The notes under the pieces: generated by a model | Databases searched by the model: none | What the model was told of the DNA's origin: nothing | Seen by the model: the letters and a program-made list of their open reading frames with translations, nothing else | Origin: Gammaproteobacteria bacterium | GTDB lineage: Bacteria > Pseudomonadota > Gammaproteobacteria > Ga0077536 | DNA: 42,344 nt | Assembly: GCA_030429865.1 (NCBI GenBank) | Contig: JAUIFX010000013.1 | Location: 1-42,344, forward strand | Direction of reading: 5' to 3' | Translations under genes and position numbers: made by a program | Part shown: positions 1-42,344 of the stretch, one piece after another | Layout: every line of letters starts with the position of its first letter | Position numbering within the stretch: position 1 is the first letter of the stretch

Positions 1-732
1 GGCGTAGCCGGCGGCGCGGAGGTCGGCCTGCAGGTCGCGCAGGTGGCTCTGCATGAGGGGTTTGATCGAAGCATCGATCGCCGTCGACGACGCGCGCCGG
101 TACTCACGCAGGATCGGGTTCAGCGCATGGCTCAGGGTATAGGGTACGCCGGGCAGCAATTCCTCCAGCAACGCGCCGAGACGTTGTTCATGCGCCGGGT
201 TGGCAGTCGCCCACAACAAGGACACCGCGCAAGCCTCGAAACCGCGCTCGCCGAGCGTCGCGATGACCTCGCGCGCCTGCGCCTCGTCCAGCGGCGTGAC
301 GACCTGTCCGCCGGCATCGATGCGCTCGGTAATCTCGAAAGTGTGCCGCCGCGGCACGTAGGGCCGCGGGTAGGGGGTGGAGAAATCGTGCGGGTTGAAC
401 TTGCCGCCCTCGCGCAGCACGAGAATATCGGGAAAGCCGTGCGTGGTGAGGAACGCGGTGCGCGCGATGTTGCCGGTGACGATGGCGTTCGTCGCACGCG
501 TGGTGCCGTAGATGAACAGGTCGGCACGCGCGAGCAACGCCTCGAGCGCCAGGCCGAGACTCGCCGCGGCGCTCTCCAGCGCCGCGGCGAGACCGTGGTA
601 GATGCGCCCCGGCGTGGTCAGTGCCTTGCCGATGGTGAAATGCCCGGCATCGTCGGCGACGACGACGTCGGTGAACGTACCGCCCGTATCGACACTGATC
701 CGCCAACCCCGCGCCTGCCGGTTCGCCGCCAT
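1..732 (-). CDS. Hydantoinase/oxoprolinase family protein, N-terminal part (runs off window edge)
   Basis: Reverse-strand translation from ATG at 732: MAANRQARGWRISVDTGGTFTDVVV..., the DxGGTFTD signature of HyuA; open to position 1, hence absent from the ORF track. Confidence 0.88.
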   Translation of the reverse strand, partial: MAANRQARGWRISVDTGGTFTDVVVADDAGHFTIGKALTTPGRIYHGLAAALESAAASLGLALEALLARADLFIYGTTRATNAIVTGNIARTAFLTTHGFPDILVLREGGKFNPHDFSTPYPRPYVPRRHTFEITERIDAGGQVVTPLDEAQAREVIATLGERGFEACAVSLLWATANPAHEQRLGALLEELLPGVPYTLSHALNPILREYRRASSTAIDASIKPLMQSHLRDLQADLRAAGYA

Positions 733-770
733 CGTCCGTCCTCGCTCGTGACCGCCGCCTCGGGCTCGAC

Positions 771-791
771 TATAGTTAGCTGTGATCACAG
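771..791. promoter_or_regulatory. Candidate promoter/operator in the divergent hydantoinase-GntR intergenic region
   Basis: TATAGT (771-776) followed by perfect 12-bp palindrome CTGTGATCACAG (780-791) between divergent genes, one a GntR/FCD regulator. Confidence 0.45.
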
Positions 792-850
792 ATGTCAATC
801 AAGCCACCCGGCGGGCACTGGCTGCGCCGTCCGGCTGACGGGAAAGCCAC

Positions 851-1543
851 ATGTCGACGCCCGCTCTCGCCCTGCCGCGCATCGCGCGGGTCACCCTCAA
901 CGAAAAAGCCTACGAGGGCCTGAAACAGGCCTTGCTCGCCGGCCGCCTCGAGCCCGGCAGCACGCTGACGCTGCGCCAGCTCGCCGAGCAGCTCGGCACC
1001 AGCATGATGCCGGTCCGCGAGGCCATCACCCGCCTCTCGGCCGAACAGGCGCTCGCCGTGCTGCCCAACCGTGGCATCGTCGTACCGGAACTCAGCGACG
1101 ACGACGCCGGGGACATCTGGGAGCTGCGCATCAAGCTCGAGGGCGAAGCCTGCGCACGCGCGGCGCGCCACGCCGACCCGGCGCAGGCGCGCCACATCGG
1201 GCAGCTGGCCGCGGCGGTCGAAAGCGCGGCGCGGCGCGCCGACCTGCACGGCGTGCTCGCCGGCAACAGCGACTTCCAGTTCGCCATCTACGAGCTCGCG
1301 GCCAGCCCGGTGATGCTGCAGCTGATCGAGATCCTGCGCATGCGCAGCGTGCCGCACTGCACGGCCGCGATCCGCGTGCTGCTGGCCGAGCGCCCGCCCT
1401 ATTACGCGCGCAGCTGGGCCAACCACGCGGCGATCGTCGCGGCCATCGCGAACGGCGAGCCGAGCGGCGCGCGGCGCGCCAAGCAACGCGACCTGCGCGA
1501 GTTCCGCGCTTTCGTCAACGAAGTACGGAGACGCCCCCGATGA
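851..1543 (+). CDS. GntR family transcriptional regulator, FCD subfamily
   Basis: N-terminal wHTH (EGLKQALLAGRLEPGSTLTLRQLAEQLGTSMMPVREAITRL) followed by FCD-like helical domain. Confidence 0.92.
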   Translation: MSTPALALPRIARVTLNEKAYEGLKQALLAGRLEPGSTLTLRQLAEQLGTSMMPVREAITRLSAEQALAVLPNRGIVVPELSDDDAGDIWELRIKLEGEACARAARHADPAQARHIGQLAAAVESAARRADLHGVLAGNSDFQFAIYELAASPVMLQLIEILRMRSVPHCTAAIRVLLAERPPYYARSWANHAAIVAAIANGEPSGARRAKQRDLREFRAFVNEVRRRPR

Positions 1544-2880
1544 ATCTCGAACACAGCACGGCCTGGCGCGAGTACCTCGCGCGCAATCCCCTCTCACGCG
1601 CACACGCCGCGCGTGCCGCCAGGCGCGTGCCCAGCGGCACCTCGCGCTCGCTGCTCCGGCATCCACCCTTCCCGTTCTATGCGCGCGAGGCAAGCGGCGT
1701 GACGAGCATCGACGTCGACGGCAACGAGCGCATCGACTTCCACAACAACTACACCACGCTCATCCACGGCCACGGACACCCGGCCATACTCGAAGCGATT
1801 GCCGACCAGGTCGCACGCGGTACCACGTACTCGGCACCCGGTGCGCAGGAGTACGCGCTGGCCGACCTGCTCGGCGAACGCATCGCGAGCGTCGACCAGG
1901 TCGTGTTCAACAACTCCGGCACCGAAGCGGTGATGCTCGCGCTGCGCATCGCGCGGGCGGTCACCGGGCGCAACCGCATCGGCAAGTTCGAGGGTGGCTA
2001 CCATGGCGCATCGGATTTCGTCATGGTCGGTGGCCACGGTTTGCCGGCGGTCGACGACCCGGTGCGCGTCAGCCAGGGCGCCGCCGACGTCGGCGGTCTG
2101 CCCGATGCGGCGTGCGCGGACGTCGTGCTGATGCGTTACAACGACCCGCAGGCAGTGCGCGAGGCGATTGCCGCCCACGGCGACGCGCTCGCTGCCATCA
2201 TCGTCGAGCCGATCCTCGGTGCCGGCGGCGTGATCCCGGCCACGACGGAGTTCCTGCGCGTGCTGCGCGAGGAAACGGCGCGCGCAGGGATCGTGCTCAT
2301 CTGCGACGAGGTCATCACCCTGCGTCACGCGCTCGGCGGCGCGCAGGGATACTACGGGCTCGAACCCGACCTGACGACCATGGCCAAGACCATCGGCGGC
2401 GGCTTTCCGGTCGGCGCGGTCGGCGGCAAGCGCGAATTCATGCGCTCGCTCGAGGCCGACGGCAGCGTCGCCAACCTCGGCACGTTCAGCGCCAACCCGG
2501 TGACCATGGCGGCCGGCCTTGCCGCCATGGCGCTGCTCGACGAAGCGGCCATCGCGCACCTCGCCCGCCTCGGCGAGCGCGCACGCCGCGGCCTCGCCGC
2601 GACGATCGCCCGCCACGACCTCCCCGCCGGCGTCAGCGGCGCCGGCTCGCTGTTCCAGCTGCACTGGACGCGGGCACCGCTGACCTGCGCGCGCGGCCCC
2701 GCGACGGCTGACGCAACGCGCAACCTGGCGACCTTCCTCGGCCTCGCCAACCGCGGCGTGCAGCTCTCGATGCGCGGCATCGGCGCGCTGTCGACGCCGA
2801 TGCAGGAGCAGCATGTCGACACCCTGGTCGAGGCCTTCGAGGACCTCGTCGGCGAACTGCGCGCAGACGGCCTGGTATGA
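1540..2880 (+). CDS. Class III PLP-dependent aminotransferase, glutamate-1-semialdehyde aminomutase-like
   Basis: NNSGTEAVMLALRIARAVTGR, ICDEVITLR, MAKTIGGGFPVGAVGG; ATGA overlap with upstream GntR gene. Confidence 0.9.
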   Translation: MNLEHSTAWREYLARNPLSRAHAARAARRVPSGTSRSLLRHPPFPFYAREASGVTSIDVDGNERIDFHNNYTTLIHGHGHPAILEAIADQVARGTTYSAPGAQEYALADLLGERIASVDQVVFNNSGTEAVMLALRIARAVTGRNRIGKFEGGYHGASDFVMVGGHGLPAVDDPVRVSQGAADVGGLPDAACADVVLMRYNDPQAVREAIAAHGDALAAIIVEPILGAGGVIPATTEFLRVLREETARAGIVLICDEVITLRHALGGAQGYYGLEPDLTTMAKTIGGGFPVGAVGGKREFMRSLEADGSVANLGTFSANPVTMAAGLAAMALLDEAAIAHLARLGERARRGLAATIARHDLPAGVSGAGSLFQLHWTRAPLTCARGPATADATRNLATFLGLANRGVQLSMRGIGALSTPMQEQHVDTLVEAFEDLVGELRADGLV

Positions 2881-2914
2881 GGCCTGATGTGAGGTCTGGC
2901 GTGAAACCGCGGCC

Positions 2915-3841
2915 TCAGGCCCCGGACGGCCGCGCCGCGGCGGCGCGCAGCCTCCCGAGGCGCTGCGCCTCCGCGCGGTTGACCACGAGCAGCCCGCCGA
3001 CCACGGCGGTGCCGCCGATCAGCAAGGGCAGGTCGGGCATTTCGCCGATGGTGAGCGCGGCAAGCGCGACGCCGAACAGCGGCACGAGGTTGATGTAGAC
3101 CGCGGCATTCATCGGCCCGAGTTCGCGGATTCCCTCGTAGTACCACAGGAAGCCGAGCCCCATCGTCATCACGCCCTGGACGAGCAGTATGCCGACGATC
3201 AGCGGGTCGGCGAGCAGGGCTCGCGTCTGTTCGAGGTAGAGGAACATCCAGGGCACCATCAGCAGCGCACCGGCCAGGCAGGCCCAGGTGGTCACGGCGA
3301 GCGCCGGCAAGCGCTCGAGCAGCGGCCGCGCGATGATCGAATAACATGCCCAGCCGGTAATCGCGACGAGGAACAACAGCTCGCCGTAGCCGAGGCTGCC
3401 ATCGACGAGACTCGTGAACCGCCCGTGGGTGACGACCACCACCGCGCCGACGAAGCTCACCGCGACGCCGGCCACCGCGGCGCGCGCGATGGTGCGGCGG
3501 AAGACCAGGTAGTCGAGCACCATGACGACGACGGGGATGGCGCCGTTGATCACCGCCCCGGTATTGGCCTGCGTGTGCTCTAGCGCTTCGAACAGCAGGA
3601 AGTTGTGCAGGCAGAAGCCGCAGAAGCCGAGCACCAGGAAATGTCCGGCGAGGCGCCCGCTGAGCGGCACGGCGAGCTCGCCACGCCGCCAGGCGATGGT
3701 GCCGAGGAACGCGAACGCGACGAGCGCGCGCAGCGCGACGATTGCCTGCGGCGCCTCGTAGGAAGCGAGCCAGCGTCCCAGCGGGTAGGACGTGGCCCAC
3801 ATCAACCCCATCAGGACGAGCTTCAGGTGAACGTTGAACAT
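2915..3841 (-). CDS. EamA/DMT family transporter
   Basis: Multi-TM protein MFNVHLKLVLMGLMWATSYPLGRWLA... with two EamA-like halves; start trimmed from the longer ORF to ATG at 3841. Confidence 0.88.
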   Translation of the reverse strand: MFNVHLKLVLMGLMWATSYPLGRWLASYEAPQAIVALRALVAFAFLGTIAWRRGELAVPLSGRLAGHFLVLGFCGFCLHNFLLFEALEHTQANTGAVINGAIPVVVMVLDYLVFRRTIARAAVAGVAVSFVGAVVVVTHGRFTSLVDGSLGYGELLFLVAITGWACYSIIARPLLERLPALAVTTWACLAGALLMVPWMFLYLEQTRALLADPLIVGILLVQGVMTMGLGFLWYYEGIRELGPMNAAVYINLVPLFGVALAALTIGEMPDLPLLIGGTAVVGGLLVVNRAEAQRLGRLRAAAARPSGA

Positions 3842-4063
3842 GGACGGGCGGGACCTGCGTTCGGGGCCGCGCAGTGTACACAACACGCCATGCCTGCCCC
3901 GGCGCGCCGCCCGGCGTGCAGCGGTGCTTCCCCGGGCGGCGCTTCCCTTACAATGCCGGACGGCGCGGCGACCAACGGCGCGGCACGCGCGGGCGGTGAC
4001 ACCCCCGCGCGGCGCGTTGGCGCGCCGGCCCGCCAACGGTCCACACCACGGGGAGATTCCACG

Positions 4064-4996
4064 ATGACATCACGACACGCCTGCCTCGGCATTCTGCTCG
4101 CCGCCGCGCTCGGCGCCCACGCCGGCGAAGTGCCGGTTTCACCTTACGGTCCCGACGACACCCTGGGCGCCGTCAATCGCCTCAGCCCCGCCGGCGTGGT
4201 CAAGGCCGCGCAACTGGTGAAGACCGGCAAGACCTACCCGCTCGGCGTCGTCACCGGGCCGGATTCGCCAGCCTACCCGCCACGCTATTACAAGATGACC
4301 ATCCTGCAGCTCGACGACGGCGCCGGCGTGCCGGTCGGCGACAACGTCCTGACCGGTAACGACGACCTCATGATCACCTACATGGGCGTGGGCTCGCAGA
4401 TCGACGGCCTCGGTCACGTCGGCATCAACCATCACTATTACAACAACACCCACGTCAAGGATTTCGTCAAGGTGACCGGGCTGACCAAGTTCTCCACCTC
4501 CGACATCCCGCCCATCGTCACGCGCGGCGTACTGCTCGACATCGCTCGCCTCAAGGGCACCGACATCCTCGAGGCTGGCACCGCCATCAACCGCGCCGAG
4601 ATCGATGCCGCGGCCAAGGCCCAGGGTGTGACGATCAACGAAGGCGACGTGGTCCTGTTCCACACCGGCTGGATGAACATCTCCGAGAGCGATCCGGAAC
4701 GCTTCATGAAGGGCGAACCGGGCCTCGGCGTCGAAGGCGCGAAGTATCTCGCCGGCCTGGGCGTCGTCGCGGTCGGCTCGGACAGCTTCGGCGTCGAGGC
4801 CATCCCGTTCGAAACCGAAGGGCAGTTCTTCCCCGTGCACCAGGAGCTGCTCGCGCGTAACGGGGTCTACCTGCTCGAGAACATGGACACCCGCGCACTG
4901 GCGAAGGACGAAGGCTGGGAGTTCCTGTTCGTGCTCGGGCAGCCGCGCTTTGCGGGGTCGGTGCAGGCCATCATCAACCCAGTCGCCATCCGCTGA
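4064..4996 (+). CDS. Cyclase family protein (putative metal-dependent hydrolase), with signal peptide
   Basis: MTSRHACLGILLAAALGAHAGE signal peptide; cyclase-family pattern (GSQIDGLGHVG, GVLLDIARLKG, GDVVLFHTGW); GGGGAGA upstream of ATG. Confidence 0.85.
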   Translation: MTSRHACLGILLAAALGAHAGEVPVSPYGPDDTLGAVNRLSPAGVVKAAQLVKTGKTYPLGVVTGPDSPAYPPRYYKMTILQLDDGAGVPVGDNVLTGNDDLMITYMGVGSQIDGLGHVGINHHYYNNTHVKDFVKVTGLTKFSTSDIPPIVTRGVLLDIARLKGTDILEAGTAINRAEIDAAAKAQGVTINEGDVVLFHTGWMNISESDPERFMKGEPGLGVEGAKYLAGLGVVAVGSDSFGVEAIPFETEGQFFPVHQELLARNGVYLLENMDTRALAKDEGWEFLFVLGQPRFAGSVQAIINPVAIR

Positions 4997-5068
4997 CGGG
5001 CGGGCGAGAAGCTGCTGCGCTTGGCATCTCGTGTGCGGCCGGTGCTCGGAATCCTCGCGGTTACCCCC

Positions 5069-5081
5069 AACCGCTGCGGTT
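5069..5081. repeat. Palindrome AACCGC-T-GCGGTT, repeat unit 1
   Basis: Perfect 6-bp arms with 1-nt centre. Confidence 0.8.
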
Positions 5082-5303
5082 CCTGCGCGCCGCGAGTGCG
5101 CGACCCCTCTTCGCTCGTGACGCTTCCCGCCACCCCGTCCGACTCCTGGCGCAGCTCGGGTCACGGCAAGCCATGGCGAATCGCCGCATGCCGCGGTTCC
5201 TGCGCGCCGTCCGCACACGACCTGCCGGCGCTCGCGACGCTTCTCGCCCGCCCGTCCGATTCCTGGCGCGGCAGCAGTGCCCGGATTCCTCGCGGTTACC
5301 CCC

Positions 5304-5316
5304 AACCGCTGCGGTT
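5304..5316. repeat. Palindrome AACCGC-T-GCGGTT, repeat unit 2
   Basis: Same sequence 235 bp downstream of the first. Confidence 0.8.
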
Positions 5317-5567
5317 CCTGCGCGCCGCGAGTGCGCGACCCCTCTTCGCTCGTGACGCTTCCCGCCGCCCCGTCCGACTCCTGGCGCAGCTCGGGTCGCG
5401 GCAAGCCACGGCGAATCACCGCATGCCGCGGTTCCTGCGCGCCGTCCGCACACGACCTGCCGGCGCTCGCGACGCTTCTCGCCCGTCCGTCCGATTCCGG
5501 GCGCGGCAGCAATCCCCGGAATCCTCACGGTTACCTGCGCGCGTGACGGTGCAGCGGGGATGATCTG

Positions 5568-6296
5568 ATGGCGACACGCTGCCGTATCACGGCTTTCGGC
5601 TTCGAGGCCGGGCAAGTCATCGCGGACAAGTACCGCATCGAGGCCCTGCTCGGCGCGGGCTGGGAAGGCGAGGTGTATCGCATCACCGAGCTCGGCACCG
5701 GCATCGAGCGCGCCGCGAAGCTCTTCTTCCCGCACCGCAACCCGCGGAACTCGGCGGCGAAGCGCTATGCGATCAAGCTGCACAAGCTGCGTCACTGCAA
5801 CATCCTCATCCAGTACTACACGCAGGACTTCATCGAGTTCGAGGGGCAACGCATCACGTTGCTGATTTCCGAGTTCGTCGAGGGCGAACTGCTGAGCGCG
5901 ATGCTCGCGCGCCAGCGCGGCGCGGCGCTGCCGGCCTTCGAAGCCTTGCACCTGCTGCACGCACTGGCCTCGGGCATGGCGGAGATCCACATGGCGCGCG
6001 AGTACCACGGCGACCTGCATACCGACAACATCATCGTGCGGCGCTTCGGCCTCGGCTACGAGATCAAGCTGATCGACCTGTTCCACTGGGAAGCGCCACG
6101 GCGCGAGAACATCCACGCCGACGTGTGTGACCTGATCCGCATCTTCTACGACTGCCTCGGCGGCAAACGCCGCTATCGTCATCAGCGCGCCGAGATCAAG
6201 GCCATCATCTGTGGTCTCAAGCGCTCCCTGATCCTCAAGAAATTCCGCACTGCCGGCCAGCTCCGCGACTACCTGGAAACCATCAACTGGCAATGA
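5568..6296 (+). CDS. Ser/Thr protein kinase-like protein
   Basis: Gly-rich loop LLGAGWEGEVY, AAKLFF lysine, catalytic loop HGDLHTDN, LIDLF in the DFG position; no TM segment seen. Confidence 0.82.
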   Translation: MATRCRITAFGFEAGQVIADKYRIEALLGAGWEGEVYRITELGTGIERAAKLFFPHRNPRNSAAKRYAIKLHKLRHCNILIQYYTQDFIEFEGQRITLLISEFVEGELLSAMLARQRGAALPAFEALHLLHALASGMAEIHMAREYHGDLHTDNIIVRRFGLGYEIKLIDLFHWEAPRRENIHADVCDLIRIFYDCLGGKRRYRHQRAEIKAIICGLKRSLILKKFRTAGQLRDYLETINWQ

Positions 6297-7126
6297 AGCC
6301 CGTAGCCAACCCTGCCGAGTGCGGCGCGCTGCCGCGCCTGTACAGCGCGATGTCGACGCCGCAAGTCGAGATTTTCGCGACCCCGCGAGCCCAGGTCGCG
6401 GTCTTCACACAGCGCTCGCCGGAGCGCGAGGACGACAACCAGGACGCAGTGCTGGTACTCGAACACGGCAGCGACACGGTCATCGCCGCGGTTGCCGACG
6501 GTGCCGGCGGCTACCCCGATGGCGGCGCCGCGAGTGCGCTGGCCCTGCAGGCACTGGCGCGCGCCTGCGAGGAAGGCCAGGCGCTGCCCGCACGGGCCGC
6601 GATCCTCAACGGCTTCGAAGCCGCGCACGCGGCGATCAAGCGCGCCGGCGGCGGCGCGGCGACGACGCTCGCGGTGATCGAGCTCTGCGGCGCGACGCTG
6701 CGCACCTACCACGCTGGCGACAGCGGCATCGTGGTCTGCGGTCAGCGCGGACGCCTGCGGCTGCAGAGCGTCTCCCACTCGCCGACCGGCTACGCCATCG
6801 AAGCCGGCCTGCTCGATGCCGCGGAGGCCCTCCACCACGAAGACCGGCACATCGTCTCCAACCTGCTCGGCCTCGAGCCGATGTCGGTCGAGATCGGCTC
6901 GCCCGTCACCATGGCCGCGTTCGACACCGCCCTGATCGCGAGCGACGGGCTCTACGACAACCTCTACCTCGCCGAGATCATCGAGGTCATGCGTAAGGGT
7001 GCGCTGACCGGGGCGTGCGCGGCACTGGCCGCGCAGGCACGCTCACGCATGCTGCACACCCGGCCCGGCGAGCCCTGCAAGCCCGACGATCTCAGCGTCG
7101 TGCTCCTGCGCCGCACGCGCGGCTGA
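6293..7126 (+). CDS. PP2C-family Ser/Thr protein phosphatase
   Basis: SPEREDDNQDAV, AVADGAGGYPDGGAAS, YHAGDSG, ASDGLYDNL, KPDDLSVVLL; ATGA coupling with kinase stop. Confidence 0.9.
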   Translation: MKPVANPAECGALPRLYSAMSTPQVEIFATPRAQVAVFTQRSPEREDDNQDAVLVLEHGSDTVIAAVADGAGGYPDGGAASALALQALARACEEGQALPARAAILNGFEAAHAAIKRAGGGAATTLAVIELCGATLRTYHAGDSGIVVCGQRGRLRLQSVSHSPTGYAIEAGLLDAAEALHHEDRHIVSNLLGLEPMSVEIGSPVTMAAFDTALIASDGLYDNLYLAEIIEVMRKGALTGACAALAAQARSRMLHTRPGEPCKPDDLSVVLLRRTRG

Positions 7127-7639
7127 ACGCCGCGCGCGGCGCCCTGCCCGGGTCAGCAGCCGCGCCGCGACATGCGGCGGGATCGCGCCGGCGGCACGGT
7201 AGCCCGCCATGACGGCCGCCGGGATCTCGTCGTAGTTTCCGATCTCGCCGCGGCAGCTTGCCGCGCCGCACAGGCAACGAAAGCGAAACGGGAACGCCAC
7301 CTGGGTCACGCCGTAATCGAAGCGCAGTTCATCTCCCGCGGCGATATCCTCGAGCGCGACGAGGAACACGCCGCGTGTCGTCACGCGCACGTACGTGTTG
7401 GGTTCGCACGCATGGTTGATCAGGTCGTCCGCGCCGCCCGAGCGTCCGAGATAGAGGCCGTCGCCGATCTGCAGGTAATCGTCATGCGCGCCGGCACGCG
7501 CTGCGGCGTCGATCGCCGGCGCCTCCAGCAACTCGCCGGCGAAGCGCAGAAGGCGCGTACGCGCCGCGACCGGTTGCGCCGCGAACACGCCATGACCACC
7601 ACACGAAGACCGCACCTCGGTGCGCGGATATCGCGCCAT
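7043..7639 (-). CDS. SET domain protein (putative protein-lysine methyltransferase)
   Basis: MARYPRTEVRSSCGGHGVFAAQPV..., NHACEPNTYV, GDELRFDYG, Cys-rich post-SET-like CLCGAASCRG; GGAGG before ATG at 7639. Confidence 0.87.
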   Translation of the reverse strand: MARYPRTEVRSSCGGHGVFAAQPVAARTRLLRFAGELLEAPAIDAAARAGAHDDYLQIGDGLYLGRSGGADDLINHACEPNTYVRVTTRGVFLVALEDIAAGDELRFDYGVTQVAFPFRFRCLCGAASCRGEIGNYDEIPAAVMAGYRAAGAIPPHVAARLLTRAGRRARRSAARAAQEHDAEIVGLAGLAGPGVQHA

Positions 7640-7797
7640 CGAGCATTCCTCCAGCCCGCGCCGAATCAAGGGGATTCCGCCGCGGGTGGCCACTCCACCA
7701 AGGCGCGTCGTGCCCGACCTGGGCAAGGAGATCGGGCGACGTTTTATCGGGCATTCCACGGCAAAAAGCAACGGTTTCGTGCATGCGCCGCGTCCCG

Positions 7798-8580
7798 TCA
7801 GATCATCGTGTAACCGCCGTCGACCGCCCAGGCCTGGCCGTTGATGTAGCTGGCCTCGTCAGAGGCGAGGTAGACCGCCAGGCCGGCGACTTCGCGCGGT
7901 TCGATCCAGCGCCCCAGCGGTACGCCCTGGTTCATCCGCGCCGCCAGCTCCCCGGCGCTGACGCCCGTGACCGCGGCGTGGCGCTCCATGAAACCGGTGG
8001 CCATGTCGGTATCGACGATCCATGGGCAGATCGCGTTCACGAGCACGTTGTGCGGCGCCATTTCCAGGCCCAGGCAGCGCGTCAGTCCGACCACCGCGTG
8101 CTTGGAAGCGTTGTAGGCGCTCTGGTTGCGCGAGCCCCACTTGCCGGCGGTGGAGGCGAGATTGATGACGCGCCCCCGGGCACGCCCGATCATGCCGGGC
8201 AGCACCGCTTGCGTGACGTGGAAGACGCTGTAGACATTGCTCTCCATCACCGCGCGAAAGTCCTCGAAACTGTAGTCGGTGAAACGGTTGGGAATGTGGA
8301 TGCCGGCGTTGTTGACGAGGATGTCGAGCGGTGCGACGGCTTCGGCCTGGGCGACCATGTCGCGCACGGCAGCACCGTCGGTGACATCGCAGGGCAAGGC
8401 GGTGACGCTGACGCCGTGGCGTTGCGCAATCGCCTCGGCGGTCTCGCCGAGACGTGCGGCGTCGCGTGCGTTGAGCACGAGCGCGCAGTCCTCGGCGGCG
8501 AAGGCTTCGGCGATGGCGCGCCCGATACCGCGGCTGCCGCCGGTGATGAGGGCGGTCTTGCCGCTCAGTCTTCCTGTCAT
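7798..8580 (-). CDS. SDR family oxidoreductase
   Basis: TGGSRGIG, NNAG, YNASK; GGAGGAAAACGTC before ATG at 8580. Confidence 0.93.
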   Translation of the reverse strand: MTGRLSGKTALITGGSRGIGRAIAEAFAAEDCALVLNARDAARLGETAEAIAQRHGVSVTALPCDVTDGAAVRDMVAQAEAVAPLDILVNNAGIHIPNRFTDYSFEDFRAVMESNVYSVFHVTQAVLPGMIGRARGRVINLASTAGKWGSRNQSAYNASKHAVVGLTRCLGLEMAPHNVLVNAICPWIVDTDMATGFMERHAAVTGVSAGELAARMNQGVPLGRWIEPREVAGLAVYLASDEASYINGQAWAVDGGYTMI

Positions 8581-8759
8581 GACGTTTTCCTCCCGCAATG
8601 GTGATGCGCTGGTACGTCGTCACGCGTACGCAGCGCACAGACGCGACGCGTCCCCGTCCGGCAAGCGTACACCGCTCGTCGCGGCACCATGTGCAGCCAG
8701 CGGCAAGCGAATACGGGGATAATGCGGGGCCGCCCCTGACACGAGGTTCCCGCGACATC

Positions 8760-9389
8760 ATGATCACGCTCTACCACTGTGCCGGCGCCCGTTCGATGCG
8801 CAGCCACTGGCTGCTGCACGAACTCGGTCTCGACTTCCGCCTGGTCACGCTGCCCTTCTCGATGGCCAGCCTGCGCACGCCGGCCTACCTGGCCATCTCG
8901 CCGCTCGGGCGCGTGCCCTGCCTGGTCGATGGTGACCTCACCCTGATCGAGTCGGGAGCCATCTGCCAGTACCTGTGCGAGACCTACGACGACGGCCGCT
9001 TGCACCGCCCGCCGGGCCATCCCGAACGCGCCGCCTGGTTGCAGTGGCTGCATTATGCCGAAACCATCGCCGTGCACGCCGCGAGCCTCGTGCAGCAGCG
9101 CGTGTTCATCGCGCCGGCGGACCGCTCGCCGGTCGTGCACAAGCTCGAATCACGGCGTCTCTACAAGGCCCTGGAAGTGATCGCGGCGGAACTCTCGGAC
9201 CGCGACTACCTGCTACCGAGCGGCTTCAGCGCCGTGGATACCGCGGTCGGCTACAGCGTGCACCTCGCGCGCCAACTCATCGATACCGCGCCGCTCGCGG
9301 CCATCGAGGCCTACCATCAACGCCTCGCCGCACGGCCCGCCTTCCAGCGTGCGCTCGACGCCTCACCGCTGGACGACGCACCGGCCTGA
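8760..9389 (+). CDS. Glutathione S-transferase family protein
   Basis: MITLYHCAGARSMRSHWLLHELGLDF..., SPLGRVPCLVDGDLTLIESGAICQYL. Confidence 0.92.
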   Translation: MITLYHCAGARSMRSHWLLHELGLDFRLVTLPFSMASLRTPAYLAISPLGRVPCLVDGDLTLIESGAICQYLCETYDDGRLHRPPGHPERAAWLQWLHYAETIAVHAASLVQQRVFIAPADRSPVVHKLESRRLYKALEVIAAELSDRDYLLPSGFSAVDTAVGYSVHLARQLIDTAPLAAIEAYHQRLAARPAFQRALDASPLDDAPA

Positions 9390-9438
9390 GCCCCTGTCAG
9401 AACCCCGCCCGGCCGTCCGCCGGGCGCACACGGCCGCC

Positions 9439-12400
9439 TCACTCGAGCCAGCTGCGCGGGTCGAGCGGATCCTCCGGCAACAGTTCCTCGCGCTCGATCG
9501 AATAGATCAGGTCGGCGCCCTGGCGCACCCCCGATTCCGCTTCCACGCTCCAGCTCGGCGTCAGCTTGTAGTTGAGGAAGAACGACATGAGGCGGTCGAA
9601 CGGGTTGAACTCCGAGCGCACCGACAGCTTGGGCGTCAGGCGCTTGCCGGCGGTGATCGCGGTGTCGCGCGTGGTCTCGCCGGTGTCGATGCCGAACTCG
9701 TCGAGACCGAACGCGTCGCGCACCTGGCTCGTGACCATGGAGGCACGTTCGGCGCCGAGCGACAGCGCCGCACTGGTGATCACCGACGCCTCGCCCGACG
9801 ACGCGCTGTCGAGCCCGTGCCCGGTGACGATCCAGGCGAGTATCTCGGCGTCCGGCATGGGCGGCTCGGAGAACAACTCGAAGCGCGGCGCGCGCACGTT
9901 GCCGCTGACCAGCAGCCCGGCAACGACGTCGACGTCCGGGCGCACCGCGCGCACGTCGAGCTCCGGGCTGTCGATGGGCCCGGCGAAGATCAGGTGTCCG
10001 CGTTCCACCGACAGTTCCTGGCCGTAGGCCTCGTAACGCCCGGTCGCGATGCTGACCCGCCCGCTGCCGCGGCCGATACGGTCGCCGCGCTGCTTGGTCC
10101 AGTGCACGCCTCCGGCGAGACGCGCGTCGAGTCCCGCGGCGTCGATCCGAACCTCGTCGCCGAGCACCAGCTCGACGTCGCCGGTCACCGCGTTGGTGAA
10201 GAAATCGACCGGCGGCGGCACGTCGTCCGCGGGCGCCCCGGCGCCGACGATCACTTCGTCGGGCGAAACGGCGATCGCCGAAGCAGGCAGGGTACCGAGC
10301 GAGATGATGACCCGTGGCAGCGTCAGCTTGCCGCTCAGGTCGGCGTGCCGGGTGCTGAAATCGAGCACGAGATCGGGCGAGACGTCCGCCTCCACGTCGG
10401 GCAGGCGCACCACGCCCAGGTGCTCACCGTGCACGCGCACGCGGCCCGGCCAGTCGGCCTGCGGGTCGAGCGTCATGCGCCCATCGAGTTCGACCGCGTG
10501 CTCGCCGTCACCGAGCGCGCCACGCACCGTCAGCACATTCCCCGCCGCGCTCCGCGCGGCGAGTTCGAGACGGCTGACGCGCATACCGCTCGCGGGCACC
10601 GTAATGGCGCCCTCGCGCAGACGTGCGTCGAGCGCGACCCGCGGCTCAGCCCGCGTGCCGGCCAGCGTTGCCTCGAGCTGCGCCGCACCCCGGGTGCCGG
10701 CGAGCTCCGGCACGAACTCCTCGACCCAGGCCAGCTCGGCGGCGGCAACCCGCAACGAACCGTCGAGCGCCTGCGCGGCGTCGAGACCGTAGCGCAGGGT
10801 CCCGTCGAGCTCGAGCCAGCTGCCGAGATCCGCTTCGACGCGCGCCGCGAGCAGCGCAGGCGACAAGCTCAGCGTACCCCGCGTATCACGCAGCGGCACG
10901 ATTTCCACGCTGCCGTCGGCACGCGCCGCGTGCAAGGCCGCGCCCTCGAGCGCCAGCTGCGCCGTGCCCTCGATGCCGGCGGTGCTCGCCGCGAAACGGG
11001 CGGTGCCGCCGAGCCGCCCACGCGCGCCGATCGTCGTCGGCAGGTAGTCTGCGAATACCGCGAGCGGCAGCGCGGCGAGGCCCAGTTCGGCATCGCCCGC
11101 GCTGCCCGTCCAGCCGTCCAGGGCAAGGCACAGCCGCGCCGCGTCCTGGCCCAGGCAGGCCCGCGCGAGATCGACGCGGCCCTCGGCATAGGCGAATGCG
11201 CTCGGTTCCTGCAGTGTCCAGTCGCCGAGCGGCGTCGCGCCGAGCGAGAGCGTTTCGAGACGGCCGTCCCAGCGCGGCGCCTGCCAGCCACCCTGCGCGA
11301 CGACGACCGCGCTCGGCTCGCCGCCGCCCAGGGACAGCTCGAGCGTATGGTTTCCGAGCGTGCCGTCGAGCCCGACGGCCAGGGTACCGAGTTTGCGCGC
11401 CGCCGCCTCGATCCCGCTCAGCGTCAGGTCGAGATGCTGTGCGCCGGTGCTTGCGAGATCGAGCGCCACCGATCCTTCGAGCGCTGCCACCGACCAGTCG
11501 TCGCGGCGCAAGCCGCGCCCGGCCAGCGCCGCGCTGATACGCGGTGCTGCCAATGCGCCGCCGAACGTCCCGTCGGCGCGCAGCTCACCGGCCAGGCCCG
11601 GCGCAAGCTTGCCGAGGTCGGCCGCGACGAGCTCGAAACGGCCGGCCAGGGCGTCGTCGAGGACACCGCTCGCATCGAGCACGTTGTCGCCCAGCGCGAG
11701 GTGCGCCCGCTCGAGGCTAACGCGCTGCCCCTGCATGGCCAGTGCGAGGTGGCCGGCGACCGTGTGCCCGCGCCAGTTACCGGCGAGTTCGGTGAGATCG
11801 AGTGAGCCGTCGAAGCCGTCGCCGTCACGCGCGGCGAGCGTGAGCGAACCCGTACCGTCAAGCGCCGAATCGAGGTCCGGCGCGAGCCGGGCCAGGTCGA
11901 GCCCGCGCGCGGTGAAACGCAGCGCCGCCGCGGCGCGTGGCACGAAGCGCACCTGCCCTCGAGCCTCCGCCAAGCCACCCAGCAGGCCGACATCGAGACG
12001 CGTGACGGCGAACGCCTCGCGGCCGAGCTCACCGTCGAGCGCGAGGCGCAGGGCCCGATACGTGCATGGCGGCCATCGGCGGCGACGCTGACCTCGAGGG
12101 CATCGAGGGCACCACGCGCGCGGACATCGACCTGCGCGAGCTCGAGGACCTCGGTGCCGCCCGCTGGCAGATTGAGACCGGCAGCCGCGACCGTTGCGTC
12201 GAGCCGGGGCTGCGCCTCCAGCCCGTCGAGCGTGGCGCTGAGCGTGCTCGCGATCGGCGCGGCGGCTTCGTGGTGCAGCACCAGCCGGTCGCCGGCGTAG
12301 TCGAGGCGTCCGCTACCCGTCAGCGCCGACCACGGGCCACGTTCGGCGGTAGCCCGCCACTCGAACGTCACCCCGTAGCTGCCCGCCGCCGCGTCCGCGC

Positions 12401-13382
12401 CGGCCTGCACGCCGGCCGCGACGCCGATCGCGCGCGGCGCCAGGCCGCCGCCCTCGAGGCGGCTGTCGAGGGCGAGATCGAACGCGGCGGCGGTGCCGTG
12501 CAGGCCGAGCAGGCTCGGGCCGAGGCGCAGCGCCGCGTCACCCTCGCCCACGCTCAGCGCGTCCGCTTCCACGGACAGGGCGAAGCGCGGCTCCGCGCCC
12601 ATCGCGTCGATTTCGCCACCGATACGCAGCGGCAGGTAGCCCTCGACTTGTGCATCGAGCCGGAGATCATCGAGCCGCCCGCCGAGCGCGAGCGCGAGCG
12701 AGACCCGCCGCCGTGGCGCGCCCTCGCGCACCCCGTCGAGCGCCGCCACCAGCTTCGGCACCGCGCCGTCGACGAGCTCGAGCGAACCGTCGAGGGTCAC
12801 GCGCTCCTCGCCACGGGTGGCGAGGAGCGCGATGTCGTCGAGCTTCAGGCGCGCGCCGTCCACGGAAGCGGCGAGCGCCAGCGACTCGATCCGACCGGCG
12901 ACACCGTCGACGGTGAGCCCGCGCAGATCGATCTCGCGCACGGCCACGGTCACCGGCAGGGGCGGCAGCAGCGGCGTCGCCAGAGCGCCGGGCGGGCTCG
13001 CCGCCCGCGGTGCCGGCGTCACCGACACGCCGGTGAGCGCGAGCCGCGTGACGAGCAGGCGGCCGCGCCACAAGGCGCGCGGTCGCCAGGCGAACTCGGC
13101 GCGTTCCACGTGCACCTCGGCCGCCGGCAACGACAGCGCGAGGTCGTGCAGCACGAGGCGCCGTGCCAGGCGCCCCTCGAGCGCATCGAAACGCGCGTAG
13201 GGCGCGGCCAGGGGCGCCAGCCAGCCGGCCACCGTGCGCGTGCCGCCGACGCTGCCGGCGAGCCACGCGAGGGCCGCGGCGAGCACCGCGAGCAACACCG
13301 TGCCAAGCAGTACGAGGCGGCGCAGGGCGCGCCGCCAGCGCCGTTTGCGCGGCACCGAACTCTCGGCAGGCGGCGCGCTCAC
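9439..13382 (-). pseudogene. tamB: tamB (translocation and assembly module subunit TamB), interrupted by an apparent frameshift near 12045-12065
   Basis: N-terminal part in ORF 11424-13382 (GTG start overlapping the tamA stop, N-terminal TM); homologous-looking continuation in ORF 9439-11973 with typical TamB C-terminus (FNPFDRLMSFFLNYKLTPSWSVEAESG). The two coding stretches are offset by one base near GGGCCC. Confidence 0.85.
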
Positions 13383-15175
13383 AAGTCGGGCCCGATGCGC
13401 AGGTGCAGCCGCACGATGGTGTCGTCGTCGAGCGGGTGCGCGAGGTCGACGCGCGCCGGACCGACCGGCGAGCGCCAGCGCACGCCGGCGCCGACACCGA
13501 CCTTGACGCCGGTACTCGACCCGTCACCACCGAAGGCATTGCCGGCGTCGACGAACACCGCACCACCCCACTTGTCGGTGAAGAACTTCTCGAGTTCGAG
13601 GCTCGCGACCGCAAGGTGCTTGCCGCCGATGATCTTGCCATCGGCGTCCTCGGGGCCAAGGTCCTCGAAGCCGAAACCGCGGATGCTGTTGTCACCGCCG
13701 GCGAAGAAGCGTTCGGTTGGCGGCAATTCGTCGAACTGGTCGATCCAGCTGGTGCCGGCATCGAGACGCGTGAGCAGACGCATGCCGGCGGGCAGGCCGT
13801 AGACCGCGCTGGCGGATACCGCCGCGCGCGCGAAACTGACGTCGGAGACGATCGCGTCGGACGCGCCGCGAACCTCGAACTCGAGCGCCCAGCCGCGCGT
13901 CGGGTAGAGCGGGTCGTTGCTCGTCGTCTTGGCCCAGCGCAGTCCCGGGATCAGCAGGGTGGTCGTACCGCTGTCGCCGCCGACGTCGAAAATCTGGTGG
14001 TTCAAGTCGACGAAGCGCGTCTCCATCCAGCCCCACGGACGGCGCTTGGTCTCGCTCGCGCCGAGGCGGCTCTCGATGGTGTCGAAGCTGTCGAGATCCT
14101 CGCGGCGTACGCCGGCCTGGATGCTCAACCATTCGTCGGCCGGGTGCGCCCGCGGGATCTGGTAGGCGCCCTGCAACCGTTGCTCGATGAGCGAAGCACG
14201 CAGTTCCGCGCTGATGCGGTGACCGTGCCGATTGATGCGCCGGTTGGCGTAATTGATCCGCCCGCGTATACCTTCGTCGGTCGAAGCGCCGAGACCGGCG
14301 GCATACTTGTGCTGCTTGCGTGGCGTCAGCGCGATGTCGATCGGAATCGTTTCGCCCTCGGGCTGGGACAGCAACGGCCGCACTTCGACGCTCTCGAAGT
14401 ACTCGCTCGCCGAGAGCGCCGTGTAGAAGCGCGTGATCAGCGACGAGTTGTAGGGCGCGCCCGGCGCGTAATCGAGAAAACGCCGGATCAGGCTCTCGTT
14501 CAGGCGGTCCGGCTGCTCGTCGATGCGCACCGGCCCGACGCCGTATCGCGGACCGCTGGCGAATACCAGGGTGACGTCGGCCTTGCCGGCTTGCGGGTCG
14601 ACGGCCAGGCGGCTCGTCGTGAAGCGTCCGTCGAGGTAGCCGCGCTCGAGTGCGAGCGTCTCGATGAGGCTCTTGGCCTCGCTGTACCGTGCGTGCGACA
14701 GTCCCGCGCCCGGCGTGAGCGGCAGGTTGGCCAGCGCGCGCTCGAACGCGGCGTCTGTCTCGCCGGGCCCGCTGACGCGCACCTCGACCTCGCGCAGCTG
14801 CACGCGCGGCCCGCGCGTGACGCTGACGACTGCCCGCGGACAGTCACCGCCCGTATCGAGCGCAACGGATACCTCCGACTGGTAATAGCCGAACGCACGC
14901 AGGGCGTCGCGCGTCTCCTCCTCGGCGCGCACGGCCAGCGCGCGCACGTAGGCCGGCGCCGTGTCGCACGGCTTGCTCGCGAGCGACGCGTGCGCGCGGA
15001 CGTTGTCGGCCAGACGCCCTTCCACGCCCTGTACGTCGAGCGCGATCGACGGCCGGGTGGCGCCGTTTGCCGCCGCCTCTTCGCCGTTCTCGCCGAATGG
15101 CCACAGGCTGCACGCCGACAACACGGCGGCGAGCGGCGCCACCAGCACCGCACGCAAGGCGACGGGTATCGGCAT
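13379..15175 (-). CDS. tamA: TamA/BamA-family outer membrane protein (POTRA plus beta-barrel)
   Basis: MPIPVALRAVLVAPLAAVLSACSLWPFG..., POTRA-like repeats, C-terminal barrel with ERFFAGGDNSIRGF; adjacent to and overlapping tamB. Confidence 0.9.
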   Translation of the reverse strand: MPIPVALRAVLVAPLAAVLSACSLWPFGENGEEAAANGATRPSIALDVQGVEGRLADNVRAHASLASKPCDTAPAYVRALAVRAEEETRDALRAFGYYQSEVSVALDTGGDCPRAVVSVTRGPRVQLREVEVRVSGPGETDAAFERALANLPLTPGAGLSHARYSEAKSLIETLALERGYLDGRFTTSRLAVDPQAGKADVTLVFASGPRYGVGPVRIDEQPDRLNESLIRRFLDYAPGAPYNSSLITRFYTALSASEYFESVEVRPLLSQPEGETIPIDIALTPRKQHKYAAGLGASTDEGIRGRINYANRRINRHGHRISAELRASLIEQRLQGAYQIPRAHPADEWLSIQAGVRREDLDSFDTIESRLGASETKRRPWGWMETRFVDLNHQIFDVGGDSGTTTLLIPGLRWAKTTSNDPLYPTRGWALEFEVRGASDAIVSDVSFARAAVSASAVYGLPAGMRLLTRLDAGTSWIDQFDELPPTERFFAGGDNSIRGFGFEDLGPEDADGKIIGGKHLAVASLELEKFFTDKWGGAVFVDAGNAFGGDGSSTGVKVGVGAGVRWRSPVGPARVDLAHPLDDDTIVRLHLRIGPDL

Positions 15176-15384
15176 CAGGGCCGCGGACTGCCTTGCGATC
15201 GGGTGCGGGCGCGGTGCCGCGGCGGGACGGCGAGCGGAGCGGCGGGGTGGCGCGAATCCGGGTGCGATGATGGCAGGATGGGCAGCATGTGGGTGGTAAT
15301 CGTTATGTGGCCATGTTCCTCCACTCGGGCCGTCTTTGCAAAGCGCGGCCGTGCCGTGCCGGGCGGCGGCTGCGGGCGCGCGGC

Positions 15385-16245
15385 TCAGGCCGCGGGGCGC
15401 TCGCCGGCGATGGTGCTGCGGTACATCAAACGGCGGTGCCCTTCGTAGCCGCCGTCGGCGTAATGCACCACGCAACGGTTGTCCCAGACGACCAGCGTGT
15501 CCGCGTGCCAGCGGTGGCGATGCACGAATTCCGGCCGTGTCATGTGCTTGAAGAGGAATTCGAGCAGGGCCCGGCTCTCGTCGGCACGCATGCCTTCGAT
15601 ACCGATCGTGTAGACGTGGTTGACGAACAGCGATCGGCGTCCCGAGACGGGGTGACGCCGGACGATGGGATGGGTTTCGGTGTTCTCCGCCTCGGGCGAG
15701 ACGATGATGCGCATCGAACGGCTCGCGTCGTCGCGCGCGAACAGGCCGCGCGGTCCGTACGAGGGCGCCGCCGAGTGCACGCCGCGCAGGCCTGCGAGCA
15801 GTTCCTGCATGACGGGCGACAGGCTCGCGTACGCGGCGTAACCGTCGGCGAAGACCGTGTCGCCGCCGATGGGCGGCACCTGCGCGCCGTAGAGCAGCGT
15901 CGCGCTCGGCGGCGTCGCCTGGAAACTCCAGTCGGAATGCCACAGGCTGCCGAAGATCGGCGCCGTCTCATCGGCCTCGCGGCGGACTTCGATGACGTGC
16001 TCGAAGCCGGGCATCGGCTCGACGTAGGGATCGTGACCGAACGGACCGAGCACGCTGCAGAAAGCCTGCAGGCCCGCCGGGTCGAGCCGTTGCCCGGGAA
16101 ACACCAGCACCGGGTGCCGCGCCCACGCGGCGAGCAGTTCGGCGCTGACGGCAGCGTCGAGCGGCCGCGCGAGATCGACGCCGCGCACCCGTGCGACGAA
16201 GGCCTGGGCGGCCGGGCGGACCTCGAGATGGCGGAAATCCGTCAT
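15385..16245 (-). CDS. TauD/TfdA family Fe(II)/2-oxoglutarate dioxygenase
   Basis: WHSDWSF (HxD), GGDTVFAD, WDNRCVVHYA; AGGGAGG before ATG. Confidence 0.92.
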   Translation of the reverse strand: MTDFRHLEVRPAAQAFVARVRGVDLARPLDAAVSAELLAAWARHPVLVFPGQRLDPAGLQAFCSVLGPFGHDPYVEPMPGFEHVIEVRREADETAPIFGSLWHSDWSFQATPPSATLLYGAQVPPIGGDTVFADGYAAYASLSPVMQELLAGLRGVHSAAPSYGPRGLFARDDASRSMRIIVSPEAENTETHPIVRRHPVSGRRSLFVNHVYTIGIEGMRADESRALLEFLFKHMTRPEFVHRHRWHADTLVVWDNRCVVHYADGGYEGHRRLMYRSTIAGERPAA

Positions 16246-16351
16246 GCGCGCGCCTCCCTCTGACGGCTCTGATCGACCCCGATTGTACTGCGCCCGTGCC
16301 ACGCCGCACGCAGTGCTATCATCGACCGGAGGTCGCGGCGGAGACACGGTG

Positions 16352-17338
16352 ATGGAGGAAACCTTCGAACAGCGCCCGCTGCTCGATGCGGGCACGCTGC
16401 GGGCGCTGCAGGCGAGGGCCGACCTGCCCTCGGCGCTGCGCCTGGTATTGCACCTCGGTGTTTTTGCCGCGCTGGTCGCCCTCGTCGTGCGCGTCCACGA
16501 TGCGCCCGTTGCCGCGCTCGGCGCGAGCCTGCTGCTCGCGTGGGTGTGGTCGGCCCTGTTCGCGCCGTTCCACGAATGCACGCATCGCACCGCGTTCCGT
16601 TCGCGCCGCGCCAACGCGCTCGGTGCCTGGCTGACGGCAGTGCCGTTCATGATGGCGCCCGCGGTCTATCGCACGTTTCATTTCGAACACCACCGGCACA
16701 CCCAGGACCCGGCACGCGACCCCGAGTTGCTCGACGATCCGCGCTATGCGGCGTGGCCGCCGGGGCCGCGCGGCTGGCTGCAGCTCGCTTCGGGCTGGGG
16801 CCTGCTGATGCTCAAGGTAAGGCCGCTGCTCGGCTTCGCCTGCCAGCAGCGCGTTCACTGGCCGGGCTTCGCGCGCTGGGAGCACCGCATCAGCGACCCT
16901 GCCGAGGTGGTGTGCCAGTCGCGCCTCGTGCTCGCGGCGTGGGTGGCCTTCGTGGTCGCCGCGCTGTCGCTCGTACCGGGCGGCGCATGGCTGCTGTTCG
17001 CCGCCTGGTTCGCACACGTCTTCCAGGCCTTGTGGGTCTCGGCCGAGCACACCGGCCTGCCGCTCGAGGGACCGATCCTCGCCCGCACGCGGACGGTCGA
17101 CAGCAACGCCTTCGTGCGCTTCTGGTTGTGGAACATGAACTACCATGCCGAGCACCACGCCTGGCCGGGCATCCCGTGGCATCGCCTCGCGGACGCACAC
17201 CGTGAAGTCGCCCCGGCACTCGACTCGCACGTGTCGGGCTACGCAGCCCTGCACCGCAACGTGCTCACCGGACGCGCACGCCCGAGTGCCGATCCGGCGC
17301 ACGACATCGCCCCCACCCCCTCGCCCGCCGGCGACTGA
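16352..17338 (+). CDS. Membrane fatty acid desaturase-type protein
   Basis: Histidine boxes HECTH, HFEHHRH, YHAEHH and TM segments. Confidence 0.9.
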   Translation: MEETFEQRPLLDAGTLRALQARADLPSALRLVLHLGVFAALVALVVRVHDAPVAALGASLLLAWVWSALFAPFHECTHRTAFRSRRANALGAWLTAVPFMMAPAVYRTFHFEHHRHTQDPARDPELLDDPRYAAWPPGPRGWLQLASGWGLLMLKVRPLLGFACQQRVHWPGFARWEHRISDPAEVVCQSRLVLAAWVAFVVAALSLVPGGAWLLFAAWFAHVFQALWVSAEHTGLPLEGPILARTRTVDSNAFVRFWLWNMNYHAEHHAWPGIPWHRLADAHREVAPALDSHVSGYAALHRNVLTGRARPSADPAHDIAPTPSPAGD

Positions 17339-17352
17339 AGGAGAGAACCAAC

Positions 17353-17982
17353 ATGGCCTTCGAGGAGAAGATTCCGCGCCGTTACCCGAGCCGCGCCGAG
17401 ATGCAGGCGCGCGTGGCACGTTTCGGTGAACTGAAAGGTTTCGACGGCGGCCTGCCGGACAGCCACATGCCGTCCGCCGAGCGCATCCTCTACAACGTTA
17501 TCGGCTTCCAGCCGCCGCCCGGCGAAGCCGGCGCGGTGACGTCACCGGTCGGTGCACGCGCAGCCCGCATGTCGTCGATCAAGATCACCGAGGGCTTCAA
17601 TCTCGGTTACTGCGAAGCGCTGCCCGGCAAGGGCCCGATGATGCACAACCACGACACCAACGAAACCTTCATCGCGATACGCGGCCGCTGGCGCGCGAGC
17701 TGGGAAGCGGAGGACGGCAGCGTCGAACATGCCGACCTCGATCCGCTCGACGTGATCTCCTTTCCACCCGGGGTGATTCGCCGCTTCGAGAACGTCACCG
17801 AAGGCCAGCCCGACGTCTACGGCGTGCTCATGTTCGTCATTGCCGGCGACGCACCGGCCGCCGAGTTCAGCGCCGCGGCGATGGGCGAGATCGCGGCCGC
17901 CGGCCTGCTCGACGCCGCCGAGGGCGGCGATGACAGCTGGGTCCGGCCGCGCAACGACCCACGCAGCTGGCCGACGCGCTGA
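17353..17982 (+). CDS. Cupin domain protein
   Basis: Cupin pattern GPMMHNHDTNETFIAIRGRWRA ... DVISFPPGVIRRFENV. Confidence 0.8.
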   Translation: MAFEEKIPRRYPSRAEMQARVARFGELKGFDGGLPDSHMPSAERILYNVIGFQPPPGEAGAVTSPVGARAARMSSIKITEGFNLGYCEALPGKGPMMHNHDTNETFIAIRGRWRASWEAEDGSVEHADLDPLDVISFPPGVIRRFENVTEGQPDVYGVLMFVIAGDAPAAEFSAAAMGEIAAAGLLDAAEGGDDSWVRPRNDPRSWPTR

Positions 17983-18090
17983 GCTCCGGCCACGGCCCGC
18001 CGCGCCGCGGCAGGATGCCCCGGCGCGGCCCAGCGGCTATGCTGTGCCGCCGTCCTGCACGAGCGCCCGCGCCGCCCCTGCCCTGCCCAC

Positions 18091-20295
18091 ATGCTGCTAA
18101 CGCCGGTAACCCAGGACCTCGTACTGATCGGCGGGGGGCACGCCCACGTCGAGGTGCTGCGGCGCTTCGGCATGCAGCCGGAAGCGGGCCTGCGCATCAC
18201 GCTCATCAGTCGCGACGTGCACACGCCCTACTCCGGCATGCTGCCCGGTCTCGTCGCCGGCCACTACGACTTCGACGAGACCCATATCGACCTCGCACCG
18301 CTGGCGCGTTTCGCCGGTGCCCGGCTCTACCATGACGAGGTCATCGGACTCGACCTGCTGACCCGCCGGGTACTGTGCCGCGGGCGCCCGCCGGTCAGCT
18401 ACGACCTGCTCAGCATCGACTGCGGTGCGACGCCGTCGCTGGCCGTACCGGGCGCGCCGGCCCATGCCGTACCGGTCAAACCGGTGAGCAGTTTCAGTGC
18501 ACGCTGGGAAGCCTTGTGCGCCCGCGTTCAGCGCGATGACGCACCGCTCGCGATCGGCGTGGTCGGCGGCGGTGCCGGCGGCGTCGAACTGCTGATGGCG
18601 GTCCGCCACGGTCTCGCCCGCCTGCCCGGCGTCGACCTCGCGCGCCTGTCCTTCCAGCTCGTCACGAGCGGTGACGACATCCTGCCCGGGCACCCGCCGC
18701 GCGCACGGCGGCTCTATCGCCGCGCGCTCGACGCGGCGGGCATCGCGCTCGCCACCGGCTTCACCGTCAGCGCGGTCGAACCCGGCGCGGTGCGCGCTGC
18801 CGACGGCCGCCGTATCGCGCTCGACGAGATCCTCTGGGTGACCCAGGCCGCGGCGCCGCACTGGCCGCGCGATGCCGGGCTCGCCTGCGACGAGGACGGC
18901 TTCATCCGTGTCGATGCCTGCCTGCAATCGGTCTCCGCCCCGGGCGTGTTCGCCGCCGGCGACGTCGCCGCGGTCGAACCCTACCCGCGTCCCAAGGCCG
19001 GCGTGTTCGCGGTGCGCCAGGGACCGCCGCTGGCTGCCAACCTGCGCCGCGCGGCCCGCGACGAGGCGCTCGTGCCGTTCCGCCCGCAACGGCGATTCCT
19101 CAGCCTGGTCTCGACCGGTGCGCGCCACGCCGTGGCCTCGCGCGGGCCGTTCGCCTGCGCCGGACGCTGGGTGTGGCGCTGGAAGGATCACATCGACCGC
19201 CGCTTCATGCAGCGCTACCGCGACCTGCCGGCGATGGGCGACGATACCGCCGGCACGGGCGGCGACGCTGCGGCCGAGGCCATGCGCTGCGGCGGCTGCG
19301 GCGCCAAGATCGGCGCCGAGGTGCTGCGTGAATCGCTCGCCGCTGTCGCGCCCGGCGCGCGCGCGGACGTCGTCATCGGCCTCGGCGAGCCCGACGACGC
19401 CGCCGTCGTCGCGCTGCCGCCCGGCCGTCTCGCCGTGCATACCGTCGACGGCTTTCGCAGCTTCGTCGACGATCCGTGGACGCTCGGGCGCGTCGCCGCC
19501 AACCACGCCCTGAACGACGTCTACGCCATGGGCGCGACCCCGCAGACGGCCCTGGCCCTGGTGACGTTGCCGTTCGCCGACAATGCGCGCATGCAGGACG
19601 ACCTCGTGCAGCTCTTGCGTGGCGCGGGCGAGGTCTTCAGCGGCGCGGATGTCGCGCTGGTCGGCGGGCATACCGGCGAAGGCGCCGAGCTTGCCGTCGG
19701 CTTCGCGATCAACGGACACGTTGCCGCCGACGCGCTGGTGCGCAAGCGGGGCGCATCACCCGGCGACGCCCTGGTCCTGACCCGCGCGCTCGGCAGCGGC
19801 GTGCTGTTTGCCGCGGCGATGCGCGGCGCCGCGCGGGCGCGCTGGATCGGCGCCGTGCTCGAGACCATGTGCCAGGGGCAGGCGGCAGCTGCCGCCTGCC
19901 TCGTCGCGCACGGCGCGCATGCGATGACCGACGTCACCGGCTTCGGCCTGGTCGGGCACCTGCACGAAATGCTGGAGGGCCGCGGCGCGACGCTCGCGCT
20001 CGGCAGCCTGCCGCTCTACGCCGGCGCGGAAGCGCTGGTCCTGGCCGATGTGCACAGCACGCTGCACGCGGAGAACCGCCGTGCGCACCGGCACGTCGAG
20101 CCGCGCCACGGCGCGGACATGGCGGCGCGTTACGAACTCGCGTTCGATCCGCAGACGGCCGGCGGCCTGCTCGCCGCGCTGCCCGCCGAGCGCGCCGCGC
20201 ACTGCGTCGCCGAGCTGCACCGTGCGGGTTACGCGGAGAGCACCGTCATCGGCCATGTCGGCGACGGTGACGGGCCGATCGTCACCGTCGCTTGA
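18091..20295 (+). CDS. selD: Bifunctional FAD/NAD(P) oxidoreductase-selenide, water dikinase fusion
   Basis: N-terminal Rossmann DLVLIGGGHAHVEVLRRFG and GVFAAGDVA; C-terminal SelD RCGGCGAKIGAEVL, HTVDGF, NDVYAMGATPQTAL, GHTGEGAELAVGFAING, TDVTGFGLVGHLHEM. Confidence 0.95.
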   Translation: MLLTPVTQDLVLIGGGHAHVEVLRRFGMQPEAGLRITLISRDVHTPYSGMLPGLVAGHYDFDETHIDLAPLARFAGARLYHDEVIGLDLLTRRVLCRGRPPVSYDLLSIDCGATPSLAVPGAPAHAVPVKPVSSFSARWEALCARVQRDDAPLAIGVVGGGAGGVELLMAVRHGLARLPGVDLARLSFQLVTSGDDILPGHPPRARRLYRRALDAAGIALATGFTVSAVEPGAVRAADGRRIALDEILWVTQAAAPHWPRDAGLACDEDGFIRVDACLQSVSAPGVFAAGDVAAVEPYPRPKAGVFAVRQGPPLAANLRRAARDEALVPFRPQRRFLSLVSTGARHAVASRGPFACAGRWVWRWKDHIDRRFMQRYRDLPAMGDDTAGTGGDAAAEAMRCGGCGAKIGAEVLRESLAAVAPGARADVVIGLGEPDDAAVVALPPGRLAVHTVDGFRSFVDDPWTLGRVAANHALNDVYAMGATPQTALALVTLPFADNARMQDDLVQLLRGAGEVFSGADVALVGGHTGEGAELAVGFAINGHVAADALVRKRGASPGDALVLTRALGSGVLFAAAMRGAARARWIGAVLETMCQGQAAAAACLVAHGAHAMTDVTGFGLVGHLHEMLEGRGATLALGSLPLYAGAEALVLADVHSTLHAENRRAHRHVEPRHGADMAARYELAFDPQTAGGLLAALPAERAAHCVAELHRAGYAESTVIGHVGDGDGPIVTVA

Positions 20296-20311
20296 GGGGA
20301 CACCGACGGCC

Positions 20312-20959
20312 TCAACGGGCCGCGTCGAGCACCTCGAGCATGGCCGCCGGCTCGGGCCGCACGGTGTAGTCGGGATCGACCTCGACCGCGCGCACGATCC
20401 CGTCGCTGCCGGCGATCACGCGCCCGGGCATCGGCAGGGTCCACGAGTCCTCGCCGTTGCACGCCGGCAGATCGATGCCGAACGACAGGTAGATGTCGCG
20501 GATGTCGTCGGGTACGCGGAAGCGCAGTCCGAGCTTTTCCGCGTAGGCGTTACCCGGGTCGCTCAGGATGTCGAATTCGAGTGCATGCCGCTCGACCATG
20601 GCCGCACTGTGCTCGGGCAGCTGGGGCGTCAGCGCAACCAGGGTGGCGCCGCGTTCGGCGAACTCGTCGATGATGTCCTGCAGAGCATACAGCTCCACGT
20701 TGCAGTAGGGTCACCAGTGTCCGCGAAAGACGGTCAGCACTACCGCGCCGCGCTGCAACAGGTCCTCGGAACGAATGACCTTGCCGTGCTGGTTCGCCAG
20801 CGCGAAAGCAGGCAGCCGCGCGCCCGGCTGAATGACACCGTCCATGATGCCCGACGCACGCAGCGCGTTGGTCGCGGCGGTCATCTTCTCGAGCTTCTCG
20901 GCCGGGATGCGCTTGACCGCGCCTTCTTTGATCGCTTCGAGTTTCTGTTTTAGCGACAC
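20312..20959 (-). CDS. Peroxiredoxin-like (AhpC/TSA-type) selenoprotein with in-frame TGA-encoded Sec (U-x-x-C)
   Basis: GTG at 20959 preceded by GAGGAG; ...GAVVLTVFRGHW-TGA-PYCNVELYALQDIIDEFAERGATLVALTPQ... in one frame across TGA at 20713-20711. The first Cys of the expected RGxWCPYCN motif is replaced by TGA; complete Sec machinery adjacent. Confidence 0.93.
20678..20705 (-). promoter_or_regulatory. Candidate bacterial SECIS element
   Basis: Downstream of TGA: CCCTA-[CTGCA]-ACGTG-[GAGC]-TGTAT-[GCTC]-[TGCAG]; outer 5-bp and inner 4-bp stems, loop UGUAU beginning 20 nt after the TGA with G at loop position 2. Confidence 0.75.
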
Positions 20960-21098
20960 GTCGTACTCCTCAACGCTGGTACGTGCACCGATTGTAGCGC
21001 CTTGCGCGGCGCTCTCCGCACGGCACCGCGGCGCGGGGTGGGAAATCCCACCGTGGTGCGTCCGCGGCGGCCGGGCGCACGCGCATCCCGGCTGTATC

Positions 21099-21194
21099 TG
21101 GCGAAAGAGGCAGGAGTCGAACCTGCCAGACGACCCTGCGGCCGTCTCACCGGTTTTGAAGACCGGGCGCCCCACCGGGTGGCGATGCTCTTCC
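21099..21194 (-). tRNA. selC: tRNA-Sec (anticodon UCA)
   Basis: GGAAGAGCATCGCCACCCGGTGGGGCGCCCGGTCTTCAAAACCGGTGAGACGGCCGCAGGGTCGTCTGGCAGGTTCGACTCCTGCCTCTTTCGCCA; 96 nt, long variable arm, UCA anticodon, GCAGG-TTCGACT-CCTGC T-arm, encoded CCA. Confidence 0.96.
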
Positions 21195-21254
21195 GCCGTC
21201 CATGCTACAAGGCCCGGCGGCGGGTTGCCACACGCAGTGCCCGCCGCACGCGGA

Positions 21255-22493
21255 TCATTCCAGCCACGCGCCACTCGCGTTCGAGCGGTAACCGAGCGAA
21301 CGGTAGGCGGCGTCGACCAGGGCCTGTCCGCGGTCGTTCAACAGGATACCGGTGCCCATGCGGTTCATCGCGTAGCCGAAGCTCATGCCGCAGGCCGGAT
21401 CGGCAAAGCCGAGCGAACCGCCCGCGCCGACGTGGCCGAACGCCGGTTCGGACAGGATCACGCTCGAGTTCACCGTGTTCGGCGTACGGCGGTTGTCGGT
21501 GCTCTTCATGTAGCCGAGCGCGAAGCGGCTCGGCACGAGCAGGGTGGCGTCGTCGTGCGAGGCCATCGACACGCGCCCCATGCGCGCGAGCGTGTCCGCA
21601 CCGACCAGCGTCACCCCGCCGAGACTGCCGCCGTTGGCGAGCGGCGCATAGAGGCCGGCCAGGCTGCGCGCGTTGGCCACGCCGTTGGCCGAACCGACCT
21701 CGGCCTGGTGGCACTCGGGCGTGTTCGGGTCGAGCAGCAGGAAGTCGCGCATGAACAGCTGCGTCGGGTTCTCCTCGGCGCCGAGCGCCGCCTGTACGAA
21801 GCGCGTCGCGAGCCACGGCTCGTCGGGCTCCGCGGGCAGCATCGGCGAGATGCGCGGCTCGACCGCGGCCGGCGCGCCGATCCAGAAATCGAGGCCGAGC
21901 GGACGCGCCACCTCCTCGTCGAAGAATCGCCCCAGGCGCCGTCCCGATGCGCGATGGACCAGCTCGCCGACCGTCCACGCCATGGTGATCGCGTGGTAGC
22001 CGCCACGCGTGCCGGGGGCCCAGAAAGCCGGCTCCGCGGCGACGCGCGCGACCATCTGCGCGTAGTCGTAGAAGCCACCGGGTGCGACGGGACCGCGCAG
22101 GTGCGGCACGCCGACGCTGTGGTCCAGCGTCATCTTGACGCGCGCCGCTTCCTTGCCGCCGGCGCCGAACTCCGGCCAGTAATCGGTAACGAGCGCGTCG
22201 AGATCGAGCAGGCCGCGATCGGCAAGCATGTGCGCGCACAATGCCATCGCACCCTTGGTCGAGGAAAACACGGTACACAAGGTGTCCTGTTCCCAGTCGG
22301 CCCCGTCGCGCGTCACGCGGCCACCCCACAGGTCGACCACCGCCCGTCCCTCGAGGGTGATGGCACAGCTCGCGCCGACTTCGTCGCGCGCCTGGAAGTT
22401 CTCGACGAAGGCCTCGGCGACCTCGCTGAACCGGCTGTCCACGCGGCCACTGATGCGCCCTGCCGACGTGACGACGTCGATCTGTTGGTCCAT
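21255..22493 (-). CDS. Serine hydrolase / class C beta-lactamase-like esterase
   Basis: SxxK motif FSSTKG, DYAQM region, HVGAGGSLGFADP; EstB-like overall. Confidence 0.9.
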   Translation of the reverse strand: MDQQIDVVTSAGRISGRVDSRFSEVAEAFVENFQARDEVGASCAITLEGRAVVDLWGGRVTRDGADWEQDTLCTVFSSTKGAMALCAHMLADRGLLDLDALVTDYWPEFGAGGKEAARVKMTLDHSVGVPHLRGPVAPGGFYDYAQMVARVAAEPAFWAPGTRGGYHAITMAWTVGELVHRASGRRLGRFFDEEVARPLGLDFWIGAPAAVEPRISPMLPAEPDEPWLATRFVQAALGAEENPTQLFMRDFLLLDPNTPECHQAEVGSANGVANARSLAGLYAPLANGGSLGGVTLVGADTLARMGRVSMASHDDATLLVPSRFALGYMKSTDNRRTPNTVNSSVILSEPAFGHVGAGGSLGFADPACGMSFGYAMNRMGTGILLNDRGQALVDAAYRSLGYRSNASGAWLE

Positions 22494-22521
22494 GCTTTCT
22501 CCCCTCCGTTGTACGGGCGCC

Positions 22522-24429
22522 CTAGGCGCCTTGCCTGATCACTTTGCGGACCTGCCCGTCGCGGCGGGTCAGTCCAACCCTGTCGAAATACTCCAGCACC
22601 TCGACCACCGCGTTGCGGCCGATACCCGCGCGGTCGCGGAAATCCGCGACGGAGAACGTGCCCCCGGGGCACGTGCGCGCGAGCTCGTGCACGATGGCCT
22701 CGAAATGCGCCATCGACGCGGGCAGGAAATAGCGCCGCGGGCTCACGCGCACGACGTCGCCGGCCTGGGCCGCGCGCGCCAGGAACGCTTCCAGCGGCTT
22801 GAGTTCCAGCCGCAGCGGTTCGAGCATGTCGTGGACGACCGGCGCCTTGTGATCGGGCACGTCGAGCAGGCGGCGCACGCGCCGCCACAACGCATCGTCG
22901 CCCCTGGCACGCTGCGCGGCGTGGCCCGGCAGGCGCAGCAGGCCACCGTGGCGCTCGACCAGGCCACGCGCGAGCACGCGCTCGATGACGAGGTCGCGCA
23001 GCGCCGCGCGCAGACGCTCGGGCAGTGCGCTGCCGAGCTCGGCCGGCGTCACGCCGGCACGCTCCACGTGCGCGGCGTGGCATCGTTCGAGGGCCGGCAC
23101 GATCATCGCCTCGAGCGCCGCGAGCCGCTGCGGCGCGAAGCCGAGCACGCGGTCGCCGTGTTCGACAACCACGATCGCGGCCTGCGCGAGCAAGGCTTCG
23201 TATTCGGCCGGACCGAGGTTGAAACTCGCGGCAAAGCGCGCGAGCTCGAGTCCGTCGGGCTCGGCGGCGAGCAGCGCCGCGAGCGCCGCCTCGGCGCCGC
23301 CGGCCTGCATGGCCGCGAGCCAGGCCAGGCGCCGCGTGCGGTTGCGCCCGCGCACACGGGGCTGCGGATCGATGACCGTACCTCCGCCGAGCGTGCGGCG
23401 CGCCGACTGGTCGCGCAGCACGAAGCGGTCACCGTGCACCGCGTGCAGGGGGTGGTCGAGCTGCACCTGTACCAGTCCCTCGGCGCCCGCTTCGATGGCA
23501 CGGCCATCGATGGTGACCAGGCGCGCAGTGACATCGGCGGCGCCGAGGTGCACGTGCACCGGCGTGCGGTTGGCCAGCGCGCGCGCCTCGCTCGCGAGCA
23601 CCCGCACGCAGGCATCGAGGCGGCGCGTCGCGAAGGCGCAGCCCGCAGCCGTGATCCAGTCGCCGCGCGCCGGTTCGGCATCGCGCAGGGCGCTGCCGGC
23701 GAGATTCAGTGCGCACCGTTCGCCGGCCCGGGCCACGGCGGCCTCGCGATTCTGCGCGTGGATGCCGCGCACCCGCAGCGCGCCCCCCTCAGGCAGGAGG
23801 AAGACCTCGTCCTCGAGCGCGGCCTGGCCGCTGAATACCGTGCCGGTGACGACGCGTCCGGCGCCTTTGAGCACGAAGCTGCGATCGACGGCGAGGCGGA
23901 AGTTGCCGCCGGCCGGCCGCGGCGGCAGGCTCGCGGCGAGTTCGAGCAGCGCCGCGCGCAGGGTCTCGATGCCTTCGCCGGTGACGGCCGAGACCGGTAC
24001 CAGCGCACTGCCAGCGAGCGGTGTCGCGGCAAACAGCTCGCGGCACTCGGCGGAGACCGCGGCAAGCCGCGCCGCGTCGACACGGTCGATCTTGGTCAGC
24101 GCGATGACCCCGCGCGTCGCGCCGAGCAGGTCGAGGATCGCGAGATGTTCCGCGGTCTGTGGCATCGGGCCGTCGTCGGCGGCGATGATGAACAGCACGA
24201 CGTCGATTCCGCTCACCCCGGCGACCATGGTGCGGATGAAACGTTCGTGCCCCGGCACGTCGACGAAGCCGGTCACCCGGCCATCGCCCAGGTCGCGATA
24301 GGCGAAACCGAGGTCGATGGTCAACCCGCGTGCTTTCTCTTCGGGCAGTCGATCGGTATCGACGCCGGTCAGCGCCTTGACCAGCAGCGTCTTGCCGTGG
24401 TCGACGTGGCCGGCCGTCGCGACGATCAT
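22522..24429 (-). CDS. selB: Selenocysteine-specific elongation factor SelB
   Basis: [65 protein letters not shown]-terminal winged-helix repeats. Confidence 0.97.
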
Positions 24430-25859
24430 GGCGACGGCTCCGCGGAAGCGAATTGCGCGAGCTGCGCACGGAACGCCTGCGCGTCCTCCAGGCAGCGCAG
24501 GTCGAACAGCAGCGCCCCGTCGCTGACCCGGCCGACCACCGGCAACGGCAGCTCGCGGAAGCGCGCCGCGAGCCGCTCCGGGGCACGTCCCCCGCCTTTG
24601 AGCGGGCGCAGCGCGAGGCCCGCGCTGGGCAATTGCTCGACCGGCAAGGCGCCACTGCCAATCTGGCTCAGGCAATCGATCACGCTGACGGTGGCGATGC
24701 CTTGCAGCGCGTCAGCCAGTGCCGGGCGCAGCTGCTCGGCGAGCGCGCGAATGTCCGCCCGCGGTCGCGTCAACAGGCGCAGCGTCGGCAAGCGTTCGCA
24801 TACGCGCGCCGGGTCGGCATACAAGCGCAGCACCGCGCCGAGCGCGGCGAGCGTCAGCTTGTCTACGCGCAGCGCACGCTTCATGGGATTGCGCCGCACG
24901 CGTGCTACCAGCGCCGCACTCCCGGCGATGATGCCGCACTGCGGCCCACCGAGCAGCTTGTCGCCGCTGAACGTGACGAGGTCGGCGCCGGCGGCGAGGG
25001 TCTCGGCCACCGTCTGCTCGCGGGGCAGGCCGTAGCGTGCGAGATCGAGCAGCGTGCCGCTGCCGAGATCGACCACGCACGGCAGTCCCGCGTCGTGGGC
25101 GATACGTGCCAGTTCCTGCTCGGGCACGGCGGCGGTAAAGCCGCTGACGACGTAGTTGCTCGTATGCACTTTCATCAGCGCCGCCGTGCGTGGCGTGATG
25201 GCTTCGACGAAATCGCGCGCGTGCGTGCGGTTGGTCGTACCGACTTCGACGAGCCTCGCACCGGCGCGCGACATCACTTCGGGGATGCGGAACGAACCGC
25301 CGATCTCGACCAGCTCGCCACGCGAGACGGGCACCTCGCGGCGGCGCGCGAGGGTGTTGAGCACGAGCAGCACGGCAGCCGCGTTGTTGTTCACCACCGT
25401 GGCCGCCTCGGCGCCGCTGAGCCGGCAGATCCAATCCTCGACGAGCGCGTCGCGCTCGCCGCGCCGGCCGCGTGCGAGGTCGAACTCCAGGTTGCTCGCA
25501 CCCGCGGCGACTGCGCTCATCGCCGCGATCGCTTCCGGCGGCAGCGGCGCGCGGCCGAGGTTGGTGTGCAGCACCGTCCCGGTGAGGTTGAGTACCGGGA
25601 CCAGTGTTGGCGTCAGCAGTGCCGCGAGGCGCTGCGCGGCGCGCTCGACCAGGGCCGCGCCTCCGGCAGTCGCGGCCGCACCGTCCCCGCGCTCGACGAG
25701 ACTCGCCCGCGCATCGGCAGCCACCTCGCGAAATACCTCGGTGACCAGCGCCCGCCCGTAGGCGTCGACCAGCGTCAGGCCGCCGGGGGTACGCAGCAGC
25801 GCGTCGATCGACGGCACGCGCGCGGGCGGCTCGCGATGCGGCCCGGGCGGCGCACTCAC
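24426..25859 (-). CDS. selA: L-seryl-tRNA(Sec) selenium transferase SelA
   Basis: [61 protein letters not shown]; probable GTG start at 25859; ATGA overlap with selB. Confidence 0.96.
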
Positions 25860-26306
25860 GGCGCGCACGCGCGCCGGCCTGGCGCGGAGCCTGGCAGTCC
25901 CATGTGTGATGCTCTCATGACTACGGCTGATGATCGGGGCCGCGGGGGCTCTGGTGCCGTACGGCCCGGGATGGCGCAAGCGTACCAGATCGCCGCGCGC
26001 CCCCGGCGCATGGCCGGGCGCTGGAGGCCGGCACGGTTCGTGTTTCGCCGCGCGCGTCCGCGCGCACCGGACAGACGGCGGCGAATGGCCTCGCCCATCG
26101 ATTTTTTCGATATGCTCTCGACATCAACCGATGCGTCAAAAGGGATATTGCAGCATGCATTCGGCCGGTCGACCGGCACAGCGCAGGCCAAGCCGCTGCG
26201 CCACGCCGGCAAGGACAGCATCGTCATCGCGGCCGGTCGAACGCAGCGGCATCCGGCGCGGCGCCAACACACGCGGTCGCACGCGGCGCGGCCTGCCGGC
26301 GGCGCG

Positions 26307-28043
26307 ATGAGGATGCGCACGCAGCCGACCACCGGGGCGCCGCGCGTGCTCATCGTCGAAGACGAATCGATCATCGCGCTCGAACTCGGCGAGAGCCTGC
26401 GCGAACTCGGTTACGAAGTCGTCGGAATCGCGCACAACGCCGCGGCCGCGGTCGCCCGCGCGCGCGAACTGCGGCCCGATGTCGTGCTGATGGACATCAT
26501 GCTCGAAGGCGACGAGGACGGCATCGCCGCGGCCGCCGCACTCGGAGAGCACGGTGAGATCCCGGTGATCTTCTGCAGCGCCTACAGCGATGCCGGGACC
26601 CTGCGCCGGGCCACTGCGAGCGGCGCACACGCCTTCATCACCAAGCCCTATCGACCCGACCAGGTGCGCGCGCTCGTCGAGACGACCCTCGCGAAAGCGC
26701 GCCTGGAACGCGAGATCCGTGATTCGGAACGCTGGTTCAGCGCCGCCATGCGTTGTTGCGGCGATGCCGTCATCGCGACCGATGCGCAAGCCCGCATCCG
26801 CTTCGTCAACGCGGCTGCCGAACGCCTGCTGGGCATGGCTCTCGCCGAAGCACGCGAACGCCCCGTCGAGACCGTGATGAAGCTGCTCGGGCCGGGTGGC
26901 AGCGAGGTAAGTCCGCACCCGGTCCGCGAGGTGCTCGCACACCCGGCGGCGCCGGCACGCGACACCGGCGCGGCCACGCTCGAGGTCGACGGCGCGCGCG
27001 TGCCGGTCGAGGACAGCATCGCCGCGATCCTGGGCGACGACGACACGCTGCTCGGTGCCGTGCTGGTGCTGCGCGACGTCAGCGAACGGCAGCGGCTGGA
27101 GCAGGCGCTCGACGCCAGTGCGCGGCGCTATCGCACCGCGTTCGAGCACGCGCTGGCGGGCGTCGTGCTGTTGCAGGTCGACGGGAGCATCGAGGACGCC
27201 AACCCCGCGCTGTACACGCTGCTCGGCCACGATCCGGGCACTCTGCATGGGCAACCGGTCGCCCAGTTGCTCGACGTCGCCGAACGCGAACGCGAGCGGC
27301 GGCTGCGTCAGCGTCTCCACGCCACGGACAGTGACGGTTTCGAGGCCGAGTTCCGCTTCGTGCGTCGCGACGGTCGCCCCCTCTGGGTCCTGTCGAGCAC
27401 TGCGCTGCTGCGCGACGGCGCAGGGCTGCCCGCCGGCTATTTCATGCAGGTCATCGATATCGATCGGCGCAAGCAGGTCGAAGCCGAGCTCGAGCGCCTC
27501 GCCCATTTCGATGCCGTCACCGGGCTCGTCAATCGTCACGGCCTGCAGCTCGAACTCGAACGTTCGGCCAACGTCGCGCGGCGGCATGCGAGCCGTTTCG
27601 CGCTGCTCTACATCGACCTGGATCACTTCAAGCCGGTCAACGACACCCTCGGCCATGACGCCGGCGACGAGGTTCTCGTCGAGGTTGCGCGACGCCTGCT
27701 GGCCGTCGCCCGTACCACCGACGTCGTCGCCCGGCCGGGCGGTGACGAGTTCGTCCTGCTCGTCAACGACCTGCGGCGCGCCGCCGACGTGGTGCCGGTG
27801 AGCGAGAAGATCCGCACCGCGATCGCCGCACCGCTTCGCGTGCGCGGTCAGCTCTTCGACATCACCGCGAGCATCGGCGTGAGCGTGTTTCCGGACGACA
27901 CCGAGATCACCACCGAGTTGATGCGTCATGCCGACCAGGCGCTCTACCGGGCGAAGGCCAGCGGCCGCGACGCGACGGCGTTCCACCAGGCGGATGTTGT
28001 TGCGCGCGACACGCGTCGCGACTCCCGCCCACTCGACGGCTGA
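26307..28043 (+). CDS. Response regulator-PAS-PAS-GGDEF (diguanylate cyclase) protein
   Basis: REC domain (VLIVEDESIIALELGESL, DVVLMDIMLEGDEDG, FITKPYRPDQ), two PAS-like regions, GGDEF with RTTD I-site five residues upstream. Confidence 0.92.
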   Translation: MRMRTQPTTGAPRVLIVEDESIIALELGESLRELGYEVVGIAHNAAAAVARARELRPDVVLMDIMLEGDEDGIAAAAALGEHGEIPVIFCSAYSDAGTLRRATASGAHAFITKPYRPDQVRALVETTLAKARLEREIRDSERWFSAAMRCCGDAVIATDAQARIRFVNAAAERLLGMALAEARERPVETVMKLLGPGGSEVSPHPVREVLAHPAAPARDTGAATLEVDGARVPVEDSIAAILGDDDTLLGAVLVLRDVSERQRLEQALDASARRYRTAFEHALAGVVLLQVDGSIEDANPALYTLLGHDPGTLHGQPVAQLLDVAERERERRLRQRLHATDSDGFEAEFRFVRRDGRPLWVLSSTALLRDGAGLPAGYFMQVIDIDRRKQVEAELERLAHFDAVTGLVNRHGLQLELERSANVARRHASRFALLYIDLDHFKPVNDTLGHDAGDEVLVEVARRLLAVARTTDVVARPGGDEFVLLVNDLRRAADVVPVSEKIRTAIAAPLRVRGQLFDITASIGVSVFPDDTEITTELMRHADQALYRAKASGRDATAFHQADVVARDTRRDSRPLDG

Positions 28044-28067
28044 AGCAGAAAGCGTCACGCTCTGCCG

Positions 28068-30233
28068 ATGCGCCTGTCAGTCCAGATCACCCTGGTGACG
28101 ACCGCGGTCGCCCTGTTCACCACGATCACCGCGGGGATCGTCGCGTATCGTGGGGCGCATGCAAGCGCCGTCGATCGCGCCCTGGCAGCCGCCGAAGCAC
28201 GCGGGCGCCTCGTCGCACAGCAGTTCGAGACGCGGTTGCGCACCCTGCGCGCCGACGCCATCTCGCTGCGCGAAGGCGCTGCCGTCCGCGCCATGCTCGC
28301 CACGCCATCCATGCCATCCACGCCGGCCGGCGGCGGCTGGCCGGACCGTCTCGCGCGCGACTTCGCCGCGCACCTGCAGGCATCACCGGCCTACCGGCGT
28401 ATCCGCCTGCTGGACGAGCACGGGCACGAACGGCTGGGCCTCGATCGCGACACCGCCGGCACGCCGCGGCGCCGCCCGGCAAGCGGCATCGTGGACGCCC
28501 GGGCGCAGCGCCATGTCGCCGCCGGCGAACTCGACGACGGCCGCGTGCACCTCTCCGCGCTTCTGGCCGAAACGGATCCCCGCGCGGAAGCAGCGCTGCC
28601 CGTGCCGCTGCTGCGAGCCGCCACCGCGGTCCGCGCAAGCGACGGTGCGCTGGCCGGCGTCCTCGTCATCGACGACGACCTGCGGCCGCTCGCCGCACGC
28701 CTCGCGGTACTCGACGAGCTGCCCTTCGACCTGACGATTACCGACGCGGACGGCCGCTGCCTGCTGGTGCCGTCGGACTTCGACGAGGCCGCCGCCTCGC
28801 TCGGCTGCGCGGGCCGCGGGAGCGCCGGGCCCGCGCTCGACGCCGCCGCCGACGGACGCACGACGTGGCAAGACGCCGCTGGCGTCGTGCGCTACCTCGC
28901 GGTCGCGCGCGCCGACGTCGGCAGCGGTCCACCGTTGATGATCGTGCAGCAAGCCGACCGCGCGACGCTCGTCGGCGGTGCCAGCGGGCTGACCCGGGCG
29001 ATCCTGCGCAGCGCGGCCGTCATCGTGCTCTTCGCGGTAGCGATCGGCATGCTGCTGGCGCGCTCGGTGGTACGTCCGCTCGAGAGAATGTCGCGCGCAG
29101 TGGCCGGTTTCGCCGGCCGCGGGCGTCTCGAGGCGCCCGCCGGCGGCAGCACCGAGATCGTGCACCTCGGCCGCGCCTTCGAGCAGATGGCGCGCGAGAT
29201 CGACCAGCGTACCGGCCAGCTCGAACGCGACGAGCGGCGCTTCCGCCAGCTCGTCGAACACTCACCGGTCGGCACGCTCGTGGTGGACGGCGATGGTCGC
29301 ATCGTGCTCACCAACAGCCGCGCGGAAACCCTGTTCGGCTACGCGCCGGGAGCGCTGCTCGGCGAGCCCGTCGATCGCCTCGTGCCGAACGACCAGCGCG
29401 AGGCTCACCCGGCCCTGCGCCGTGCTTACGCGGCGCGGCCGACGCCGCGCCCGATGGGTGGCGAGCGCGAGCTGTACGCGCAACGCCGGGACGGCAGCAC
29501 CTTCCCCGTCGAGGTCGCACTCAACCCGCTCGCCGAAGGTGACGGCGCGCACATCGTCGCCTCGATCGTCGACATCACCGAGCGCAAGGCCGCGGCCGAC
29601 TTCATGCACGGCGCACTGCGGGAAAAGGAAGTGCTGCTACGCGAGATCTACCACCGCGTGAAGAACAACCTGCAGACGCTCAGTTCGCTGATCGCACTGC
29701 AACAGCGGCGCGCGCCACCCGGGTTGCCGCGCGAGCTGCTGCGCGACAGCGGCGCGCGCATCCACGCGATGGCGCTCGCCCACGAGATGCTGCATCGCTC
29801 GGACGCCGTCGAAGACGTCGACTTCGCCGCCTACGCGCGCGAACTGTTGCGGCACATCGAAACCGTACACGGCGTCGATGCCGCGCGCATCGAGATCGTC
29901 TGCCACAGCGAACCGTTGCGCCTCGACGTCGACCGCGCGATTCCGCTCGGCCTGATCCTCAACGAGCTCGTCGTCAACAGCCTCAAGCACGCCTTTCCCG
30001 GGTCACGCCGCGGGCGTATCGCGGTAACCCTCGGCCATGATGCCGGGCACGCGTCGCTGACGGTGAGCGACGACGGTATCGGCTGCGACGTCGATCTCGA
30101 GCCCGGCGCCGAACACCTCGGCCGGACGCTGGTGCGCAGCCTGGTCGAGCAACTGGGCGCCGAGCTTCACATGAGCGGCGACGCCGGCACCTCGGTCACC
30201 GTGCGTGTGCCGCTCGAGCCCCGGCCGTCCTAG
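28068..30233 (+). CDS. Membrane sensor histidine kinase (sensor-HAMP-PAS-HisKA_2-HATPase)
   Basis: Two TM segments, PAS region, REIYHRVKNNLQTLSSLIALQ phosphoacceptor, LNELVVNSLKHAFP N-box. Confidence 0.92.
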   Translation: MRLSVQITLVTTAVALFTTITAGIVAYRGAHASAVDRALAAAEARGRLVAQQFETRLRTLRADAISLREGAAVRAMLATPSMPSTPAGGGWPDRLARDFAAHLQASPAYRRIRLLDEHGHERLGLDRDTAGTPRRRPASGIVDARAQRHVAAGELDDGRVHLSALLAETDPRAEAALPVPLLRAATAVRASDGALAGVLVIDDDLRPLAARLAVLDELPFDLTITDADGRCLLVPSDFDEAAASLGCAGRGSAGPALDAAADGRTTWQDAAGVVRYLAVARADVGSGPPLMIVQQADRATLVGGASGLTRAILRSAAVIVLFAVAIGMLLARSVVRPLERMSRAVAGFAGRGRLEAPAGGSTEIVHLGRAFEQMAREIDQRTGQLERDERRFRQLVEHSPVGTLVVDGDGRIVLTNSRAETLFGYAPGALLGEPVDRLVPNDQREAHPALRRAYAARPTPRPMGGERELYAQRRDGSTFPVEVALNPLAEGDGAHIVASIVDITERKAAADFMHGALREKEVLLREIYHRVKNNLQTLSSLIALQQRRAPPGLPRELLRDSGARIHAMALAHEMLHRSDAVEDVDFAAYARELLRHIETVHGVDAARIEIVCHSEPLRLDVDRAIPLGLILNELVVNSLKHAFPGSRRGRIAVTLGHDAGHASLTVSDDGIGCDVDLEPGAEHLGRTLVRSLVEQLGAELHMSGDAGTSVTVRVPLEPRPS

Positions 30234-31006
30234 CGCCCGGTGAACACCGGCGCGCGCTTCTCGACGAATGCGCGCATGGCCTCTTTCGAATCCTCGGTCT
30301 TGCCGAGTTCGCCGGTCATGCTCTGCTCGAAGCGGTAACCGTCGCGCAGGCTCATCTGCTCGATCTGGTTGAGCGCATGCTTGGCGAGCTTCGAGGCAAT
30401 CGGGCTCTTGCCGGCGATTTCCCGCGCGATGGCGAGCGCTTCGTCGAGGAGCTGCTCGGGCGCGGTGCACGCTTCGACCACGCCGAGCCGGTAGAGCTCG
30501 GGGCCGAATACGCGCAGTCCCGTCAGCATCATGCGGCGCAGGCGCGAATGCCCGAACAGGCGTTGCGCGTGGCGGCCGCCGCCGAGCAGGCCGACGTTGA
30601 TCTCCGGCAGACCCAGGCAACCGGTCTCGCTCGCGAGCAGGATGTCGCACGACGCCGCCAGCGCCAGCCCGCCACCGAGAGCCGGGCCGTTGATCGCGGC
30701 GATGACCGGCTTCTGGCACTCCATGATGCTGTGGTAGGCCTCGCGTGCCCGGCGCGAGTTCTGCCAGTGATCGCCGGCCTCGCGTGCCTTGCCGACACGC
30801 TCCTTGATGTCGGCTCCGGCACAGAAGCACTTGCCCTCACCGGTCAGTACGGCAACGCGGATGTCGTCGCGGTCACTGATGGTGTCGAAGGTCCAGGCGA
30901 CCTCCTCGAGCAGGCGCTGGCTGTGCGCGTTGACGGGCGGGTTGGCGAGCTGGACGAGGGCAACGTGGTCCTCGACCAACGCGAGCTTGACGACTTCGGG
31001 GGTCAC
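30230..31006 (-). CDS. Enoyl-CoA hydratase/isomerase family protein
   Basis: GKCFCAGADIKE, GPALGGGLALAASCD, GCLGLPEINVGLLGG; probable GTG start at 31006. Confidence 0.93.
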   Translation of the reverse strand: MTPEVVKLALVEDHVALVQLANPPVNAHSQRLLEEVAWTFDTISDRDDIRVAVLTGEGKCFCAGADIKERVGKAREAGDHWQNSRRAREAYHSIMECQKPVIAAINGPALGGGLALAASCDILLASETGCLGLPEINVGLLGGGRHAQRLFGHSRLRRMMLTGLRVFGPELYRLGVVEACTAPEQLLDEALAIAREIAGKSPIASKLAKHALNQIEQMSLRDGYRFEQSMTGELGKTEDSKEAMRAFVEKRAPVFTGR

Positions 31007-31148
31007 TGTGCGCGTACTCCGGCTGGATGAATGAATGCGAACGGCCAGTGTACGGAATCGCGACACGGCACCGAAAGGCGCCGGGCGGGCGCACGGCCCC
31101 GTGGCCGTTGCAGGTAAACTGTCGGGATCCCGCCTCCGGAGAGCCCTC

Positions 31149-33485
31149 ATGTCCCAGACCGCCCCCGCCCCCGCCGCGATGGAGACCGACCTCGAAACCA
31201 TCGAGATGCTCGCCGCCAGCGCGGCCGACTTCTGCACCCGCTCGCTCGACGTCACCCGTCTGCGTGCCCTGCGCAACGAGGGCGTCGCGCACGACGCCAA
31301 CCTGTGGCGCGAGATGTGCGAGCTCGGCTGGGGCGCGATCGTCGTGCCGGAGGCTGCCGGCGGCCTGCACCTCGGCGCGCAGGCGGTCAACGCGGTGTGC
31401 CGCGAACTCGGCCGCGTCGTCGCGCCCGAACCGATGCTCGAATGCGGCGTCGCCGTCAGCGCCCTGCTGGCTCAGATCGACGGCACTGACGAGCTGCTCG
31501 CGGCGGTCAGCAGCGGCACGCTGCGCCTCGGCGCGGCGCTCGCCGAGGACGGCGAGCTGGCCGGCGGCGCCACGCGCTTCGGCGCCGCCCGCGCCGACGA
31601 TGGCTACCGGCTCAGCGGTGCGCTGCGCCAGGTGCCGCTCGGCGCGACGGCCGATGGCTGGTTGGTGCCGGCCACGCTGGACGGCGAGGCGGCCCTGTTC
31701 CATCTCGTCCCGGGCATGTCCGGGCTCGACGTCGACGTGCTCCCGCAGGCTGACGGCAGCAGTCATGCCACGCTCAGCTGCGACGCGCTGGTGGTTGGCG
31801 CGACCGCCTTGCTCGGACGCGGAGCGGCGGTCGAGAACGCGCTCGGCTACGCGCGCGAACTCGCGCGCCTGGCGACCAGCGCCTACCTGCTGGGGCTTGC
31901 CGAGCGCCTGTTCGACATCACCCTCGACTACCTCAAGACGCGCCAGCAGTTCGGCCGCCCGATCGGCAGCTTCCAGGCCCTGCAGCATCGCGCGGTCGAT
32001 CTCTACATCCAGAAAATCATGGCCGCGGCCGTCGTCGAGGAAGCCGCGCGCACCTTCGACAGCGCCGCCAGCGCCGGCGCCCGCGCGCGCGCGGCGAGCC
32101 GTGCCAAGCATCGCGCCACCGAAGCGGCGCTGCTGATCGCGCGCCAGGCAGTCCAGCTGCACGGCGGCATCGGTTATACCGACGAGTGCGACGTCGGGCT
32201 GTTTCTCAACCGTGCGCTGACTCTGGCCGCGCGCCACGGCAACGCGAGTTTTCATGCCCGGCGCCTGGCCCGGCTGGTGCGCGGCGAGGAAGGCGACGCC
32301 GAAGCTGCCGCCCGGCCGCTGCCCGCGGCGCCCGCCAACGGCGAGTGGGACAGCATCTCCGACGAGGATTTCCGCCGCATCGTGCGCGACTTCTTCGAGC
32401 GCGAATATCCGGCCGAGCTGCGCTACCCGTCGGCGCGCCTGCGCTGGGCGGAGATCCGCGACTGGTACCTGACACTCTCGCGCCAGGGCTGGGTGGCGCC
32501 GGCCTGGCCGGCCGCCCACGGCGGCATGGGGCTGTCGCCGTCGAAGCTGCTCATCTACATCGAGGAACAGGAGCGCTGGGGTGTCGGCCGTGCGCCGGAC
32601 ATGGGTATCCAGATGGTCGGCCCGCTGCTGATCCGTCACGGCACCGAGGCGCAGCGCGCGCGCTACCTGCCCAAGATCCTCTCCGGCGAGAACGTCTGGT
32701 GCCAGGGCTACTCGGAACCCAACGCGGGCTCGGACCTCGCGAGCCTGCGCACCGAGGCGGTGCGAGACGGCGACGAGTTCGTCATCAACGGGCAGAAGAC
32801 CTGGACCACGCTGGCCCAGGACGCGACCCACATGTTCTGTCTCGCCCGTACGTCGAAGGAAGGCAAGCCCCAGCAGGGCATCAGTTTCTTCCTCATCGAT
32901 TTCGCGCAGCCCGGCGTGACGATCCGCCCGATCCGCAACATCGCCGGGCACGAGGAGTTCTGCGAGGTGTTCCTCGACAACGTGCGCGTGCCGGCCGACT
33001 GCCTGGTCGGCGAGCTGAACCAGGGCTGGACCATCGCCAAGGCCCTGCTCGGTTTCGAGCGCATCTTCATCGGCAGCCCCAAGCAATCGCAATACTGCCT
33101 GCAGCGGCTCGAGGTGCTGGCGGCAGCGGCCGGGCTGCTCGAGGACGCGGCCTTCACCGATCGCCTGACCCGGCTCGAGCTCGACGTGCTCGACCTCGAG
33201 ACCACCTACCAGCGCTTCGCCGACATCGTGCGCCGCGGCGAACCCCTCGGCCCGGACGTCTCGCTGCTCAAGATATGGGGCACCGAGACCTTCTCGCGCC
33301 TGTCCGAGCTGATGGTCGAGGCGGCCGGCGCCGACGGCGCGACGCTCGGCCGCCTGGCCTTCGGCGACAGCGCGGTCGACGTGCTGAGCCAGTTCTACAA
33401 CGCCCGCCCGGCGACCATTTACGGCGGCTCGAACGAAATCCAGCGCAACATCATCGCCAAGAACGTGCTCCGGCTGCCCGGCTGA
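31149..33485 (+). CDS. Two-domain fused acyl-CoA dehydrogenase
   Basis: Two successive ACAD modules: first ends RQFGRPIGSFQALQHR...QLHGGIGYTDE; second has GYSEPNAGSDLASL, INGQKTWTT, TIYGGSNEIQRNIIAKNVL. Confidence 0.92.
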   Translation: MSQTAPAPAAMETDLETIEMLAASAADFCTRSLDVTRLRALRNEGVAHDANLWREMCELGWGAIVVPEAAGGLHLGAQAVNAVCRELGRVVAPEPMLECGVAVSALLAQIDGTDELLAAVSSGTLRLGAALAEDGELAGGATRFGAARADDGYRLSGALRQVPLGATADGWLVPATLDGEAALFHLVPGMSGLDVDVLPQADGSSHATLSCDALVVGATALLGRGAAVENALGYARELARLATSAYLLGLAERLFDITLDYLKTRQQFGRPIGSFQALQHRAVDLYIQKIMAAAVVEEAARTFDSAASAGARARAASRAKHRATEAALLIARQAVQLHGGIGYTDECDVGLFLNRALTLAARHGNASFHARRLARLVRGEEGDAEAAARPLPAAPANGEWDSISDEDFRRIVRDFFEREYPAELRYPSARLRWAEIRDWYLTLSRQGWVAPAWPAAHGGMGLSPSKLLIYIEEQERWGVGRAPDMGIQMVGPLLIRHGTEAQRARYLPKILSGENVWCQGYSEPNAGSDLASLRTEAVRDGDEFVINGQKTWTTLAQDATHMFCLARTSKEGKPQQGISFFLIDFAQPGVTIRPIRNIAGHEEFCEVFLDNVRVPADCLVGELNQGWTIAKALLGFERIFIGSPKQSQYCLQRLEVLAAAAGLLEDAAFTDRLTRLELDVLDLETTYQRFADIVRRGEPLGPDVSLLKIWGTETFSRLSELMVEAAGADGATLGRLAFGDSAVDVLSQFYNARPATIYGGSNEIQRNIIAKNVLRLPG

Positions 33486-33616
33486 GCAGCGCCCTGCGCC
33501 CGCGCCGCCGGCGTCCGCCCCGGCGGCCAAACCGGCACGGCGTTTCATCTGTCCGCAACACGCAAGGGGTGTAAGATACGGGGCTCGGTCAACCAGGAAT
33601 CGCTTACGGGGGGAAC

Positions 33617-34486
33617 GTGTCCGAAATCCAATTCGCCACACCACAAACGGTCAAGGAAGCCGTCAAATGCCTGGCCGGCGCCAAGGGCAAGGCCAGGGTA
33701 CTCGCCGGAGGCACCGACCTGCTCGTACAACTGCGCGCAGGCTTCGTGCGTCCCGGCCTCATCGTCGACATCAAGCACATCCCCGAGCTGCGCAAGGTCA
33801 AGCGCGAGGACGGCGGATTCCGCATCGGCGCCGCCGTCTCGGGCGCCGAACTCGGCGCCAACGCCGCGGTCAAGAAGGCCTGGCCGGGCGTCGTCGAAGG
33901 CCTCGAGCTGATCGGCTCGACGCAGATCCAGGGCCGCGCCTCGCTCGGCGGCAACCTGTGCAACGGCTCACCCGCGGCCGACAGCGTGCCGGCCCTGATC
34001 GCGGCCGCTGCGACCTGCCACATCGCCGGCCCCAAGGGCACGCGCGAGGCCAAGGTCGAGGACATCGTCAGCGGTCCGGGCAAAACGACCCTGAAGCCGG
34101 GCGAATTCGTCGTCAGCTTCTTCCTGCCCAAGCGTCCCAAGCGTTCGGGCGACGCCTACCTGCGGCTCATTCCGCGGACCGAGATGGACATCGCCGTGGT
34201 CGGCGCCGGCGTCAGCCTGGCGCTGGATTCGAAAGGCGTCTGTACCGAGGCGCGTGTCGCCCTCGGCGCCGTCGCGCCCAAGGCCGTGCTGGTCAAGGCG
34301 GCCGGTAAAGCCCTCGTCGGCACCAAGGTCGACGACGCCGCGCTCGAAGCGATGGCGGCAGCCTGTCGCGACGCCTGCAAGCCGATCGACGACAAGCGCG
34401 GCACCGTCGCGTACCGCACCAAGGTGGCCGGGGTTCTCGCCCAGCGCGCCGCCCGCATCGCGCTCGCGCGCGCCACCGGAGAATGA
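33617..34486 (+). CDS. Xanthine dehydrogenase-family FAD-binding subunit (CoxM-like)
   Basis: VLAGGTDLLVQLRAG, GRASLGGNLCNGSPAADSVPAL; GTG start with GGGGGGAAC upstream. Confidence 0.92.
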   Translation: MSEIQFATPQTVKEAVKCLAGAKGKARVLAGGTDLLVQLRAGFVRPGLIVDIKHIPELRKVKREDGGFRIGAAVSGAELGANAAVKKAWPGVVEGLELIGSTQIQGRASLGGNLCNGSPAADSVPALIAAAATCHIAGPKGTREAKVEDIVSGPGKTTLKPGEFVVSFFLPKRPKRSGDAYLRLIPRTEMDIAVVGAGVSLALDSKGVCTEARVALGAVAPKAVLVKAAGKALVGTKVDDAALEAMAAACRDACKPIDDKRGTVAYRTKVAGVLAQRAARIALARATGE

Positions 34487-34496
34487 GGCAAGCACG

Positions 34497-34973
34497 ATGG
34501 CCAAACACCACGTCACCACCACCATCAACGGCGACCCGGCCGAATTCCTCTGCGAGACGCAGCAGACCCTGCTCGACTGCCTGCGTGACGAACTCGGCCT
34601 GACCGGCAGCAAGGAAGGCTGCGCATCCGGCGACTGCGGCGCCTGCAGCGTGATGCTCGACGGGCGCCTCGTGTGCGCCTGCCTCGTGCTCGGCGTGGAA
34701 GCCGAGGGCGCCACGATCGAGACCATCGAGGGCGTCGCCCAGGGCGACGAACTGCACCCGCTGCAGAAGCACTTCCTCGAGGACGCCGCGCTGCAGTGCG
34801 GCGTGTGCACGCCGGGCTTCATCGTCGCGGCCAAGGCGCTGCTCGAACACAACCCCGACCCCACCGAGACCGAGGCCCGCTACTGGTTGGCGGGCAACCT
34901 GTGCCGCTGCACCGGTTACGACAAGATCATCAAGGCCGTGATGAATGCCGCGGCCGAAATGCGAGGAGCATGA
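34497..34973 (+). CDS. (2Fe-2S)-binding subunit of molybdenum hydroxylase (CoxS-like)
   Basis: [16 protein letters not shown] and [17 protein letters not shown]...[11 protein letters not shown]. Confidence 0.95.
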
Positions 34974-34976
34974 GCC

Positions 34977-37265
34977 ATGGGTAACGAAGAAGATATCGGC
35001 AAGATCATCGATTACAGCGGGCGCGAGTTCCAGTACATCGGCAAGCGCACCATCCGCCCCGACGGCGTCGACAAGGTCACCGGCCGCGCCAACTTCGGCG
35101 CCGACTTCACCGTCAACGGCATGATCCACGGCCGCGTCGTGCGCAGCCCGCACGCGCACGCGAAGATCAAGAAAATCAATGTCGACAAGGCGCTCAAGCT
35201 CGACGGCGTGAAAGCCGTGATCACGGGCAAGGACTTCCCCGAGATCGACATCAACGACAAGGCCGTGGGCGAAGTCGTGGTCAGCTACTACGACATGGCG
35301 CACAACATCATCGCGCGCGACAAGGTGTACTACGACGGTCACGCCGTCGCCGCGGTCGCCGCGACCACGCCGGACATCGCCGAGAAGGCGGCCAAGCTGA
35401 TCGAGGTCGAGTACGACGTCCTCAAGCCCGTGATGACGGCCGCCCAGGCGATGAAGAAGAACGCCCCCGTGCTGCACAAGCACATCCACACGGCGGGCGT
35501 CGAACCCGCGCCCGAGAAGCCGTCCAACGTCGCCAGCCGCACCGAGTTCAAGCTCGGCGACCCGGCGGCGGGCTTCGCCGACGCCGATGTCATCGTCGAG
35601 CGCGAGTTCTCGACGCAGACCGTGCACCAGGGCTACATCGAGCCGCACGCCTGCTGCGCGAGCATTTCCGCCGATGGCAACACCAACATCTGGTGCTCGA
35701 GCCAGGGCCAGTTCATGGTCCGCGCCTACACGGCCAAGATCTGCGGCATGGAAACCTCCAAGGTCAAGGTCATTCCGGCCGAGATCGGCGGCGGCTTCGG
35801 CGGCAAGACGGTCGTCTACCTCGAGCCGCTCGCGGTGATGCTGGCGAAGAAGGCCGGCCGCCCGGTCAAGATGGTGATGACCCGCGACGAAGTGCTGCGC
35901 GCCACCGGTCCGACCTCGGGCGGTACCGCGCGGGCCAGGATCGGCGCGAAGAAGGACGGCACCATCGTTGCCGGTGAACTCGAACTGGTCTACGAGGCCG
36001 GCGCCTATCCCGGTTCCCCGGTAGCACTCGGCTGCATGACCGGCTTTGCGCCCTACGACATCAAGAACGTCTCCTGCGTCGGCTGGGACGTTCTCGTCAA
36101 CCGGCCCAAGGCTGCCGCCTACCGCGCGCCCGGCGCGCCGGTCGCCGCCTTCGGTGTCGAATGCACGCTCGACGTGCTGGCCGAAGAGCTCGGCATGTGC
36201 CCGCTCGAACTGCGCATGAAGAACGCCGCGGTGGAAGGCACGCAGGCGCCCTACGGCGTCAAGTTCAACCGCATCGGCTACAAGGAAACCCTGGAAGCGG
36301 CCAAGGCACACCCGCACTGGAGTGCCCCGCTAGGCCCCAACCAGGGCCGCGGCATTGCCTCCGGCTTCTGGTTCAACATCGGCGGTACTTCGAGCGCCGA
36401 GGTCATGGTCAACGAGGACGGTACCGTCATCGTCGCCACCGGCAACCCGGACATCGGCGGCTCGCGCGCCTCCATGGCACTGATGGCGGCCGAGGTGCTC
36501 GGCATCGACGTCGCGCGCATCAAGCCGCTCGTCGCCGACACCGAGTCGGTGCCGTTCTCGATGCTGACCGGCGGCTCGCGCGTCACCTTCGCGACCGGCA
36601 AGGCGGTCATCGAGGCGGCCCAGGACGCGGTCAACGATCTCAAGCGCCGCGCGGCCAAGATCTGGGACGTCGACGTCGACCAGGTCGAATGGGAGAACGG
36701 CCAGGCGGTGTGCATCGAGTCGACCCAGCACAAGCCGCTCAGCATCGCGGCCATCGCGGCCAAGGCCGACAAGACCGGCGGCGCGATCAGCGGGCGCGCC
36801 AACATCAACGCAACCGGCGCGGGCCCGGGCTTCGGCACGCATATCTGCGACGTCGAAGTCGACCCGGAGACCGGGTACGTCACGGTGCTGCGCTACACCG
36901 CCATCCAGGATGTCGGCAAGGCCATCCATCCGAGCTACGTCGAGGGCCAGCTGCAGGGCGGTGCCGTGCAGGGTATCGGCTGGGCGCTCAACGAGGAGTA
37001 CGTCTACAGCGAGGACGGGCGCCTGCTGAACACCGGCTTCCTCGATTACCGCATGCCGGTGGCGTCGGACCTGCCGATGATCGACACCGTCGTCGTCGAG
37101 GTGCCCAACCCCGGGCATCCCTACGGCGTGCGCGGCGTCGGCGAGACGCCCATCGTGCCGCCGCTAGCGGCAGTGGCCAACGCCGTGTCGCATGCCATCG
37201 GCAAGCGTGTCACGGACCTGCCGCTGTCGCCGCCGCGCCTGCTCGCGGTCATCGACGGCAAGTAG
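34977..37265 (+). CDS. Molybdopterin-binding xanthine dehydrogenase-family large subunit
   Basis: [85 protein letters not shown]. Confidence 0.94.
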
Positions 37266-37284
37266 GACTGCACGAGGTTCCGCC

Positions 37285-37533
37285 GTGGCGAAGGTCGTCC
37301 TGCCGCTCGAGGTAGCGCGCGCCTTCGCCGACGGCGAGACCGATCACGCGGTCGAGGCGCGCGACGTGCGCGCCCTCGTCCGCGCACTCGAGGAGCGCTT
37401 CCCCGGCATTGCCGAACGCCTCAGCCGCGGCACCGCGGTGGCCGTCGACGGCGAAATCTACCAGGACTGGTTCCTCGAGGAAGTCCGCCCGGACAGCGAG
37501 GTGCGCTTCCTGCCGGCCATCGAGGGCGGCTGA
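37285..37533 (+). CDS. MoaD/ThiS-like sulfur-carrier protein
   Basis: 82-aa ubiquitin-like pattern ending ...DSEVRFLPAIEGG with C-terminal GG; GTG start. Confidence 0.78.
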   Translation: MAKVVLPLEVARAFADGETDHAVEARDVRALVRALEERFPGIAERLSRGTAVAVDGEIYQDWFLEEVRPDSEVRFLPAIEGG

Positions 37534-37553
37534 GCAAACCGGCGGCCAGCACC

Positions 37554-37760
37554 ATGGCACGCGCGCTGATCGCCGCCGGCATCGGGCTCCTCGCGCTCGG
37601 CCTGCTGCTGCATTACGCGCCGTGGACGCTCAACTGGTTCGGGCGCCTGCCAGGCGACATCCGCATCGAGTCGGGCCGCACGCGGGTGTTCGTGCCGCTG
37701 ACCTCGATGCTCGTCGTCAGCGTCGTCGTGAGCCTGCTGCTCTACCTGTTCCGGCGCTGA
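37554..37760 (+). CDS. DUF2905-like small membrane protein
   Basis: 68 aa, two TM helices, LNWFGRLPGDIRIESGRTRVFVPLTSMLVVSVVVSLL. Confidence 0.82.
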   Translation: MARALIAAGIGLLALGLLLHYAPWTLNWFGRLPGDIRIESGRTRVFVPLTSMLVVSVVVSLLLYLFRR

Positions 37761-37820
37761 CCTGCGGCGCGCGGCGCGCCGTGATGACGGCCGCGGCGGC
37801 CGCCGAAGACATCGACCGCC

Positions 37821-38249
37821 TCAACCGCTGCGGCTGACCACGGCGGCCGTCGCGATGAGTTCGTCGAGCAGGGCCAGGCTAGCGCGCGCCGGCCAGGCGA
37901 AGGGATCGAGCACGGCCTTCTCGCCATACTTGAGCAGCAGGGACGGATTCACCCGCGCGGCATTGACATAGCCCATGGTCCAGCCGCCGAAACGGCGCTC
38001 GTCGATCTCCGAGTAGCTCAACAGACGTACCTGCTCGTGGCGATCGTCGCGCACGATCGCGTTGTAGAGCTCGCAGACCTCGTCACGTCCCCCCTCGAGG
38101 ACCTGCATGAACAGCCGGTCGTGGTAGACGAGGATCCCGGTGATGCCGCGTGCCGGGTTGCCTTTCAATGACTGCGCGAGGATCGCGTCGATGACGCTGG
38201 TGCTGAGTGGCGCGGCCGGACGGCTCGCGTAGAGGAGTCGGACGAGCAT
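37821..38249 (-). CDS. BLUF domain photoreceptor protein
   Basis: RLLYAS, NPARGITGILVYHDRLFMQVLEG, FGGWTMGY: Tyr, Asn, Gln and W/M positions expected in BLUF. Confidence 0.9.
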   Translation of the reverse strand: MLVRLLYASRPAAPLSTSVIDAILAQSLKGNPARGITGILVYHDRLFMQVLEGGRDEVCELYNAIVRDDRHEQVRLLSYSEIDERRFGGWTMGYVNAARVNPSLLLKYGEKAVLDPFAWPARASLALLDELIATAAVVSRSG

Positions 38250-38251
38250 GT

Positions 38252-38965
38252 TCAGCGCTTCAAATCGATGAGGGAGAGAAACTCACGGCGCAAGGCCGCA
38301 TCCTTGAGGAACGAGCCGCGCATGACGCTGTTGACCATCTTCGTCGCGGTGTCCTTCACGCCGCGCCAGTGCATGCAGTAGTGGTCGGCCTCGAACACCA
38401 CGGCGAGCCCGTCCGGACTGACCTTGCCCATCAGCAGGTCGGCGAGCTGGATGATCGCCTCCTCCTGGATCTGCGGCCGGCTCATGACCCAATCGGCCAG
38501 CCGGTTGTACTTCGACAGTCCGATCAGGTTCGAATGTTCGTTCGGCATCAGGCCGACCCACAGGCGGCCGATGATGGGGCACAGGTGGTGACTGCAGGTG
38601 CTGCGCACCGTGATGGGCCCGACGATCATCAGCTCGTTGAGCCGCTCGACGTTCGGGAACTCGGTGACCGGCGGCGCCGGCGCATAACGGCCGCGGAACA
38701 CTTCGGTCAGGAACATCTTGGCCACGCGGCGCGCCGTTTCCTGCGTGTTGTGGTCGCTGTCGGTATCGATCACCAGGCTCTCGAGCACGTCGCGCATGCG
38801 CGCCTCGACTTCGTCGAGCATCTGTTCGAGTTCGCCGTCGGCAATGAACTCGGCGATGTTGTCGTTGGCATGGAAACGCTGGCCGGCATCGAGGATGCGC
38901 TCGCGGATACGACGCGAAACCGGCATCGTGCTGCCCTGTTCCGGAGGGTTCGCGGGATCGTTCAT
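38252..38965 (-). CDS. folE: GTP cyclohydrolase I
   Basis: STCSHHLCPIIGRLWVGLMPN, GLSKYNRLADW, CMHWRGVKD; start uncertain (38989, 38965 or downstream). Confidence 0.93.
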   Translation of the reverse strand: MNDPANPPEQGSTMPVSRRIRERILDAGQRFHANDNIAEFIADGELEQMLDEVEARMRDVLESLVIDTDSDHNTQETARRVAKMFLTEVFRGRYAPAPPVTEFPNVERLNELMIVGPITVRSTCSHHLCPIIGRLWVGLMPNEHSNLIGLSKYNRLADWVMSRPQIQEEAIIQLADLLMGKVSPDGLAVVFEADHYCMHWRGVKDTATKMVNSVMRGSFLKDAALRREFLSLIDLKR

Positions 38966-39219
38966 GGGGGCTGCGGTCTCGTCGTGCATGGCGGAGCAGT
39001 CGCCGCCATCGCGGCCTGCTGGCGGCATGAGTGCCGCGCGGCCAGACAGTGTACGGCGCGGCGTGCGAAATTCAAACGTACCCGCAACAGGGACATTCCG
39101 CGCCAGCGTCGCGCAGGCGCCGTCGCAGCGGCGCGAACCCGCGAAGCCGGCGGCTCGCGCCCGTGGCGGCGCGGGCGCGCGGAGGCCTCGCGCCGCGCCT
39201 CCGGCCAGGCGCGAAGCGT

Positions 39220-39585
39220 TCACGCGAGCGGACGTGCGAAACTGAGCTCGTTGCCATCGGGGTCGCGCAGATGGAAATAGCGCTCGCCCCAGGCGGCATC
39301 CGACGGTGCCATCTCGGGGCTGAAACCGGCGTCTCGCGCGCGTGCGTACATCGCGTCGACGTCGCTGACGTAGAGGATGACGCGCCCCCAAAGGGTCGCC
39401 GGGACGCGGCCGCGCGCCACGTTGATGTAGCCAACGCCGGCGCGAAAGCTCGTGAACGGCGCTTCGGCGCCCCCGTAGACGGGCTCGAAGCCGAGCGCCT
39501 CGTAGAACGCGACGGCGCGCGCCATGTCCGCGGTGAAGAACGTGACCGCGCTGATGCCTTCGATGGTGACCGCCTCATCCGTCAT
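39220..39585 (-). CDS. VOC (glyoxalase/bleomycin resistance-type) family protein
   Basis: DMARAVAFYEALGFEPVYG ... YFHLRDPDGNELSFARPL. Confidence 0.9.
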   Translation of the reverse strand: MTDEAVTIEGISAVTFFTADMARAVAFYEALGFEPVYGGAEAPFTSFRAGVGYINVARGRVPATLWGRVILYVSDVDAMYARARDAGFSPEMAPSDAAWGERYFHLRDPDGNELSFARPLA

Positions 39586-39691
39586 CGCCCTGCTCCGCGC
39601 CAGCTCCTGGCGTACAGCTTGCGCGAGCGCCCCGCGGCCTGCAAACGCCACGGACACCCTGTACGGTCAGGCCACACGCGCGCGGTTTATT

Positions 39692-39710
39692 TGTCGCCGT
39701 GAAAGCGACA
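39692..39710. repeat. Short inverted repeat TGTCGC-N7-GCGACA upstream of the alpha/beta hydrolase
   Basis: Perfect 6-bp arms. Confidence 0.5.
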
Positions 39711-39771
39711 TCATCGAGGCGCTGCGGCCATGCGCCGCGCCGCAATCCGACAATCGAGGAGAGGTTCCATC

Positions 39772-40569
39772 ATGCCCCACATCACGCGCAAAGGCGTCAA
39801 GGTCTACTACGAAAGCTTTGGCAGCGGCCCCGCCATCGTCTTCCTGCACCCCTGGAGCACCAATCGCTTCATCTGGACGTTCCAGCTGATGCACTTCGCC
39901 CGCAGCCACCGCTGCATCGCCGTCGACCACCGTGGACATGGTCAGTCGGACAAGCCCGAAGGCGGTTACGCCATTCCCGAGATGGCCGCCGACGTGGCTG
40001 CCATCCTCGACGATGCCGGCGTCGACCGCGCGATCCTCGTCGGCAATTCGATCGGCGGCATGGTCGCGATGCAGACCAGCCTCGACTACCCGGAGCGCGT
40101 CGTCGGCAACCTGATCCTCTCGAGCGCGACCAACATGGCGGCATCGGCGCCGCCGGAAATGGCGGAGGCGATGCAGACCGACTGGCGCGGCATGTTCAGC
40201 GGCCTGCTCGACGCCGCCGTCTCCGCCAGGTCCAAGGCCACGCGGCCGGAAATCGGCGCCTACATGGAAGGCTGCTTCCGCGTCGAGAGCAATTTCACCG
40301 AAGGCGTGTTCTTCACCAGCGCGGCCGACCCGGGCGGCGTGTTCAACTGGAACATCTCCGACCGCCTCAAGGACATCACCCAGCCGACCCTGATCCTGGC
40401 CGGCGAGGAGGACGGCGCGACCACCGTCGAGCACAACCAGTTCCTGGCCGACAACATCCCCGGCGCGGAGATCAAGATTTTCAAGGACGTGGGGCACTTC
40501 CTGCAGCTCGAGCAGCCGATGACGTTCAACGAGGAGCTGAGCGCCTTCGTCGCCCGGGTGACGCCCTGA
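39772..40569 (+). CDS. Alpha/beta hydrolase
   Basis: VDHRGHGQSDKP, nucleophile elbow GNSIGG, C-terminal DVGHFLQLEQP. Confidence 0.92.
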   Translation: MPHITRKGVKVYYESFGSGPAIVFLHPWSTNRFIWTFQLMHFARSHRCIAVDHRGHGQSDKPEGGYAIPEMAADVAAILDDAGVDRAILVGNSIGGMVAMQTSLDYPERVVGNLILSSATNMAASAPPEMAEAMQTDWRGMFSGLLDAAVSARSKATRPEIGAYMEGCFRVESNFTEGVFFTSAADPGGVFNWNISDRLKDITQPTLILAGEEDGATTVEHNQFLADNIPGAEIKIFKDVGHFLQLEQPMTFNEELSAFVARVTP

Positions 40570-40678
40570 ATCCGCGGCACGGTCGCCGCTGGCCGGCGGC
40601 CGTGCCTGACCTCGATCAAGCCGTTTCGGGCCGCGACTCTGTCACAATGACGTCACATTCCTGACGTCCCGGGAGGCG

Positions 40679-40945
40679 ATGATGATCTCGCTACGCGATT
40701 GCATGGAGTATCTTCACCTGACGAACGAAGAGATCGACGCGATTGCGGAGCACGAGCACGTGCCGCCGATCATCGCCGCCGAGCTCGGCGCCTACCTGAC
40801 CGCGAACGAAGCCGGCGAGCGCATGCTCAAGCGCATGATCCTCGACGACATCATGCACGCGGCCGACCACGGTGACATTGCCCGCGTCGAGCAGCTCACC
40901 CAGGTCCTCAAGCACTTCATCGCCACCCACCCGGATCTGGATTGA
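40679..40945 (+). CDS. Small hypothetical protein
   Basis: 88-aa ORF with GGGAGG upstream of ATGATG; soluble helical composition; no domain recognised. Confidence 0.65.
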   Translation: MMISLRDCMEYLHLTNEEIDAIAEHEHVPPIIAAELGAYLTANEAGERMLKRMILDDIMHAADHGDIARVEQLTQVLKHFIATHPDLD

Positions 40946-41003
40946 ACGCGGGCTCCGCCCTCGATGGCCGTGCGGCCGGCGACGACATGGGGATGTCGCC
41001 ACC

Positions 41004-41807
41004 GTGAGTGAAGACATCGCGCGGCCGCGTCGCGACGCCGCACCACTGTTCGCGCGAATCGACCGCCTCTACCACGGACACGATGCGCCGGCGCAGCGTT
41101 TCCGCTGGGGGCTGTTGTTGTTCGATGTCGTCTGCATTCTTTATTTCGTCGTTGCGTCATTCCTGCACCATGTCGACGATCTGCACATCATCGAGGAACT
41201 CATCGGCATCCTCTACCTCGCCGAGTGGTCGGCGCGCTGCTACATCGCCCGCGGACGCCTGCGCTTCGTATTCAACCCGGTCGGACTCGCCGACCTCGTC
41301 GTCATCTGCTCACTGCTCGCGCCTAGCCTCACCGAGAACTTCCTTTTCCTGAGAGTGATCCGCGCCCTGCGCCTGCTGCGCTCCTACCATGTCATCCGCG
41401 AGCTTCGCGAGCATTCGCGTTTCGTGCGCAGGCACGAAGACATCATCTTCAGCGTGGTCAATCTGCTCATCTTCATCTTCGTGATGACCGCCTTCGTCTA
41501 CGTCCTGCAGATTGGCCGCAACCCGGCGATCAGGGAGTACGTCGATGCGCTCTACTTCACCATCACGGCGCTGACGACGACGGGTTTCGGCGACATCACG
41601 CTGATCGGCACGAGCGGCCGCATCCTCGCCGTGCTCATCATGATCTTCGGCATCTCTCTGTTCCTGCGCCTCATCCAGACGATTTTCCGCCCGGAGAAGG
41701 TACGCTTCGAGTGCCCGGCCTGCGGGCTCGTACGGCACGACAACGACGCCGTTCACTGCAAGCACTGCGGCGCGCTGCTGCACATCCAGACCGAGGGCAG
41801 CATCTGA
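41004..41807 (+). CDS. Voltage-gated-type potassium channel/ion transporter with C-terminal zinc ribbon
   Basis: S4-like RVIRALRLLRSYHVIRELR, pore TALTTTGFGDI, C-terminal CPACGLVRHDNDAVHCKHCG; GTG start. Confidence 0.88.
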   Translation: MSEDIARPRRDAAPLFARIDRLYHGHDAPAQRFRWGLLLFDVVCILYFVVASFLHHVDDLHIIEELIGILYLAEWSARCYIARGRLRFVFNPVGLADLVVICSLLAPSLTENFLFLRVIRALRLLRSYHVIRELREHSRFVRRHEDIIFSVVNLLIFIFVMTAFVYVLQIGRNPAIREYVDALYFTITALTTTGFGDITLIGTSGRILAVLIMIFGISLFLRLIQTIFRPEKVRFECPACGLVRHDNDAVHCKHCGALLHIQTEGSI

Positions 41808-41855
41808 GGCAGCATGCCGTCCGCACCGGCGGTGCGTGCGGCCCGCCGCCGCAGC

Positions 41856-42335
41856 TCACGGCTGCATTGGCCCGTCGCATACGTGGGTCGCGCCGTCGGG
41901 CATGCCGCCGTCGGCGATGATCCCGGCCAGCGACGGCATCATCCCGCGCATCATCTCGCCGCATTTCGCGAGTTCGGCGATCTCCGGCGAAGCGGCCATG
42001 CGCCGTCCGTAGTCGATGGCACGCGCCTGGGCGGCGTCGCGCTCACCGCTGGCACACAGCGCCTGGATCTCGCGGGCGAGCGCCTCCCCTTCGTGCTGCA
42101 TCTGCCCGAGCGCATCCTGGTCGACGTTCTGCAGGCAGGCCTGCATGCGCGCGGCATGTGCCTGGAGCTGCTCGAGCTGCGCCGGATCGGGCATCGGCAT
42201 GTTCTGCTGCATCTGGCGCGCCTGTTCCATCAGGCGGCGCATCTCTTCCTCGCTCGGCGCCTGGGCGGGACTGACGGATGCCGCCGCGCCGAGCACGACG
42301 GCGACGAGGGAAACCAGGGCGAGACGATTCATCAT
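41856..42335 (-). CDS. Hypothetical secreted/periplasmic protein
   Basis: Signal peptide MMNRLALVSLVAVVLGAAASVSPAQA then Gln/Met-rich helical segment with few Cys. Confidence 0.7.
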   Translation of the reverse strand: MMNRLALVSLVAVVLGAAASVSPAQAPSEEEMRRLMEQARQMQQNMPMPDPAQLEQLQAHAARMQACLQNVDQDALGQMQHEGEALAREIQALCASGERDAAQARAIDYGRRMAASPEIAELAKCGEMMRGMMPSLAGIIADGGMPDGATHVCDGPMQP

Positions 42336-42344
42336 GCAAGACTC

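Follow-up and report, generated by a model that had tools for sequence, protein, structure and literature searches.

Several described repeats invite comparison with the locus considered here. The Xanthomonas small RNA sX9 (Rfam RF02228) ranks with the bacterial sRNAs that are annotated most often (PMC9029176) and was reported to be up-regulated by copper in Xanthomonas campestris (PMC10924375). YPAL/RU-2, a 168-bp repeat, is a palindromic, intergenic and MITE-like sequence (PMC2229807), and ERIC/IRU is an imperfect palindrome found between genes in enterobacteria. Typical MITEs are deletion derivatives of one IS; those with IS5-type ends are short and non-coding. Here, we analyze a tandem repeat that separates a putative cyclase gene from a protein kinase-like gene in a 42,344-nucleotide stretch of gammaproteobacterial DNA (contig JAUIFX010000013.1; hereafter, the window), and we find that it begins with a full-length copy of a dispersed palindromic element.

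Of the known sequences, sX9 aligns in register with the element's right half, tip hairpin and outer arm included, but it is only 76 nt long and its Xanthomonas copies have a short left arm. The best sX9 match in the window scores 26.7 bits, below the 44-bit cut-off, and by the Rfam rule the window is not a member of this family. The sX9 model is too weak for a survey of relatives (matches in 1 of 40 genomes), and a plasmid search with its consensus matched only Xanthomonas plasmids; with the window array as query, the plasmid search gave no match. The sole Rfam match above a curated cut-off in the whole window is a selenocysteine tRNA (21103-21194, minus strand). ERIC/IRU is similar to the element in size, in being an imperfect palindrome and in its intergenic, enterobacterial setting, and the two have a similar tip of about 22 nt (TCACKTAC...GTAMGCTCC). 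Alignment to the 127-bp ERIC consensus was no better than shuffles for most pairs, and our model of the element, R1, reached no more than 5.0 bits (E=0.34) when run on two ERIC loci. The resemblance of the ERIC tip (TCACTTAC..GTAAGCTCC; L365 and L366, about 255-275) to the element tip (TCACGTAC..GTACGCTCC) is not significant (E=0.34). YPAL/RU-2 shares with the window element its palindromic, intergenic and MITE-like character; its published sequence aligned no better than shuffles, and RU-3 gave no alignment beyond shuffles. The ERIC, YPAL/RU-2 and RU-3 sequences used in these comparisons all come from one paper (PMC2759123).

Enterobacteria and Aeromonas also carry a repeat of about 140-150 bp that has the same core, the same palindrome and the same intergenic position as the window element. 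With a dispersed copy as query, Yersinia, Salmonella, E. coli, Klebsiella and Aeromonas chromosomes gave matches of 74-78% over about 90 bp, at places without an annotated feature except in two Yersinia phage records. In E. coli, the repeat is present in 5395 of 5426 complete genomes, at a median of 5 places; the K-12 copy at 192634-192771, in the pyrH-frr spacer, scores 110.8 bits against R1. The Salmonella and Aeromonas copies touch a stop codon, as does the window copy. The outer arms and terminal repeats, however, are wholly different, and none of the six enterobacterial and Aeromonas copies that we read forms a tandem array. The repeat in E. coli possibly corresponds to RSA; our literature search for a paper naming it found none.

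The array and its first unit

The spacer between the cyclase and kinase genes runs from 4997 to 5567, and the element and its array together span 4997-5535 of it (Table 1). Tandem Repeats Finder places the array at 5042-5535, with a period of 235, 2.1 copies, 95% match and 0 indels, and detects a nested 117-bp period (70% match) inside the 235-bp unit; the array is far above chance expectation. Two 235-bp units, 5042-5276 and 5277-5511, lie head to tail, followed by a stub that runs to 5535. Direct comparison of the units reveals 8 substitutions, at 5046, 5051, 5132, 5163, 5174, 5183, 5251 and 5264. The monomers, of about 117 bp (117-118), follow the order A-B-A-B-half-A; A1 and A2 are 97% identical, B1 and B2 are 96% identical, and A and B are 64-68% (about 66%) identical. 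The preliminary description of two units plus a partial third, lacking indels and each built of two diverged monomers, is borne out in all these respects, and its estimate of about 9 substitutions is replaced by our count of 8. It was also right that the array occupies nearly all of the spacer, but wrong to start it at 5048: the feature begins at 4997, and the left arm of the first unit (4997-5041) fell outside the coordinates noted earlier.

Table 1. Features of the cyclase-kinase region, in window coordinates.
Feature	Position	Strand	Evidence or remark
Putative cyclase gene	4064-4996	+	Pfam PF04199, 76 bits; TGA stop 4994-4996 abuts element
Full-length palindromic element, first array unit	4997-5137	+	R1 104.4 bits, E=3.9e-22, model 1-142
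Left terminal inverted repeat, G+C-shifted version of CAGGCTGGTGAAAAAC	4997-5012	+	Alignment A1
Right terminal inverted repeat of first unit	5122-5137	+	Alignment A1, fold
Monomer A1	5042-5152	+	Inner hairpin, right arm and spacer TCCGACTCCTGGCGC
Monomer B1	5153-5269	+	R1 27.5 bits at 5139-5244
Sub-threshold Rfam sX9 match in B1	5179-5248	+	26.5 bits, E=0.0096, cut-off 44
Monomer A2	5270-5387	+	R1 53.7 bits at 5264-5360
Monomer B2	5388-5504	+	R1 25.0 bits at 5373-5490
Sub-threshold Rfam sX9 match in B2	5414-5483	+	26.7 bits, E=0.0089, cut-off 44
Half-A, third A monomer truncated to its left part	5505-5535	+	
Protein kinase-like gene	5568-6296	+	Pfam PF00069, 42.8 bits; starts 32 nt past array

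The first unit is a complete 141-bp imperfect palindrome whose first base directly follows the cyclase stop codon. Its left outer arm occurs only once; what is repeated is the inner hairpin plus the right arm. Positions 4995-5012 are 100% complementary to 5239-5256. R1 matches the unit over its full length with both arms, at 4997-5138, and it matches the later monomers too. This covariance model was trained on 32 copies that include the window sequence, and independent support comes from blastn, by which the first unit is 77% alike over 137 bp to a copy on contig C72 of the same genome and 72-79% alike to copies in relatives. Downstream, the kinase-like gene is directly followed by a PP2C-type phosphatase gene (5568-7126 for the two, plus strand), and a SET-domain gene lies at 7043-7771 on the strand opposite to both.

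Dispersed copies, transposon ends and target sites

Two 151-bp copies lie in tandem on C72, and one of them is 77% alike to window positions 4989-5125; full-length copies, single and intergenic, are present in five other genomes of the same family. Of the 36 family genomes examined, 8 contain R1 matches, with 13, 8 and 19 matches in three species of the sister genus (g6). Across the class, 45 of the 369 genomes sampled gave matches, as did 32 of 399 genomes sampled across the phylum, only 3 of the latter lying outside the class; eight candidates were scored per genome in these two surveys, such that copy numbers there are lower bounds. The three genomes outside the class but inside the phylum (G401, G428 and G594) have E values of 2e-10 to 2.5e-7. 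Weak matches in the genome of the window (E 0.04-3) were judged to be chance or coding sequence after several had been read. The preliminary description had proposed that dispersed copies of a monomer would imply a repeat family, and dispersed they are, as the C72 pair and the family and class copies illustrate; what it took for an unrecognised intergenic oddity is a palindromic element dispersed through genome, family and class. A variant of about 200 bp, with an extra hairpin of about 60 bp in its left half, was seen at L336 (G549:C1, around 3920148-3920348), and similar lengths occur in G604 and G715.

The ends of these copies point to IS5-family transposons. Among the 21 copies tabulated for their flanks, namely those with a CAGGCTGGTGAAAAA-type end or a related one, 9 have identical 4-bp flanks on both sides, versus 2.3 expected by shuffling, and the flanks have the consensus YTAR. 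In genome G006, a 1.3-kb IS5-family element (C232, 3444-4748) has the same end (CAGGTTGGTGAAAAA) and a CTAA duplication, and its product is an IS5-family transposase that scores 283.8 bits against a cut-off of 140. Copies in G014 and G020 form a second group with another end, AAGCGGTCTCAAAAT, which is also that of a 0.9-kb element in G014 (C71, 86838-87716) with a CTAA duplication and a split IS5-type transposase. With both resident IS elements matching copies in their ends, a single genus thus contains one core with two kinds of IS5-type ends. Further end types occur among copies across the class. Like IS5-ended MITEs, the copies in relatives are short and non-coding; the better preserved among them have inverted ends in common with a resident IS5-family element and a 4-bp target duplication, and multiple dispersed copies lack a transposase gene. 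In these respects the element acts as a MITE whose hairpin core is conserved while its ends can be exchanged. Where a typical MITE derives from a single IS, this core has at least two kinds of IS5-type ends in one genus. At the window copy, the left flank is CTGA, the right flank is rearranged and no target duplication can be read, and the terminal repeats have diverged strongly from those of the IS elements; that this copy arrived by transposition is therefore something that we infer.

Two further observations concern these ends. Near position 13201 of L248 (G032:C95) lies a short element with CAGGCTGGTGAAAAA ends and a different interior, as if other cargo travelled between the same transposon ends. 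Genomes G208 and G063 contain 103 and 76 matches, respectively, to one end sequence, GAGGTTGTGAAAAAA, many of them near contig ends or paired 120-250 bp apart, apparently an abundant IS/MITE system with the same core.

Insertion sites also appear to be biased with respect to genes. By simple heuristic gene calls, on which these statistics rest, 12 of 30 copies abut a neighbouring gene at its stop codon; among 57 other YTAR sites in these flanks, 3 do so (Fisher test, p = 1e-4, or p = 0.016 when sites inside genes are left out). Both the window copy and the C72 copy begin directly at a TGA stop. The YTAR consensus contains TAA and TAG, which would favour sites at stop codons and leave the gene unharmed.

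History of the array

A sister species, assembled separately (G001, JAPOKK010000190.1), has a kinase that is 98% identical and, at the same place, A- and B-type monomers, which up to the end of its contig follow the order A-A-B-A-half-A. This related array at the same kinase gene indicates that the array is real and not an assembly artefact of a single genome. The source assembly is a draft in 291 contigs, and the sister contig breaks inside its array, circumstances in which a false repeat in a metagenome bin might be suspected; but two separate assemblies have produced related, differently ordered arrays at one gene, and the units differ by fixed substitutions, which makes such an artefact very improbable. 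The copy number given here is that of the draft, and the number in vivo may differ.

Monomers of the same type are 88-92% alike between the two species, versus 96-97% within the window. From these identities, the split between A and B is older than the split between the species, and the dimer expansion or homogenisation younger. That the same A and B monomers stand in another order in the sister species also suggests that the dimer expanded recently, although recent gene conversion would leave the same pattern as dimer duplication. The history given in the preliminary description, an old divergence of monomers followed by recent amplification of the dimer, agrees with the A/B identity of about 66%, the presence of both types in the sister species and the 96-97% identity within the window; of that reading as a whole, this part stands, and the idea of an unrecognised intergenic oddity does not. 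The kinase orthologues in G006, G014 and G010 have neither the element nor the cyclase upstream. Tandem growth is also seen at C72 (151 bp x 1.9). In a different family, L332 (G561:C7, 764-1114) is a tandem array of the element (125 bp x 2.8, 95% alike).

We propose that a single palindromic MITE-like element of about 141 bp inserted at the cyclase stop codon, probably mobilised by an IS5-family transposase that acted on its terminal repeats and duplicated a 4-bp target of YTAR type. The copied unit would later have lost its left outer arm, and head-to-tail duplication of the inner hairpin together with the right arm would have given A and B monomers that diverged before the sister species split. 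Recently, slippage or unequal recombination would have duplicated the A-B dimer, or gene conversion would have homogenised it. We put the probability of this origin, in which a dispersed MITE-like element enters at the stop codon and is afterwards amplified in tandem, at roughly 0.7. The dispersed family, the palindrome, the compensatory changes, the target duplications and matching IS ends in relatives, and the tandem history are computed from the sequences themselves.

Hairpin conservation and possible function

A well-preserved copy folds into a single hairpin of -79 kcal/mol (z -7.7). The first unit of the window reaches -73 kcal/mol, modestly better than its shuffles (z -2.2), and the fold of the whole window spacer has z -4.4. 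In alignment A1, 12 of 22 consensus pairs have both sides changed with pairing preserved; from this family to E. coli, 19 columns do not vary. Compensatory changes alone are no proof of RNA function, as copying from arm to arm in a palindrome can give rise to them.

The element is probably transcribed as the 3′ UTR of the cyclase mRNA, where each unit is predicted to fold into a stable hairpin, which could protect the 3′ end of the message or take part in its processing. If the element has any role, this one is the most likely, given its conserved hairpin and its place after the stop codon, on the same strand as the coding sequence upstream. That such a function exists downstream of the cyclase gene is nevertheless a tentative proposal, for which we would give somewhat less than even odds. 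Neither a T-tailed terminator nor a sigma-70 promoter was seen in the array region, where GC-rich promoters would be missed. A serious rival, to which we assign the same odds, is that the array is neutral or parasitic debris, a MITE tolerated on a stop codon and expanded by slippage, and without function; it shares the origin proposed above and departs from it only on function. The patchy presence of the element within the family, the difference between the arrays of sister species and the recurrence of tandem growth in unrelated copies are all in keeping with debris, and insertion at stop codons needs no functional selection where the target sites themselves contain TAA or TAG. The 19 invariant core columns, together with compensatory changes that extend to E. 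coli, exceed what simple decay would leave; still, constraint on source copies for mobility would also explain a conserved core.

It is also conceivable that the array is a tandemly amplified gene for an sX9-like sRNA, with one trans-acting sRNA per B monomer. The B monomers match sX9 over the whole model (E about 0.009), this model covers the right half of the element, and sX9 was reported to respond to copper in Xanthomonas campestris (PMC10924375). We regard such a gene as improbable, because the scores of 26-27 bits lie well under the cut-off of 44, no promoter-like site was found (GC-rich promoters would escape detection), and the abundance of sX9 (PMC9029176) fits a dispersed repeat better than a dedicated regulator. 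Least credible of all is a coding tandem repeat, that is, real proteins with 78-residue repeats. Several frames of the region are indeed stop-free, with long open reading frames crossing the array (180 aa on the plus strand, 457 and 410 aa on the minus strand), but a G+C-rich palindrome would be expected to have them. The unit length excludes a protein repeat, as 235 is no multiple of 3 (235 mod 3 = 1) and the frame changes with each unit, and the dispersed copies and base-pair compensation point to non-coding DNA.

A broader scenario, which we offer as speculative and rather doubtful, would have the hairpin core spread in Gammaproteobacteria by repeated recombination into the ends of different IS5-family transposons, aimed by YTAR at stop codons and kept as useful 3′-UTR RNA; the arrays would then be dosage amplifications, and sX9 a processed half of the element. 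The element links anonymous enterobacterial intergenic repeats, the numerous Rfam matches to the sX9 'sRNA' and IS5-ended MITEs, which are usually listed apart. If this is right, many sX9 annotations would be fragments of mobile elements and not regulators, and a core that swaps the ends of transposons would give modular MITE evolution a case that can be tested. The window array, for its part, provides a natural series of hairpin copy number at one gene.
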